From contig NZ_JAGQEE010000003.1 in the NCBI RefSeq assembly GCF_018304945.1, forward strand, positions 62,001-126,000: a DNA stretch of 64,000 nucleotides, written 5' to 3'. This DNA comes from Collimonas humicola (GTDB lineage Bacteria > Pseudomonadota > Gammaproteobacteria > Burkholderiales > Burkholderiaceae_D). The position numbers and the translations under genes were made by a program. Shown one piece after another: positions 1-64,000 of the stretch. Below the pieces are notes generated by a model, which was given only the letters and a program-made list of their open reading frames with translations, was not told where the DNA came from and did no database searches. Each line of letters begins with the position of its first letter. Within the stretch, counting starts at the first letter, position 1.

Positions 1-218
1 AGGTCGGCGCATTCATACAAGACATGCGAAACGTCGCCGTCGACGCGCGCATCCTTGGCAGCCATCACGGTTTCGGTGGCTTCCTCGCCGATCTTCTTCA
101 GGATCGCATCGTCGCCCTTGGCAAACAGGCGCGCCACATAGGAGGTAGCCGGATCGCCGCCGTTGGCCGGCTTGCGCGACTCGATGACGGCGGCCAGGCG
201 CTCTAAAGTATCACTCAT
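1..218 (-). CDS. hisE: Phosphoribosyl-ATP pyrophosphatase, 3' end outside window
   Basis: Second step of histidine synthesis: hydrolyses phosphoribosyl-ATP to phosphoribosyl-AMP in the cytoplasm. The visible 72 codons start at the ATG at 216-218 and read [16 protein letters not shown], then a segment with [13 protein letters not shown] and the acidic helix [15 protein letters not shown] typical of the MazG-like HisE fold, where the glutamates bind Mg2+. The gene runs off the left edge, so about a third of the usual length is missing from view. It starts 31 bases after the hisI stop and is the last his gene visible. HisE and HisI are separate proteins here, not fused as in enterobacteria. Confidence 0.93.
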
Positions 219-249
219 GATGGCAACCGCCGTCCGTTGTGCTCAATGC

Positions 250-645
250 TCATTTGTAGATCTCATCCGGTTCTTTCAACACCGGCTCGACCGCTTCCCA
301 GCTCTTGCTGTCGCTTTCATACTTCTGGAAGAAGCAGGAATGGCGGCCGGTGTGGCAAGCGATGTCGCCGGCCTGGGTCACTTTCAGCAACACGACGTCT
401 TCGTCGCAATCGAGACGGATTTCATGCACTTTCTGCACGTGGCCGGACTCCTCGCCCTTGTGCCAGAGTTTCTTGCGCGAGCGGCTCCAGTAGACTGCCT
501 CGCCCAGCGCCACCGTCTTCGCCAGGGCGTCGCGGTTCATCCAGGCGAACATCAGGACATCGTTCGAACCGAGCTCCTGGGCAATCACCGGCACCAGGCC
601 GTGCTCATCCCATCTGACCTTGTTTAACCAACTCACGCTGCTCAT
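250..645 (-). CDS. hisI: Phosphoribosyl-AMP cyclohydrolase
   Basis: Third step of histidine synthesis: opens the purine ring of phosphoribosyl-AMP. The 131-residue protein has the family's metal sites: [10 protein letters not shown] around C80 for Mg2+, and C97 and C104 in ACHTGRHSC for Zn2+. The ATG at 643-645 was chosen because it starts the conserved [20 protein letters not shown] region and overlaps the hisF stop by four bases (ATGA), which implies translational coupling. The same frame stays open much further upstream, but that stretch is arginine-rich nonsense antiparallel to the hisF coding frame. Confidence 0.95.
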
Positions 646-1406
646 GCTAGCCTCATCGGAATCTGCTGTGCCGCCATGAACTGCTTGGCTTCCTGCACAG
701 TATGTTGACCATAGTGGAAAATGCTCGCTGCCAGCACCGCATCGGCACGGCCGATCTTGATGCCGTCGGCAAGGTCCTGCAAGCCGCCGACGCCGCCGGA
801 GGCAATCACCGGTATCGTCACGGCATTGGACACGCTGCTGGTCAAGGCCAGGTCGAAACCAACCTTGGTGCCGTCGCGGTCCATGCTGGTCAGCAGGATT
901 TCGCCCGCGCCCAGCTGTTCCATCTTTTGCGCCCATTCGATCGCATCGAGGCCGGTGGCCTTGCGGCCGCCATGGGTGAACACCTCCCACTTGCCGGGCG
1001 CGACCTGCTTGGCGTCGATGGCGACCACGATGCATTGCGAACCGTACTTGGCGGCGGCGTCCGCCACCAGCTGCGGATTGGTCACCGCGGAAGTGTTGAT
1101 GCCGACCTTGTCGGCGCCGGCGTTCAGCAGACGGCGCACATCTTCCACCACGCGCACGCCGCCGCCTACCGTCAGCGGGATGAAGACCTGCGACGCCACC
1201 GCTTCGATGATCGGCAGGATCAGGTCGCGGTTGTCCGAAGATGCCGTGATATCGAGGAAGGTCAGTTCATCGGCGCCCTGCTCATCGTAGCGGCGGGCGA
1301 TCTCCACCGGATCGCCGGCGTCGCGCAGCTCCAGGAAATTGACGCCCTTGACGACGCGGCCATTGGTCACGTCGAGGCACGGGATGATGCGTTTGGCAAG
1401 AGTCAT
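642..1406 (-). CDS. hisF: Imidazole glycerol phosphate synthase, cyclase subunit
   Basis: Cyclase half of the HisH-HisF heterodimer. It combines ammonia from HisH with PRFAR to give imidazole glycerol phosphate and AICAR. The 254-residue (beta/alpha)8 barrel has both catalytic aspartates: D12 in [15 protein letters not shown], and the aspartate near residue 131 in [15 protein letters not shown]. Phosphate-binding loops appear as GGGVR and ASGGVG. The length is normal for the family. It overlaps hisA by four bases upstream and hisI by four downstream, so hisA-hisF-hisI form one tightly coupled block. Confidence 0.97.
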
Positions 1407-2227
1407 GACTTGTCAGCTGCGGGCTGCTCCGATAAATCTTCGTCCCCGGCATAGTCGCCAAGGTCGTCGCTCAGTTCGTCGGCGCGCTCCTGCGCCGAAC
1501 GCAGGTCGAGCGTGCCTTCGTAGATCGAACGGCCGCAGATCACCGCCTCGATGCCTTCGTCCTGCACCGCGCACAATGCTTCCACATCGTGGACGTTGTG
1601 GACGCCGCCGGAGGCGATCACCGGGATCGTCATGCTTTGCGCCAGCTTGACGGTGGCCTCGATGTTGACGCCGCCCATCATGCCGTCGCGGCCGATGTCG
1701 GTGTAGACGATGGAAGCGCAGCCGTAGTCTTCGAATTTCTTGGCGAGGTCAATCACTTCGTGGCCGGACAGCTTGCTCCAGCCGTCGGTCGCGACCTTGC
1801 CGTCCTTGGCGTCCAGGCCGACGATGATCTGGCCCGGAAACGCGCTGCAGGCATCATGCAGGAAACCGGGGTTCTTGACCGCGGCGGTGCCGATGATGAT
1901 GTAGCTCAGGCCGTCGTCGAGATAGCGTTCGATGGTGTCGAGGTCGCGGATGCCCCCGCCCAGCTGCACCGGGATTTCTTCGACGCCGTTGAGCAGGGCG
2001 AATTCGCGCACCGCCTTGATGATGGCTTTGACCGCAGGTTCGTTCTTCGGCTTGCCGGCAAAGGCGCCATTCAAGTCCACCAGGTGCAGACGACGGGCGC
2101 CCTGCATCAGCCAATGCCGGGCCATCTCGCCCGGATCGTCGGAAAACACAGTGGCTTGGTCCATATCGCCTTGTTTCAGGCGTACGCAGTGACCGTCTTT
2201 GAGGTCGATGGCAGGTATCAGCAGCAT
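1403..2227 (-). CDS. hisA: ProFAR isomerase (HisA) with an acidic C-terminal tail
   Basis: Isomerises ProFAR to PRFAR in histidine synthesis. A (beta/alpha)8 barrel with D8 in [17 protein letters not shown] and the second catalytic aspartate near residue 130 in [13 protein letters not shown]. At 274 residues it is about 25 longer than a usual HisA (around 245-250). The excess is an acidic, low-complexity tail, [15 protein letters not shown] and onward, placed just before the four-base overlap with hisF. The tail looks dispensable for catalysis and may simply be lineage-specific. The start ATG at 2225-2227 begins the conserved first strand. Confidence 0.96.
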
Positions 2228-2309
2228 GGCTACGTTAATTGGTTGAGTTCAGTTAAAAATCAGATCGGATCAGTTGCGGACAGGTTCTTGCAAGGTGTCC
2301 CGCAATCGT

Positions 2310-2948
2310 TTAAACACGCCATTCCACAAAGTTCTTATACAACTGCAAACCGGCGGCGGCGCTCTTCTCCGGATGGAACTGTGTAGCGAAAATATTATCA
2401 CGGCCGACGGCGCAGCTGAATGCGGCGCCATAAACGGTCTCGCCGAAAGTATGTTCTGCCAGCGCCGGCGCAGCGTAGTAACTATGCACGAAATAAAAAT
2501 AGTCGTCGTCGGCAATGCCGTTCCAGAGCGGATGAGACTGCGACTGGCGCACCCGGTTCCAGCCCATCTGCGGCACTTTGAAACGCGAGCCGTCATCTTG
2601 CAGCTGGCCGTCAAGCTGGAAGCGCACTACCTTCCCCGGCAGCAGGCCGAGGCCGTTGGTCGGGCCTTCCTCGCTGCTGTCGAACAGCATCTGCTCGCCC
2701 ACGCACACGCCCAGCAAAGGCTTGTTGCGCGAAGCTTCCAGCACGGCTTCCTGGACGCCCGACTCGCGCAGGCAGCGCATGCAGTCCGGCATCGCGCCCT
2801 GGCCCGGCAACACCAGCCGGTCGGCAGCCTGGATATCGGCGATGGCGCCGGAGATACGGACATCAGCTTCCGGCGCTACCTGGCGCAGGGCTTGCGCCAC
2901 CGAGCGCAGGTTGCCCATGCCATAGTCAACCACAACGATTTTGTTCAT
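2310..2948 (-). CDS. hisH: Imidazole glycerol phosphate synthase, glutaminase subunit
   Basis: Class I glutamine amidotransferase subunit that supplies ammonia to HisF. The 212-residue protein has the triad: nucleophile C82 in [13 protein letters not shown], and H192 and E194 in ATQFHPEKS. The oxyanion-strand motif VLPGQGAM is also present. It lies 82 bases upstream of hisA. The 159 bases between hisH and hisB (2949-3107) hold no gene; many Burkholderiales have a MarC-family membrane protein gene here, and it is absent. Confidence 0.96.
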
Positions 2949-3107
2949 GATAAAAATTCAAGTCTTGATAAACAAACCTGGTGCGCATCCGCGTTGCGAC
3001 ATCTGCCGGCGTGAAGCCAAGGCCGGCGCAACGATTTGCAAGAACGGCCGCACAGGACGAAAGCGGTGCTTAAGTGATTACATTAGTCGTCAAACAACTA
3101 CTGATCG

Positions 3108-3704
3108 CTACAGACTACCCTTGGTCGAAGGAATCGTCCCGGCGGAACGCGCATCCAGCTCAGCGGCCATGCGCAGCGCCCGGCCAAACGCCTTGAAGAC
3201 GGTTTCGCATTGATGGTGGGCATTCTCGCCGCGCAGGTTGTCGATATGCAAAGACACCAGGGCGTGGTTGACGAAGCCCTGGAAAAATTCGTGGGTCAGG
3301 TCGACGTCGAAGCCGCCTATCATCGCGCGCTTGAACGGCACGTGGAATTCGAGTCCGGGACGGCCGGAGAAATCGATGACAACGCGCGACAAGGCTTCAT
3401 CCAGCGGCACATAGGCATGGCCGTAGCGGCGAATGCCCTTCTTGTCGCCGATCGCCTTGGCGAACGCTTGCCCCAAGGTAATGCCGACGTCCTCCACGGT
3501 GTGGTGGGCGTCGATATGCAAGTCGCCGTTGGCTTCGATATCCAGGTCGATCAGGCCATGCCGCGCAATCTGGTCCAGCATATGGTCCAGAAAGGGCACG
3601 CCGGTATTCAGTTTTTGCTGGCCGCTGCCATCCAGATTGATGGAGACGCGGATTTGCGTCTCGTTGGTGTTGCGGGTGATCGATGCTGTTCGAGGCGTAG
3701 ACAT
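3108..3704 (-). CDS. hisB: Imidazoleglycerol-phosphate dehydratase
   Basis: Dehydrates imidazole glycerol phosphate to imidazole acetol phosphate. The 198-residue monofunctional form (no phosphatase domain) carries the Mn-binding histidine motifs [23 protein letters not shown] and [17 protein letters not shown]. The start at [20 protein letters not shown] fits the family length. The 196 bases upstream (3705-3900), up to the methyltransferase stop, hold no gene and may carry a separate promoter for hisB. Confidence 0.96.
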
Positions 3705-3900
3705 GTTGAGCTTGAGACCAATTTACGATGTGGTGACGCACACGGCGCCATGGAGGTAATGCTAAATAGTACAGCTTCTCCGTTATTGAAGCATGGTAGG
3801 CGCAGCCTTTTGAGTCGCATCGCCATTTTACCGGCTTTTTCCGGCTTTCCTGTCGAGAGCCGCCTTGATAATCTGTATCAGCGTTGCTTTTCTCGGAATT

Positions 3901-4746
3901 TCAGGCGCGCGCCCGCTCATCCGGTTTCTTGCCGTCAAGTTGCGCCAGGCGCCGCTCTATCAGTGCGCAGTACTCTGGATTCAGTTCGAACCCGACGAAA
4001 TTGCGGCCGCAGCGGCGCGCCGCCACCGCCGTGGTGCCGCTGCCCATGAAGGGATCCAGCACCACCCCGCCCGGCGGACAGGACGCCTTGACCATGCGCT
4101 CAACGATTTCCAGCGGCTTCTGGGTCGGATGGTCGGCACGCTCGCGGTGTTCGCGGTGCAGGCGCGACACGCTCCAGACATCTTTCGGGTTGTAGCCCAG
4201 CTCCAGCCATTTGGCGCCGACAAAGATCGAGCGCGAACGGGCTTTCTTGGTTTCAGCATCGTAGGGGATGCGGATGGCGTCGAGGTCGAAGTGATAATCC
4301 TTGGCGCGGGCAAAGAAACCTATCGTGTCGTGCACCGAAGAAAAACGCCGCGTGCCGCCGCCCATCGAAGGCACCCGCCGGTCCCAGACGATTTCATTGA
4401 TCATGGTCATGCGCTGCTTCAGCATGACGAATATCTCCGGCGAAAAGCGCCAGGTCAGGAAAATGTACAGGCTGCCGTTCGGCTTCAGCTTGGGCAATGC
4501 GGCATCGATCCATTCTTCGGTCCAGCGCAGGTAGGCGGCAGTGTCGAGCTTGTCGGAATCGTTGCCGTAATCCTTGCCCAGGCCATACGGCGGATCGGCC
4601 AGCAGCAGGTCGACCGAACCGTCGGGGATGCGCTGCAGGCCTTGCATCGCATCTTCGCCGAAGACGCGGTTGAGCCAGTCGCCGCCGGCAATCGTCACGC
4701 TGGACACACTGAGCGCGCCGCAGCGAGCCTCATCATTGCTTGCCAT
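3901..4746 (-). CDS. Orphan beta-class DNA methyltransferase (N4/N6) inside the his operon
   Basis: Predicted site-specific DNA adenine-N6 or cytosine-N4 methyltransferase. Catalytic motif IV is DPPYGLG near residue 50, and the AdoMet-binding motif [20 protein letters not shown] is near residue 240. Catalytic motif first and AdoMet motif last is the beta-class order, with the target-recognition region between (about residues 100-190). The ATG at 4744-4746 gives 281 residues and overlaps the hisD end by 14 bases, so it is probably co-transcribed with hisD. No restriction enzyme gene is near, so it is an orphan. Burkholderiales have conserved orphan methylases for GTWWAC, and this may be one; that specificity is inference. 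Confidence 0.85.
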
Positions 4747-6058
4747 CTTCCAGGCGGTATTCCGCCGAGCGCGCATGCGCCTGCAAGCCTTCGCCGTAAG
4801 CCAGCTCCGCAGCCACTTTGCCCAGGGCCTGGGCGCCGGCTTCGCTGATGTTGATCATGCTGGAGCGTTTCTGGAAATCGTAGACGCCGAGCGGCGACGA
4901 GAAGCGCGCAGTGCGCGAAGTCGGCAGCACGTGGTTCGGTCCGGCGCAATAGTCGCCCAGGGCTTCCGAAGAAAAACGGCCCAGGAACATGGCGCCGGCA
5001 TGGCGGATGCGGTCGGCCCAGTGCTGCGGATTCTCGGTCGAGATTTCCAGATGCTCGGCGGCGATATGGTTGGCGATTTCGCAGGCTTGTTCCAGGTCGC
5101 GCACCTGGATCAGCGCGCCGCGGTCTGTCAGCGATGTGCGGATCACTTCATGCCGCGGCATCAGCGCCAGCTGGCGGTTGATGCTCGCTTCCACCGCGGC
5201 GATATAGCCGGCGTCCGGGCACAGCAGGATCGACTGCGCCAGTTCATCATGCTCCGCCTGCGAAAACAGGTCCATCGCAATCCAGTCGGGATCGGTAGTG
5301 CCGTCGCAGATCACCAGGATTTCAGAGGGTCCGGCGATCATATCGATGCCGACCGTGCCGAACACGCGGCGCTTGGCGGCCGCCACATAGGCGTTGCCGG
5401 GGCCGACGATCTTGTCGACTTGCGGGATGGAGCCGGTGCCGTAGGCCAGCGCCGCCACCGCTTGCGCGCCGCCGATGGTGAAGACGCGGTCGACGCCGGC
5501 GATGGCCGCGGCAGCCAGCACCAGCGGATTCTTGACGCCGTCCGGAGTCGGCACCACCATGATGATTTCCTGCACGCCGGCGACCTTGGCTGGGATCGCA
5601 TTCATCAGCACCGAAGAAGGATAGGCGGCCTTGCCGCCAGGGACGTAGATGCCGACGCGGTCCAGCGGCGTTACTTTTTGCCCGAGCACGGTGCCGTCGG
5701 CTTCGGTATAACTGAAGCCATCCGAACCGCATTCACTCTTTTGCCGCAGATGATAGGCGCGCACGCGGTCGGCGGCGGTCTGCAAGGCGCTGCGGCGTTC
5801 CGGCGACAGCTGCGCCAGCGCATCCTGCAATTCCTGCTGGCCGATTTCCAGGGCGCTCACGCTGCCGGCGCTGAGGCGGTCGAAACGATTGGTGTATTCC
5901 AGCACAGCGGCGTCGCCGCGCGCCTTGACGTCGGCCAGGATGCGCGCCGCGGCCTGGTCGATGGCTTCGTCCTCGCCAGCCTCGAAGGCCAGCACGGCAG
6001 TCAGTCGTGCCTGGAAATCCGGCTGCGCCGCGTCGAGTTTTCTGATTGCTATGCTCAT
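4733..6058 (-). CDS. hisD: Histidinol dehydrogenase
   Basis: Last two steps of histidine synthesis: NAD+-dependent oxidation of histidinol to histidine through the aldehyde. The 441-residue protein shows the signature around [21 protein letters not shown], the zinc and catalytic segments [12 protein letters not shown] and AAEHLEI, and GPNHVLPT. The length is normal. It follows hisG with a 42-base gap. Its last bases overlap the start of the methyltransferase gene. Confidence 0.97.
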
Positions 6059-6100
6059 GTTGCTGCTTCCGGTTTGCCGCTTACGGGCTTTAATTGGGCT

Positions 6101-8019
<1,919 letters not shown>

Positions 8020-8110
8020 TTATGCCTGGCCATCCGGACCAGAAATGTTCATCGGGCTGCACCGGCGATGACAAGCCGGCACACAATTAGTCGGTAAATT
8101 AAGCGGTGAA

Positions 8111-8347
8111 TCAAGCGGCAAACTCTTCGGGCGTCAGGGTCTTCATCGACAGCGCATGGATCTCTTCGCGCATGCGGTCGCCCAGCGCCGCGTAGACGAT
8201 CTGGTGGCGCTGTATCGGGCGCTTGCCGGCAAACGCTGCCGATACGATCACTGCCTTGAAATGCTGGCCGTCGCCCTCGACTTCGAGGTGCGAGCACTCA
8301 AGGCCGGCGGCGATGTAACTTTTAACGAGATCGGGTGTAGGGAACAT
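8111..8347 (-). CDS. BolA/IbaG-family protein
   Basis: A 78-residue BolA-family protein, probably an IbaG-like partner of monothiol glutaredoxins in iron-sulfur handling. The fold signature is seen as DGQHFKAVIVSAAFAGKRPIQRHQIVYAALGDRM, with the conserved histidine in the RHQ motif. Its place directly upstream of murA matches E. coli ibaG-murA. The 115 bases between its stop and the murA ATG hold no gene. Confidence 0.9.
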   Translation of the reverse strand: MFPTPDLVKSYIAAGLECSHLEVEGDGQHFKAVIVSAAFAGKRPIQRHQIVYAALGDRMREEIHALSMKTLTPEEFAA

Positions 8348-8406
8348 GATATTTTCTTACCGGTTAACTGTACGAACTGAATGTAATGAGTTGGCAATGA
8401 TCTGGT

Positions 8407-9165
8407 TTAGTGGCGCAGCTTGTAGCCGCGCCTCAGCATCTGCACCGCCACGGTCGACAGCAGCGCCAGCGAGATGCAGATGATCGCCAGGCTGATCAGC
8501 GGATTGACGTCGGACTGGCCGAAGAAGCCGTAGCGGAAGCCGTCGATCATGTAGAAGAACGGATTCAGGTGCGACACCGCTTGCCAGAACGGCGGCAACG
8601 ACTTGATCGAATAAAACACGCCGGCCAGGAAGGTCAGCGGCATGATCAGGAAGTTCTGGAACACCGCCAGCTGATCGAACTTGTCGGCCCAGATGCCGGC
8701 GATCAAACCCATGGTGCCCAGGAGCGCCGCGCCGAGGAAGGCGAAAATCACGATCCACCACGGCGCCACGAAAGACAGGTTGCCGAACCAGGCAGTGATC
8801 ACGAACACGCCGAAACCGACCGCCAGGCCGCGCACCACGGCCGCCAGCACATAGCCGCCATACAACTCCCAGTGCGACAGCGGCGGCAGCAGGACAAACA
8901 CCAGATTGCCGGTCATTTTCGACTGTGTCAACGATGACGAGGTATTGGCGAAGGCATTTTGCAACACGCTCATCATCACCAGGCCGGGAATCAGGAAAGC
9001 GGTGTACTGCACGCCCGGATAGACTTCGACATGGTCTTTCAGCGTGTGGCCGAAAATGAGCAGGTACAGCATGGCGGTCAGGATGGGCGCGCCTATGGTT
9101 TGCGTCGCGACTTTCCAGAAGCGCAGCACTTCCTTGTAAAACAGCGTTTGAAAACCGACCATCAT
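8407..9165 (-). CDS. ABC-2 type exporter permease (YadH-like)
   Basis: Inner-membrane permease of an ABC-2 exporter. The 252 residues contain about six hydrophobic segments, and the ABC-2 signature region reads VFYSIKSLPPFWQAVSHLNPFFYMIDGFRYGFFG near residues 180-215. The ATG overlaps the ATPase stop by four bases (ATGATG; the second ATG at 9162 is also possible). With the preceding ATPase it forms a YadG/YadH-type pair. The substrate is unknown; its conserved position beside the Mla genes suggests an envelope component. Confidence 0.9.
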   Translation of the reverse strand: MMVGFQTLFYKEVLRFWKVATQTIGAPILTAMLYLLIFGHTLKDHVEVYPGVQYTAFLIPGLVMMSVLQNAFANTSSSLTQSKMTGNLVFVLLPPLSHWELYGGYVLAAVVRGLAVGFGVFVITAWFGNLSFVAPWWIVIFAFLGAALLGTMGLIAGIWADKFDQLAVFQNFLIMPLTFLAGVFYSIKSLPPFWQAVSHLNPFFYMIDGFRYGFFGQSDVNPLISLAIICISLALLSTVAVQMLRRGYKLRH

Positions 9166-10115
9166 TTGCCACCGCCTGCACTATATTCGTCAGCATAGAC
9201 ATTGAAGCCGTTGGCGCTGACCTTGCTATCCATGATCTGCAGGAACAAGTCCTCCAGATCGGCTTGTTGCAGCTGCATGTCTTCGATCACCGCGCCGGAC
9301 TGCCGCAAAGAGGCCAGGATCGGTTCGACGTCGGCATAGTGGTTGACGCGCAGGGCGAACTTGCCGCCGTCCGCATGCAGCACCAGATGCTGCAAGGGCG
9401 CCGGCAGGCTGCCGCTGGCGAGCTGCACGATCAGCTGGGAGCCGGCGATGCGCTTGATCAGCGCCGAGGTAGTGTCGAGCGCGACCACCTGCCCCAGCTT
9501 GAGCATGGCGATGCGGTTGCACTGTTCCTGCGCCTCTTCCAGGTAATGCGTGGTCAGGACCACGGTATGGCCTTCGCGGTTCAGGCGCGAAATGAAGCGC
9601 CACAAGGTCTGGCGCAGTTCGACGTCGACGCCTGCGGTCGGCTCATCGAGCACGATCACGGGCGGCTTGTGCACCAGCGCCTGCGCCACCAGCACGCGCC
9701 GCTTCATGCCGCCGGAGAGCGCGCGCATATTGGTGTCGGCCTTATTGGTGAGGTCGAGGTTTTCCATCACCTCGTCGATCCACTTGTCGTTGTTCTTCAA
9801 GCCGTAGTAGCCGGACTGCATGCGCAGGGTTTCGCGCACCGTGAAGAACGGATCGAACACCAGCTCCTGCGGCACCACGCCGAGATTGCGGCGCGCGGCG
9901 CGGTAGTCGCTGACGACATCGTGGCCGTGGATGGTGACATTGCCGGAATCGGGACGGTTCAAGCCGGCAATGATGGAAATCAAGGTGGTCTTGCCGGCGC
10001 CGTTAGGGCCCAGCAAGCCGAAGAACTCGCCTTCTTCGATGGTCAGTGAAACGCCGCCCAGAGCCTGCAAGGACTGGTAACGCTTCTTGACGTTAGTAAT
10101 CTGAATCGCCGCCAT
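9162..10115 (-). CDS. ABC exporter ATPase (YadG-like)
   Basis: Cytoplasmic ATPase partner of the following permease. Walker A is GPNGAGKTTLIS, the Q-loop is VVPQELVFDPFFTV, the ABC signature is ALSGGMKRRVLVAQAL, and Walker B is VIVLDEPTAGVD followed by the switch histidine in VVLTTHYLEEA. The ATG at 10113-10115 begins MAAIQITNVKKRYQSL, where homology starts; an upstream in-frame extension is open but unlike the family. This gives 317 residues. The 207 bases upstream, before mlaB, hold no gene. Confidence 0.92.
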   Translation of the reverse strand: MAAIQITNVKKRYQSLQALGGVSLTIEEGEFFGLLGPNGAGKTTLISIIAGLNRPDSGNVTIHGHDVVSDYRAARRNLGVVPQELVFDPFFTVRETLRMQSGYYGLKNNDKWIDEVMENLDLTNKADTNMRALSGGMKRRVLVAQALVHKPPVIVLDEPTAGVDVELRQTLWRFISRLNREGHTVVLTTHYLEEAQEQCNRIAMLKLGQVVALDTTSALIKRIAGSQLIVQLASGSLPAPLQHLVLHADGGKFALRVNHYADVEPILASLRQSGAVIEDMQLQQADLEDLFLQIMDSKVSANGFNVYADEYSAGGGK

Positions 10116-10322
10116 GGATGCCTGGATACTCTGTGTGGGTGCCGCCGCGTCGCTGCCGCTTGCGTGCCTGGAAACCATGCTTCCAGCCGCTCTGGCGCTC
10201 TGCCTGATGGCGTAACCCTTGATTATATTGGATTTTTGCTGCCGAGGCCGGGCAACGACGACAAAGCCGGCGGACTAAGGCCCCGTCAGGGAATAAGGGG
10301 AGAGAAAGGATGAAGGATGAGG

Positions 10323-10616
10323 TCAGTGATGTCGTGTACTGGCAGCAACAACTACTGCCCCAGGCGCCAGCAATTCGGTCACGCCGTACAGGTCGATCAG
10401 GCTTTCCAGGTTGGCTGGCAAACTGGAAAAATGCAGGGTAAGGCCTTGATTCAATGCCGCGACTTGCCAGGCCAGCAAGGTTGCGACAGCGGCCGAGTCG
10501 ACCGCCACCACTTCGCTCAGGTCGATCTCAGTCTCGCCACCGGCGATCGCGCGCAAGCCCTCTTCCAGAGTGACTTTGGCGTTACCGACAGTAAGCGAGT
10601 GAGATGGCCTGAACAT
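10323..10616 (-). CDS. mlaB: STAS-domain protein MlaB
   Basis: Small STAS-domain subunit of the MlaFEDB phospholipid transporter, which binds the ATPase MlaF and supports its activity. The 97-residue protein ends the mla block. The STAS motif is IDLSEVVAVDSAAVATLLAWQ, with the conserved DSA serine loop. The ATG at 10616 (MFRPSHSL) is preferred to an upstream TTG; neither has a strong ribosome-binding site. It follows mlaC by 42 bases. Assignment as MlaB rests on both the fold and the context. Confidence 0.85.
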   Translation of the reverse strand: MFRPSHSLTVGNAKVTLEEGLRAIAGGETEIDLSEVVAVDSAAVATLLAWQVAALNQGLTLHFSSLPANLESLIDLYGVTELLAPGAVVVAASTRHH

Positions 10617-10658
10617 GGTAATCAATCAATAAAATCTATTTCTATTTACAACTTGGAA

Positions 10659-11285
10659 TTACTTGCCCTGAGCAGCACGGGTTTTGTTCTTGTCCGTCAA
10701 CACCTTGATCAAGCCGTCGATGCCGGATTTGCCGATTTCCGAGGCAAATGTACCCTTATATGACTCAACGAGCCAGGCGCCCAATACGTTGACATCATAA
10801 ATCTTCCAGCTGGTGCCGGCCTTTTCCATGCGGTAATTCAGCTGGATAGGCTCGCCGCGCGGCTGGATCACCTGCGAACGGACTTCGACGTCGCTATCGG
10901 CCGGATCGTTGCGCATAGGCTTGAAATCGATCTTCTGGTCGCGCACCTGGCGCAGGGCGCCGGAATAGGTATAGATCAGCAGGCTGCGGAACTGCGTGAT
11001 CAGCTGCTTCTTCTGGTCATCGGTGGCATCGCGCCAGTAACGGCCGGCTGCCAGCGAAGTCATGCGCTCGAAGTCGACGTAAGGAATGATCTTTTCTTCC
11101 ACCAGCGCCAGGATGTGTTTTTGATCACCCCCCTGGATGCTTTTGTCCGCCTTGGCGGAATCGATCACGTCCTGGCTGATGCGCTTGACCAGGGCGTCAG
11201 GCGCTTCTTGTGCTTGCGCCGCTGCGGTGAACAACAGGCTGCCGACAGTCAGCGACAGCGCCAGGTATTTTTTCAGAATTTTCAT
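10659..11285 (-). CDS. mlaC: Periplasmic phospholipid-binding protein MlaC
   Basis: Periplasmic shuttle that carries phospholipid between the outer-membrane MlaA complex and inner-membrane MlaD. The 208-residue precursor begins MKILKKYLALSLTVGSLLF and has a Sec signal ending near AAAQAQEA. The family body follows: YVDFERMTSLAAGRYWRDATDDQKKQLITQF, then VLGAWLVESYKGTFASEIGKSGIDGLI. The ATG at 11285 was chosen because it begins the signal peptide. Confidence 0.94.
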   Translation of the reverse strand: MKILKKYLALSLTVGSLLFTAAAQAQEAPDALVKRISQDVIDSAKADKSIQGGDQKHILALVEEKIIPYVDFERMTSLAAGRYWRDATDDQKKQLITQFRSLLIYTYSGALRQVRDQKIDFKPMRNDPADSDVEVRSQVIQPRGEPIQLNYRMEKAGTSWKIYDVNVLGAWLVESYKGTFASEIGKSGIDGLIKVLTDKNKTRAAQGK

Positions 11286-11384
11286 ATTTTCAACAATCTT
11301 GGTGGTTGTTAGAGGACGCCTCAAACAGCTGGAAGGTGGGGACTAAGACGCCGAATTCAAGCGCCGGTTCCAGCTGTCGGCAAA

Positions 11385-12125
11385 TCACTCGTCCGATGAC
11401 TTGGTTTTGGCTGGCTTGTCGCCCTTGTCGCCGCCCTTGTCGCTATTATCATCGTCGTTGCCGCGAATCTGGCTTTGACGACGTTGCGTGTAGGCATCAC
11501 GCACAAATTCATATTTATCCAATGCAGCATCTTCCAACAGATCGCCGGCATCCAGCAGATTGGCGCGCTTGTCGATCAGACGCACCACTGAGCCGGTATT
11601 GCGCCAGCGCACCGGATACTTGTAGGACCAGATGTCGCCATACATATCCACCGGCAAGGCAGCGGTATCGCGAATGTTCGATGGGCCGAACAAAGGCAGC
11701 ACCAGGTAAGGACCGGATCCTACGCCCCATTTGCCCAGGGTCTGGCCGAAATCCTTGTTGTGTTTCTGCAAACCGGCTTCCGAGCCGATATCCAGCAAAC
11801 CGCCCAGGCCAAGAGTGGAGTTGACGGCAACCCGCATCACGTCCGACGTACCATCAGCAACGTTTCCCTGCAAGAAACCGTTGACCGAGCTCCAGACGTC
11901 GCCCAGGTTGCCGAAGAAATTGTTGACGCCGGTCTGGACAAAGCTTGGCAGCCAGTTCCGGTAAGCGGTTGCGACCGGCTTCAGGGCGACTTTATCGAGC
12001 GTGTCGTTGAAGCTGAACATGGCGCGGTTAAAGCCTTCCAGCGGGTCTTGCGGATTGCTGGTGGTGGCGCAGCCGCTCAATGCGGCGATCAGGGCCAGCG
12101 AGCCGAAGCGAGTCATTGTTTTCAT
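11385..12125 (-). CDS. mlaA: Outer-membrane lipoprotein MlaA (VacJ)
   Basis: Outer-membrane lipoprotein that removes mislocalised phospholipids from the outer leaflet with a porin partner. The 246-residue precursor has a lipobox, ALSGC, with the lipidated cysteine at about residue 19. The MlaA body includes DPLEGFNRAMFSFNDTLDKVALKPVA and WGVGSGPYLVLPLFGPSNIRD. A good ribosome-binding site (AAAGGA) precedes the ATG at 12125. It overlaps mlaD by four bases. The charged tail, with GDKGDKPAKTKSSDE, is poorly conserved. Confidence 0.95.
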   Translation of the reverse strand: MKTMTRFGSLALIAALSGCATTSNPQDPLEGFNRAMFSFNDTLDKVALKPVATAYRNWLPSFVQTGVNNFFGNLGDVWSSVNGFLQGNVADGTSDVMRVAVNSTLGLGGLLDIGSEAGLQKHNKDFGQTLGKWGVGSGPYLVLPLFGPSNIRDTAALPVDMYGDIWSYKYPVRWRNTGSVVRLIDKRANLLDAGDLLEDAALDKYEFVRDAYTQRRQSQIRGNDDDNSDKGGDKGDKPAKTKSSDE

Positions 12126-12595
12126 TGTTCAGTGTCCTTTACATCCGCGGCCTTGCTGTACAGGAACTGACTGATCAGGTTTTCCAGCACAATCGCGGAT
12201 TGCGTTAATTTAATACGATCGCCGGCAGCCAGGTTCTTGGTGTCGCCACCCGCCTCGATGCCGATATATTGTTCGCCCAGCAAGCCTGCGGTCAGGATCT
12301 TGGCCGAACTGTCTTGTGGAAACAGATAGCGCTGATCCATGTTCAGGGTCACTACGGCCTGGAAATTCTTGTCGTCGAAATTGATCGCCGCCACCCGTCC
12401 GACCACCACGCCGGCGCTTCTTACAGAAGCGCGCACCTTCAACCCGCCGATATTGTCGAACCGTGTAACTACCGGGTAAGTCTTGTTGAAAGTCGAAGTA
12501 CTGAGGTTGCCGGCTTTCAGCGCCAGAAACGCCAAAGCCAGGACGCCGACCAGGACAAATATGCCAACCCATACGTCTACTGTTTTTTGTTGCAT
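12122..12595 (-). CDS. mlaD: MCE-domain protein MlaD
   Basis: Inner-membrane-anchored MCE protein whose hexameric ring passes phospholipid through the periplasmic mouth of the Mla transporter. One N-terminal transmembrane helix (about residues 8-28, VGIFVLVGVLALAFLALKAG) is followed by the MCE domain: VTRFDNIGGLKVRASVRSAGVVVGRV and ILTAGLLGEQYIGIEAGG. The 157-residue length is normal. It overlaps mlaA by four bases. Confidence 0.95.
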   Translation of the reverse strand: MQQKTVDVWVGIFVLVGVLALAFLALKAGNLSTSTFNKTYPVVTRFDNIGGLKVRASVRSAGVVVGRVAAINFDDKNFQAVVTLNMDQRYLFPQDSSAKILTAGLLGEQYIGIEAGGDTKNLAAGDRIKLTQSAIVLENLISQFLYSKAADVKDTEQ

Positions 12596-12728
12596 GATTC
12601 ATCACCTTAAAAATACCACCTGAGGCGAATAATTCCTCAAGAGAATAGTAACGAGAAGTAAAGCGCCCTGCTGCCCGCTGCAGCAAATGTGACTGCGGCC
12701 GAAACCGGCAATCCGGTCGCAAAAAAAA

Positions 12729-13526
12729 CTAATTAAACATCAATGCCGTCAGCAGGAAATCCAGTCCCAGCACCGCCAGCGAAGCGATCACGACAGTGCG
12801 CGTGGTTGCCCGTGAAACACCTTCCGGCGTCGGCTTTGCTTCGTATCCCTGCCAGACCGCAACAAACGTCACGGCAATGCCGAACACGATGCTTTTCACC
12901 ACGCCGTTCGCCACATCCAGCCAGACGTCGACGCCGCCCTGCATCTGCGACCAGAACGCGCCTTCGTCGACGCCGATCAGCTTGACGCCGACCAGGTAGC
13001 CGCCATAAATGCCGAGGGCGCTGAACAGCGCCGCCAGCATCGGCATCGCCACCACGCCAGCCCAGAATCGCGGCGCCACTACCCGTTGCAGCGGGTCTAC
13101 CGCCATCATTTCCATGGCCGACAACTGCTCGCCGGCTTTCATCAAGCCGATTTCAGCGGTCAGCGACGTGCCGGCGCGGCCGGCAAACAGCAGCGCGGTC
13201 ACCACCGGCCCCAGTTCGCGCACCAGCGACAAGGCCACCAGCAAACCCAGCGCCTGCTCGGAGCCATATTTATTCAGAGTGTAATACCCTTGCAGGCCCA
13301 GCACGAAACCGACGAACAAACCGGAAACGCCGATGATCACCAGCGAATAATTGCCGATGAAATGAATCTGGTCGGTAATCAGCCGCGGCCTGCGCCACAA
13401 ACCCAGCGAAGCCCGCAGGATCGCCAGGAACATGCGGGTGGCGACACCCAGTCCGGTAATCGATTCGCGCACCGTGCGACCGATTGCCGCAAGGGAATTG
13501 CTTACAAATTTAATGATGGAAGCCAT
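12729..13526 (-). CDS. mlaE: Mla transporter permease MlaE
   Basis: Inner-membrane permease of the Mla phospholipid transporter (MlaE/PF02405 family). The 265 residues include the amphipathic N-terminal helix, about five membrane segments, and the family core LLVALSLVRELGPVVTALLFAGRAGTSLTAEIGLMKAGEQLSAMEMMAVDP. The start overlaps the mlaF stop by one base. The 133 bases down to mlaD (12596-12728) hold no gene. Confidence 0.95.
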   Translation of the reverse strand: MASIIKFVSNSLAAIGRTVRESITGLGVATRMFLAILRASLGLWRRPRLITDQIHFIGNYSLVIIGVSGLFVGFVLGLQGYYTLNKYGSEQALGLLVALSLVRELGPVVTALLFAGRAGTSLTAEIGLMKAGEQLSAMEMMAVDPLQRVVAPRFWAGVVAMPMLAALFSALGIYGGYLVGVKLIGVDEGAFWSQMQGGVDVWLDVANGVVKSIVFGIAVTFVAVWQGYEAKPTPEGVSRATTRTVVIASLAVLGLDFLLTALMFN

Positions 13527-14338
13527 CAGCCGCGCCCCTTCACGCCCAGATCCTCGGCCAGCGACTTGCCTGGATAGTGGAACGGTACCGGCCCGTCGGG
13601 TTCGGCATTGACGAATTGCTTCACATACGGATGCTCCGATGCCTGCATCTCTGCCGGCGTGCCCTGCGCCACGATCTGCCCTTGCGACAGGAAATACACG
13701 TAGTCGGCAATCCCGAACGATTCGTGGACGTCATGCGACACCAGGATGCTGGTGGAACCGAGCGCATCGTTGAGCTTGCGGATCAGGTTGGCGGTGACGC
13801 CCATCGAAATCGGGTCGAGGCCGGCGAAAGGTTCATCGTACATGATCAGGGAAGGATCCAGCGCAATCGCGCGCGCCAGCGCCACGCGCCGCGCCATGCC
13901 GCCGGAAATCTCGGACGGCTTGAGCTGGGCGGCATTGCGCAAACCGACCGCGTTCAGCTTCAGCAGCACCAGCTTGCCCAGCAGGTCTTCCGGCAAATCA
14001 GTGTGCTCGCGCAGCGGGAAAGCGACATTGTCAAATGCGGTCAGGTCGGTAAACAAGGCGCCGCTCTGGAACAGCATGCCCATCTTGCGCCGCAGCGCAT
14101 ACAGCCCCGCGGTCGACAAATCGTGCACGGTTTCGCCGTCGACCTTGACGCTGCCGGCCTGCGGGCGCAACTGCCCGCCGATCAGGCGCAGGATAGTGGT
14201 CTTGCCGGAGCCCGAGCCGCCCATGACGGCAATCACCTTGCCGCGTGCAAAGTCCATGTTGAGACCCGATAAAATCGACCTCTCACCATAGCCAAACTGC
14301 AGATCACGAATTTCGACGATATTTGCCACACTGCTCAC
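13526..14338 (-). CDS. mlaF: Mla transporter ATPase MlaF
   Basis: ATPase of the Mla phospholipid transporter. Walker A is GGSGSGKTTILR, the Q-loop lies in GMLFQSGALFTDLTAFDNVAFPLRE, the signature is EISGGMARRVALARA, and Walker B is LIMYDEPFAGLDPIS. No ATG fits the N-terminus. Candidates are GTG at 14336-14338 (used here), GTG at 14327-14329, which has a GGTGAG just upstream, and TTG at 14350. This is the first gene of the Mla block. Confidence 0.93.
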   Translation of the reverse strand: MSSVANIVEIRDLQFGYGERSILSGLNMDFARGKVIAVMGGSGSGKTTILRLIGGQLRPQAGSVKVDGETVHDLSTAGLYALRRKMGMLFQSGALFTDLTAFDNVAFPLREHTDLPEDLLGKLVLLKLNAVGLRNAAQLKPSEISGGMARRVALARAIALDPSLIMYDEPFAGLDPISMGVTANLIRKLNDALGSTSILVSHDVHESFGIADYVYFLSQGQIVAQGTPAEMQASEHPYVKQFVNAEPDGPVPFHYPGKSLAEDLGVKGRG

Positions 14339-14474
14339 CGGATAAATCAAAGGGGCTATTGTAGTGCAAATGCGACAATCGTTCAGGGCCTGGCAATAGT
14401 GGCCAGAGCGACATGTGCCTCTATTACAACAGTTTGACTATTGCCTGAATGCATGAACAAAATGCTGCACACAG

Positions 14475-14517
14475 AAAAAAGAGTATGCCGGTGTTACCCC
14501 GGACATACTCTTTTTTT
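14475..14517. terminator. Bidirectional Rho-independent terminator after gltD
   Basis: A 13-base perfect stem, AAAAAAGAGTATG pairing with CATACTCTTTTTT, is extended by CCGG/CCGG across one bulged A, with a seven-base loop. A- and T-runs on opposite sides allow termination on both strands. It lies 40 bases after the gltD stop and separates the glt operon from mlaF. Confidence 0.9.
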
Positions 14518-14556
14518 GGTCCCTACTGCAGGGATTAAGCTGCAGTGCATCAAAAA

Positions 14557-16020
14557 TCAGCGCGGCAAGACCGACGCGCCCATAAGGAACTCATCCACTG
14601 CGCGCGCGCACTGGCGGCCTTCGCGGATCGCCCACACCACCAGCGACTGGCCGCGGCGCATGTCGCCGGCAGCGAAGACCTTGTCGACCGAGGTCTTGTA
14701 GCAGGCATCGCCTTCGGTAGTGGCCTTGGCGTTGCCGCGCGCATCCTTGTCGACGCCGAATGCTTCCAGCACCTGCGCCACCGGCGAGACAAAACCCATC
14801 GCCAGGAACACCAGGTCGGCCTTCATCTCGAATTCCGAATTCGGCACTTCCTGCATCTTGCCGTCCTTCCACTCGACACGGGCGGCGATCAGTTTTTCGA
14901 CCTTGCCGTTCTTGCCTTCCAGGCGCTTGGTCGCCACTGCCCAGTCGCGCTCGCAGCCTTCGTCGTGCGAGGACGAGGTGCGCAGCTTGGTCGGCCAGTA
15001 AGGCCAGACCAGCGGCTTGTTTTCCTGTTCCGGCGGTTGCGGCATCAGTTCGAACTGCTGGATCGATGCGGCGCCCTGGCGGTTGGAAGTGCCGACGCAG
15101 TCGGAACCGGTATCGCCGCCGCCGATCACCACCACGTGCTTGCCGCCGGCCAGGATCTGGTCCTTGACCTTGTCGCCGGCATTGACCTTGTTTTGCTGGG
15201 GCAGGAAATCCATGGCGAAATGCACGCCCTTCAGTTCACGGCCGGGAACCGGCAGGTCGCGCGGCTGCTCGGCGCCGCCGGCAATCACCACCGCATCGAA
15301 TTCCGCTTTCAGCTCTTCGGGCGAGACGGTCTTCTTGGCCCAGTTGTTAACGTTGGCGGGGAAATCCTTGCCCACCAGCACGCCGGTACGGAAAATCACG
15401 CCTTCCGCCTCCATCTGCTCGACCCGGCGGTCGATATGCGATTTCTCCATCTTGAAATCGGGAATGCCGTAACGCAGCAGGCCGCCGACCCGGTCGCTCT
15501 TTTCAAACACGGTGACGTCATGGCCGATGCGCGCCAGCTGCTGCGCCGCCGCCAGGCCGGCAGGGCCGGAACCGACCACCGCCACCTTCTTGCCGGTTTT
15601 CACCAGCGCCGGCTGCGGCACGATCCAGCCGTTTTCCCAGCCCTTGTCGACGATGAAATGCTCGATCGACTTGATGCCGACCGGGTCGCTGTTGATGCCC
15701 AGGGTGCAGGCGCTTTCGCATGGCGCCGGGCAGATGCGGCCGGTGAATTCCGGGAAGTTGTTGGTCGAATGCAGCGTTTCCAGCGCTTCGCTGTAGGCGC
15801 CGCGATACACCAGGTCATTCCAGTCCGGGATGATGTTGTTGACCGGGCAGCCGTTGTTGCAGAATGGAATGCCGCAATCCATGCAACGCGCGCCCTGCGT
15901 CTTGGCCTCGCTGTCGCTCAGGCTGAGGATGAATTCCTTGTAGTGTTTCTTGCGTGCCTGCGGCGCTTCATAGGTTTCGCCGACCCGCTGAAATTCCATA
16001 AATCCTGTTACTTTTCCCAT
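14557..16020 (-). CDS. gltD: Glutamate synthase [NADPH] small subunit
   Basis: Small (beta) subunit of NADPH-glutamate synthase: takes electrons from NADPH through FAD and 4Fe-4S clusters to GltB. The N-terminal cluster cysteines are in [19 protein letters not shown], the FAD site is [18 protein letters not shown] near residue 150, and the NADPH site is [21 protein letters not shown]. The C-terminus has [20 protein letters not shown]. The length of 487 is normal. It follows gltB by 93 bases and ends at a strong terminator. Confidence 0.97.
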
Positions 16021-16113
16021 TTTCTTCCGCTTTCTGGCTGCAGGATGCGCCGCGGCAAAATCGGCCGCGGCGTTCCTTATCTTTACTTGGCTAAGTGACG
16101 TGTAAGCTGACGA

Positions 16114-20802
<4,689 letters not shown>

Positions 20803-20877
20803 AACGTTGCTCCACCACTTTGAGAGTAAGGACATTAAGAATAGTGCAGACGGTTGCAGACTTCAATCACAATAAAT

Positions 20878-20943
20878 GGGGTCAGAGTCAAATTAACTTC
20901 ATCAATTTTTGCACCAAAATTAAATAGGGACAGAGTCAATTTA
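20878..20943. repeat. Left flanking repeats of the RAYT gene
   Basis: Two diverged copies of a short repeat lie between gltB and the transposase gene: GGGGTCAGAGTCAAATTAA at 20878-20896 and AGGGACAGAGTCAATTTA at 20926-20943. They match the copies to the right of the gene (19-mer TTAATTCGACTCTGACCCC), read on the opposite strand. Such repeats flanking a Y1 transposase gene are the usual setting of REP-associated transposases. Confidence 0.85.
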
Positions 20944-20973
20944 GTGCGCTTGATGGCTTCTTGCTCATTTCCG

Positions 20974-21705
20974 TTATTTTTTTGCTTCCGGAACCGCCGA
21001 CTCCTCGGGCGACTCAGGCCGCGCCTTGAACGGCCTCCCGCGCCGGGCCGGACGCACTCTCACGGCTCCCTGCTTTTCCAGCTTGGCCTTGAAGATTTCC
21101 GACCCCAGCGGCCAGCCCTTATTGGTAGCATCCATCAATTGCTTAGCCTGTTCGGATGTGAGCGCTTGCTCAGCCATTTCCTTATACGCAGCTTCACGAT
21201 CGAAGGGCGTATTACCCAGGGCCCAATACAGCGCATGATCCGTCACCAACGGATCCGGCTTGATCCCAACATGGTGCAAATAACTCGACCAGGGATACTC
21301 GCCGGGCGTAGACGCAATGCCGGCGCGCACCGGATTCTGGTCGATGTAGCAGCTGCACAACATGAAATACCGCTCTGAGTCGATCACGGTAGCCCTGTAG
21401 CGTCCTTGCCACAGCGTGCCCATCCGCGCATATTTCTGGTTGAAATAAGGCACGTAATATCGCCCCACCCACTGCATCATCCGCGCCAAGCCCTCCACAT
21501 CGCTGGGCGTCGCCAGCAAATGGATATGGTTGGTCATCAGCACATAACCGTGGATGGCCACCTTGAACTGCCTGGCCGCATCGCGCAAACGGCCAAGAAA
21601 ATTCACATAATCTTCGGTTTCGCGAAAAATTGCCTGCCTGTCAACACCCCGTTGTATCAGGTGATGCGGCTGGTTGGGAATGACGAGACGAGGTAAGCGA
21701 GCCAT
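20974..21705 (-). CDS. REP-associated tyrosine transposase (RAYT, IS200-like Y1)
   Basis: Single-strand Y1 transposase of the REP-associated class, thought to move or maintain short flanking palindromes rather than itself. The 243-residue protein begins MARLPRLVIPNQPHHLIQRG and carries the HUH motif in MTNHIHLLATPSD near residue 60. The conserved CYIDQNPVRAG segment, with the likely catalytic tyrosine region, is near residue 120, followed by YPWSSYLHHVG. A basic, proline-rich tail with RRGRPFKARPE ends it. The start is the ATG at 21705. It is intact and flanked on both sides by copies of its repeat. Confidence 0.9.
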   Translation of the reverse strand: MARLPRLVIPNQPHHLIQRGVDRQAIFRETEDYVNFLGRLRDAARQFKVAIHGYVLMTNHIHLLATPSDVEGLARMMQWVGRYYVPYFNQKYARMGTLWQGRYRATVIDSERYFMLCSCYIDQNPVRAGIASTPGEYPWSSYLHHVGIKPDPLVTDHALYWALGNTPFDREAAYKEMAEQALTSEQAKQLMDATNKGWPLGSEIFKAKLEKQGAVRVRPARRGRPFKARPESPEESAVPEAKK

Positions 21706-21744
21706 GGCAAAAATGAGCAGTTTGAGATGCCTTCATTCTATCCA

Positions 21745-21829
21745 TTAATTCGACTCTGACCCCATTAGTGATTTCTTAATTCGACTCTGACCCCAATTGT
21801 TTTCAATTAATTGGGGTCAGAGTCGAATT
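21745..21829. repeat. Right flanking RAYT repeats, including a 21-base perfect hairpin
   Basis: Three copies of TTAATTCGACTCTGACCCC-type sequence: direct copies at 21745-21763 and 21776-21794, and an inverted copy at 21813-21829. The last two form a perfect 21-base stem (21778-21798 with 21809-21829) around a 10-base loop. The hairpin overlaps the 3' end of the LysR gene and could act as its terminator. Confidence 0.9.
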
Positions 21830-22697
21830 GTTTGGCTTCGGATTGGAGGATCTGGCTGAAGGCGTCGAAGGCGGGGGAGCTGTAGTCGTGGCGGCGGATC
21901 AGGTAGGTTGGGATCTGGCCGGCGGGGCCGATGGGGTAGATGGCGAGGCTTTCGCTGCAATTGTGGAGTTCGAGCACGGAGCGCGGGGCCAGGGCGATGC
22001 CGGCGCCAGCGGCGACGCAGGCTAGCATGGCGTGGTAGGAACCGAGTTCGAGGATGCGGTCGGGGCGGCGGCCGGGGATGCTGCCTGAGGCCAGCCAGTT
22101 TTCGGCGTGGCGGCGGTAGGCGCAGCCGTTTTCGAAGGCGATCAGGGTGTGGGTCTGCAGGTCGTCCGGGCCGCTGATCGGCGGGTGGCTGCGCGGGGCC
22201 AGCAGCACCAGTTCTTCGGCATACAAGAGCAAGGCAGCCAGCAGCGGATCGTCCAATGGTCCGGCGACGAGCGCCGCATCGAGGGTGAAGGCGCGCACGC
22301 GGTCGATCAGCTGCTGGGTCGGGCCGGTGCAGAGTTCGAGCTGCACCGCCGGCCATTGCTGGTGGAAGCGCGCCAGCGGCAGCGGCAAGCGGCTGGCGGC
22401 GGTGCTTTCCATGGAGCCGATGCGCAAGCGCCCTTGCGGCACGGCCGGCTGCACGGCCTCGCGCGCTTCAACGGCCAGGTTCAGCAGGCGCTCGGCGTAG
22501 CCCAGCAGGGTTTCGCCGGCCGGCGTCAGCACCAGACGCTTGTTGTTGCGGGAGAACAGGCTGACACCCAGCGATTGCTCCAGCTGGCGGATGCGGGTGG
22601 TGACATTCGATTGCACCCGGTGCAGCTGTTCCGCGGCGCGGGTAATGCCGCCTTCGCGCACCACGGTGCGGAAAATTTCCAGAGACAGGAGATCCAT
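21807..22697 (-). CDS. LysR-family regulator whose 3' end lies in a RAYT repeat
   Basis: Transcriptional regulator with an N-terminal winged helix (MDLLSLEIFRTVVREGGITRAAEQLHRVQSNVTTRIRQLE) and a periplasmic-binding-like effector domain. At 296 residues the length is normal. It is divergent from the nitronate monooxygenase-like gene 146 bases away, so that gene and the MFS carrier beside it are its likely targets. The last seven codons, QFDSDPN, and the stop lie in the repeat at 21807-21829, so the native C-terminus has been replaced by repeat sequence. Confidence 0.9.
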   Translation of the reverse strand: MDLLSLEIFRTVVREGGITRAAEQLHRVQSNVTTRIRQLEQSLGVSLFSRNNKRLVLTPAGETLLGYAERLLNLAVEAREAVQPAVPQGRLRIGSMESTAASRLPLPLARFHQQWPAVQLELCTGPTQQLIDRVRAFTLDAALVAGPLDDPLLAALLLYAEELVLLAPRSHPPISGPDDLQTHTLIAFENGCAYRRHAENWLASGSIPGRRPDRILELGSYHAMLACVAAGAGIALAPRSVLELHNCSESLAIYPIGPAGQIPTYLIRRHDYSSPAFDAFSQILQSEAKQFDSDPN

Positions 22698-22843
22698 AGA
22701 TCATCTCATTTAAAGATGGATAACATTTTAATTATTCATTTTTCAGGATGATTATGTCAAGGTAGGATGGATCCACCTGCCGCTGTGCAACATTTCCCTC
22801 TAATACATCCGCGCCACGGCAGCCTTTCCCCGGGAGCTTCAGC

Positions 22844-23935
22844 ATGTCCAGCATCAACCTGCATTCCGGCGCGCAGCGCACATCGTTTGCCGCCCAACTC
22901 GATATCCGCTATCCGATCGTGCAAGGCCCCATGAATGGCGGCTCGCCGATTGAACTGGTCACGCAAGTCTGCAACGCCGGCGGCCTGGGTTCATTTGCGG
23001 CCGCACTGCTGTCGCCGGCGGCGATCATCGAAGCCATCCAGAAAATCCGCACACAGACGGCGCGCCCATTTAACGTCAATTTATTCATCCTGGAACCCAG
23101 CCGGCCCGCGGAGGCGGAAATCGCGCTGGCGGAAAAACTGTTGCTGCCGTTCCGGGACGCGCTTGGCCTCGGCCCGGCAGCCAGGCCGCAGAAATTCAGC
23201 GAGAACTTCAATGAGCAGCTGGCTGCCCTGCTGGAAGCCGCGCCGCCGGTAGTCAGTTTCACCTTCGGCATTCTTCCCGCAGATGTGGTGGCGCAGTTCA
23301 AGGCCAAAGGCTGCAAAGTGATCGGCACCGCCACCACGGTGGCCGAAGCCATCGCCTGGGAGCAGGCCGGCGCCGATTTCGTCTGCCTGCAGGGCGCGGA
23401 AGCCGGCGGCCACCGCGCCACTTTCCTCGGCGATATCGAACAATCCAGCGTCGGCTTGATGACTCTGATCCCGCAAGCAGCGGCGGCGGTAAAGCTGCCG
23501 CTCATCGCCGCCGGCGGCATCATGGACGGCCGCGGCATCGCCGCCGCCTTGCTGCTCGGCGCCCAGGCGGCGCAGCTCGGCACCGCCTTCCTGGCTTGCC
23601 CGGAATCCGGCATCGCGCCGGCCTGGCGTGCCCAGCTGGCCGGCGCGCGCGACGACAGCACGCGCCTGGTCCGCAGCTTTTCGGGACGCCATGCACGCGG
23701 CATCGTCAATGCGTATGTGGAGCAGATGGCGTCCCATGAAAGCGCGCTGCCGGCGTATCCTGTACAAAATGCGTTGACCGCCGAAATCCGCCAGGCCGCC
23801 GCCAAGCTCAACCGTCCCGAATTCATGTCGCTCTGGGCCGGCCAAGGGGTGGCCATGGCGCGGCCGATGCCGGCGGCGCAACTGGTCGCCGCGCTGGCGG
23901 CCGAACTGCAGGCGCCGCACGCCATCAATTACTAG
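22844..23935 (+). CDS. Nitronate monooxygenase-like flavin enzyme
   Basis: FMN-dependent NMO/2-nitropropane dioxygenase-family barrel of 363 residues. The start region IRYPIVQGPMNGGSPIELVTQVCNAGGLGSFAAALL is the FMN-binding family signature. VCLQGAEAGGHRATFLGD carries the residues around the active-site histidine, and LPLIAAGGIMDGRGIAAALLLGAQAAQLGTAFLACPES binds FMN phosphate. Members oxidise alkyl nitronates or act as NAD(P)H:quinone reductases, so the exact substrate is open. It is divergent from a LysR gene and is followed by an MFS carrier. Confidence 0.88.
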   Translation: MSSINLHSGAQRTSFAAQLDIRYPIVQGPMNGGSPIELVTQVCNAGGLGSFAAALLSPAAIIEAIQKIRTQTARPFNVNLFILEPSRPAEAEIALAEKLLLPFRDALGLGPAARPQKFSENFNEQLAALLEAAPPVVSFTFGILPADVVAQFKAKGCKVIGTATTVAEAIAWEQAGADFVCLQGAEAGGHRATFLGDIEQSSVGLMTLIPQAAAAVKLPLIAAGGIMDGRGIAAALLLGAQAAQLGTAFLACPESGIAPAWRAQLAGARDDSTRLVRSFSGRHARGIVNAYVEQMASHESALPAYPVQNALTAEIRQAAAKLNRPEFMSLWAGQGVAMARPMPAAQLVAALAAELQAPHAINY

Positions 23936-23986
23936 CGCAGGCTGAACTTGAAGCAAGCGCAAATCACTGCAACGGCAGACATCGCG

Positions 23987-25165
23987 ATGAAGATGGAACA
24001 GAATCAGGAAGCGTGGCGCGTGGCCCTGGCCGGCGCGCTGGCACTGGCGGTAGCGATGGGCATAGGCCGCTTCGCCTTCACCCCGCTGCTGCCGATGATG
24101 CTGCACGATGGCGTGATCGATCTGAGCGCGGGCGGCTGGCTGGCGACTGCAAATTACCTGGGTTATTTTATCGGCGCCCTGCTGTGCATGGCATTGCGCG
24201 GCAGCGCCACCCGCTTCATACGGATCGGCCTGGCCGCCACGGTTGTGCTGACCTTGGGCATGGGGCTATTGCAATCGCCTGGCCTGTGGCTGGCGCTGCG
24301 CACGCTGGCAGGCATCGCCAGCGCCTGCACCTTTGTGTTCGCCTCCGGCTGGTGTTTGCAGCGCCTGGCGCAACTGCATGCGCCGGCGCTGGGCGGCATT
24401 ATCTATTGCGGGCCCGGCCTCGGCATCCTGCTGACCGGACTGGCGACCAGCGCGATGGTTTCGCATCACTGGAAGGCTTCCTACGGCTGGCTCAGCTACG
24501 CTCTGCTGGCCTTGCTGCTGACGGCAACAGTCTGGCGCACCTTCGCCGGATCTTCATCGACGTTGCACGCGCCTGCAGCGCCCTCCCATGCACTCCCCCC
24601 AGCGCAAATCGTGCGGCAGACACGCGGCCTGACGATTGCCTACGCATTGGCGGGATTCGGCTACATCATCACGGCCACTTTCCTGCCGGTGATTGCGCGC
24701 CAGGCGTTGCCGGGCTCGCGCTGGCCGGACCTGTTCTGGCCTTTGTTCGGGATCTGCGTTTCGCTGGGCGCCTGGCTGGCGACGCGGCTGCCGATCCATT
24801 GGGACAATCGCCTGCTGCTTGCCGCCTGCTATCTGCTGCAGGCATGCGGCATCCTGGCCGGCGTGGCCTCGCCCAGCGTATTTGGCTTTGCGCTCGGCAG
24901 CATCCTGCTGGGCATGCCGTTTACCGCGATTACCTTGTTTGCCATGCGCGATGCGCGCCGCCTGCGCGGCGACCAGGCGCGCAGCTTGATGGGCTTGCTG
25001 ACGGCCACCTACGGCATCGGCCAGATCGTCGGACCGCCGCTGGCGACGCGCCTGGTCCAGGGCAGCGGCAGTTTCACTTCGTCGCTGTGCGTAGCGGCCT
25101 TCGCGCTGGTGGCGGGCGCCTGCCTGCTGGGCCAGATGTACCGGGAAAGCCGGCAGCGCGCCTGA
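23987..25165 (+). CDS. MFS transporter, YbfB/YjiJ type
   Basis: Inner-membrane carrier of about 12 helices. The first helix carries the YbfB/YjiJ motif AVAMGIGRFAFTPLLPMMLHDG, followed by GWLATANYLGYFIGALLC. The ATG at 23987 (MKMEQNQEAW) is used; an in-frame TTG at 23948 and an ATG at 23993 are alternatives, and no strong ribosome-binding site decides. It lies 51 bases after the monooxygenase-like gene and is probably co-transcribed. The substrate is unknown. It converges on the next gene with one base between the stops. Confidence 0.87.
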   Translation: MKMEQNQEAWRVALAGALALAVAMGIGRFAFTPLLPMMLHDGVIDLSAGGWLATANYLGYFIGALLCMALRGSATRFIRIGLAATVVLTLGMGLLQSPGLWLALRTLAGIASACTFVFASGWCLQRLAQLHAPALGGIIYCGPGLGILLTGLATSAMVSHHWKASYGWLSYALLALLLTATVWRTFAGSSSTLHAPAAPSHALPPAQIVRQTRGLTIAYALAGFGYIITATFLPVIARQALPGSRWPDLFWPLFGICVSLGAWLATRLPIHWDNRLLLAACYLLQACGILAGVASPSVFGFALGSILLGMPFTAITLFAMRDARRLRGDQARSLMGLLTATYGIGQIVGPPLATRLVQGSGSFTSSLCVAAFALVAGACLLGQMYRESRQRA

Positions 25166-25166
25166 G

Positions 25167-25397
25167 CTATTCGGCGGCGAACTCGGCGGCGGCCTTGGCG
25201 GTCCACAGTGCCTTGTTATAAGAGGGGAACGGCGCATCGTAGCTGTCGATCGCGCCATTTTCGCCGACAAAATGCGTCCACCAGCCGGTGGCATCCTGCA
25301 CCAGCGCGATATCGCCGCTGCGGCAATGCTCCAGGATCTCTTCGCCTTCCGCCAGGGTAACGATGTTGACGCGACGGTGCTTGATGACGGCAACCAT
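25167..25397 (-). CDS. Small conserved-looking protein of unknown function
   Basis: A 76-residue soluble protein, MVAVIKHRRVNIVTLAEGEE and onward, with an aromatic centre DATGWWTHFVGENG and an alanine-rich tail. No signal peptide or membrane helix is visible. It starts six bases after the AMP nucleosidase stop, so it is almost certainly translated from the same message. I do not recognise the family. Confidence 0.75.
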   Translation of the reverse strand: MVAVIKHRRVNIVTLAEGEEILEHCRSGDIALVQDATGWWTHFVGENGAIDSYDAPFPSYNKALWTAKAAAEFAAE

Positions 25398-25403
25398 GGA
25401 CGC

Positions 25404-26897
25404 CTAGCGGAACGCCGGTTCGCTGAAGCTGCGCAGCTTGCGGCTGTGCAGCTGCTCGACGCCCTGGTTGCGCAGCAGTTCCAGCGCCTTGATGCCGATC
25501 TTCAAATGCTGGTTGACGCGCTGCTCGTAAAAGCGGTTGGCCATGCCGGGCAACTTGATTTCACCGTGCAGCGGCTTGTCCGAAACACATAGCAAGGTGC
25601 CGTAAGGAACACGGAAACGGAAACCGTTGGCGGCCACCGTGGCGCTTTCCATATCCAGCGCAATCGCGCGGCTCTGGTTAAAGCGCAGCAAGGGCTTGCG
25701 ATGGTCGCGCAACTCCCAGTTGCGGTCGTCGATCGAAGCCACCGTGCCGGTGCGCATGATGCGCTTGAGTTCATAGCCTTCCAGCTGGGTGATGGCGGCC
25801 ACTGCATCCTGCAGGGCCAGCTGCACCTCGGCCAGCGCCGGCACCGGCACCCACAGCGGCAGGTCGTCGTCCAGCACATGGTCGTCGCGCACGTAAGCAT
25901 GCGCCAGCACGTAATCGCCCATGCGCTGCGAAGTCGACAAACCGGCGCAGTGGCCGAGCATGATCCAGCCGTGCGGACGCAGGACCGCGACGTGGTCGGT
26001 GATGGTCTTGGCGTTCGACGGCCCTACCCCGATATTGATCAGCGTAATGCCGGAGCCGTCCGCGCGCTGCAGATGGTAGGCCGGCATCTGCGGCTGGCGC
26101 GCCGGCGCCACGCCGGTCAGCGAGCGGTCGGACGGCAGGTCATCCAGGTTGGCGTTCCAGGTGGTGAGGTCGCCCGGCTCGACAAAAGCCGAGTATTGCT
26201 GACGGTAGGCGCGCTGCTCGGGATCGCTGGTAGCTTGCATCAGCTCGCGTCCCATGCGGATGAATTCGTCGATATAGAAGGCGTAATTGGTGAACAGCAC
26301 ATAGCGCTGGAAACGGTCGGGCGAGGTGGCCGTGTAGTGCTTCAGCCGGTGCAGCGAATAGTCGACCCGCGGCGCCGTGAACAGCGCCAGCGGATGCGGA
26401 TCGCCGGGCAACTCTTCAAAGGTGCCGTTGACGATGCGGTCGTCCATGGTCGCCAGGTTGGGCAGATCGAACACATCGGGCAGCGTGCGCAGGTGATCGG
26501 GATCGAGCGTGCCCTCGACGTGGATGCCTTCGGGGAAGGCGAAATGCACCGGGATCGGCATCTCGCTGACGCCGACTTCCAGCGGCACGTCGTGATTGTC
26601 GCGCAGCAGCTTGAACTGGCTGACCAGGTAATTGGTGTAGAGCGCAGGCCGGGTCAGCGTGGTTTCATAGACGCCGGGGCCGGAGACGAAACCGAAGGAA
26701 TGGCGGGTATCGGCGCGGGTGTTGAATTCGGTGGTAACCCGTACAAAGGGATAGCAGGCGCGCACCCGTTCCGGCATCACCTCGCCACTGGCAAAGCGTT
26801 TGAAAGCCTGGCGCAGCAAGGCGGTATTGTGTTCGTAGATTTCGCGCGCACGCTCGACGGCGGCGTGGGGATCGGTGAATTGCTCAGTGGGGAACAT
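25404..26897 (-). CDS. amn: AMP nucleosidase
   Basis: Hydrolyses AMP to adenine and ribose 5-phosphate in the cytoplasm. The 497-residue protein has the N-terminal AMN domain (RACYPFVRVTTEFNTRADTRHSFGFVSGPGVYETTLTRP) and a C-terminal nucleoside-phosphorylase-like domain with INIGVGPSNAKTITDHVAVLRPHGWIMLGHCAGLS and the purine-site region ALDMESATVAANGFRFRVPYGTLLCVSDKPLHGEIK. The length and order match the family. A small gene of unknown function follows after six bases. Confidence 0.95.
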   Translation of the reverse strand: MFPTEQFTDPHAAVERAREIYEHNTALLRQAFKRFASGEVMPERVRACYPFVRVTTEFNTRADTRHSFGFVSGPGVYETTLTRPALYTNYLVSQFKLLRDNHDVPLEVGVSEMPIPVHFAFPEGIHVEGTLDPDHLRTLPDVFDLPNLATMDDRIVNGTFEELPGDPHPLALFTAPRVDYSLHRLKHYTATSPDRFQRYVLFTNYAFYIDEFIRMGRELMQATSDPEQRAYRQQYSAFVEPGDLTTWNANLDDLPSDRSLTGVAPARQPQMPAYHLQRADGSGITLINIGVGPSNAKTITDHVAVLRPHGWIMLGHCAGLSTSQRMGDYVLAHAYVRDDHVLDDDLPLWVPVPALAEVQLALQDAVAAITQLEGYELKRIMRTGTVASIDDRNWELRDHRKPLLRFNQSRAIALDMESATVAANGFRFRVPYGTLLCVSDKPLHGEIKLPGMANRFYEQRVNQHLKIGIKALELLRNQGVEQLHSRKLRSFSEPAFR

Positions 26898-27027
26898 TGA
26901 CTCTCCGTTGCAGTAGCTTGGCGTTCAGGCCAGGATATTCTTAACCGGGCCGTACAACCCAATTCTACTGTGATTGGAGAGGAAATGCGCTGAGAGAATG
27001 CGCACACAGGATGCGCAGCGGCCTGCC

Positions 27028-27699
27028 CTATTTCAGCAGATCGTACTTGCCGCCTCTGGCGATGGCGCGCTGATATGCCGGCCGCGCATGGATCCGCTGA
27101 AGGAAATCCAGCAGGCGCGGCCGGCTGGCGTCCAGGCCTCCGCGCGACTGCGATGCTTCCAGCGGGAAGCTCATCTGGATATCGGCGGCGCTGAATTCTT
27201 CGCCGGCAAACCAGGTTGATTTTCCCAGTTCGCCTTCCAGGAAATCCAGATGCGACTTCAGTTGCGGATCGATGTAGCTGCGCTGCACGCCGTTGGCAAT
27301 CATGCGCGCCAGCGGCCGCAGCAAGGCTGGCATCGGCGGCTTGCCGAGGCGGCCGAAGATCAGTTTCATCAGCAAGGGCGGCATGGCCGAGCCTTCGGCG
27401 TAATGCAGCCAGTAGGTGTAGCGCAGGCGGTCCTTGCTGTCGGCGGCGGGAATCAGGCGTCCGTAACTGTATTTTTGCATCAGGTATTCGATGATCGCGC
27501 CCGACTCGGCGATCGTATTGTCGCCATCGGTGATCACCGGCGACTTGCCCAGCGGATGGACGGCCCGCAGTTCGGGCGGCGCCAGCATGGTGTTCGGGTC
27601 GCGCTGGTAAGGCTTGATTTCATAGGCCAGCCCCAGCTCTTCGAGCAGCCACAGCACGCGCTGCGAACGGGAGTTGTTGAGATGGTGAACAAGAATCAT
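27028..27699 (-). CDS. Glutathione S-transferase family protein
   Basis: A 223-residue cytosolic glutathione transferase-like protein. The thioredoxin-like N-domain reads MILVHHLNNSRSQRVLWLLEELGLAYEIK, with the glutathione-binding segment GKSPVITDGDNTIAESGAIIEYL, and is followed by an all-helical C-domain with LDFLEGELGKSTWFAGEEFSAADIQMSFPLE. The ATG at 27699 is preferred to a TTG three codons upstream. The NNSRSQR start resembles fungal and bacterial GSTs with serine at the catalytic position. The substrate is unknown. Confidence 0.87.
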   Translation of the reverse strand: MILVHHLNNSRSQRVLWLLEELGLAYEIKPYQRDPNTMLAPPELRAVHPLGKSPVITDGDNTIAESGAIIEYLMQKYSYGRLIPAADSKDRLRYTYWLHYAEGSAMPPLLMKLIFGRLGKPPMPALLRPLARMIANGVQRSYIDPQLKSHLDFLEGELGKSTWFAGEEFSAADIQMSFPLEASQSRGGLDASRPRLLDFLQRIHARPAYQRAIARGGKYDLLK

Positions 27700-27827
27700 G
27701 GTCGGCAAGTCCGGTCAGGTGAATGGGGCCGCGGCGGCGCATATCGGGAAATAATTGCCGCTAGCGTACCCCATTTGCCGGGAAATATCCCGTCTTCGCG
27801 GCTTTTCCCTGCCTGCCCCGCCTGCCG

Positions 27828-29408
27828 CTATACCCGCGTCGGACTCAGCAAACCCTGGCAGGCCGCGCGCTGGTCATCCGCCGTCGGCAGCTTGGCGCAG
27901 ACGCCATCGAGCTGGCCGCGCAAGCGCCCCACCGCCGCCTGATGGCTGCCGCCGTTATTCCAGGCCGTGAGCTTTTGCCCGAGACGTTCCAGCACCGAAC
28001 GATTGCGTTCATAAAACGCATTCTGGGTCCCGCCCAGTTCCTGGAACACGCCGTGCGCCACCTTCTCGATGCGCGCTTCGTCTTGCGGCGCCAGTTCCAG
28101 CAGGCCGGACAGATAAGCAACGCCCCATTGCAGGCGTGTGGCCGGGCCCTGGGCCGCCTGATAGGCTTGCTCATACCAATTGATGGCAGCCGCTTTGTCG
28201 CCGCGTTTCTTGGCGTTCGAGGCCAGGCTGAGCATGAAATAGTAAGGCGCATGCGAGCGCTTCAGCTCGGCCTTCAGCAAGCTGTCCGAATCGTCCAGCA
28301 GGCCGGCATCGCTCAAGGCATGCGCCGCGGTATTGATCACGGATTGACGCTCGAAGGCGTCGGTAGTGGCGCGGTCGGCTTGCGCTACTTTTTGCTTCAC
28401 CTGTTTCAGCAGCGCCGGCGGCAAGGCGCCGTCAGGATTGTCTATGCGCGCCAGCGATACCTGCGCAGCCAGCGCCGACAGCCGGTCGGTTTTCGACAAG
28501 CTTGCATCTGCCGACAGGCGCTGCATGGCCAGGTTGGCTGCCGCCAGCAGCTTGCTGCGCGCCGCCGATTTCGGGTCGCTCGCCAGTTGCACCAGCTCGG
28601 CCGGATAGTTGGTCAGGATATCCATGTTCTCGCGGGAGCTGCGCGCATCCGCCAGCGTCTTGTTCAACTGCGCCGCCGCTGCCGTCTTGTCGACCGCCCC
28701 CGCCGCGTCCGGTTTTGCCTCTGCCACCAGCGCGCTCAGCGCCAGGCGGTTGGCGATATCGCCGGCCGGGCTGGCCGCCGCCAGCCGCTTCAGGGTCGCC
28801 GGCAAGTCTTTGCCATTGACCAGCTGCTGTTCATCGGTGTCCCACGAGTAGTAAGCCAGCAGACGCCATTCATCGGCGCTCAGCTTGCCGCCGGCCAGCG
28901 CCGCCTGCAAGGTTTGCCGCACCGGACGGTTGGCGCTGATGCCTAGCGTCAGCGTCTGCAGATAACGGTCCGCATCGACCTCGCCCGGCAGGCGCGTGAT
29001 TTCGCTGCCGTCCGGCTTGAACAGGATCATGGTCGGATAACCGCGCACCTTGAAACGCTCGCCCAGCTTTTGCGCGCCGGCGCTGTCGCCGTCGATATGC
29101 ACCGGCACGAAGAAGCGCGAGCGTTCGATAAAGCCCTGGCGGTTAAATATGGTTGCCTTGACCTGGTTGCAGGGCGGACACCAGGTCGCACCCCAGTACA
29201 GGAACAAAGGCTTGTTATTGGCCTTGGCGAAGGCGAAAGCGGCGTCGACATCGCCTTCATACCAGTTGATGCCTTCGGCCGCAGCAGCAGCAGCAGCAGC
29301 AGTAGCAGAGGCCGCAGGCTTTTGGCCGGCGGCGGGCAGCGCGGACGCCGGCCCGGCTGCGCATATCAGGGTAGCGACAATGGCAGCGGTAGCAGATTGG
29401 ATGTTCAT
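27828..29408 (-). CDS. Exported thioredoxin-domain protein with helical repeat C-terminus
   Basis: A 526-residue periplasmic protein. A signal peptide (MNIQSATAAIVATLICAAGPASALPA) is followed by a polyalanine stretch, then a thioredoxin domain with the redox motif WCPPC in LYWGATWCPPCNQVKATIF and the cis-proline region VRGYPTMILFKPDG. The remaining 350 residues are alanine-rich and helical, like TPR-type repeats (AINWYEQAYQAAQGPATRLQW). The ATG at 29408 begins the signal peptide. It starts 52 bases after the TonB receptor stop and is probably in the same operon. A role in thiol redox or receptor folding is inference. Confidence 0.85.
   Translation of the reverse strand: MNIQSATAAIVATLICAAGPASALPAAGQKPAASATAAAAAAAAEGINWYEGDVDAAFAFAKANNKPLFLYWGATWCPPCNQVKATIFNRQGFIERSRFFVPVHIDGDSAGAQKLGERFKVRGYPTMILFKPDGSEITRLPGEVDADRYLQTLTLGISANRPVRQTLQAALAGGKLSADEWRLLAYYSWDTDEQQLVNGKDLPATLKRLAAASPAGDIANRLALSALVAEAKPDAAGAVDKTAAAAQLNKTLADARSSRENMDILTNYPAELVQLASDPKSAARSKLLAAANLAMQRLSADASLSKTDRLSALAAQVSLARIDNPDGALPPALLKQVKQKVAQADRATTDAFERQSVINTAAHALSDAGLLDDSDSLLKAELKRSHAPYYFMLSLASNAKKRGDKAAAINWYEQAYQAAQGPATRLQWGVAYLSGLLELAPQDEARIEKVAHGVFQELGGTQNAFYERNRSVLERLGQKLTAWNNGGSHQAAVGRLRGQLDGVCAKLPTADDQRAACQGLLSPTRV
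29279..29314. repeat. GCA/GCT triplet repeat coding polyalanine
   Basis: A nearly perfect trinucleotide tract (about nine GCA units on the + strand, then a GTA interruption) lies in the exported thioredoxin-like gene just after its signal peptide. It codes nine to ten alanines in a row. Triplet slippage here would change linker length without a frameshift. Confidence 0.85.
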
Positions 29409-29460
29409 CGTGTATTTGTATAAATTATTGACACCGAAATTAAGCCGGCCGCGTCTGGCC

Positions 29461-32202
29461 CTAAGAACCAAAGTGATAATTAAATTCCAGCCATCCCATG
29501 CGGCCGTAGGGATTGTAGTTACCGGTAGGATAATACGGCCAGCCGCCGGTATTGTCTTGCTTCACCGAGTTGAACACATTGTTGACGATCAGCGCAATCG
29601 AAGCCTGCCGGCTGATCTGGTAGCTGGCGCTCAGGTTGACCAGCGCGAACGGCGAGATGCGGCGGGTCTGGTCGGCGCTCGGCAAGCTGCCGTAGCGCGT
29701 CACTTGCACCGTGCTGGTCCACGGACCGCGCAGCCAGGCGACGCTGGCGTTGACCTTGGAACCCCAGTCCGGATTGGTCAGCGAGTTCAGCAGATCCTGG
29801 TCGGGATCGCTGGCAAACTGGCGGTAGTGATGGCTCAGCACCTTGGTGTAGTTCGCCTTCAGCAGGAAATCGCCGGCGCCGCCGCCCTTGATGCGCCACT
29901 TGCCGCTGAAATCGAGGCCGCTGGTGCGTTCCTGCGCCGCGTTGATCGGATTGACCAGGATGTTCTGGATCGCATTCGGCTGGTAGATCGCCGTGGGCGG
30001 ATTGCGCACCACCCGCGCCAGCGCATCGACGCAGGTGGGCGAAGTGATGTCCAGCTGGCCGGCGCGGCAATTGGCTTCATTGCGCAGGATGATGTCGGAA
30101 TCGAGATTGGTCACCAGGTTATCGATCTGGATGCGCCAGAAATCGGCCGAGACATCGAAGTCGGAGCTTGGCGACCACACCACGCCGTAGCTCCATGACT
30201 TGCCGTTTTCCGGCTTCAGGTCCTTGCTGCCGGTCTGGATGTAGTTGGCGCCGGGCGAGTAATTATTGTAGTCGCAACCTGCCAGCGGCTGTCCCGCCAG
30301 TGCGCAGCGGTAGTAATCGGTGGTGGACGAGTAGTAGCCGCGCGTGGTCGACGAATAGATGTAGTTCATATCCGGCGCGCGAAAGCTGGTAGCGTAGTTG
30401 CCGCGGAATAGCAGGGTTTTGGCGGGACGGAACTCCAGCCCGGTGTTATAGGTGAACTTGCCGTCGCTGCGCCCGGCGAAGTCGTACTCGTCGTAGCGTC
30501 CGGCGACGGTAGCCACCAGTTGCTTGAGCAGCGGGATATTCAGCTCCGTACCCAGCGCATAGCGCTTGCGCGAACCGCTGGCGCCGGCGGCGTTCGACTG
30601 GTTGTAGAAGACGCCCTGGTTGATTTGCGGATCCGGCGTATTGCTGAAGCCCTGGCTGCCGAATTCGGTGACGGCGGCCAGGCGCACCGGTCCGGCCGGC
30701 AGATTGAACAGCTCGCCGTTGGCGCTCAGGCTCAAGGTCTGGGTCCAGGATTTATTGCGGCTGATGGATTCGCCGGCAATCGAGTTGAACTCGTCAGGCG
30801 TCAGCGGCTGGCTAAGCCGCTTGGGATCGGGCGCGTAGATGGCCACGCCGTCGCTGTCGTAGCCCAGGCGCGGACCGAGGAAAAAGCTATCCACTTTGCT
30901 CAGCAGCACCGGCGCGGTCTGGCGGCTGGTGTAGGCGGAAATATTGTAGGCCGCCTCGTAGTTCCAGCTGCTGGTGGCAGGAATATCGCCGCGCACCCCG
31001 ACAGTCCAGTTGCCGGCGACGTCGTTCCACTTGCGGTTGTAGCGCGTCGCGCCGCCGATCTCTTCCGGCGAAATGCGGCGCGACCAGCTCTCGTTGGCGC
31101 CGCTGTTCTGGTTGTAGAAATAGCCGTTGCCGCCGCCTTCCGAAGTCCAGTTCGGGCCGCGCGTATTGTTCTGGGTAGCGTTAAATCCCAGCATCAGGTC
31201 GCTAAACACCTCGGTCTTGGGCGTCAGCTGATAAGTCAGGCTGCCGAACAGGTTCTCGCTTTCATTCTGCGTCATGGTGGTCCAGAACGCCGGCTGCGCC
31301 TTGCCGCTGCCGCAATACGGGCCTTTTTTCGACTGCACCGGCACCACGCTGTCGTAGAAGAGATTGCCTATCTGGGCGCAGTTATTGGCGCCCGGATCGA
31401 CATACTTCCCGCTATCGACATTCTGGCGCGACAATATGCGTGTCGGCGCCGTGCCGTCGGAAGAGGCCGACGACATGAAATCGCGCTGCCGGCTCCAGAT
31501 CGGCTGGGTGCGGCTTAGTTCCACGCCGAAGACGCCGCTCAGGTTGCCGCTGCTGCCGCCGCCGGTGAATTGGATGCGCTGGCTGGAGCCGCCGCCGTGC
31601 TGGGCGCCGCCAGCCTTGACGTTGAGGTCGAAGCCCTCGGCGCGCTTTTTGAGGATGACGTTGACCACGCCGGCAATCGCATCGGAACCATATACCGCGG
31701 AAGCGCCGCCGTTCAGTATCTCGATGCGGTCGACCAGGGCCGAAGGGATATTCGCCAGGTTGACGAAGTTGACCGCGCCTTCGTACGCCACCGGGTAATC
31801 GGCGACGCGCCGGCCGTTGACCAGGATCAGGGTGTGGTTCGGACCGAGGCCGCGCAGGCTGATGGTGTTCGCCGCCGGCGTAAAGGTATTGCCGAAATCG
31901 GCGCCCTGCGTCATGCCGGTATTTTGCGTCTGCGCGCTGAGAGCATCGAACACATTGCGATAACCCTGCTTCTCGATATCTTCACCGGTGATCACGGTGA
32001 CGCTGGTCGGCCCCTCTTTGCTGGCGCGCGGAATGCGCGAACCGGTGACCAATACTTGCTTGCCGTCGCTGCCTGCAGCATCGTCCGCCGCCGGGCCGGG
32101 TTGTGTGGTTTGTGCTTGTGCTGACTGATAGGCGTACGGAACGCCATAAGCGATCAATAGCGACAGTGCGGAGCGCACCGGCCAGGTGTTGAATCTGTGC
32201 AT
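29461..32202 (-). CDS. TonB-dependent outer-membrane receptor
   Basis: A 913-residue outer-membrane receptor. The signal peptide ends near AQSAQAQT. The plug domain has VLVTGSRIPRASKEGPTSVTVITGEDIEKQGYRNVFDAL and LRGLGPNHTLILVNGRRV, then VDRIEILNGGASAVYGSDAIAGVVNVILKK. The 22-strand barrel ends in an aromatic residue pattern (GWLEFNYHFGS), close to the usual terminal signature. VTGSRI at the plug start is typical of receptors for carbohydrate or peptide-like ligands, but the ligand cannot be read here. A thioredoxin-domain gene follows at once. Confidence 0.93.
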   Translation of the reverse strand: MHRFNTWPVRSALSLLIAYGVPYAYQSAQAQTTQPGPAADDAAGSDGKQVLVTGSRIPRASKEGPTSVTVITGEDIEKQGYRNVFDALSAQTQNTGMTQGADFGNTFTPAANTISLRGLGPNHTLILVNGRRVADYPVAYEGAVNFVNLANIPSALVDRIEILNGGASAVYGSDAIAGVVNVILKKRAEGFDLNVKAGGAQHGGGSSQRIQFTGGGSSGNLSGVFGVELSRTQPIWSRQRDFMSSASSDGTAPTRILSRQNVDSGKYVDPGANNCAQIGNLFYDSVVPVQSKKGPYCGSGKAQPAFWTTMTQNESENLFGSLTYQLTPKTEVFSDLMLGFNATQNNTRGPNWTSEGGGNGYFYNQNSGANESWSRRISPEEIGGATRYNRKWNDVAGNWTVGVRGDIPATSSWNYEAAYNISAYTSRQTAPVLLSKVDSFFLGPRLGYDSDGVAIYAPDPKRLSQPLTPDEFNSIAGESISRNKSWTQTLSLSANGELFNLPAGPVRLAAVTEFGSQGFSNTPDPQINQGVFYNQSNAAGASGSRKRYALGTELNIPLLKQLVATVAGRYDEYDFAGRSDGKFTYNTGLEFRPAKTLLFRGNYATSFRAPDMNYIYSSTTRGYYSSTTDYYRCALAGQPLAGCDYNNYSPGANYIQTGSKDLKPENGKSWSYGVVWSPSSDFDVSADFWRIQIDNLVTNLDSDIILRNEANCRAGQLDITSPTCVDALARVVRNPPTAIYQPNAIQNILVNPINAAQERTSGLDFSGKWRIKGGGAGDFLLKANYTKVLSHHYRQFASDPDQDLLNSLTNPDWGSKVNASVAWLRGPWTSTVQVTRYGSLPSADQTRRISPFALVNLSASYQISRQASIALIVNNVFNSVKQDNTGGWPYYPTGNYNPYGRMGWLEFNYHFGS

Positions 32203-32389
32203 GCGTATCTATTCCTTCCCCATGTTTTCTTTTGTAAAGAACTGTTGCGTTCTTTAATGGGAAAAGAGAATATAGTATCCACAGAGAAATAAAAACTGAT
32301 GTATTTACATATCCTTATGCATTACGCAAACAGCGGCGGCGGCAGCCAGGCCGCTAGGCCGAAGGCATTTTCCGGCACAGGAAAAACGC

Positions 32390-33286
32390 TCATTTCAGGA
32401 TTTTCCGCGCCGCCGAAATAATCTGCCGCGACAGGTTTTCCATGCGCGGCGACTGCACTTTCCAGGTATGCCAGTACAGCGCCAGTTCCAGCGGCCGGGT
32501 CGGCGCCAGATGGACCATGTCATCCTTCTTGCCGGCAGCCTTGAGCAGCAGTTCCGGCACCATGCCGTAGCCCAGGCCGTAGCGGATGGCGTTGAAATGC
32601 GAGGCGGCGCCCGGCACATAATGGCAAGGATAGGCGCCCGCCGGCAGCCCCAGTTTGCTGAGCAGGAAGGAAGACTGCAAAGTATCCTTGTGGGTATAGG
32701 CCACCACCGGCGCCGTGCGCGCAGCCTTGCGCGTCAGGCCGTCCGGGAACCAGTGGTCGCGAAAGCCAGCCGACGCCACCAGCCAGTAGCGCATCACGCC
32801 CAATAGCTCGGCCGAGCAGCCGCGCATCGGTTTCGGTTCGGTGCTGATGCAGCCGATCGCCAGCCCGGTCTCCAGCAGCGAATAGGTATGGTCCTGGTCT
32901 TCCACGGTCAGGTCCAGCAGCACGCGCTCGCGTATCAGCACCTCCGACAATGCCGGAAAAAACCAGGTGCCGATGGAATCGGCGTTGAGCGCCAGCACCA
33001 GGGTCAGCGGCGCATCCTGCTGCACCGCCAGTTCCGCCGCCAGGTCGGTTTCCAGCAGTTCCGCCCGCTTCAGGTACTGCATCAGGCGCTGCCCCATACG
33101 GGTAGCGCGCGCCGGCCGGCTGCGTACGATCAGGGCATTGCCAAGCTGGCTTTCGAGCGCACGCACGCGCTGGGATATGGCTGGCGATGTCAGGTGCAGG
33201 CGCAAGGCAGCCTGCTCGAAACTGCCGCTCTCGATCACCGCGCGAAACGCCTCGGTGTGTTTGGGATTGAGGTTCATGCGCGCCAT
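32390..33286 (-). CDS. LysR-family regulator, ArgP/IciA type
   Basis: A 298-residue LysR regulator of the ArgP/LysG group. The N-terminal HTH reads KHTEAFRAVIESGSFEQAALRLHLTSPAISQRVRALESQLG, and RVRALESQLGNALIVRSRPARATRMGQRLMQYLKR follows the ArgP pattern. ArgP members usually sense lysine or arginine and control an amino-acid exporter next to them. No LysE/ArgO gene is adjacent; the divergent neighbour is penicillin-binding protein 1A, 141 bases away. ATGs at 33286 and 33277 are both possible starts. Confidence 0.87.
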   Translation of the reverse strand: MARMNLNPKHTEAFRAVIESGSFEQAALRLHLTSPAISQRVRALESQLGNALIVRSRPARATRMGQRLMQYLKRAELLETDLAAELAVQQDAPLTLVLALNADSIGTWFFPALSEVLIRERVLLDLTVEDQDHTYSLLETGLAIGCISTEPKPMRGCSAELLGVMRYWLVASAGFRDHWFPDGLTRKAARTAPVVAYTHKDTLQSSFLLSKLGLPAGAYPCHYVPGAASHFNAIRYGLGYGMVPELLLKAAGKKDDMVHLAPTRPLELALYWHTWKVQSPRMENLSRQIISAARKILK

Positions 33287-33427
33287 CCTTGCATAAGAAA
33301 TATTTATGACTACTTAATAATACTTAATTCTGCTAAGTATATCGCCTGCTGCCTTCACAATGACCGCTCTCAAAGTCATTCATCCGCGTTCGCTTTCGAT
33401 TCGTGCGCCATTTCAACAGGAGCGACC

Positions 33428-35800
33428 ATGCGGCCAGCAGCCGAGCAAGCAACATCGCGACTTCCCCGTCGTCTCAAATTCATCCTCGGTTTCAGCATCG
33501 GCCTGATGCTGGCAGCCGGCCTCGCCGGCGGCTACTGGCTGCGCCAGGCCTGGCAGCAGCTGCCTTCGGTTGACCACCTGGCTCGATACAATCCGGCGCT
33601 GCCGTTGCGGATCTATTCCAGCGAAGGCATCCTGCTGGCGGAATACGGCGAGGAGCGCCGCGAATTCCTCCCCATTGAAAAAATTCCGCTGGTGATGCGC
33701 CAGGCCCTGCTGGCCATCGAGGATGCGCGCTTCTATGAGCACGGCGCAGTCGATTTCACCGGCCTGCTGCGCGCAACGCTGGCCAACCTGAGCAGCGGCC
33801 AGCACGGACAGGGCGCCAGCACCATTACCATGCAGGTGGCCCGCGGCTTCTTCCTGACGCGCGAAAAAACGCTGCAGCGCAAGCTGATGGAAATCCTGCT
33901 GTCCTATAAGCTGGAACAGCAGTACAGCAAGGACAAGCTGCTGGAGCTGTACATGAACCAGATCTATCTCGGCGAGCGTTCGTACGGCTTCGCGGCGGCG
34001 TCCAACATCTATTTCGACAAGCCGCTGGATCAGATCAGCGCGGCCGAAGCGGCGATGCTGGCGGGCTTGCCGAAAGCGCCGTCGGCCTATAACCCGGTCG
34101 CCAATCCGCAGCGCGCGGAGACGCGCCAGCACTATATCCTGCAGCGCATGCTGGAACTCGGCTATCTCAAGCCGGATGCATTCCAGCAGGCTATGGAAGA
34201 AAAGCTTGCGCTCAACCCCAGCCGCAATCCGTCGGTGCGGGAAGCCGCCTACGCAGTGGAGGAAGCAAGGCAGATGGTGATCCAGCTGTATCAGGAGCGC
34301 GCCTACACCATGGGGCTGGATGTCACCACCACCATCCAGATGGAGCCGCAGCTGGCAGCCGACAAGCAGCTGCGCTCGGGCCTGCTGGATGCGCAGGGAC
34401 GCAGAGGCTATCGCGGTCCGGAGGCGCAGCTGGCCGCAATCGCCAGCGCTGACGTGGTTCGCACAATACACAAACTGCTGCTGCCCTATCCGGACAGCAG
34501 CGAAATCCTCGCGGCGCTGGTCACCGCAGTCTCGCCGAAGCTGATCAAGGTCGTCTTGCGCAATGGCGAAGCGCTGCAGATCAGCGCCATCGATCCGCGC
34601 ATCGCCGGCGGCTGGGCCAAATTGCCGGCCAGCGACAAGCGCAGCATCGTCCCGGGCTCGGTCATCCGCACCTATCGCGACAGCTCCGATCGCTGGCTGC
34701 TGAGCCAGACGCCGGAAATGGAAGGAGCGCTGATTTCGGTCGACGCCAGGAACGGCGATATCCTGGCGCTGGCCGGCGGCTTCGACTTTTTCCGCAATCC
34801 TTTCGATCACGCCTTGCAAGCGTTCCGCCAGCCCGGCTCCAGCTTCAAGCCTTTTGTCTATTCCGCCGCCCTGGAAAAGGGATATTTCCCGGGCACCATG
34901 GTCGACGATACGCAGCGCGTCCTGCTGCCGCAGGAAACCGGCGCCCGCGCCTGGCGGCCGCGCAATTTCGGCAACAACTACGAAGGCTTCATCACCGTCA
35001 GGCGCGGCCTGATGCGTTCCAAGAACCTGGTGGCCGTAAGCCTGATGCAAGCCTCGGGCGCCGGCTACGTGCAAGAGTTTGCGACGCAGTTCGGCTTCCT
35101 GGCCGAACGCAATCCGGTCTCGCTGCCGCTGGCGCTCGGCGCCGGCGCCGTGACGCCGCTGCAGCTGGCGCAATCCTATGCGGTGTTCGCCAACGGCGGC
35201 TATTCGCAGGCGCCGCGGCTGATCAAGGAAATCCGCGACCGCTCCGGCCAGATTCTGTTTGCCGACAGCGCCCGCAAGAATCCGGGCAAAAAAGTCGTCT
35301 CCGCGCGCAATGCCTACATCATGGACAGCATGCTGCAGGACGTCGTGAAAGCCGGCACCGGCCGCGGCGCCAAGGTGCTGGCGCGCGGCGATGCCGCCGG
35401 CAAGACCGGCACTTCGAACAACGCCTATGACGCCTGGTTCGCCGGTTATTCGTCGGGCGTGGTGTCGGTGGTGTGGCTGGGCTATGATCAGCCTAAATCG
35501 CTGGGCAACACCACCGGCGGCGTAGCGGCGCTGCCGATCTGGAGCCGCTACATGCAAGTCGCGGTGAAGGACCGCAGCGAACAGGTACGGGACGAGCCGG
35601 CAGGGCTCAGCGTCTACGACGGCGACTATGTCTATTCGGAGTACCTGAAGGGCAGCTGCCTGGCGGACAGCAATCCCTTCATCCACAGCAAGTTCAAGTG
35701 CCAGGCTGACGGCAGCGCCGGCCCGGCGCTTGAAAAAGAAGCCTTGAACGCGGCACAGGAACGCGAGCAGATCCTGAAACTGTTTTCTTCCGGAGACTAA
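33428..35800 (+). CDS. mrcA: Penicillin-binding protein 1A
   Basis: Bifunctional peptidoglycan synthase anchored in the inner membrane. The 790 residues contain a cytoplasmic tail, a transmembrane helix (about 18-36), a GT51 transglycosylase domain with AIEDARFYEHGAVD, GASTITMQVARGFF, RKLMEILLSYKLE and LYMNQIYLGERSYG, and a transpeptidase domain with the SxxK motif in QPGSSFKPFVYS near residue 474, SKN in RSKNLVAVSL, and KTGT in AAGKTGTSNNAYDAWFAGYS near residue 658. The ATG at 33428 has a CAGGAG ribosome-binding site. The frame is open upstream into the LysR gene, but that part is antisense. Confidence 0.95.
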   Translation: MRPAAEQATSRLPRRLKFILGFSIGLMLAAGLAGGYWLRQAWQQLPSVDHLARYNPALPLRIYSSEGILLAEYGEERREFLPIEKIPLVMRQALLAIEDARFYEHGAVDFTGLLRATLANLSSGQHGQGASTITMQVARGFFLTREKTLQRKLMEILLSYKLEQQYSKDKLLELYMNQIYLGERSYGFAAASNIYFDKPLDQISAAEAAMLAGLPKAPSAYNPVANPQRAETRQHYILQRMLELGYLKPDAFQQAMEEKLALNPSRNPSVREAAYAVEEARQMVIQLYQERAYTMGLDVTTTIQMEPQLAADKQLRSGLLDAQGRRGYRGPEAQLAAIASADVVRTIHKLLLPYPDSSEILAALVTAVSPKLIKVVLRNGEALQISAIDPRIAGGWAKLPASDKRSIVPGSVIRTYRDSSDRWLLSQTPEMEGALISVDARNGDILALAGGFDFFRNPFDHALQAFRQPGSSFKPFVYSAALEKGYFPGTMVDDTQRVLLPQETGARAWRPRNFGNNYEGFITVRRGLMRSKNLVAVSLMQASGAGYVQEFATQFGFLAERNPVSLPLALGAGAVTPLQLAQSYAVFANGGYSQAPRLIKEIRDRSGQILFADSARKNPGKKVVSARNAYIMDSMLQDVVKAGTGRGAKVLARGDAAGKTGTSNNAYDAWFAGYSSGVVSVVWLGYDQPKSLGNTTGGVAALPIWSRYMQVAVKDRSEQVRDEPAGLSVYDGDYVYSEYLKGSCLADSNPFIHSKFKCQADGSAGPALEKEALNAAQEREQILKLFSSGD

Positions 35801-35803
35801 GCC

Positions 35804-36427
35804 ATGCTTCTGCATACCATCTATCTGATTGCGATCGTGGCCGAAGCCATGTCCGGCGCCATCATGGGCATGCGGCGCGACATGGACCTGTTCGGCATCT
35901 GCGTGGTCGGCACCATCACCGCGCTTGGCGGCGGCACCATCCGCGACGTCTTGCTGGGCAACTATCCGCTGGGCTGGATCGCCCATCCGCAATACCTGCT
36001 GTTCACCGTCGGCGCCGCCCTCGTCACCGCCCTGGTGGCGCGCTTCCTGCACCATCTGCGCAACGTGTTCCTGGTGGTCGACGGCCTCGGCCTGGTGGCG
36101 TTCAGCGTGATCGGCTGCGACATCGCCCGCGCCAACGGCATGGCGCCAGGCATCGTGATCCTGGCCGGCATGATTACCGGCGTCTTCGGCGGCCTGCTGC
36201 GCGATGTCTTGTGCAACCAGATTCCGCTGGTGCTGCAGCGCGAGCTGTACGCCACCATCGCCTTGCTTACCGGCGCCTTGTATGTCGGCCTGCTGTGGCT
36301 CGATGTCGATCCGGCGGTTGCGCCGCTGGCCGCCATCGGCAGCGGCTTCCTGTGCCGCCTGCTGGCCATGCGCTTCCACTGGAAGCTGCCGAGTTTCAAC
36401 GGCAGCGGCATCCGGGGATTCGAGTAG
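35804..36427 (+). CDS. TRIC/UPF0126-type membrane channel protein
   Basis: A 207-residue inner-membrane protein with about seven helices arranged as two repeats, each with the family motif: TALGGGTIRDVLLGNYPLGWI near residue 45 and GVFGGLLRDVLCNQIPLVL near residue 130. This is the bacterial trimeric intracellular cation channel (YadS/YicG) family; bacterial members are proposed potassium channels or small-molecule carriers. It starts three bases after the PBP1A stop and is co-transcribed with it. Confidence 0.9.
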   Translation: MLLHTIYLIAIVAEAMSGAIMGMRRDMDLFGICVVGTITALGGGTIRDVLLGNYPLGWIAHPQYLLFTVGAALVTALVARFLHHLRNVFLVVDGLGLVAFSVIGCDIARANGMAPGIVILAGMITGVFGGLLRDVLCNQIPLVLQRELYATIALLTGALYVGLLWLDVDPAVAPLAAIGSGFLCRLLAMRFHWKLPSFNGSGIRGFE

Positions 36428-36451
36428 CGCTCCGCTAGTTTCAAGGGATGC

Positions 36452-36473
36452 GGGACCGCCGCGCGGGCGGCCC
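36452..36473. terminator. GC-rich hairpin between convergent genes
   Basis: GGGACCGCC pairs with GGCGGCCC across a short GCGCG-type loop, between the convergent TRIC-type and porin genes. No clear T-run follows on either strand, so intrinsic termination is uncertain. Confidence 0.4.
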
Positions 36474-36492
36474 CTGTTCCGCGGTTTCCGTC

Positions 36493-37578
36493 TTAGAACG
36501 AATGATGCATGCCGACTGTCGTCACCAGCTGGCTGGCGCTGCCGGAGACACCGGTTGAACCGCCGGCGCCGGTGCCATTCATCACGGCATATCTGGCGTC
36601 GCCGCCGGCCCGTTGATAGGCTGCCTGCAGATACAGCTCAGTGCGCTTGGAGAGCGCATGCACATTGCTCAGGCTGAACGTGTTCCAGCGCGCGCCTTCC
36701 AGCTTGGACAAGCCGTATCCGAGATTCAAGGTATCGGCCGTCGCATAGTGCCATGCCGCGCCCAGGTCCAGGTTTTTCTGTTTCGGAGAAATTTCTGTCG
36801 GCAAGGCGATCTTGGTCTGCGTGTAGATGCCGTTCAGCCGCACGCTGCCCAACGTGTATCCAAGCCCTGCCGCCACCGTGGTCAAGCTGTTGAAGACGGT
36901 CGCTGCGCTGCCCAGCTTCAGGCTGCCGAGGAAAGCGCCGGCATAGCCGGCCGGGCGGTCGTTCAGCTTGGAATAAGCCAGGACAGCCCGCAAAGGACCA
37001 TTCACATAGCTGGCGCCGGCGCTCACGTTGCGGCCCTTGCTGTTATCGCCTGCGACCTCGCCGAAGCCGACCATGCCGCTCATCTGCAGACCGGCGAAGG
37101 TCGGCGATGTGTAGCGCACGGCGTTGTCGAACTGGTAGGTGTTGGCCAGGCTGTCCAGATTCCCCGGATGGAACAGATACCAGTTGGTCAGCTGATAGCC
37201 GTTGCTGAGCTTGCCGGCGTAATCGAACACGATATCCGGCATATGGCCCATGGTCACGGCGCCGAAATCGCCGGACAGGCCAACCGTGCTCATGCGGTTG
37301 AACAGCTTCCCGGCCGATGGCTGGGCCCCGGTGTCGGTATAAAATCCGCTTTCCAGCTGAAAAGTAGCTTTCAGGCCGCCGCCCAGGTCTTCGCTGCCGC
37401 GAAAGCCGATGCGGTCGGGCTGCATGGTGCCTTGGTCCAGTCGCACCACAGAACTTCCGCCTAAATTATTGACATAGGCAACGCCGGCGTCCAGGCTGCC
37501 GTAAATCGTCACATTGCTTTGCGCAGATGCGCTCGCCGCCAGGCCGCTTGCCGCCAAGGCGATCAATATTTTCTTCAT
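36493..37578 (-). CDS. Gram-negative porin (OmpC-like, betaproteobacterial)
   Basis: A 361-residue 16-strand outer-membrane porin. Signal peptide MKKILIALAASGLAASASAQ, then the typical first strand SNVTIYGSLDAGVAYVNN, repeated aromatic-girdled strands, the loop motif in GFRGSEDLGGGLKATFQLESGFY, and the terminal strand QLVTTVGMHHSF ending in phenylalanine for Bam recognition. The ATG at 37578 has a GGGGGAG ribosome-binding site; an upstream in-frame start lacks one. A site matching those before the catabolic operon and the MFS gene lies about 100 bases upstream, so it may admit the operon's substrate. Confidence 0.94.
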   Translation of the reverse strand: MKKILIALAASGLAASASAQSNVTIYGSLDAGVAYVNNLGGSSVVRLDQGTMQPDRIGFRGSEDLGGGLKATFQLESGFYTDTGAQPSAGKLFNRMSTVGLSGDFGAVTMGHMPDIVFDYAGKLSNGYQLTNWYLFHPGNLDSLANTYQFDNAVRYTSPTFAGLQMSGMVGFGEVAGDNSKGRNVSAGASYVNGPLRAVLAYSKLNDRPAGYAGAFLGSLKLGSAATVFNSLTTVAAGLGYTLGSVRLNGIYTQTKIALPTEISPKQKNLDLGAAWHYATADTLNLGYGLSKLEGARWNTFSLSNVHALSKRTELYLQAAYQRAGGDARYAVMNGTGAGGSTGVSGSASQLVTTVGMHHSF

Positions 37579-37680
37579 GCTTGTCTCCCCCTTCATCGAA
37601 TTACCACGGCGTAGCCGTGTCCACCGTCCCCATATGCCCCGCGCTTACGAGATGTGAGCTTGCCGGATCGCCGATATTCG

Positions 37681-37712
37681 TTTCATATATAAATCAGCGT
37701 TCCATAAAAAAG
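37681..37712. promoter_or_regulatory. Putative IclR-type operator D, upstream of the porin
   Basis: TTTCATATATAAATCAGCG, then TTCCATAAAAAAG, aligns without gaps to the site at 50716-50747 (TTTCATATATAAAACAATG, then ACTCATATATGG). It lies 103-134 bases upstream of the porin ATG. The IclR assignment is inference from the regulator coded in the neighbouring operon. Confidence 0.55.
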
Positions 37713-37718
37713 ATTGCG

Positions 37719-37752
37719 CAAAAAAATGCCCGAAGCATACTCGGGCATTCTT
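37719..37752 (-). terminator. Rho-independent terminator of the catabolic operon
   Basis: Read on the minus strand, AATGCCCGA pairs with TCGGGCATT around a seven-base loop and is followed by TTTTTTT. It starts 10 bases after the reductase stop, and closes the operon before the porin promoter region. Confidence 0.9.
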
Positions 37753-37758
37753 TTGCGA

Positions 37759-38709
37759 CTACAGGTCGAGCACCAGGCGCTTTCCTTTGCAGCCGGATAC
37801 GCACACCATCATCACCTTGTTCGAGGCGCGCTCGCTCTTGCTGAGCACGCCGTCGCGATGCTCGGGCTCGCCTTCCAGCACCCGGGTTTCGCACGAGCCG
37901 CAAACGCCTTCGCGGCAGCTGTGCTCAACTTCCAGGCCGGCATCCAGCAAGGCGTCCAGCAGCGATTTCCCGGCCGGCACCGCGACCGTCTTCTTGCTGC
38001 GCGCGAGTTCTGCCACGTATTCCCCGCTTTGCACCGCGGCGACATTGTCGGCGGCAGCGAAGCGCTCGATATGCACATTCGGCAAATCCAGCTCGGCGCA
38101 TATGGATTCGAACGCATTGAGCATCGGCGTCGGTCCGCAGCAATAGAAATGCGCATCCTTCGGCTTGGTTGCCAGATAGGCGCGCAGATCGGACGGTGCG
38201 CCTTGTTCGTCGTCGAAATGCGCGTTCACGCCATCCTGCCGCAGCAGCGCCGTGCTGAACGCCGCTTCGCCGCGCGATCTCGCGCAGTACAGCAGTTCGC
38301 ACGACTTGCCCTCGCTGCGCAGCTGGTTCAGCATGCAAGAGATCGGCGTGATGCCTATGCCGCCGGCAATCAGCACCGAGTGCGCGGCGGACGCGTCCAG
38401 AGGAAAATTATTGCGCGGCGCTGAAATCTTCATGTCGGCGCCGACCCGCAGCTGTTCATGCACGTAGCGCGAACCGCCGCGGCTGTTGCGATCGTTGAGC
38501 ACGCCGACCACATAGCGATGGCGCTCGGCCGCCGCGTTCAGCAGGGAATAGCTGCGCACAATGCCGTTAGCCAGATGCAGGTCGATGTGCGCGCCGGCTT
38601 CGAAAGGCGGCAGCGCATTGCCGTCGGCCGCCACCAGCTCCATGCTGAGGATGCCTTTGGCCTCGTAGCGCATCTGCTGCACGCGCACTGTAATCAGTGA
38701 GTTGCTCAT
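37759..38709 (-). CDS. PDR/VanB-type oxygenase reductase (FMN, NAD, plant-type 2Fe-2S)
   Basis: Electron-transfer partner of the adjacent Rieske oxygenase. Domains of the 316 residues: FMN-binding (GIVRSYSLLNAAAERHRYVVGV), NAD-binding (VLIAGGIGITPISCMLNQL, then HFYCCGPTPMLNAFE), and a C-terminal plant-type ferredoxin with cluster cysteines in SCREGVCGSCETRV and a last cysteine in MVCVSGCKG. This is the phthalate dioxygenase reductase/VanB layout. The start overlaps the oxygenase stop by four bases. Last gene of the operon. Confidence 0.93.
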   Translation of the reverse strand: MSNSLITVRVQQMRYEAKGILSMELVAADGNALPPFEAGAHIDLHLANGIVRSYSLLNAAAERHRYVVGVLNDRNSRGGSRYVHEQLRVGADMKISAPRNNFPLDASAAHSVLIAGGIGITPISCMLNQLRSEGKSCELLYCARSRGEAAFSTALLRQDGVNAHFDDEQGAPSDLRAYLATKPKDAHFYCCGPTPMLNAFESICAELDLPNVHIERFAAADNVAAVQSGEYVAELARSKKTVAVPAGKSLLDALLDAGLEVEHSCREGVCGSCETRVLEGEPEHRDGVLSKSERASNKVMMVCVSGCKGKRLVLDL

Positions 38710-39731
38710 GCTGTCTGGCTCTCAGCTTTGGCCAGCTGCTCCTTGGCCAGGTTGCGCATATGGCGGCGCAGGCGGACGATGCCCATATCGTGCTGGTACA
38801 GCATTTCGTGCTGGTTGGCGTCCGGCTCCATCACTTCCAGCACGACGCGATCCTGCTCCAGCACCGCCCAATGGCGCGCCTCCAGGCGGTTGCGATAGAG
38901 GAAACGCCAGGTATCGCGCTGCCATCCGCTCACCTTGCGGCAGCGCCAGTGGAACACCGCGGCGACGTTATCGCTGATTGGGGCATAGCTGCCGATGATG
39001 TAGAAGCTGCCGCCGGGTCCGCCGGTTTTCGGATAGGGAATCGCCAGGCGCATCCAGTGAAGATCTGTATCGGCCCATTCCGTCCAGTCGAAATTGACGC
39101 CGGTCTGGCCTTCTTTTTCAAATACAAAGCCGATGTCGGTTTCGCGCACGCGGAAGGTTGCCGTGCTGTCGCCCTCTGCCATCGAGTGCGACTGCTTGTG
39201 CAAGAAAGTGCCGTGCATCGGATCCATCACGTTGTCGAGCACGTAGCGGTAGCCGCCCTTCCATTCGGTGTAGCACAGGAAGTGGGAATATTCATCACTG
39301 GTCAGTTCTTCCGGGAGCTGCAACGGCGGCGGCTGCTCGACATCGGCGCTGGAGTTGTACAGGAAGATCGCACCGCAGGCTTCCTGCACGTGGAAGGAAC
39401 GGGTCGCTTTCGCGCCTTCGAGCTTGCAGCCAGGACTGCCAGGCACGCTGGTGACAACCCCGTCGAAACGCACTTGCACGCCGTGATAACCGCAAGCGAT
39501 ACGGTCGCCCAGGGCGATCCCCATCGACAATGGCGCGCCGCGATGCGGGCAATGGTCTTCCAGCGCATGCAATTTACCGGACGCTTCGCGCCAGATGACG
39601 AATTTCCGCCCCAGGCGGCGCAGCGACACGGGACGCTCGGCGACGAAATCGGAAGGGCAAATCGGATACCACAAATCTTTCAATCCGGCGCTCAGCACCG
39701 CTTCAACCGGATCATTGGCTGTCGTTCTCAT
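38706..39731 (-). CDS. Rieske non-heme iron oxygenase, VanA-like
   Basis: Oxygenase component of a two-component ring hydroxylase or demethylase. The 341 residues carry the Rieske 2Fe-2S ligands in EDHCPHRGAPLSMG and ACGYHGVQVRFDG (C-x-H and C-x2-H), near residues 65 and 85. The mononuclear iron region follows, with NVMDPMHGTFLHKQSH holding the two histidines and the bridging aspartate. No small subunit gene is present, in keeping with VanA/phthalate-type homotrimers. The ATG at 39731 has AGGAG seven bases before it. The substrate is not determined. Confidence 0.92.
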   Translation of the reverse strand: MRTTANDPVEAVLSAGLKDLWYPICPSDFVAERPVSLRRLGRKFVIWREASGKLHALEDHCPHRGAPLSMGIALGDRIACGYHGVQVRFDGVVTSVPGSPGCKLEGAKATRSFHVQEACGAIFLYNSSADVEQPPPLQLPEELTSDEYSHFLCYTEWKGGYRYVLDNVMDPMHGTFLHKQSHSMAEGDSTATFRVRETDIGFVFEKEGQTGVNFDWTEWADTDLHWMRLAIPYPKTGGPGGSFYIIGSYAPISDNVAAVFHWRCRKVSGWQRDTWRFLYRNRLEARHWAVLEQDRVVLEVMEPDANQHEMLYQHDMGIVRLRRHMRNLAKEQLAKAESQTA

Positions 39732-39759
39732 CACTATTCTCCTGAATGACTCGGTCGGC

Positions 39760-39993
39760 TTACGCCGCCAGTCTGGCGATTTCTTCTTGATACAAAGTCT
39801 CGGTCCAGATGCCGCCGTTGAGCGGGCAACCCGGTCCGGTGCGGTTCAGATGGGCTACCAGCCCCGGCAAGTCGTGGATGCCGGCTGCAAATGCGCGTTC
39901 GATGGAATCGCCCAGCAAGTCTTCAAACTGGGTCGGCTGGCGCCGCCGCGCCTGGTGCGGATTGAGATAGACATCCTGTTTTGCATCGTTCAT
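39760..39993 (-). CDS. Small protein, recombinase-like helix-turn-helix family
   Basis: A 77-residue protein, MNDAKQDVYLNPHQARR and onward, ending GGIWTETLYQEEIARLAA. The pattern matches the small family named for a recombinase-like helix-turn-helix domain that I know from Rieske-oxygenase operons; the name describes fold, not activity. Its ATG overlaps the stop of the 55-codon gene upstream by one base, and it lies 28 bases before the oxygenase. Its position suggests an accessory role with the oxygenase or ring-cleavage enzyme, not a DNA-binding role. Confidence 0.75.
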   Translation of the reverse strand: MNDAKQDVYLNPHQARRRQPTQFEDLLGDSIERAFAAGIHDLPGLVAHLNRTGPGCPLNGGIWTETLYQEEIARLAA

Positions 39994-40160
39994 TACTGAC
40001 CTCCATTTTTTACGCGTTCGCGGATACGCTCACGCACAGGTACAAAATCGCAAGCGGGATAACATTCGGTACGATAGGCGTCCCAAACGCTGCGCTCGAA
40101 TTCGACATTCGCCAGCAGCATGGTTTCTGGCCGCCCGCTCTCGGTTTTCAATGCTGACAT
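39993..40160 (-). CDS. 55-residue operon protein of unknown function
   Basis: A very short gene starting at the ATG at 40158-40160: MSALKTESGRPETMLLANVE, then an acidic and arginine-rich part with two cysteines in ECYPACDFVPVRERIRERV. It begins 14 bases after the VOC enzyme stop and its stop overlaps the next ATG by one base. The close packing and the sensible codon use support it as real. I do not recognise the family. Confidence 0.7.
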   Translation of the reverse strand: MSALKTESGRPETMLLANVEFERSVWDAYRTECYPACDFVPVRERIRERVKNGGQ

Positions 40161-40174
40161 GTGATTGCCTCGCC

Positions 40175-41140
40175 TCAGGACTTGCCGCGGTCGGTCAGGA
40201 ATTTGCCGCTTGGTCCTTCGGCATTTTTCTGGCGGCGGGTATTGCCGTCGATGCCGCCGTCGATCGCCCATTCGGCGAACACGGTAGGACCGGGCTCAAA
40301 GTCGCGAGCCTGCCAATCCTGGTTGAGCTGGTCTTCGTCGGCGTAGTATTCGATCAGGCCGCCGGCGGGATTGCGGAAATACCAGAAGTAGGCCGATGAG
40401 ATCGGATGTCGGCCTGGCCCCAGCTGCGTATCCCAGCCCTGGCGCGACATATGCATGCCGCCGCCGAACACTTCGTGGATGTCGCGCACGGTAAACGCGA
40501 CATGGTTCAGGCCGGCGCGCGCCTCGGGCGGCTGCAGCAGGAAAATATCGTGATGGCCGCCCTCGGCGGCGCAGCGCAGGAAGGCGCCGCGCCCGGGGTA
40601 ATGATCGGATGGCACGAAGCCGAAATTGTCACAGTAAAAATTTTCGCAAGCCTGCACGTCCTTGACGAAAAACACCACATGACCGACTTCGATAGGCGCG
40701 GCGCGTTCGTAGGCCGGGCTGCGCTGGTTGATGCGATGCTTGTGGGACCAGGTATTCATTTCAGCGCACTCGACTTCTATCTCGCGCTTGCGCGTGACCT
40801 GGAAGCGTACCGCCAGGCCGTTCGGATCGGTACAGCCGATGCGCTGGCCCTGGTTCACATAGCCGGGCAAGCCGGCAATGCGGCCGGCGAAACGCTCCAG
40901 CACTTCAACCGACGATACGCCCCAGACCACTTCGCGCAAGGTCGGGCCGGCTTCTATCGCCGGCGGCAACCCGGGATCGCCGCTATGCTTGACGATCACC
41001 CGGCAACCGTTCTGCGTTTCAAACACCAGCGCGCTCTCGCTCTCCAGGACCTGCACCATGCCCCAGTCGGAAAAAAATTTCTTGCACAACGGCAGGTCGT
41101 CCGCGCCGTAGGTGATTTCATCTATGCCTAATACATCCAT
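40175..41140 (-). CDS. Two-domain VOC protein, extradiol dioxygenase-like
   Basis: A 321-residue vicinal-oxygen-chelate protein with two modules. The second module keeps a 2-His-1-Glu iron triad: histidine in IEVGHVVFFVKDV near residue 153, histidine in AGLNHVAFTVRDI, and glutamate in GGLIEYYADED. This is the type I extradiol dioxygenase arrangement, so ring cleavage of a catechol-like intermediate is the likely role. The first module (GIDEITYGADDLPLCKKFF) lacks these ligands, as usual. The ATG at 41140 has GAGGAG upstream; a longer frame does not. Confidence 0.85.
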   Translation of the reverse strand: MDVLGIDEITYGADDLPLCKKFFSDWGMVQVLESESALVFETQNGCRVIVKHSGDPGLPPAIEAGPTLREVVWGVSSVEVLERFAGRIAGLPGYVNQGQRIGCTDPNGLAVRFQVTRKREIEVECAEMNTWSHKHRINQRSPAYERAAPIEVGHVVFFVKDVQACENFYCDNFGFVPSDHYPGRGAFLRCAAEGGHHDIFLLQPPEARAGLNHVAFTVRDIHEVFGGGMHMSRQGWDTQLGPGRHPISSAYFWYFRNPAGGLIEYYADEDQLNQDWQARDFEPGPTVFAEWAIDGGIDGNTRRQKNAEGPSGKFLTDRGKS

Positions 41141-41178
41141 TACCGTGTCTCCTCGCTTTACCTCTTTATTACTGCCGT

Positions 41179-42654
41179 TCAGCTCGCCCAAGGCAAAGGC
41201 TGCTCATTCAGGCCCCAATACATGCTCTTCTGCTCCATGTATTGCAAAATGCCGAGCCGGCCTTTTTCGCGACCCAGGCCGCTGTCGCGCCAGCCGCCGA
41301 ACGGCGTTGAAATCGACAACTGCTTGTAGGTATTGATCCAGACGTTGCCGGCCTGTACCGCGCGACCGAAGCGCCAGGCTTTCTTGTAGTCGCGAGTCCA
41401 GATGCCGGCCGCCAGCGCATACACGCTGTCGTTGGCTTGCTCGATCAAATCCTGTTCGTCATCGAAAGGCATGGCCACCAGCACCGGTCCGAAAATCTCT
41501 TCCTGGCAGATGCGCTGCCGATTGCTCAGGCCCTCGATGAGGGTCGGCGAATAATAATTTCCGCGTTCGTACAGCGCCCCTTGCGGCCGGCTGCCGCCGG
41601 TGCGGATGCGGCCGCCGTCGGCCACGCCCATCGCCACATACGATTCGATCGAATCGCGATGGCGCGGCGTGATCAGAGGCCCCAGCTGGGTACGTTCGTC
41701 GGCCGGATCGCCGACGCGCAGGGCTGCCGCGCCGGCTGCCAGGCGTTCGATGAAAACGTCGTATATGCCGCGGGCGACGAACAGGCGCGAGCCCGCAATG
41801 CAAGACTCGCCGGAGGAGCTGAATATCCCGTACAGCACGCCGGCCACCGCATGGGCAAGATCGGCGTCCTCGAACACCATGGTCGGCGACTTGCCTCCCA
41901 GTTCCAGCGAAACCGGCATCATCTTGTCGGCGGCGATATGGGCGATGTGCTTGCCGGTGGCGGTGCCGCCGGTGAAGGAGACGCGCCGCACCAGCGGATG
42001 CAGGGTGATGGCGTCGCCGATCACCGAGCCCTTGCCCGGCAAGACGCTGATCAATCCCTTCGGCACGCCGGCTTCGTCGCAGATGCGCGCCAGCTCCAGC
42101 GCCATCAGCGGCGTCACTTCCGCCGGCTTGACCACCACGGCGTTGCCGGCGGCGAGCGCCGGCGCCATCTTTTGCGCTTCGCTGGCGATCGGCGAGTTCC
42201 ATGGCGTGATGGCGGCGACCACGCCCATCGGCTCGTACACGCTCATGGTCAGGTTATCGCCGCGCATCGGCGTGATGGTGTCCTCCATGGTTTCGCAGGC
42301 TGCGGCAAAAAACTGGAAGGTGCCGGCGGCGCTGGCTACCAGCGCCCGCGTTTCGCTGATCGGCTTGCCGTTGTCCAGGCGCTGGCGCTGCGCCAGGTAT
42401 TCCGCCTGCTCGCGTATCAGCTGCGCTACGCGATGCAGCACCGCGGCGCGCTCATGCGGCTTGCGCTGGGCCCAGCCGCTGGTGCGGAAAGCATGGTCGG
42501 CGCCGCTGATGGCTTCTTCGACGTCGGTCAGGCTGGCGGCACGCAGCCAGGCCACTGCTTCGCCCGTGGCCGGATACAGGCTGGCGTAGCGATCGCCCTG
42601 CCCCTGCCGCCAGTTGCCGGCGATGCAGATCGGCAGTGTGTCTGTAGAATTCAT
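41179..42654 (-). CDS. Aldehyde dehydrogenase (NAD(P)+)
   Basis: A 491-residue ALDH-superfamily enzyme. Motifs: VVAAITPWNSPIASEAQKMAPALAAGNAVVVKPAE, the cofactor loop SFTGGTATGKHIA, the general-base glutamate in VSLELGGKSPTMV, the catalytic cysteine in SSSGESCIAGSRLFV, and EEIFGPVLVAMPF. Its neighbours imply an aldehyde made by the ThDP enzyme or after ring cleavage as substrate. It follows the aspartate dehydrogenase-like gene by eight bases. Confidence 0.92.
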   Translation of the reverse strand: MNSTDTLPICIAGNWRQGQGDRYASLYPATGEAVAWLRAASLTDVEEAISGADHAFRTSGWAQRKPHERAAVLHRVAQLIREQAEYLAQRQRLDNGKPISETRALVASAAGTFQFFAAACETMEDTITPMRGDNLTMSVYEPMGVVAAITPWNSPIASEAQKMAPALAAGNAVVVKPAEVTPLMALELARICDEAGVPKGLISVLPGKGSVIGDAITLHPLVRRVSFTGGTATGKHIAHIAADKMMPVSLELGGKSPTMVFEDADLAHAVAGVLYGIFSSSGESCIAGSRLFVARGIYDVFIERLAAGAAALRVGDPADERTQLGPLITPRHRDSIESYVAMGVADGGRIRTGGSRPQGALYERGNYYSPTLIEGLSNRQRICQEEIFGPVLVAMPFDDEQDLIEQANDSVYALAAGIWTRDYKKAWRFGRAVQAGNVWINTYKQLSISTPFGGWRDSGLGREKGRLGILQYMEQKSMYWGLNEQPLPWAS

Positions 42655-42662
42655 GTCACTCC

Positions 42663-43469
42663 TCAGATTGATAAGGCGTGGGCGCGATTGCCGAGCGCGC
42701 GCACCACGCTGAACACCGTCAGGGCCGATGTTTTCGGATTGGCGGCCAGCGGCTTGCCGCGCATGGTCAGCTCGAAGCCGCCGAAGGCGCCCTTGGCTTC
42801 CACGTGATGGACGTTTTCCGTGACGCCGGGGTCGGCCAGCAGCCGCACCTGGGTGTGGTCCAGGCCCAGGCCGGCCAGCGACAGGGTAGCGGCGACGTTG
42901 GCGTTTTTGGGATACAGGCGCGCAGCTTCGCGCGCCGTGCCTTCAAAGATGACAGTTGCGGTTTGCAGCTTGTCGAGGTCGAACAGACCGTCGGCCGGCG
43001 TATCTTTCCAGGCGCCGGGCGGCTTGCGGCCGGTGTAGACCACGGAATCGAGGCCGCCGACCCGCGCCGCCGACAAGGCGTCGATGGCGCCGATCGCGCC
43101 GGACAGCAGTTGCACCTGGGTCTTGCCCTCGCGCGCCGCCGCTTCCAGCCGTTCCACCAGGCCCAGTTCGGACAGCGCGCCGATCGACACCACCATGCAG
43201 GGAATGCCGCGTTTCAATGCCGGAATGATGTGCTCTTCGATCGCCTTGTGGCCGGCGCATTCGATCAGCAAGTCGGGCCGCTGGCCCTGCTCTTCCAGGC
43301 GATTGGCGACCCGCGCGTGCGGCGCCAGCGAAAACACCAGCGGCCGCGCCGTCTCCATGTGCGCCTCGGGCACGATGACGGCATCGAAGGCGACTTCCGG
43401 ATCGCTCTTCAGCAATTCCATCACGCCCAGGCCGATGGCGCCGCAACCTATCATCGAAACATGCAGCAT
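42663..43469 (-). CDS. L-aspartate dehydrogenase-family protein (NadX-like)
   Basis: A 268-residue NAD(P)-dependent enzyme with an N-terminal Rossmann fold (MLHVSMIGCGAIGLGVMELL) and the family's C-domain. Conserved parts are LLIECAGHKAIEEHIIPALKRG, VQLLSGAIGAIDALSAARVGGLDSVVYTGRKPPGAW and LYPKNANVAATLSLAGLGLDHTQVRLLADP, including the histidine in GLDHT. In NAD synthesis NadX makes iminoaspartate, but no nadA or nadC lies here. In this operon it more likely acts on a catabolic amine or imine. A similar arrangement around PA3505 of Pseudomonas aeruginosa is from memory. Confidence 0.87.
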   Translation of the reverse strand: MLHVSMIGCGAIGLGVMELLKSDPEVAFDAVIVPEAHMETARPLVFSLAPHARVANRLEEQGQRPDLLIECAGHKAIEEHIIPALKRGIPCMVVSIGALSELGLVERLEAAAREGKTQVQLLSGAIGAIDALSAARVGGLDSVVYTGRKPPGAWKDTPADGLFDLDKLQTATVIFEGTAREAARLYPKNANVAATLSLAGLGLDHTQVRLLADPGVTENVHHVEAKGAFGGFELTMRGKPLAANPKTSALTVFSVVRALGNRAHALSI

Positions 43470-43479
43470 GTGCTTCTCC

Positions 43480-45195
43480 TCAGGCTAGCGTTGCAACGGA
43501 TTGTTCCGCCGCTTTTTCTTCCGGCTTTTCATCATTCACCGGCGGCCCGGCGAATGCCGTCTTGAATTTGCCGATCGACAGCATGTCGATTTCCAGCAGG
43601 AACGGTCCTGTTTCAGAGAGCGCCGCGCGCAAGCCGCTTTCAAGGTCGCTCAGCTTGCTGATGCGGACATGGCGCAGCTGCAGCGATTGCGACAGCAGCG
43701 CGTAGTCCGGCGTATGCAGCTCGACGTAATGGCGGCGGCCGCCGTATTGCGCATCCTGGATATTCTTGATGACGCCGTAGCTCTGGTCGTTCATCAGCAC
43801 GATCACCATGTCGGCGCGCTCCTGCACCGCGGTCGCCAGTTCGCCCAGGTTAAGGATGAAGCCGCCGTCTCCCGCCAGGCAGAAAGTCTTCTTGCCGGAT
43901 GCCGTCACCGCCGCGCCGACCGCGGCGCCTATGCCCATCGCCAGACCCTGGCCGATGCCCCCGCCCAGCGCATGCACGCCTGCCAGCGGATCGAAAATGC
44001 GCAGGTAGCGGTTGCCCCAGGTGCTGTTGGAAACGGTGACGTCGCGCACCCAGTTGAAATTGCGCCCGGCCGCTGCTTGCAGCTGCTCGACCAGGGCGCT
44101 GTATGGGCCGAGCCCGTCCACCAGGCTGTGCACTGCGCTTTCGCGCGCCTTCTGCAGATCGCCGATCAGACCAGGATCGATCTGCATCGCCTGCAGGCGG
44201 TCGGCCAGGCCGTCCAGCGCCAGCGCGGCGTCGCCGCAGACAAAGTAGTCGCTGTTATAGCAGCGCCCTTCCGCAGCCGGATCGGCATCGATGCGATAGC
44301 GTGCCTGCGGCAGTTTCAGTTCGTATTTCAGGGTCTCGTTGCCGCGCAGGCGCGAACCGACCACCAGCACCGCGTCGCAAGTCTGGTAGAAATTCTCCAC
44401 CGGCTTGTGCAGGTTGAAGGCGCCCAGCGAACGCGGATCGTCTTCCGGCACGATGCCGCGGCCCTGGGTCGTGCTGACGATGCCGAAACCGAGATCGAGC
44501 AAGCGCTTCACCTGCTTGCTGGCGTGGCGCGCGCCGCCGCCCAGCCACAGCATCGGCCGCGTGGCCTTGAGCAGGCGCGCCGCCAGTTCGTCCAGCGCAT
44601 GCGCCGATGGCGCGTTGCCCGGTATCGGCAGGGGCCGCAGATCGGACGGCATGGCGATCATGGCGGCCTGGATATCGATGGGAATTTCGACGCTGACCGG
44701 CCCCATGGGCGGCGTCAGCGCAGTTTGCACCGCCAGCTTGACAGTGCTGATGGCGGTATCGACGCTGCGCACGCGGAATGCCGCCTTGGAGATCGCCTTG
44801 AGCATGCTGAGCTGATCCGGCGCTTCATGGATGTAGGACAGGCTCTGGTCCAGGTAAGGCGTCTCGATCTGGCCGGTCAGGTGCAGCAGAGGAGTACCCG
44901 CGGTGAGCGCCTCGACCATGGCGCCGGCGGCGTTGCCGGCAGCGGTGCCGGTGCTGGTCAGGCAGACGCCCAGGCCGCCGGTGGTGCGGGCATAGGCATC
45001 GGCCATGTTGGCGCCGCCTGCTTCGCCGCGCGCCATGACGAAGCGGATCTTGCCGCGTTCGCCGAAGGCATCCAGGATAGGCATGTTGTGAATCGAGATC
45101 ACGCCGAAGGCCGCCTTGACGCTGCACTGTTCAAGGAAAGCTGCGATGGCGCAGCCGACCGTCACTTGTTCTAGGGGTTGAGTCTTTTTAGGCAT
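43480..45195 (-). CDS. ThDP-dependent enzyme, acetolactate synthase/benzoylformate decarboxylase type
   Basis: A 571-residue thiamine diphosphate enzyme with the three-domain layout. The activating glutamate is in FVMARGEAGGANMADAYARTTG near residue 50, the central domain has PMLWLGGGARHASKQV, and the ThDP-Mg motif is GDGGFILNLGELATAVQERADMVIVLMNDQSYG. A decarboxylase or carboligase of a 2-oxo acid is likely; anabolic acetolactate synthase is unlikely, as no regulatory subunit is adjacent. The ATG at 45195 overlaps the SDR stop by eight bases. The C-terminal 20 residues are charged and variable. Confidence 0.88.
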   Translation of the reverse strand: MPKKTQPLEQVTVGCAIAAFLEQCSVKAAFGVISIHNMPILDAFGERGKIRFVMARGEAGGANMADAYARTTGGLGVCLTSTGTAAGNAAGAMVEALTAGTPLLHLTGQIETPYLDQSLSYIHEAPDQLSMLKAISKAAFRVRSVDTAISTVKLAVQTALTPPMGPVSVEIPIDIQAAMIAMPSDLRPLPIPGNAPSAHALDELAARLLKATRPMLWLGGGARHASKQVKRLLDLGFGIVSTTQGRGIVPEDDPRSLGAFNLHKPVENFYQTCDAVLVVGSRLRGNETLKYELKLPQARYRIDADPAAEGRCYNSDYFVCGDAALALDGLADRLQAMQIDPGLIGDLQKARESAVHSLVDGLGPYSALVEQLQAAAGRNFNWVRDVTVSNSTWGNRYLRIFDPLAGVHALGGGIGQGLAMGIGAAVGAAVTASGKKTFCLAGDGGFILNLGELATAVQERADMVIVLMNDQSYGVIKNIQDAQYGGRRHYVELHTPDYALLSQSLQLRHVRISKLSDLESGLRAALSETGPFLLEIDMLSIGKFKTAFAGPPVNDEKPEEKAAEQSVATLA

Positions 45196-45997
45196 GGCGG
45201 GAAAGTCCTCCTGAAACGTCGATATGACTGCCAGTTGTGTACGAAGAAAGCGGTGTCGCCAGAAACATGATGGCGCGCGCGGCTTCCTGGGGATGGCCGA
45301 GACGACCGAGTTGGATATTTTTTTTCTGCGCCAGCGCCTGGGTCCATTGTTCCCACGACATCTCGCGTTCAAGGCGCGCTTCGTAGCGGCGCCGCCACTG
45401 GCCGGATTCCACCAGTCCGATCAGGATGCCGTTGACGCGAATGCCGAGCGGGCTGAATTCTGTCGCCAGCGAACGCACCAGGTTATGCACGCCGGCGCGC
45501 GCGGCGGAAGTCGCTACCATGTGCGGTTCGGGCTGAAGCGCCAGCAGCGAGTTGACGCAGACCACGGCGGCAGCGCCGTCGGCGCCTGCGCTGCGCTGCA
45601 ATTGCGGCTGGAAGGCCCGGGTCGGATAGATCACGGAGAAAAACTTGAGACGCAATTCTTCCATCCAGGCTTCGTCGCCGGTATCGGCAAAGGTCGAGAC
45701 GCGGCCCTGGCCGGCGTTATTGACCAGCATCGATACCGCGCCGAGATTCTTCTCGACAGCGGCGGCGAAGGCTTGCACTTGCTCTTGCGACAGCACGTCG
45801 CATACGCCGCAGTATATTTTTGCCTGCGGGAAGCGCAGGCGCAGCATGGCTTCGACCTGCGTCAGGCGCTCCTGGTTGCGGCCGCAGAATGCCACCGCGG
45901 CCCCTGCTTCCAGCAGCAGCTCAACGGTCGCCAGGCCGATCCCTGAGGAGCCGCCGGTAACCGCAGCCACCTTGCCTTCAAGTCTCACCATGCTCAT
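45188..45997 (-). CDS. SDR-family protein lacking the YxxxK catalytic pair
   Basis: A 269-residue short-chain dehydrogenase-like protein. The cofactor motif TGGSSGIGLATVELLLEAG and the NNAG motif (MLVNNAGQG) are intact. The catalytic serine position is kept in VCVNSLLALQ. Where the active-site YxxxK should be, the sequence reads PEPHMVATSAARAGVHNLVRS, so tyrosine and lysine are replaced by methionine and serine. It ends with the family tail SSYTTGSHIDVSGGLSRHA. The ATG at 45997 has GGGAGTGA upstream; it starts five bases after the iclR stop. Confidence 0.87.
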   Translation of the reverse strand: MSMVRLEGKVAAVTGGSSGIGLATVELLLEAGAAVAFCGRNQERLTQVEAMLRLRFPQAKIYCGVCDVLSQEQVQAFAAAVEKNLGAVSMLVNNAGQGRVSTFADTGDEAWMEELRLKFFSVIYPTRAFQPQLQRSAGADGAAAVVCVNSLLALQPEPHMVATSAARAGVHNLVRSLATEFSPLGIRVNGILIGLVESGQWRRRYEARLEREMSWEQWTQALAQKKNIQLGRLGHPQEAARAIMFLATPLSSYTTGSHIDVSGGLSRHA

Positions 45998-46002
45998 GCT
46001 GC

Positions 46003-46839
46003 TCACTCCCGCCACATGTTGACGACCTTGCTGCCCGATTTCTCAGGAGCGTGATCGAGCAAAGCCGACAGCTCGCCGGCGGCGGCGCGCACGCTGCGCA
46101 CGATTTCACCGAGCTGGTCCGGCTGGATGTGCGGCAGAGGCAGCGTCGCCCCCATCGCGGCGACCACCTTGCCGGAATGATCGCGCACCGGCGCCGCGAT
46201 GGTCGAGATGCCGGCTTCGAAGAAACCTTCCTGCAGCACATAGCCACGCGCCTTGTCCTGCTGCACCATGTCGAACAGTTCGACCACGGTTTTCGGGGTG
46301 TTGCTGGAGAAGCTTTCCAGATGTTCTTCCGGATACAGCTCGCGCAGTTCCGCCAGCGACAGGTCCTCCAGCAGGACACGGCCCAGCACTGTGGCATGGG
46401 CCGGCAGGCGGGTGCCGACATTGACTGTACTGACGAATGCGGTCGGCGTCACCGACTTGGCGACATAGACGATGGAGCGGCCGTCGCGCACCACCAGGTT
46501 GCAGGGATGGGAAATCTGGTCGCGCAGGCGATCCAGCAGCGGCCGGCCGATCTCCGTCAGTTCCAGCGAAGCCAGGTATTCAAATCCCAGGCGCAGCACA
46601 GCCATGCCGAGGCGATAGTCGCGCCCGCCTTCATTGCGTTCGACGAAGCCCATGCGCTCCAGCGTGGTCAGCAGGCGGAACACCGTCGAGCGCGGCACGC
46701 TCAGCCGGCGCGCCAATTCCGGCGCCGACAGGCTCTTGTCCTGGCGGCTGAATTCGCACAGCAGGCGCAACCCCCGCTCCAGGCCTGGAACCTGGTATTT
46801 ATCTTGCATTTCTTCTTCTGGCAGCTCGATTTTATTCAT
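46003..46839 (-). CDS. IclR-family transcriptional regulator
   Basis: A 278-residue regulator with an N-terminal winged helix (QVPGLERGLRLLCEFSRQDKSLSAPELARRLSVPRSTVFRLLTTLERMGFVERN) and a C-terminal IclR effector domain (ELRELYPEEHLESF, GYVLQEGFFEAGISTIAAPVRDHSGKVVAAMGATLP). It lies inside the operon, not divergent from it, so it is expressed with the genes it probably controls. Likely operators are the four similar AT-rich sites near 37.7, 49.1, 49.2 and 50.7 kb. IclR members in aromatic catabolism are often activators; the sign of control here is unknown. Confidence 0.93.
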   Translation of the reverse strand: MNKIELPEEEMQDKYQVPGLERGLRLLCEFSRQDKSLSAPELARRLSVPRSTVFRLLTTLERMGFVERNEGGRDYRLGMAVLRLGFEYLASLELTEIGRPLLDRLRDQISHPCNLVVRDGRSIVYVAKSVTPTAFVSTVNVGTRLPAHATVLGRVLLEDLSLAELRELYPEEHLESFSSNTPKTVVELFDMVQQDKARGYVLQEGFFEAGISTIAAPVRDHSGKVVAAMGATLPLPHIQPDQLGEIVRSVRAAAGELSALLDHAPEKSGSKVVNMWRE

Positions 46840-46848
46840 GATGTTTTC

Positions 46849-47736
46849 TTAAAAGAGTTGATCAAGATGACAACGTATCACTGCGGCTACCGCTTGCGGC
46901 TGCTCGACATAGCAGGCGTGGCCGGCGGCCTCTATCAATTGAAACGGCAACTGGAAAGCCTCTGCCAGCGCCCTGCTGTCTTGCGGCGTGGTGACAATGT
47001 CGTCGGCGCCGCAATAGACTGCCATAACCGGCACAGCGGCCGGCCCGGCTGTCATGGAAAGATAACGCTGGATATCGTCGCCGCACAGCATGCGCACCGC
47101 TTGGGCATAGCCTGCCGGATTCAGCGTTAGCGCATTCCAGCGCACCCAGGCCCGCGCCAGGTCGCCAGCCTGCGGCGACAGCATGCGCTCCGGGCTTTTC
47201 TGCGCCATGCCTTGGATACCCGGATCTTCCAGCGCAGCCAGGCGTTGCTGCGCAACCTGCCGGCCGCGGGCACGCTTGTCATCGCTGCCGTAACCTTGCG
47301 CCGGGCTGATCAGCAATAATTGCGAGACGCGCCCCGGCTCCTGCGCCACATAGGCTGACGCCATCATTGCACCCAGCGAATGTCCTGCCAGAATGCAGTC
47401 GGCGATGCCCATGGCCTGCAAGAACTGCTGCAGGCGGATCGCATAGTCCGCCGCGCTCGGGCTTGCCATCGGCAAAGGCGAGGAAGCGCCGTAGCCCGGC
47501 GCATTCCAGGCAATCACCCGCGCATCGCCCGCCAGTTCCAGCGCGCATTGCAGCCATGACGCGGCGCCCGAACCTATGCCGTGCAGCAGCACCACGGTTT
47601 TCGCAGCCGTTTCCGCCCCGCAGCTGCGGTAGGAAATCGCGCTGCCGCCGACATCGACGCTGCGCTCCGCAAAGCGCGCATGCAGCAAATCGATGGCGTC
47701 CTGCAGGTGGCTGCAGGTGGACGGGATGGCGGTCAT
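46849..47736 (-). CDS. Alpha/beta hydrolase
   Basis: A 295-residue alpha/beta-fold hydrolase. The nucleophile is in the elbow LAGHSLGAMMASAYV, the acid in AVYCGADDIVTT and the histidine in EAAGHACYVEQP. The oxyanion motif LLHGIGSGAASW is present. The layout resembles C-C bond hydrolases acting after extradiol ring cleavage (BphD/MhpC type) or enol-lactone hydrolases. The ATG at 47736 lies just after the cupin stop; a GTG three codons earlier overlaps it by eight bases and is also possible. Confidence 0.9.
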   Translation of the reverse strand: MTAIPSTCSHLQDAIDLLHARFAERSVDVGGSAISYRSCGAETAAKTVVLLHGIGSGAASWLQCALELAGDARVIAWNAPGYGASSPLPMASPSAADYAIRLQQFLQAMGIADCILAGHSLGAMMASAYVAQEPGRVSQLLLISPAQGYGSDDKRARGRQVAQQRLAALEDPGIQGMAQKSPERMLSPQAGDLARAWVRWNALTLNPAGYAQAVRMLCGDDIQRYLSMTAGPAAVPVMAVYCGADDIVTTPQDSRALAEAFQLPFQLIEAAGHACYVEQPQAVAAVIRCHLDQLF

Positions 47737-47737
47737 G

Positions 47738-48277
47738 TCAGTCACGCTTGATCTTTGCCAGTGGGTGGTCTGCAGGATAGGTCGGGCGGACCGGCGTTTT
47801 GGCGCCCAGCATCACGCACATCAGCGCATCTTCTTCACCGATATTGATTTCTTCGCGATACACGCCGGGCGGAATCGACACCACATCGCGCTCGGTCAGG
47901 ACGGTTTCATAGCGCTCGCCGTCTTTCTCCAGCACCAGCTTGAGCTTGCCCCGGAGGACGAAAAATACTTCCTCGACGTCCACGTGCAGGTGCGGCGGCC
48001 CCTCATGGCCGGCCGGAATGATCATGGTGGAAAAAGTAAAATGCTCGGATGGAATCACGCTGCTGTCGCTGGCCACGCCGGTGCCGCCGGTGCCGATGTA
48101 GCGCATTTGCGCGCGGCGGTATTTGGGATCGTGGTCGGCCTGGAATTTCAAGGCGTTCCAGTCGTACTTGCGGCTGGAAAAGCGCGCCACCCGGCTATCC
48201 ATCCACTGGCCGAAACTGCTGCCCTCGGCCCGGTCCCAGCTGCGCTCGATATTCTGTTGTCCGGATAAATCTGTCAT
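47738..48277 (-). CDS. Cupin-domain protein
   Basis: A 179-residue protein with one conserved cupin barrel. The metal-binding motif is in IPAGHEGPPHLHVDVEEVFFVLRGKLKLVLE, with histidines and glutamate in the usual spacing, and the second motif is DVVSIPPGVYREEINIGEEDALM. The 60-residue N-terminal part is unlike standard cupins. Possible roles are a small dioxygenase, an isomerase, or binding of a pathway intermediate. It lies between the hydrolase and the first SDR. Confidence 0.85.
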   Translation of the reverse strand: MTDLSGQQNIERSWDRAEGSSFGQWMDSRVARFSSRKYDWNALKFQADHDPKYRRAQMRYIGTGGTGVASDSSVIPSEHFTFSTMIIPAGHEGPPHLHVDVEEVFFVLRGKLKLVLEKDGERYETVLTERDVVSIPPGVYREEINIGEEDALMCVMLGAKTPVRPTYPADHPLAKIKRD

Positions 48278-48317
48278 TGGTTTCTCCTTGCGTTAGTGCG
48301 TTCTGGTGAGTACTGAC

Positions 48318-49082
48318 TTAGTTCATGACAAAGCCGCCGTTGACGGCCATGACCTGCCCGGTATAGAAGCGGGACAAATCTGACAGGGCAAAAACGACCG
48401 CGCCGCAGACGTCTTCCGGCAGCTGCTCGCGCTGGATGGCGCGATGGTCGTGGTACATCTGATGACGCGCCTGCGGCACATATTCAGTCGCTTCCACCAG
48501 CGTCAGGCCCGGCGCTATCGCGTTGACGGTGATGTTGTCGGCGCCCAGCTCGCGCGCCAGCGAACGCGTCATGCCGATCACCGCGCTCTTGCTCGCCACG
48601 TAAGCCAGCAGGTTGGGCGCGCCCCACAACGGCGTGTCGGAAGCCAGGTTGACGATGCTGCCGCGGCCGCACTGGCGCAGCGCCGCCAGGCAGGCATTGG
48701 TCATGAGCCAGGTGCCGCGCACGTTGACGTCCATGACCCTGTCCCACATCGCGATTTCCAGCTGCTCGGTGGTGCGCCCGCCGGAATTGGTCACGGCGGC
48801 GTTATTGACCAGGCCGTCGAGTCCGCCAAGCCAGGCTATTGCCTGCCCGCTGCATTGCTCGATGGATTGCGGATCGGCCAGGTCGAGCTTGAATCCAGCC
48901 ACTTTCAGGCCGCGCTGCTGCAGGCCGGCGAGCGCTTGCTGCAAGCTGTCTTCCAGAATGTCCGCCAGCGCCACGCTGGCGCCGGCTTCCGCTGCGGCGG
49001 CCGCAAACGCCAATCCCAGGCCGCGTGCCGCGCCGGTAATCAGAATCCGCCGCCCTGCCAGTAGTTGAATGCTCTGCGTCAT
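48318..49082 (-). CDS. Short-chain dehydrogenase/reductase, first gene of the catabolic operon
   Basis: A 254-residue classical SDR. The cofactor motif is ILITGAARGLGLAFAAAAAEAG, acidic discrimination (ALADILED) points to NAD, NNAA is in LDGLVNNAAVTN, the catalytic serine is in IVNLASDTPLWG, and YVASK is intact in LLAYVASKSAVIG. It differs from the second SDR of the operon, which lacks the catalytic pair. Two putative operators lie within 165 bases upstream of its ATG. Confidence 0.92.
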   Translation of the reverse strand: MTQSIQLLAGRRILITGAARGLGLAFAAAAAEAGASVALADILEDSLQQALAGLQQRGLKVAGFKLDLADPQSIEQCSGQAIAWLGGLDGLVNNAAVTNSGGRTTEQLEIAMWDRVMDVNVRGTWLMTNACLAALRQCGRGSIVNLASDTPLWGAPNLLAYVASKSAVIGMTRSLARELGADNITVNAIAPGLTLVEATEYVPQARHQMYHDHRAIQREQLPEDVCGAVVFALSDLSRFYTGQVMAVNGGFVMN

Positions 49083-49111
49083 ATGTGGCCCGTTGTCGTG
49101 ATATTTATTTG

Positions 49112-49143
49112 TTTCATATATGAACCAATGATTTATATATGAG
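49112..49143. promoter_or_regulatory. Putative IclR-type operator A, before the catabolic operon
   Basis: TTTCATATATGAACCAATG followed by ATTTATATATGAG, containing the 12-base palindrome TTCATATATGAA at 49113-49124. The two ATATATGA halves are 19 bases apart, about two helical turns. It lies 30-61 bases upstream of the first SDR ATG. This and site B are the only structure seen in the gene-free stretch 49083-49341. Confidence 0.6.
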
Positions 49144-49212
49144 TCGTTAAATTGAAATATATCAGATATTTCGCAAAAAGCTAGGGTTTTTCCTTCCTTT
49201 TGTCTCTTTTTG

Positions 49213-49244
49213 ATTCTTATATAAGTCGATGATTTATATATGAA
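49213..49244. promoter_or_regulatory. Putative IclR-type operator B
   Basis: ATTCTTATATAAGTCGATG, then ATTTATATATGAA, aligns gap-free with site A; the core ATGATTTATATATGA is identical. The left half CTTATATAAG is a palindrome. It lies 131-162 bases upstream of the operon start. Confidence 0.55.
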
Positions 49245-49341
49245 ATGTTACAAATAGCGCGTCCTGTTCAGGCGCCGGCCTCGGCAGCTGTCCCGAGACA
49301 GCCGGAAGCGCTCGACTTTGCCGAGGGGCGCCCATGGATCG

Positions 49342-50646
49342 CTATGCGCCGATGCCAGACGCAGCAGCGGCGGTCATTTGGAGGTCGCTTCGCTGGCGCA
49401 GCCAAAGAATCAGGCCGCATGCGAACACCACCAGCTGGGTGCCGATCAGCAATGCAAATCCGGCAAAAAAACCCGATCCGGCGGTGGCCGACGCTCCCGA
49501 GCCCGCGGCGACGGCGCTGATCACGCCTCCCATCAGGGCCGGCATGAATCCCGCTACCAGGCTGCCGGTGCCGTTGACCACGCCGAAGGCGCTGGCGATA
49601 TGCTCCGGGCGCGAATAATATTGCACGGTGCTGGGTATCGCCGGACTGAGCAGCCCCCAGAAGAAATTGGCGGCAATCAGGCTGTAGGCGGCCCAGTAGG
49701 GGCTCGCCACATTGATGGCAAACAGCACCGACAAAGCCACGCCCAGGCTGGCCGCCATGAAGATGAAAGGCACGCGCTTGCGCTCGATCTTGTCGATGAT
49801 GACGCCGCCCAGCAGCACGGCCAGCACCAGTGCGTACTGCGGCAAGGAGGCAAGCCAGCCCATTTCCTTGATCGAGAAGCCGCGCGCCTCTTTCAGGTAG
49901 GCCGGCAGCCAGTTGCTGCTGCCCCACAAATACGCCAGCGCGGCCGACGTCAGGATCGTGACCAGCATCAGGTTACGTGTCTTCAGCGCGCCTTTGATGA
50001 TCTCGCCCGCCCGCGCCATGGCATCGCCCAGCGAACTCGGCCGCTCCGCATACACCGCCATTTTCGGCATGCGGACAAAAGCCAGCACCAGCGGGATGCC
50101 CAGCACGATATTCAGCAGGCCGATCAGGTAGAACGACATTTCCCAATGAAAGCTGAGCAGCATGTAGCCGACGATCGGATAGCCGAGCGCCAGGCCAAGG
50201 CCGGTTCCCATGTTGACGAAAGAATTGGGCTTGCCGTTTTCGCGACTTTCAAAATGCGCCTTGATGTAAGACGACGCCAGGGAAAACAAGGGCCCTTCCG
50301 CCACCCCGAGCAAGACGCGCGACGCCACCAGGATGCCGTAGCCATGGAAATGCGGCGTCATGAAAGTAACCACGCCCCACATGGCCAGGCCGTAGATGAG
50401 GCTGCGGCGGACGCCGAACAAGGCGGCGCAGAACGGCGTCAGGATAAAAGCGGAAATTCCGTAGCCCAGCATGAACGCCGTGGCCAGGAACCCCTGGCTG
50501 GCGCGGTCGCCCTTGGCGATGTCTATATGATTCAGAAATGCCGGATCGGTGATCAGCACCGAAATGTTGATCCTGTCCACATACGAGATGGCGACGACGA
50601 TAAACAAGGTAATCACGCCATACCAGCGGCCGCTATTCGACTTCAT
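49342..50646 (-). CDS. MFS transporter, anion:cation symporter type
   Basis: A 434-residue, 12-helix inner-membrane carrier. Family marks of the ACS group: SYVDRINISVLITDPAF near the first helix, RVLLGVAEGPLFSLASSYIKAHFESRENGKPNSFVNMGTGLGLALG near the fourth, and FFWGLLSPAIPSTVQYYSRPEHIASAFGVVNG. This group takes up hexuronates, phthalate, and other organic acids. Its promoter carries a site nearly identical to those before the catabolic operon, so it probably imports the operon's substrate. Confidence 0.92.
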   Translation of the reverse strand: MKSNSGRWYGVITLFIVVAISYVDRINISVLITDPAFLNHIDIAKGDRASQGFLATAFMLGYGISAFILTPFCAALFGVRRSLIYGLAMWGVVTFMTPHFHGYGILVASRVLLGVAEGPLFSLASSYIKAHFESRENGKPNSFVNMGTGLGLALGYPIVGYMLLSFHWEMSFYLIGLLNIVLGIPLVLAFVRMPKMAVYAERPSSLGDAMARAGEIIKGALKTRNLMLVTILTSAALAYLWGSSNWLPAYLKEARGFSIKEMGWLASLPQYALVLAVLLGGVIIDKIERKRVPFIFMAASLGVALSVLFAINVASPYWAAYSLIAANFFWGLLSPAIPSTVQYYSRPEHIASAFGVVNGTGSLVAGFMPALMGGVISAVAAGSGASATAGSGFFAGFALLIGTQLVVFACGLILWLRQRSDLQMTAAAASGIGA

Positions 50647-50715
50647 AAAATCTCCAATGTTATTGAATTATTTTTTAGTAGCGTCCGCTTGCCTGCACAA
50701 GTTAGTCGTCTTTTG

Positions 50716-50747
50716 TTTCATATATAAAACAATGACTCATATATGGA
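50716..50747. promoter_or_regulatory. Putative IclR-type operator C, before the MFS gene
   Basis: TTTCATATATAAAACAATG, then ACTCATATATGGA, aligns gap-free with sites A and D. It lies 70-101 bases upstream of the MFS ATG. Confidence 0.6.
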
Positions 50748-50976
50748 GCTATTGCCTCAAAATATAGCAGAGAATTTGGGAAATGGAAGGATTTTTTGTT
50801 TTGCATGCGATTTACTGTTTTATATGCAAGACAAGTTGATATGCCGGATTGTTCGACGGATCGCCGCCGGACGAGCGGCCCGCAATGCAAAAGGGGATGG
50901 GATTGCGCTGCTACGCGTAGCGGGAATTGGAGAGGCGCCGGCAAAGAGAGGAAGACTTGCAAAAACGCAGGCAAAC
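50748..50976. other. Gene-free stretch
   Basis: Between operator C and the terminator of the stefin-like gene I see no credible gene, repeat or RNA. The base composition falls towards AT on the left and rises to the right. Confidence 0.5.
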
Positions 50977-51009
50977 AAAACCCCCGGGAGCCGTGGCTGG
51001 CCGGGGGTG
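50977..51009 (-). terminator. Rho-independent terminator of the stefin-like gene
   Basis: CCCCCGG pairs with CCGGGGG around a 13-base loop. Read on the minus strand it is followed by TTTTGTTT. It starts about 42 bases after the gene's stop. Confidence 0.8.
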
Positions 51010-51050
51010 TTGCTGATTGTCCCGATTGAACCCTTACAGGATGGATTCCA

Positions 51051-51326
51051 TCAAGGCTTGATTCTGATGATTTCGCTGATGTGGGCTTTGCCGTTCAGCG
51101 GCTTGAACACGTGAACCAACGCTGGGAAGCGCGGAGCGTTTGGCGCGACAACCTCCCCGGTGCACAGGAAGCAGTAATTCGTGCCGGCGACGATTTGCGT
51201 GGCGAAAGCCGAGGGCACGTAGTTCACCCCGACAAAGCCATCCAGCGCTTCTTTCAGCACTGCTCTTGCTACGCCCGTGATTTCATAGTCAAAGGAGCTC
51301 CAGCCACCCGGAAATTCTGTTGTCAT
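51051..51326 (-). CDS. Stefin/cystatin-like small protein
   Basis: A 91-residue protein without a signal peptide. It has features of type I cystatins (stefins): an N-terminal glycine pair in EFPGGWSS, the first-loop motif in FATQIVAGTNYCFLC (family QxVxG, here QIVAG), and a VHVFKPLNG segment near the C-terminus. Cystatins inhibit papain-like cysteine proteases by wedging these loops into the active site, so a protease inhibitor is the best guess. The two cysteines in CFLC are unusual for stefins. The ATG at 51326 has AAGGGTGA upstream. It is monocistronic with its own terminator. Confidence 0.7.
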   Translation of the reverse strand: MTTEFPGGWSSFDYEITGVARAVLKEALDGFVGVNYVPSAFATQIVAGTNYCFLCTGEVVAPNAPRFPALVHVFKPLNGKAHISEIIRIKP

Positions 51327-51639
51327 GATGTTCACCCTTATGATGACCGCATGTTCGGATGCCCGTCACTGTCGCGGCCTTCCAGCGACAGGCTACAAAA
51401 AATCCAGAAACCATGCTGCGCCGCAGCGGCGCCCATCCCGAGAATCCAGCAGCTTGAAAATATTTCCAAAAGGAAATTAGAAGGCTATCCTAGTCGCATG
51501 CCCTGAGAAAAAATACTGTTGAAAGTGACAGGTATCGCCGGCGGACCGGGGCGGCAATGCGGGCGACTGAAAAGCTGCCCGGATCAGCGTGCGCTCACAC
51601 CCATTAACGCAAGCCACAGGCTTATCGCTGCGGCAAATC
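51327..51639. other. Gene-free stretch
   Basis: No reading frame here has family-like sequence or a good start. It should contain the promoter of the stefin-like gene on the left and the end of the chromate transporter transcript on the right. I see no clear hairpin or repeat. Confidence 0.5.
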
Positions 51640-52824
51640 TCAAATAACGGTTGCAGCAAGCGCCGTCAGCACAACCACCAGCCAGGACGGCCATTTCCAG
51701 GCCAGCAGCAGGAAAAACGCCAGCGCCGCAAGGCAGAAATCGGCCGGCCTCAGGATAGCGCCGCTCCAGACCGGGTTGTAGAACGCCGCCAGCAGCAGCC
51801 CGACCACCGCCGCGTTGATGCCCGTCAAAGCCCTTCTGGCGCCGGCATGCTGCCGCAGCGCTTCCAGGAACGGCAGCGCGCCGCAGACCAGCAGGAACGA
51901 TGGAAGAAAAATCGCCGCGACGGCAAGCAGCCCGCCCAGCCAACCGTTGGGCATCCGGGACGATACGCTGCCAAGATAGGCGGCGAAGGTGAATAAAGGC
52001 CCGGGCACGGCCTGCACCGCGCCATATCCCGCCAGGAACAGCTCGTTCGAAACCCAGCCCCTGGGCACCACTTCCGCCTGCAGCAGCGGCAGCACCACGT
52101 GGCCGCCGCCGAACACCAGCGCCCCCACCCGGAAGAACACATCGACAAGTTCGGCGACATAGCGTCCGGAAGCCTCTGCCAGCAAGGGCAGCGTCGCCAG
52201 CAACGCCAGGCAGAGCGCGATGGCCGCAACGCCGGCGCGGCGGCTGATGCGCGAGGCAGGCAGTTTCTCCAGGGAGACCGGCGCCGCCTTCAGAAACAGC
52301 ACGCCGGCCACGCCTCCCGCCAGGATGACGCCGATCTGGCCGACGGCGTTGGGCAAGGCCACAGCGATGCACGCCGCGACCAGTGCGATAGCGGCCCGTT
52401 TCGCATCCGGCGTCAGGCTCCGCGCCATCCCCCACAGCGCCTGCGCCACCACTGCCACGGCGACCACCTTCAATCCATGCAGCCAGCCGCCGGCCAAGGC
52501 AGCGTCCCTATGCGCGACAAAGAGACCGAACAGGATGAGCATCAGCGCCGACGGCGCAGTAAATCCCAGCCACGCGGCGAATCCTCCCGCATAGCCGGCC
52601 CGGGTCAGGCCCAGCGCAATGCCGACCTGGCTGCTGGCAGGCCCGGGCAGCAGCTGGCACAGCGCCACCAGGTCGGCATAGGCCGACTCGGCCAGCCATT
52701 GGCGCCGCTCCACGAACTCCGTCCGGAAATAACCGAGATGCGCGACCGGTCCGCCAAACGATGTCAGGCCCAGCCGCAGAAAGACGAGGAATACCGTTAA
52801 GGGGGAATCGGGGGAATCGCGCAT
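51640..52824 (-). CDS. chrA: Chromate transporter, long two-domain form
   Basis: Inner-membrane chromate-efflux protein of the CHR family. The 394 residues contain two homologous halves: FLVFLRLGLTSFGGPVAHLGYFRTEFVERRQWL with LCQLLPGPASSQVGIALGLTRAGYAGG in the first, and FFRVGALVFGGGHVVLPLLQAEVV with GYGAVQAVPGPLFTFAAYLG in the second. PGP motifs are in both. The ATG at 52824 (MRDSPDSPLTVF) is closest to the conserved start; the ATG at 52860 would add 12 residues, and neither has a clear ribosome-binding site. Confidence 0.92.
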   Translation of the reverse strand: MRDSPDSPLTVFLVFLRLGLTSFGGPVAHLGYFRTEFVERRQWLAESAYADLVALCQLLPGPASSQVGIALGLTRAGYAGGFAAWLGFTAPSALMLILFGLFVAHRDAALAGGWLHGLKVVAVAVVAQALWGMARSLTPDAKRAAIALVAACIAVALPNAVGQIGVILAGGVAGVLFLKAAPVSLEKLPASRISRRAGVAAIALCLALLATLPLLAEASGRYVAELVDVFFRVGALVFGGGHVVLPLLQAEVVPRGWVSNELFLAGYGAVQAVPGPLFTFAAYLGSVSSRMPNGWLGGLLAVAAIFLPSFLLVCGALPFLEALRQHAGARRALTGINAAVVGLLLAAFYNPVWSGAILRPADFCLAALAFFLLLAWKWPSWLVVVLTALAATVI

Positions 52825-52978
52825 TTTCGGAGGGATTGTGATTTTTCTGTCCGCCTGCATCTTAGGCCAAACGCTGCCGCTCAAAGCCGGCGGTCGAGAA
52901 GCCTGTTAATCTTCCGGTCTGACATTCCGGCGCCGCCGAATTTTCAAACAGATCAATATCAGCCAACAAGGAATTTTC

Positions 52979-53683
52979 ATGAGCGATCTTTCGATTTTCC
53001 CTATCACCAGGAAATGGCCTGCACTGCAACCAGACCGCATCCAGCTGTACTCCCTGCCGACGCCCAACGGCGTCAAGATCTCGATCATGCTGGAAGAAAC
53101 CGGCCTGCCTTACGAGCCGCATCTGGTCAGCTTCGAAAGCAACGACCAGGCCTCGCCGGAATTCCTGTCGCTCAACCCGAACAACAAGATCCCCGCCATC
53201 ATCGATCCCGACGGCCCCGGCGGCAAGCCGCTGCCGCTGTTTGAATCGGGCGCGATCCTGCTGTACCTGGCGGACAAGAGCGGCAAGTTCATGCCGGCCG
53301 ATCCCGCCGGCCGCTACGAAACGATACAGTGGCTGATGTTCCAGATGGGCGGCATCGGACCGATGTTCGGCCAGCTTGGATTTTTCAACAAGTTCGCCGG
53401 CAAGGATTACGAAGACAAGCGTCCGCGCGACCGCTACGCGGCGGAATCGAAACGCCTGCTGGCAGTGCTCAACCAGCGCCTGGCGGAACGCAGCTGGATC
53501 ATGGGCGATGCCTACACCATCGCCGACATCGCTACGTTCCCGTGGATACGCAACCTGATCGGCTTCTACGAAGCCGGCGACCTGGTCGGCATTGCCGATT
53601 TTCCGCACGTCACGCGAGCCCTCAACGCTTTCCTCGCACGTCCGGCGGTGATAGCCGGCCTGACGATTCCGAAACGCTCCTGA
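52979..53683 (+). CDS. Glutathione transferase, Nu-class/YghU-YfcG-like
   Basis: A 234-residue glutathione transferase-like protein with the N-terminal segment QLYSLPTPNGVKISIMLEETGLPYEPHLVSF. TPNGxK with an asparagine is typical of Nu-class enzymes such as YfcG and YghU, which act as glutathione disulfide reductases. Also present are the GSH-binding LFESGAILLYLADKSGKFMP and the long FQMGGIGPMFGQLGFFNKFAGKDYEDKRPRDRY segment of this group. The ATG at 52979 is preceded by AAGGAA. It stands alone between two minus-strand genes. Confidence 0.9.
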   Translation: MSDLSIFPITRKWPALQPDRIQLYSLPTPNGVKISIMLEETGLPYEPHLVSFESNDQASPEFLSLNPNNKIPAIIDPDGPGGKPLPLFESGAILLYLADKSGKFMPADPAGRYETIQWLMFQMGGIGPMFGQLGFFNKFAGKDYEDKRPRDRYAAESKRLLAVLNQRLAERSWIMGDAYTIADIATFPWIRNLIGFYEAGDLVGIADFPHVTRALNAFLARPAVIAGLTIPKRS

Positions 53684-53742
53684 ACGACCGACAAAGGACT
53701 GCCGCCGGAACTGCCGTCCGACAGTTCCGGCAGCCACCAGCG

Positions 53743-54927
53743 TCAGAGACGCTCGATGATCAGGGCGATGCCCTGGCCGCCGCCGATGCACATGGTGATC
53801 AGGCCATAGCGCTTGCCGGTGCGGATCAGCTCATACAGGCATTTGACGGCGATGATGGTGCCGCTCGCGCCCAGCGGATGGCCGAGGGCGATGGCGCCGC
53901 CGTTGACGTTGGTCAGCGCCGGATCGAGCCCCAATCCTTTGCACACGCCCAGCGACTGCGCGGCGAACGCCTCATTCGATTCGATCACCGCCATGTCGGC
54001 CAGGCTCAGGCCGGCGCGTTTCAGGGCCAGCTGGACTGCCGGAATCGGACCGGTGCCCATGATCGTAGGATCGACCCCCGCCACACCGTAGGAAACCACG
54101 CGCGCCAGCGGCTTCAGGCCGGCCTGCGCGGCAGCGTCGGCCGCCATCAGGACGCAGGCCGCCGCGCCGTCGTTGATGCCTGAAGCATTGCCGGCGGTGA
54201 CTGTGCCGCCCTCTTTCTTGAACGCCGGCTTGAGCTTGGCCAGCGATTCCATGCTGGCGTCGGCCTTCGGATATTCGTCGGTATCGAACAGCGCGACGCC
54301 CTTGCGCGTCTTGATTTCCACCGGCACGATCTGCGACTTGAAATGGCCGGCCGCGATCGCCGCCGTTGCGCGCTGCTGGCTTTCCAGCGCGAACGCGTCC
54401 TGCTCTTCGCGCGAGATGCTGTATTTCTCGGCAACGTTTTCAGCGGTGATGCCCATATGGCCGCCGCCGAAAGGATCGGACAAGGCGCCCACCATCATGT
54501 CGATCATCTTGATGTCGCCCATGCGCGCGCCGAAGCGTGCCGCCTGGGTCGCATACAGCGAACGGCTCATGCTTTCCACGCCGCCGCCGACCGCGACATC
54601 GGTCTCGCCCAGCTGGATGGCGTTGGCGGCAGTGATGATGGCTTGCAAACCCGAGCCGCACAGGCGGTTCAGCGTCAGCGCCGTCGATTCCTTGCCCATG
54701 CCGGCATTCAGGCCGACCACGCGCGATACATACATGTCGCGCGCTTCGGTATGGATGACGTTGCCGAAAATGATCTGGCCGGCCTGCTTCGGATCGACGC
54801 CGGCGCGCGCAAACGCTTCCTTGACCGCGACCGCCCCCAGTTCGCCCGGCGCGATATCCTTCAATGCGCCGCCGAATGCCCCGATCGCCGTACGGGCTGC
54901 GCCGACGATAACGACTTCTTTTGCCAT
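53743..54927 (-). CDS. Acetyl-CoA acetyltransferase (thiolase II)
   Basis: A 394-residue thiolase. The acyl-accepting nucleophile is C90 in [14 protein letters not shown], the histidine is in [15 protein letters not shown], and the second cysteine is in [14 protein letters not shown]. The length and start, [22 protein letters not shown], match biosynthetic acetoacetyl-CoA thiolases (PhaA/AtoB). No phaB or phaC is adjacent, so the pathway is open. The 211 bases upstream (54928-55138) hold no gene. Confidence 0.94.
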
Positions 54928-55138
54928 GCTTATCTCCTTGCTTTAGTAATCTGATGACAAGACCTGCTTGCCGCCTTGCCGGAACGCATATTGATTGGTG
55001 ACAAATGCATTCCAGGCGCCTTCGGCACTACTTTAGCAGGCATCCGCTTTCCAGTCCTGCCCGGCATGCGGCTTTCCCGGAATGGCTTGAGATATTGGTT
55101 GAATTGGCCAGAGAGCGGGTGCGCCCTCCCCGCCGCTG

Positions 55139-56623
55139 TCAGTCGCTTACAATTTCCACCAATCCGCGCTGCCGCAGCCAGCTCAGCAAACGCCAGGCTT
55201 TTTGAAGGTTCATGGATTGGCCGAGCAAGTCGAGCACAGAAGATAGCGCGGCCTTTTGCGACAAGATTTCCAGGCGCGGCAGTATCGCTTCGTTTTCCCA
55301 AAACGCCAGCGGCCGCTCCAGGTGCGGGTGCCGCATGGCAGGCCGCAATTCGACTTTGTCGCCCGTGACGCAGGGAAGCGAAACTATCTGCACCAGGTGA
55401 TGAAAGCGAATCATCTGACTGGTTTGCATATCCAGGCCGGCTTGAATGACCGGTTCGCGGTAGCTGGCCAGCTGATCAATTTCCTGTTGCAGCGCCTCGC
55501 TCATGAGCAGGGCTTCGCGATTGCCGGGCGCCGCTGCCATCCCCGGCGTCGAACGCTCCTGCCAGAATGGCTGCTCGCTACACCAGGCCTGCCGGTAATA
55601 GGCCGCCGTCCAGAAATGATGGCGGGCACAGGTTTCAATCAAACGCTGCCGGTAAAAATCATGCGCCAGGGTTCGCTGCGCCTCGTTGCCGGCCTGCAGC
55701 ACAGTGTGAATCGCAATCGCCGCCTGCAATGAAAACCGCATCGCCTTTTCTACTCCGGACGATGATATCGGGTCCAGCGCGAATGCCGCATCGCCAAGTT
55801 TCAGACGGCCGTCCTGCCAGCTGTCGACCGCCACATACGGCGTCGCCGCACACATTTGCAGCGGACTGCAAAACGGCTGCCGGGCCGCGCCGGCAAACAA
55901 GCTGCTTGCGCCGCAATGATGGCGCAGCCGCGATTCGGGCCGGCCTGGACCGAGCTGGCGTGAAACAAGCGGATCGGATAGCAGCATGATGCGATAACGC
56001 CGGTCCGGCAGGCGGGTGCCCCACAGCCAGCCTTGCTCCAGCGCCTCCACCTGGGTGACATGCGCCAATTCGGAAGGGATGTCGCTTTCTGCAATTTCTG
56101 CCCACATGGCAGATAAGCGCGGCGCACAGAGCATTTGCCGGGGCTGGCTGTTCCGGCGTCCCTGGGCATCCAGGATCATCCGGGCCTGCACTTGATGGGT
56201 GGCGTTTGGCGTTGAGAAAGCCAGCTGCCAGTCTCCCGCGCGGCCGCCGACGCTGTCCAGGCTGGCTGGCTGATGCACTTCGATTCCGCGCGCAATTGCC
56301 AGCCGCAGCAAGGCCGCATCGAAGGCCGAACGGTCGACTACCGCGGCGTCGGCATGGGCTACCGTTTCGGCAGTCCTGCTGCGCCAGCTCAGGCGCGTCG
56401 GCAAACGGGTCAGGTGGGGCACGTTTTCCAGGGCCTGGTTGGCGTCCAGAAAATCGATGATGTTTTTCACGCCGGGGGTCAGGGCTTCGCCAATCTGGGG
56501 GCGCGGCCAGGCAGCGCTGCGTTCGATCAGTACAACGCGATAGCCGAGCTGCTGCAAGCGCAGCGCCGCACACAAGCCGGCCGGGCCGGCGCCGATGATG
56601 AACATATCGGCCCGCTGGCTCAT
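55139..56623 (-). CDS. LodB/QhpG-like FAD-dependent maturase of a quinone cofactor
   Basis: A 494-residue flavoprotein of the tryptophan-halogenase/LodB type. The FAD site is FIIGAGPAGLCAALRLQQLGYRVVLIERS at the N-terminus, with the second FAD motif LKLGDAAFALDPISSSGVEKAMRFSLQAAIAI. LodB and QhpG add oxygen to the tryptophan that becomes the quinone cofactor in their partners, and the same role is inferred here. The last 60 residues end in a winged-helix-like pattern, SSVLDLLGQSMNLQKAWRLL, not usual for LodB. The ATG at 56623 lies one base after the radical SAM stop, so the two are coupled. Last gene of the operon. Confidence 0.8.
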   Translation of the reverse strand: MSQRADMFIIGAGPAGLCAALRLQQLGYRVVLIERSAAWPRPQIGEALTPGVKNIIDFLDANQALENVPHLTRLPTRLSWRSRTAETVAHADAAVVDRSAFDAALLRLAIARGIEVHQPASLDSVGGRAGDWQLAFSTPNATHQVQARMILDAQGRRNSQPRQMLCAPRLSAMWAEIAESDIPSELAHVTQVEALEQGWLWGTRLPDRRYRIMLLSDPLVSRQLGPGRPESRLRHHCGASSLFAGAARQPFCSPLQMCAATPYVAVDSWQDGRLKLGDAAFALDPISSSGVEKAMRFSLQAAIAIHTVLQAGNEAQRTLAHDFYRQRLIETCARHHFWTAAYYRQAWCSEQPFWQERSTPGMAAAPGNREALLMSEALQQEIDQLASYREPVIQAGLDMQTSQMIRFHHLVQIVSLPCVTGDKVELRPAMRHPHLERPLAFWENEAILPRLEILSQKAALSSVLDLLGQSMNLQKAWRLLSWLRQRGLVEIVSD

Positions 56624-56624
56624 G

Positions 56625-58064
56625 TCACTCCGTGTTTGCGCTGTCGCCGCCGGCAAACCAGGCCGGCGCCAGCTGGCCGAGGCGGCCGTGCGCGCCGATG
56701 GTGTAATGCAGCCAGCCGCGGATGTAATCGCAGGCGCTGCGGCCGCGCGCCAGCACTTCATGATGGCAGCCGCCGCCGCACATATAGCGCGCCCAGCAGG
56801 AATTGCAGGGCTGCTGCCGGTGTACGTGGCGTTGCTCCAGCCAGACGGTCTGGCGGCCGGCGTCGACGCCGGCGGCAAGATCGCCCATCCTGCCGGCCGC
56901 ATCGCCGACAAAGCGATGGCAGGCCGAAAGTTCACCTTCGGCGGAAACGCCGAAATAGCCGGCGCCGGCGCCGCAGGGATAAGGACGATGCGTGCCGCGC
57001 TGAATTTCACGCAGGGCGTTTTGCATGTTCATGAAAGGGTAACGCTGCCCCAGCATGACATGCTGTTCAAACGCCAGGCCGCAGGCGATCATTCCCTGCA
57101 ACATGTCTTCCATATCCTCCGGTCCCATTTCCGCCTGTCCGTTGGAGGCGCGCAATAGCGGCGAAAAGCCGACGCTATGGAAATCCATGCCGATAAATAA
57201 ATCGAGCGTGCGCGGCAGGTTCAGATTGAAGGGCGTGACGGTCACCCGCGCCGATACCTGCATCCGGCGCTGCCGTTCCAGCAGCGGCGCGACACGTTCG
57301 ATGATCTGGTCGAAAGAGCCTTTGCCGCCTTTGAACGGCCGCAAGCGGTTGTGCTGCTCGGCCGGGCCATCCAGGCTGACGGTCACGGCAAAACCGTGCT
57401 CCTCGAAAAAATCGGCATCGTCCGCTTGCAAGAGACTGCCATTGGTCGTGATCGAAAAGCGGCAATCGACTGCGCGTTGCCCGGCCTGTTCCTGCGCGTA
57501 GCGGGTGACGGCGCGCAGCGCCTGGCGATTCGCCAGCGGCTCGCCGCCCATGAAGGCCAGGTTGACCTTGGCGCCGGGCGCGGCCTTGGCCAGCAGCAGG
57601 TCGACGGCTTGCCTGGCCGTCTCCAGTTCCATGTTCTTTGCTTTGCCGCCAAACTCGCCCTGCTGCGCGTAACAGTAGGTGCATCCCAGATTGCATTTTT
57701 GTGCAATCGCCAGAGACAAGGCGTGCACCGGCGGCGCGGCCAGCGGCGTATCGTCAATCAAGGGCGCCAGCTGCAAGCCGCTGCTCGCGATCAAGCCTTG
57801 CACGACGGCGTCGTCCATGCCATCCAGCGCGGTCCTGAATTCGGCCGCCAGTGCGGGCGGCAAATGGAATAGACGACTGCCGTTCACCACCAGCAGCTGT
57901 GCGCCGTGCGCATCTTCGATCAGATGGGCGTCGCGTTGCCGCGGCCGTGAAGCCTCGACGATACACGCTGCCAGCGCCGGGGCCATGCCGGCCCCCGACG
58001 CAGCAGCGGCCAATGCCGCGGGAATCCGGCCGGCATCCTGCAGCGCCGCCTGGTCAAGCTTCAT
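56625..58064 (-). CDS. Radical SAM/SPASM maturase, QhpD-like
   Basis: A 479-residue radical SAM enzyme. The cluster cysteines C124, C128 and C131 are in IAQKCNLGCTYCYAQQGEFGG. The AdoMet motif is LAFMGGEPLANRQAL, and the sheet motif FSITTNGSLL follows. The C-terminal SPASM domain has cysteines in RPYPCGAGAGYFGVSAEGELSACHRF and QQPCNSCWARYMCGGGCHHEV. The CNSCWARYMCGGGC pattern is close to QhpD, which makes thioether links in quinohemoprotein amine dehydrogenase. About 110 N-terminal residues may bind the substrate. ATGs at 58064 and 58070 are possible; the first has a better-spaced GGGA. It overlaps the upstream gene. Confidence 0.87.
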   Translation of the reverse strand: MKLDQAALQDAGRIPAALAAAASGAGMAPALAACIVEASRPRQRDAHLIEDAHGAQLLVVNGSRLFHLPPALAAEFRTALDGMDDAVVQGLIASSGLQLAPLIDDTPLAAPPVHALSLAIAQKCNLGCTYCYAQQGEFGGKAKNMELETARQAVDLLLAKAAPGAKVNLAFMGGEPLANRQALRAVTRYAQEQAGQRAVDCRFSITTNGSLLQADDADFFEEHGFAVTVSLDGPAEQHNRLRPFKGGKGSFDQIIERVAPLLERQRRMQVSARVTVTPFNLNLPRTLDLFIGMDFHSVGFSPLLRASNGQAEMGPEDMEDMLQGMIACGLAFEQHVMLGQRYPFMNMQNALREIQRGTHRPYPCGAGAGYFGVSAEGELSACHRFVGDAAGRMGDLAAGVDAGRQTVWLEQRHVHRQQPCNSCWARYMCGGGCHHEVLARGRSACDYIRGWLHYTIGAHGRLGQLAPAWFAGGDSANTE

Positions 58065-58878
58065 CGGCATCTTTCCCGCGGATGACGAACTGCAGATCCT
58101 CTTGCCAGGATTTGAACAAGTCATCGTAGGACCACAGACGGGTATCGACCCGATTATCCGGAATGTAAGTACCGGTGCGTTTCTTTGCAAACCACATATC
58201 GCCCTTGGAAAGACCGTCCTGGCCCGGCTCCACGTTCACATAGTCCGGACGCGACGCAGCCCAGTAATAGCAGGCGCATTCGCGATAGTCGTTTTGCCAG
58301 GGCGCGCACAAGCCTTGGGTCAGCTCCCCCGGTTGCAGCATGTCGGTATTGATGGCGGCGGTTTCGTCCTCAAAGAAGCGGCGCATGGTCAGGTTGACCT
58401 TCAGCGTTTCGGTTTGCGACGTCACCAGCACTTCATCGGTGGCATTGGCGTAGGTGGTGAACTCGCACTCGACCACCTGTCCCTGCAGGTGCATGATGCG
58501 GGCAAATGAATTCGACCATTCCATGAACGAGACCGCATTCGGGTTGGCGGCGCTGGCCAGTGTGCCGGACGAGCCGTTCGGCATGACCGGGCCGCTGGTG
58601 GCAACCATGGTGCCAACATCCAGGCCGGCAAAACGCAGCAGCCGGCGTGTCGCCAGGTGCTGGAATTTCGGCTCGGCTTCGACCACATAGTTGTTGTTCT
58701 CGACCAAGGTAATGCCTTCGAAAGCGCGCCGCCACAGATTCCGGAAATCGAATTCCAGCCCCGGGAAGCAGTTGGAGATCGCGCTGCGCGGCAGCACCGA
58801 GGCGGGATTTCCGGCGCCGCGATGATGGATTTGCGCCGTCAGGTTGTTGGCGCGTATCGTCATGTTTTTACCGGACAT
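58054..58878 (-). CDS. C-terminal-type part of a LodA/GoxA-like CTQ oxidase, as a separate gene
   Basis: A 274-residue protein. Its motifs match the cofactor-bearing half of LodA-like oxidases: SAISNCFPGLEFDFRNLWRR with C37, and GELTQGLCAPWQNDYREC with W194, then ACYYWAASRPDYVN. In LodA-type enzymes a cysteine before FPGIE and a tryptophan in PWQxD form cysteine tryptophylquinone, so C37 and W194 are the candidate pair; C191, C201 and C203 lie close to W194. A GGAGG site precedes the ATG at 58878. It overlaps the upstream gene by 11 bases and the radical SAM gene downstream. Oxidation of an amino acid with release of H2O2 is the family activity. Confidence 0.7.
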   Translation of the reverse strand: MSGKNMTIRANNLTAQIHHRGAGNPASVLPRSAISNCFPGLEFDFRNLWRRAFEGITLVENNNYVVEAEPKFQHLATRRLLRFAGLDVGTMVATSGPVMPNGSSGTLASAANPNAVSFMEWSNSFARIMHLQGQVVECEFTTYANATDEVLVTSQTETLKVNLTMRRFFEDETAAINTDMLQPGELTQGLCAPWQNDYRECACYYWAASRPDYVNVEPGQDGLSKGDMWFAKKRTGTYIPDNRVDTRLWSYDDLFKSWQEDLQFVIRGKDADEA

Positions 58879-60283
58879 TTTTGCCTCCGTCTGGATTGGT
58901 TTGGCCGAACATCGCATTGCGGGCGGCCTTGATCACCATGTTGATGTGGCGCCGGGTCAGGGTCAGGCTGCGGCCGTCGGCGCCGCGCATCAGGGCCGGC
59001 ATCTTGCGCAGCCCTTCCGACGTCAGGTCGCCGATTTCCTCAGGCTGGCGCAAAACCTTGGCGAACCATGGCGCGCCGCCGGCGCTCAAGGTGCTGAATA
59101 CCCGCTCATGCAAGGCGCGCAAGGCGAGATTGTCGACGATGGATGGAGCTGCAATCGGTTCGTAGTACCGTTCGAAATCGGCGCTGTTTTGCCGCACCAT
59201 GGTGCTGGCCACGTTCAATTGCCCATTGAATGGATTGCCGTTCATCACGGCTGAATTCATCAGGCGCACGGTCTCCAGGGCGCGTAGCACGATTTCGGTT
59301 GCGGCGTCGAGCGAAACGCTTTCTTCCGCCACTTCCGGTCCGTACAGGATTTGCTCCATTTCGTCCGACACCACCCGGATCGGCAGCGTGTCGGGAGCGA
59401 ACGCCGGCGGCCCGGCGCCGATATAGCCGTGCGCCCATAGCTGGCTGCCATCCTTGCGCGTCAAGCCGATGCGCGCCACGCCGTCGCATTCGTCGTCAAG
59501 GTAGCCCCAGCTGACCTGGTTGCCGTCCTTGTCGGCGTAGCCGGCGTAGATGCCGGCCGGGTTGGTCAGGGTCGGGCCTGTGCTTTCTGTGTAGTTCAGC
59601 CAGTCGCCTTTCTTTTCGTCGTACAGCACCAGGTGTTCGTGATCGATCACCGGATCGTCGTGCAGCTTCAGGTCGTGGTACGATTCGCGCCGTTTCATCC
59701 TGGTGCCGTACACAATCCCGGCTGCCGGCGTGTAGCGCAGCCGGATTTCCGGGAATTGCGCGCTCGGCTTGATGAACTGGATATAGCCAAGCGGCAGCTT
59801 CTTGCGCGGATGGAAATTTGGGCAGTGGCCTTCCATCGCATGGCGCTGATGGTCTTTCAGGGTATGCAGGCTGGCGTGGATCTTGTCGTCCTTGTTATTG
59901 GTGCGGCGGTAGATCTTGATGTTGCCCAGCTCGATATCCCAATGCAGCGCGGTCAGGTCCAGGTTTTCCGCTTGCAGCAGGGCCAGCGTCAGTGGCTGCA
60001 GTTCTTCCGGCGATTCGCTGGTGCGCGCATAGACTTCCAGGAAAGGCGCGACCGGGCGGATTTTTTTATTTTCGTCCTTGAAGCGGATGGTTTCCGGCAC
60101 ATAGCAGCGCAGGATTTCGCCGCTCGCCGGATCGACGTCAAAGCTCGGGCGCGGTACGATGCGGCGGTAGTCAAACGGCTGATCGGGATTGACTTCCAGG
60201 TCAAACGCTTCCAGCGGCGTCGCTGCGGCCCCCAAGCGTCCGATGGCGATGGGCGGCAGGATGCGGAGTTCTAAGATCGGCAT
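58868..60283 (-). CDS. N-terminal-type part of a LodA/GoxA-like oxidase, as a separate gene
   Basis: A 471-residue cytosolic-looking protein, with no signal peptide. The start ELRILPPIAIGRLGAAATPLEAFDLEV resembles the IHPAIGIARVGNS start of LodA-like oxidases. The region FDYRRIVPRPSFDVD, then IRFKDENKKIRPVAPFLEVYAR and LHWDIELGNIKIY, follows the same family order. It stops before the cofactor-bearing motifs, which lie in the next gene, overlapping by 11 bases. Together they add up to about 745 residues, near the length of a complete LodA. AGGAG precedes the ATG. The frame is intact, so this looks like a real two-subunit form rather than a broken gene. Confidence 0.65.
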   Translation of the reverse strand: MPILELRILPPIAIGRLGAAATPLEAFDLEVNPDQPFDYRRIVPRPSFDVDPASGEILRCYVPETIRFKDENKKIRPVAPFLEVYARTSESPEELQPLTLALLQAENLDLTALHWDIELGNIKIYRRTNNKDDKIHASLHTLKDHQRHAMEGHCPNFHPRKKLPLGYIQFIKPSAQFPEIRLRYTPAAGIVYGTRMKRRESYHDLKLHDDPVIDHEHLVLYDEKKGDWLNYTESTGPTLTNPAGIYAGYADKDGNQVSWGYLDDECDGVARIGLTRKDGSQLWAHGYIGAGPPAFAPDTLPIRVVSDEMEQILYGPEVAEESVSLDAATEIVLRALETVRLMNSAVMNGNPFNGQLNVASTMVRQNSADFERYYEPIAAPSIVDNLALRALHERVFSTLSAGGAPWFAKVLRQPEEIGDLTSEGLRKMPALMRGADGRSLTLTRRHINMVIKAARNAMFGQTNPDGGKNVR

Positions 60284-60292
60284 GACGGGCTC

Positions 60293-61825
60293 CTAAAGTA
60301 AGGCGGGATCGATGCTGCCGGACAGGATGCGCTTCGCAATCGCGATCATGCTTTTATCCGCTTCGCGCAAGCTGTGCAGGTAGGCATGCCTGGCCGGGCT
60401 GCTGGTCGCCAGCAGGGCTGCAATCAGGCCCTCGGAAGCGGTGAGCAGGTCGAGATGGCCGATCCAGCGGTCGGCTTCCCCGAACGGGCTGTTCAGCGTG
60501 TAGGGCATCTGGAATGGCGGACCGGCGAATCCCGCATCGGGATCCGTCGCCGAAACCGGCGACTGCATCAGGATTTCCGAGATGGCGCGCAGGTTGTACA
60601 TTTCTCCGAACGTGGCATTCACGATCGTGCCGCGCGGCGTGATCAATCCCGCGGCATTCAAGCCGCCGTACAGCGTAAAGCTGTGGATCAGATAGGTCAG
60701 CAGCATGCGATAGCGCACATTGTGCAGGGTCGCCCACAGCGCCGATTCCGGATCGGTGATCGCCGTGGCCGGCGTGCCCCCTTGTTCCGGCTCTTCGTCG
60801 GTATCGAGCGACACATAGGGGTTGATCGCCACGGGACGCGACGCACTCCATGCCCCGTGGCCGGCCTTGAGCGCAGCGCCGATGTCAGGGTAGGAGCTCG
60901 CCCATGCATCAGCCAGGAAATCGTCCGGGCGCGCATCGTTCCACGCTTCCAGGCTGCAGGGTTGATTGTTCTGCGCCGCGCGCATTTCAACGTACACGCG
61001 CAAGAACCGCACAAAATGCGATGGTTCCGATCCGTGCGGAGCTTCCCCTTGCTTGGCGATTGCCTTCAAGGCGTTCACCGCATCGTCGCGGCAAGTCACC
61101 GGGACCACCAGCACGTCGGGCGTCTTGCCCACGCTCCTGCCTTCGCTGTTGCCGCGGTTGCCGCCCTGGTAGCCACGTCCCCATTCGGCGAAATTGGCCT
61201 GGCATGAAAAAGTATCGGGCTGGAATACGTAATCGGGCAAATACAGCGGATCTTCCACCAGCGGAATCAGCGTGTCGAATAATTCCGCGACCTGGTGCGG
61301 GTTCGAAGTCTGGGTGGCGACCCGCGCCCTGATTTCATCGCCCAGGGCGCCGCCATTCCAGCCCACGGCCGCTTCCGTGTACACATACTTGGCCAGCGAA
61401 TCCAGGGTCAGCGGCTGCAGCATGAACGGAAACGGGTAAAACGGCACATCCCACGGGTAATCTTCACGCTCGAAGTGCAGCGGCGCGCCAATCAGCCGCA
61501 GCACATTCTGCACCGAGATCAAATGCCCCATCTCTTCCTTGGCGATGCCGAGAATCACCTCTTGCCAGTTGCGCACCATGTCGCGAAACACCGGCGGCAC
61601 CTGAGGCCCGCCCAGGGAATAGGCCGCGTACAGGTACTGCACCATCAGGCAGTGTTCTATTTCCGCATCGATTGAAAGCAGGTAGGCGACATAGTCGCGT
61701 GGCGAGAATTCAAGATTGAGCAAGAATTCGCTGGATCCGTCTTGCGCGGTCAGGGCCCGTGGCGCGGTACGGGGCAACGCCGTCGCTCCGGCGCCAAGAT
61801 GACGCCGTATTTGTGAAGCTCGCAT
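60293..61825 (-). CDS. Ferritin-like protein of the VioB-domain family
   Basis: A 510-residue protein with a ferritin-like four-helix domain related to the C-terminal part of VioB: LLSIDAEIEHCLMVQYLYAAYSLGG near residue 55 and VILGIAKEEMGHLISVQNVLRLIGAP near residue 90. These supply glutamates and a histidine (E, EExxH) for a di-iron-like site. The C-terminal 350 residues are less recognisable. It is the first gene of the operon, with GAGGAGA before the ATG at 61825, and ends nine bases before the next ATG. It could be an oxidase acting with the LodA-like pair or a detoxifier of its H2O2. No violacein genes are present. Confidence 0.75.
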   Translation of the reverse strand: MRASQIRRHLGAGATALPRTAPRALTAQDGSSEFLLNLEFSPRDYVAYLLSIDAEIEHCLMVQYLYAAYSLGGPQVPPVFRDMVRNWQEVILGIAKEEMGHLISVQNVLRLIGAPLHFEREDYPWDVPFYPFPFMLQPLTLDSLAKYVYTEAAVGWNGGALGDEIRARVATQTSNPHQVAELFDTLIPLVEDPLYLPDYVFQPDTFSCQANFAEWGRGYQGGNRGNSEGRSVGKTPDVLVVPVTCRDDAVNALKAIAKQGEAPHGSEPSHFVRFLRVYVEMRAAQNNQPCSLEAWNDARPDDFLADAWASSYPDIGAALKAGHGAWSASRPVAINPYVSLDTDEEPEQGGTPATAITDPESALWATLHNVRYRMLLTYLIHSFTLYGGLNAAGLITPRGTIVNATFGEMYNLRAISEILMQSPVSATDPDAGFAGPPFQMPYTLNSPFGEADRWIGHLDLLTASEGLIAALLATSSPARHAYLHSLREADKSMIAIAKRILSGSIDPALL

Positions 61826-62307
61826 TGTTTCTCCTCGCATCAACTTCGTTAAGAAAGATAAGGCTTGTGAAGACAAAGGAATACACGTTACTGCCTGGAG
61901 TTCCGGCAATGCTGAGACGGCGATACAGTCCGCGACCGCAACGGCGGCGGCTTGCCAAGATGCTTATACGACAGCCAGGCTTGTTCTGAAACATCAAGGT
62001 GAAGCAGGATTCAAGCGGGAAGACGGGGCGAGATATTTATTTTTTTCCAACGTTCGCTATGCATATCTGCTGCTCCGCAAACATGAAGTCCGCAGCAAGA
62101 TTGTTCCTCAATTCATATTTGAACAACTGTCAAAATTGATAGGATTTACGCAAAGCGGTGAGAACAGTCCCGCGGCGCGAAACAGATCGCTGCCGATCCA
62201 CGCGCGCCGGGCTTTGCGGAATCGTGCCAGCCGGTTGCTGCCTGAGCGCGGCAGCAACGGCTGGATCAACGGGATACGGTCAACTACGCAGGCAAAGGCA
62301 CTTCACC
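61826..62307. other. Intergenic region between the P450 gene and the quinoprotein operon
   Basis: No credible gene is seen on either strand. The left 330 bases are AT-richer and should carry the promoter of the ferritin-like gene's operon. The right part holds the strong hairpin described separately. Confidence 0.5.
62227..62264. terminator. Strong hairpin downstream of the P450 gene
   Basis: CCAGCC-G-GTTGCTGCC pairs with GGCAGCAAC-GGCTGG: 15 base pairs with one bulged G and a seven-base loop. It lies 44 bases beyond the P450 stop. No T-run follows on the minus strand, so it may slow transcription, protect the 3' end, or be a repeat element. Confidence 0.5.
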
Positions 62308-63424
62308 TCATTGCCGGACGACTTTGACCTGGAAGACGCCAAGCAGGCCGGCGAGCGGCACTTCAGCCGTTGTTTGCCGCGGACTGACGGCAAGGCCGTC
62401 GTTGCGCAGGATATCGAGCAGCCTTTCGGCCAGGGGCATCACCATATGCTGTCCCCAGCAGCGTTCGGAGGTGTGGCCGAAAGGAAGGTAGCCGGGCTGC
62501 TCGCCGGGGTTGATGCTATCCCATCGTTCGGGACGGAACTCATCGGCGTCGTCCCAGAGTGCAGGGTCGCGGTGGCTGAGAAGCGGCAGGATCAGGACAT
62601 CGTCGTTGGGACCGATCCGGGAATCGAGGGCGGCGTACTCGGGAGATGCGTTCCTCAAGATGTTCCAGGACGGCGGCAGCAGCCGCAGGGCCTCATACAG
62701 GATGTTGCGGTTCGAGGTTTCTTTGTCGAATGGCGATCCGAGCCAGAGCGCGTTGGCGACGAGCGTGGAGATGGTGAAGCAGACTGGGGCGGCTGTGCGG
62801 CGATACATTCCCATGGCATAGCGACGGTCGTTGTAGGTCGAGGCGCCGGCGGTGAGTTTCGCGATGGCGGATGCTTCCGGCTGCAGCCTGACCGATGGCG
62901 CCGCACCAGCGGCGATGAGCGCCCAAGTCAGCTTGGGCGTCAGCTCCAATATGCGGTCCATGAGAATGCGCAGCCGGTAGGGGTCGCCGCCGAGAACAAG
63001 ATCGCGCAAGTAAACGTGCCCGACGTGCGGCCATTCTCCGGAAAGATCGACCGTTTCGGATACGGGCTTTTTCAATGCAGCCCGTACATCGCTGCCGATC
63101 GCTTGCATCAGTTTTAGAGCGTCGGCGCGGGGAATGGAGCGCCCGTGAAGGGGCTTGAATGTCGGACGCTCGAATTCGGTGGCCGGCCTGGCGCTGAGGA
63201 TCTGGTGGGTCAATGCGGTCCCGGCGACGCCGACGGTGTTCTCATCCAGCCGGAATACGTCCTCGCCGCGATGATCGCGCAGGAGCGCTTGGAGCCTCGG
63301 TGTAAAAACGGTGGCTCGGATGTGTTTGCCAGTACTTGGCATCGATGCTCTCCATGGGACGGAGGCCCGCGTCCGGCGGGCCGTTCAGGGCTTCACCGAA
63401 CGCGGTTGGAAGCTCCAACCGCAT
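62308..63424 (-). pseudogene. Cytochrome P450 for the AWYIWY peptide, apparently frameshifted at a T5 run
   Basis: A P450 with the ExxR motif in LYEALRLLPPSWNILR, the PERW region DEFRPERWDSIN, and the haem-cysteine loop LPFGHTSERCWGQ. The continuous frame from the ATG at 63342 gives 344 residues, short for a P450. In another frame, from the ATG at 63424, comes LNGPPDAGLRPMESIDAKYWQTHPSHRF, which reads as the missing N-terminus. The frames join at five T (plus-strand 63304-63308): with one T fewer the protein runs HRFTPRLQALLRDH, giving 371 residues. That version starts 29 bases after the precursor stop. Homopolymer sequencing error, real mutation, or slippage are all possible. The I-helix has APVCFT in place of AGxxT. 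Confidence 0.8.
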
Positions 63425-63453
63425 CCCTATGAATCAGGTGATGGCTTGCAGGA

Positions 63454-63534
63454 TCAATACCAGATGTACCAAGCGTATGCCTTCAGGCTTTTTGGGCGGG
63501 TCAGCATATTTTTAAGAGTGAAAAGAATTTTCAT
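63454..63534 (-). CDS. Atropopeptide (tryptorubin-like) RiPP precursor
   Basis: A 26-residue peptide that begins MKILFTLKN, continues through a basic stretch RPKSLKAY and ends with AWYIWY at the stop codon. AWYIWY is the linear sequence of tryptorubin A, a ribosomal peptide whose tryptophans and tyrosines are cross-linked by one P450 (atropopeptide family, known to me from actinobacteria). A good ribosome-binding site, GGAAGG, lies eight bases before the ATG at 63532-63534. The P450 gene follows at once on the same strand. The last six residues would be the core and the first 20 the leader. No protease or exporter gene is visible. Peptides this short are usually missed by gene finders. Confidence 0.88.
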   Translation of the reverse strand: MKILFTLKNMLTRPKSLKAYAWYIWY

Positions 63535-63705
63535 GAGTAGCACCTTCCTTTGATTGTGGACTGCCTTGTGGGCAGCATGGAATGCTCAAGTAGCATGGGT
63601 TTTGCCATCGACGGCATGAGGGACATGTTGCAATCCGGATCATTTCCGCCGTGTGGATGCTATCCCACAATCAAGTCAAATGGATAGTGCAGGCGCTTCA
63701 ATTAT

Positions 63706-63740
63706 CCCTGACCTGTCACAAAAAACAGACAGGTCTGTTC
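63706..63740. promoter_or_regulatory. Overlapping inverted repeats upstream of the RiPP precursor
   Basis: AACAGAC-AG-GTCTGTT at 63724-63739 is a perfect palindrome about a two-base centre, of the kind bound by TetR-family repressors. It overlaps a second inverted repeat, GACCTGTC (63710-63717) with GACAGGTC (63728-63735). It lies in the AT-rich 200 bases before the precursor gene and three bases after the stop of the partial reading frame to its right, so an operator or a terminator is possible. Confidence 0.4.
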
Positions 63741-63742
63741 TT

Positions 63743-64000
63743 TTAAAAATATTGCCGCATATCATATGTTAAATTATTGCGCCTGCAAGCAAGAGCAATC
63801 GCCCTTTTGCGAAAATGACCGCGTAATGCGCGATCAGGCATCGTTGCGAAGCAGTGCATTACGATCCGCGCTCCCTCTGTCACGCGGGCAATGCGATCGC
63901 CGAAGCGGCGGTGAGGCGCGAAACTGAACTCCGGGACGACTGTGAGAATGTCAGTTTCTGCGCCGGGAAGATGCGCGGCTGTCAGGCTTGCTGCCCCGAC
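63743..64000 (-). CDS. Possible 3' end of an unidentified gene entering from the right
   Basis: A frame open for 85 codons from the right window edge to a TAA at 63743-63745. It reads LTAAHLPGAETDILTVVPEF, then FGDRIARVTEGARIVMHCF and MPDRALRGHFRKR. Its first 55 codons have fairly GC-rich third positions; the last 25 look less like coding sequence. I do not recognise a family. If real, it is transcribed towards the precursor gene and could be a third member of the locus; it could also be chance. Confidence 0.35.
   Translation of the reverse strand, partial: VGAASLTAAHLPGAETDILTVVPEFSFAPHRRFGDRIARVTEGARIVMHCFATMPDRALRGHFRKRAIALACRRNNLTYDMRQYF

Follow-up and report, generated by a model that had tools for sequence, protein, structure and literature searches.

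The precursor gene and its P450

The window, by which we mean the whole 64,000-nucleotide stretch of DNA analysed here, carries on its minus strand a short frame (63454..63534) of 26 codons and a stop, translating as MKILFTLKNMLTRPKSLKAYAWYIWY-stop, and, on the same strand 111 nt beyond that stop, a gene for a cytochrome P450 of 344 residues, the presumed macrocyclase (62308..63342; Pfam p450, 1.4e-13). The short peptide closes with AWYIWY directly before the stop codon (63457-63474), which is also the core of tryptorubin A. A ribosome-binding site, AAGGAAGG (63543..63550, minus strand), stands 8 nt before the ATG and is identical in the genomes G011 and G007 of the genus; an alternative in-frame GTG lies 9 nt upstream of the ATG, at which the family model begins. 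This is the arrangement that the initial annotation had reported, a 26-codon frame with a ribosome-binding site terminating in AWYIWY and a P450 downstream on the same strand, and both parts of it are confirmed. Its identification of the frame as a tryptorubin-type precursor, with a chance match to the core very unlikely, is substantiated by the NCBIfam model NF038372 (tryptorubin_fam, 'tryptorubin family RiPP precursor'), which aligns over all 26 positions with a score of 54 bits, the cut-off being 33, and with an E value of 1.2e-12 when the whole window genome is searched, by the back-translated core plus stop, for which the window has a single occurrence and 100 shuffles have none, and by the P450 homology, tree and co-occurrence described below.

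The pair also agrees with the description of atropopeptide loci in the main text of PMC11450843. Precursors there are 10-40 residues long and end in the core, whose second position is Trp and behind which the stop codon comes at once; KSLK, or one of the variants listed there, occupies alignment positions 17-20. Here, 26 residues end in A-W-Y-I-W-Y and the stop, and the leader MKILFTLKNMLTRPKSLKAY (within 63454..63534, minus strand) holds the KSLK recognition motif at its residues 15-18 (63481..63492), counted without alignment. The precursor logo of that main text has two rarely filled positions, 7-8. As for the adjacent P450 of the atropopeptide-modifying family, the one in the window shares ~60-96% identity with P450s preceded by precursors of this kind, and its position is inside their tree.

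Upstream of the precursor the DNA is AT-rich, as had been noted, with 45.6% GC in 250 bases vs 61.6% for the window, while the P450 gene itself has 62.8%. A promoter and terminator scan (sigma-70) found neither a promoter-like site nor a terminator. In the P450, the haem-ligand motif reads FGHTSERCWG (C295) and the ExxR motif is formed by E217 and R220, all three residues being invariant across 33 family members. Truncation of the enzyme can be ruled out, its relatives spanning 332-379 residues, a range that leaves out one relative cut by a contig end and two dropped rows. Its predicted structure, modelled alone, has a mean pLDDT of 82.8. Among the 50 Foldseek matches listed, we find generic P450s (query TM 0.48-0.62, 12-18% identity) and therefore no close solved relative, and among the matches listed in sequence searches of the PDB, only the C-terminal part of the P450 was matched.

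Distribution and relatives

What can be learned from the distribution of the two genes? Of the 15 genomes of the genus, four have a match to the precursor model, each above the cut-off; the 14 control genomes have none. The P450 (E 1e-20) occurs in the same four and in none of the other 290 of the 294 genomes sampled from the family, so that the peptide is kept wherever the P450 is kept, as the initial annotation required of a true pair. In wider samples the precursor was found once in 399 genomes of the order and once in 398 of the phylum, each time in the window's own genome; these samples are sparse, and known named relatives are absent from them. All four P450 reading frames are intact, and the core AWYIWY is identical in the four carriers. 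In G003, the leader differs at 8 of 20 positions and the core at 0 of 6, the P450 being 79-80% identical. Core and KSLK stay unchanged across the carriers while leaders and synonymous codon positions drift. A weak precursor-model match in another genome (G107:C1:4650260-4650328; L006, L011; KLLFSLKNHIGDACSLKKYANYI...), at 24.2 bits below the cut-off, is probably due to chance; it has no Trp, and G107 has no P450 relative at E 1e-20.

Outside the genus, a seven-row P450 alignment was searched against one genome per species (84,980 species), which yielded 88 confirmed relatives. Taking on 80 of these 88, and adding the four loci of the genus and three plasmid loci, gave 87 P450s, or 85 after two partial or broken ones were dropped. 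Upstream of 82 of the 85 lies a KSLK-type precursor with a Trp-containing C-terminus; the remaining three family P450s (L036, L082, L084) have no recognisable KSLK/Trp precursor in the flanks that were fetched. The precursor-bearing loci include the jum contig of S. jumonjinensis (L092) and the sca contig of Embleya scabrispora (L089), both of which were expressed in PMC11450843 according to its main text. The pair is also present in Paraburkholderia, Burkholderia, Dyella and Luteibacter, and AWYIWY is the core in 11 of 20 pseudomonadotal loci, counting those of the window genus, compared with 16 of 62 from actinobacteria. The betaproteobacterial relatives, as named in their records, are Paraburkholderia sp. 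BL21I4N1 (L091), with the core AWYIWY, and Burkholderia WS-FJ9 (L034), with AWYLWY; their P450s are 69 and 71% identical to that of the window, respectively. Identity to the actinobacterial P450s compared is 60-79%, the most similar among the 80 relatives taken on being that of Streptomyces sp. ADI95-17 (79%).

In Xanthomonas sp. GPE 39, two tandem precursors with the cores SWPHWY and AWEGYISY (L098:3496-3576, 3672-3758) precede one P450; two-precursor loci are mentioned in the main text of PMC11450843. In Xanthomonas cucurbitae (L030), an intact precursor stands before a P450 frame with one in-frame stop, a probable pseudogene or else a sequencing error.

Origin of the pair

A tree built from the 85 P450s has a branch (100/99) that separates off every one of the 20 pseudomonadotal rows, those of the window genus among them. 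The window P450 does not group away from the atropopeptide P450s, which the initial annotation had named as a refuting outcome. Within the pseudomonadotal part, the P450s of the window genus group with those of Dyella (99/92). The four rows of the genus hold together weakly (46/0), and a test marginally rejects (p 0.044) that the six betaproteobacterial P450s form a single clade. As to the host, the 16S region of the window genome shares 90.7% identity with the Paraburkholderia strain, against 85.3% with Dyella and 84.4% with Xanthomonas, with no 16S gene found in three of the seven genomes asked; these identities fit a betaproteobacterium near Burkholderiales.

The suggestion that the pair was probably acquired by transfer can be upheld in a weaker form. 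It is consistent with the pair's patchy presence in 4 of 15 genomes and with its differing surroundings, while the grouping of the P450 with pseudomonadotal ones speaks against the form in which an actinobacterial donor would have passed it recently to this strain: the P450 is not nested in the actinobacterial ones apart from the other pseudomonadotal P450s, and we reject that scenario. The tree lacks an outgroup and therefore does not give the direction of transfer. Together with the GC content of the P450, which is close to that of the window, it makes a transfer among Pseudomonadota plausible and leaves a recent actinobacterial gift unsupported. We thus regard the locus as an accessory element of the genus, within the pseudomonadotal branch of the family.

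Gene surroundings

The six upstream neighbours tested in the window genome comprise pirin, LysR and short-chain dehydrogenase genes, and none of the six belongs to a protease family. G007 has an M20-type peptidase gene (L008:4288-5490) ~3 kb before the precursor, and a matching frame points to the same gene in G011 (L009). These two genomes also share an upstream LysR gene, for which the remaining 13 genomes of the genus gave no match at E 1e-80.

Downstream of the pair, G000 and G011 have in common a block of ferritin-like, LodA-like and radical-SAM genes in the same order and on the same strand. In the window it extends over 56.6-61.9 kb and begins ~400 nt from the P450. The ferritin-like gene (60296-61909, minus strand), which comes before the rest of the block, is carried by three of the 15 genus genomes; it is absent from G007, and the copy in G003 (G003:C1:5478690-5480276) lies 2.65 Mb from the pair and contains two in-frame TGA codons. 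After it, 58057-60283 and 56628-58190 (minus strand) hold two overlapping frames and a neighbouring gene for a radical-SAM protein. One of the overlapping frames has 471 residues and no Pfam match, the other 287 residues and a LodA_C match that is weak; together they have the appearance of a split LodA-type oxidase, its N-terminal part being judged by eye. For the radical-SAM protein, the best model is that of the quinohemoprotein amine dehydrogenase maturase, at 306 bits where the cut-off is 453. The split LodA-like and the radical-SAM frames recur in G011. Radical-SAM maturation of a LodA-like enzyme would be unusual.

Predicted RNA structure between the two genes

In the gap between precursor and P450, three minus-strand hairpins can be drawn. 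Hairpin A, GCGGTTGGA-GCT-TCCAACCGC (63402..63422), comes after the precursor; in G007, a T-to-C change in one of its arms is matched by an A-to-G change in the other, and it lies outside the window's minimum-energy fold. Hairpin B, CCGCGTTCGGTG ... CGCCGGACGCGG (63367..63405), consists in the fold of 63325-63470 of 12 pairs and an inner three-pair stem. As the 3' arm of A overlaps the 5' arm of B, the two are mutually exclusive. In the predicted hairpin C (63347..63366), CTCC pairs with GGAG (63350-63353), the likely ribosome-binding site of the P450. The fold of 63325-63470 as a whole is better than those of 200 out of 200 shuffles (z -4.21), while the whole-gap fold of G003 is unremarkable (z -0.3).

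How general is this? The best stem was scored in 81 of the 82 precursor-P450 gaps, the one omitted being 7 nt long. A strong stem, defined as one for which at most 2 of 50 dinucleotide shuffles are as good, is present in 69 of the 81 gaps, in both phyla, where ~5 would be expected, a count that overstates independence because the loci are related; 12 gaps fail this limit, and in 55 not one shuffle is as good. Elsewhere in the loci, with gene calls from a rough rule of our own, the same limit is passed by 17 of 91 co-directional, 12 of 40 convergent and 5 of 25 divergent gaps. Measured against random windows of their own locus, 63 of the 81 gaps meet it. The signal is less marked in Pseudomonadota: among their 20 gaps, 16 pass against shuffles, the four failures all being Xanthomonas, and only 11 against random windows. 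On the tree, the trait requires eight changes. Stem sequences vary between clades while a stem is retained. A consensus of 13 related gaps has 14 pairs, and at four of these both partners have changed in at least one row, two Dyella rows being misaligned by eye. The arrangement CTCC/TTCC-N4-12-GGAG near the P450 start occurs in only 19 of 81 gaps, some of which come from close relatives, whereas simple shuffles would lead one to expect 1.0.

A search of the window with Rfam gathering thresholds gave 0 matches, and no study of an atropopeptide operon is among the literature matches listed for RiPP hairpins. The main texts of PMC11450843 and PMC12352619 do not mention an intergenic hairpin or a similar element. 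The main text of PMC11450843 does describe that inserting a ribosome-binding site before one atropopeptide P450 raised the yield 100-fold. We consider the chances about even that the atropopeptide operons of both phyla have in common an RNA element, located between precursor and P450, in which a strong hairpin is conserved but its sequence is not, and which in some members also pairs with the P450 ribosome-binding site. Such an element would keep the precursor in large excess over the enzyme, which would go some way towards explaining that gain. If functional, the shared hairpin would be a practical handle for raising yields.

Proposed pathway and alternatives

Taken together, the two genes, the family to which they belong, their joint occurrence and the constancy of core and KSLK make it very probable that this is a minimal atropopeptide biosynthetic locus, with a 26-residue ribosomal precursor and one dedicated P450 working as in tryptorubin. 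By analogy with tryptorubin, leader and KSLK motif would dock on the P450, which would draw its electrons from redox partners of the host encoded elsewhere and join Trp and Tyr residues of AWYIWY to one another by C-C and C-N bonds. The leader would then be taken off by a protease of the host, and an aminopeptidase may also remove the Ala. The intergenic hairpins would meanwhile hold P450 synthesis below that of the precursor. For the exact bridge pattern we assume the three bridges of tryptorubin.

The main text of PMC11450843 provides precedents for such a product. A precursor with a WYIWY core (LauA) and the family P450 alone gave tryptorubin B, the three-modification product; varsorubin B1, with one C-C and two C-N bonds, is four hydrogens below its linear core; and the full lau locus, in which a second P450 adds a fourth bond, gave 895.3760 and 824.3401. 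From varsorubin B1 and the lau masses we deduce that the values for the loss of four hydrogens are those expected for tryptorubin A and B. The computed [M+H]+ of AWYIWY is then 897.393, or 826.356 without Ala; for the loss of six hydrogens it is 895.377 and 824.340. Masses alone would not fix the bridge pattern.

The identity of the core does not prove tryptorubin A as the product, since both the pattern and the extent of bridging can vary on one and the same core (PMC11450843, main text). There is a considerable chance, somewhat short of even, that the locus makes another atropopeptide, with fewer or differently placed bridges or with the core trimmed by peptidases of the host to a tetra- or pentapeptide; this being a variant of the locus reading, the two probabilities overlap. 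In the work just cited, one P450 and one core gave two non-overlapping bridge patterns, and host trimming was seen; the main text of PMC12352619 knows of no atropopeptide reported from Pseudomonadota; and the identity of the window P450 to the actinobacterial ones compared, as given above, points the same way. Core, KSLK and the two-gene layout are, on the other hand, the same as in tryptorubin loci, and the jum and amyxirubin P450s, at only 59% identity, made the same product (PMC11450843, main text). That the downstream block belongs to the pathway and tailors the peptide we hold to be very unlikely: its order and strand are preserved in G011, but ~400 nt separate it from the P450, and in two of the four carriers, G003 and G007, it is not beside the pair, the surroundings of which vary.

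It is also quite unlikely that the pair is a decaying remnant of horizontal transfer from which no peptide is made. Such a remnant would suit the few carriers, their differing surroundings and the failure of the scan to find a promoter-like site, but the four intact P450 frames speak against it, as does the constancy of core and KSLK while leaders and synonymous positions drift. Short frames are common, and a chance match of one of them to the core, beside an unrelated P450, might be thought of as well; given the NF038372 score, the shuffles, the genome-wide E value, the conservation and the precursors beside 82 of 85 related P450s, we rule it out, its probability being negligible. Our analysis of the sequence thus provides good support for a genuine two-gene locus for a tryptorubin-like cross-linked peptide in a betaproteobacterium.

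Comparison with known systems

Among the systems closest to the window locus is the tryptorubin A/B locus of Streptomyces (trp BGC), which it resembles in core, KSLK leader motif and the combination of a precursor with one P450, and from which it differs in its betaproteobacterial host, in the pseudomonadotal branch of its P450 and in having a product that is only predicted. Among neighbouring P450 systems, the aminopyruvatide P450 ApyO (NF050147) is the best NCBIfam match of the window P450, over residues 212-312 only; at 56.6 bits against a cut-off of 525, membership in that family was rejected. The biarylitides (P450Blt) are likewise ribosomal peptides cross-linked by a P450, but arise from pentapeptide substrates and give tripeptides (PMC12352619, main text).

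The initial annotation took the family to be known only from actinobacteria and the locus to extend it to proteobacteria. This is out of date: the 2024 survey in PMC11450843 already reports loci from Xanthomonas and related Pseudomonadota in its main text, that of PMC12352619 (2025) used seven pseudomonadotal precursors, stating that no product had been reported from this phylum as of August 2025, and the pair turned up here in the four further genera named above. An atropopeptide rule is part of antiSMASH 8.0, as its paper states (PMC12230676). Since pairs from the same phylum have been reported, the window locus is a sound addition to a known family, not a first for that phylum. Titles and abstract openings among the literature matches listed contain no betaproteobacterial atropopeptide locus; such loci may nonetheless be among those in figure 3 or the supplementary material of PMC11450843.

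With the pseudomonadotal loci of Xanthomonas and related genera (PMC11450843 and PMC12352619, main texts), the window locus shares the P450 branch and the layout, its genus being set apart by the grouping with Dyella. Xanthomonas loci often come with a protease gene (PMC11450843, main text), of which there is none among the six upstream neighbours in the window. The Paraburkholderia and Burkholderia loci (L091, L034) have betaproteobacterial hosts, as does that of the window. The locus described here adds to the family a betaproteobacterial genus in which the tryptorubin core is conserved in four carriers, and it offers a natural pair for asking if P450s that are only distantly related cross-link one core identically.
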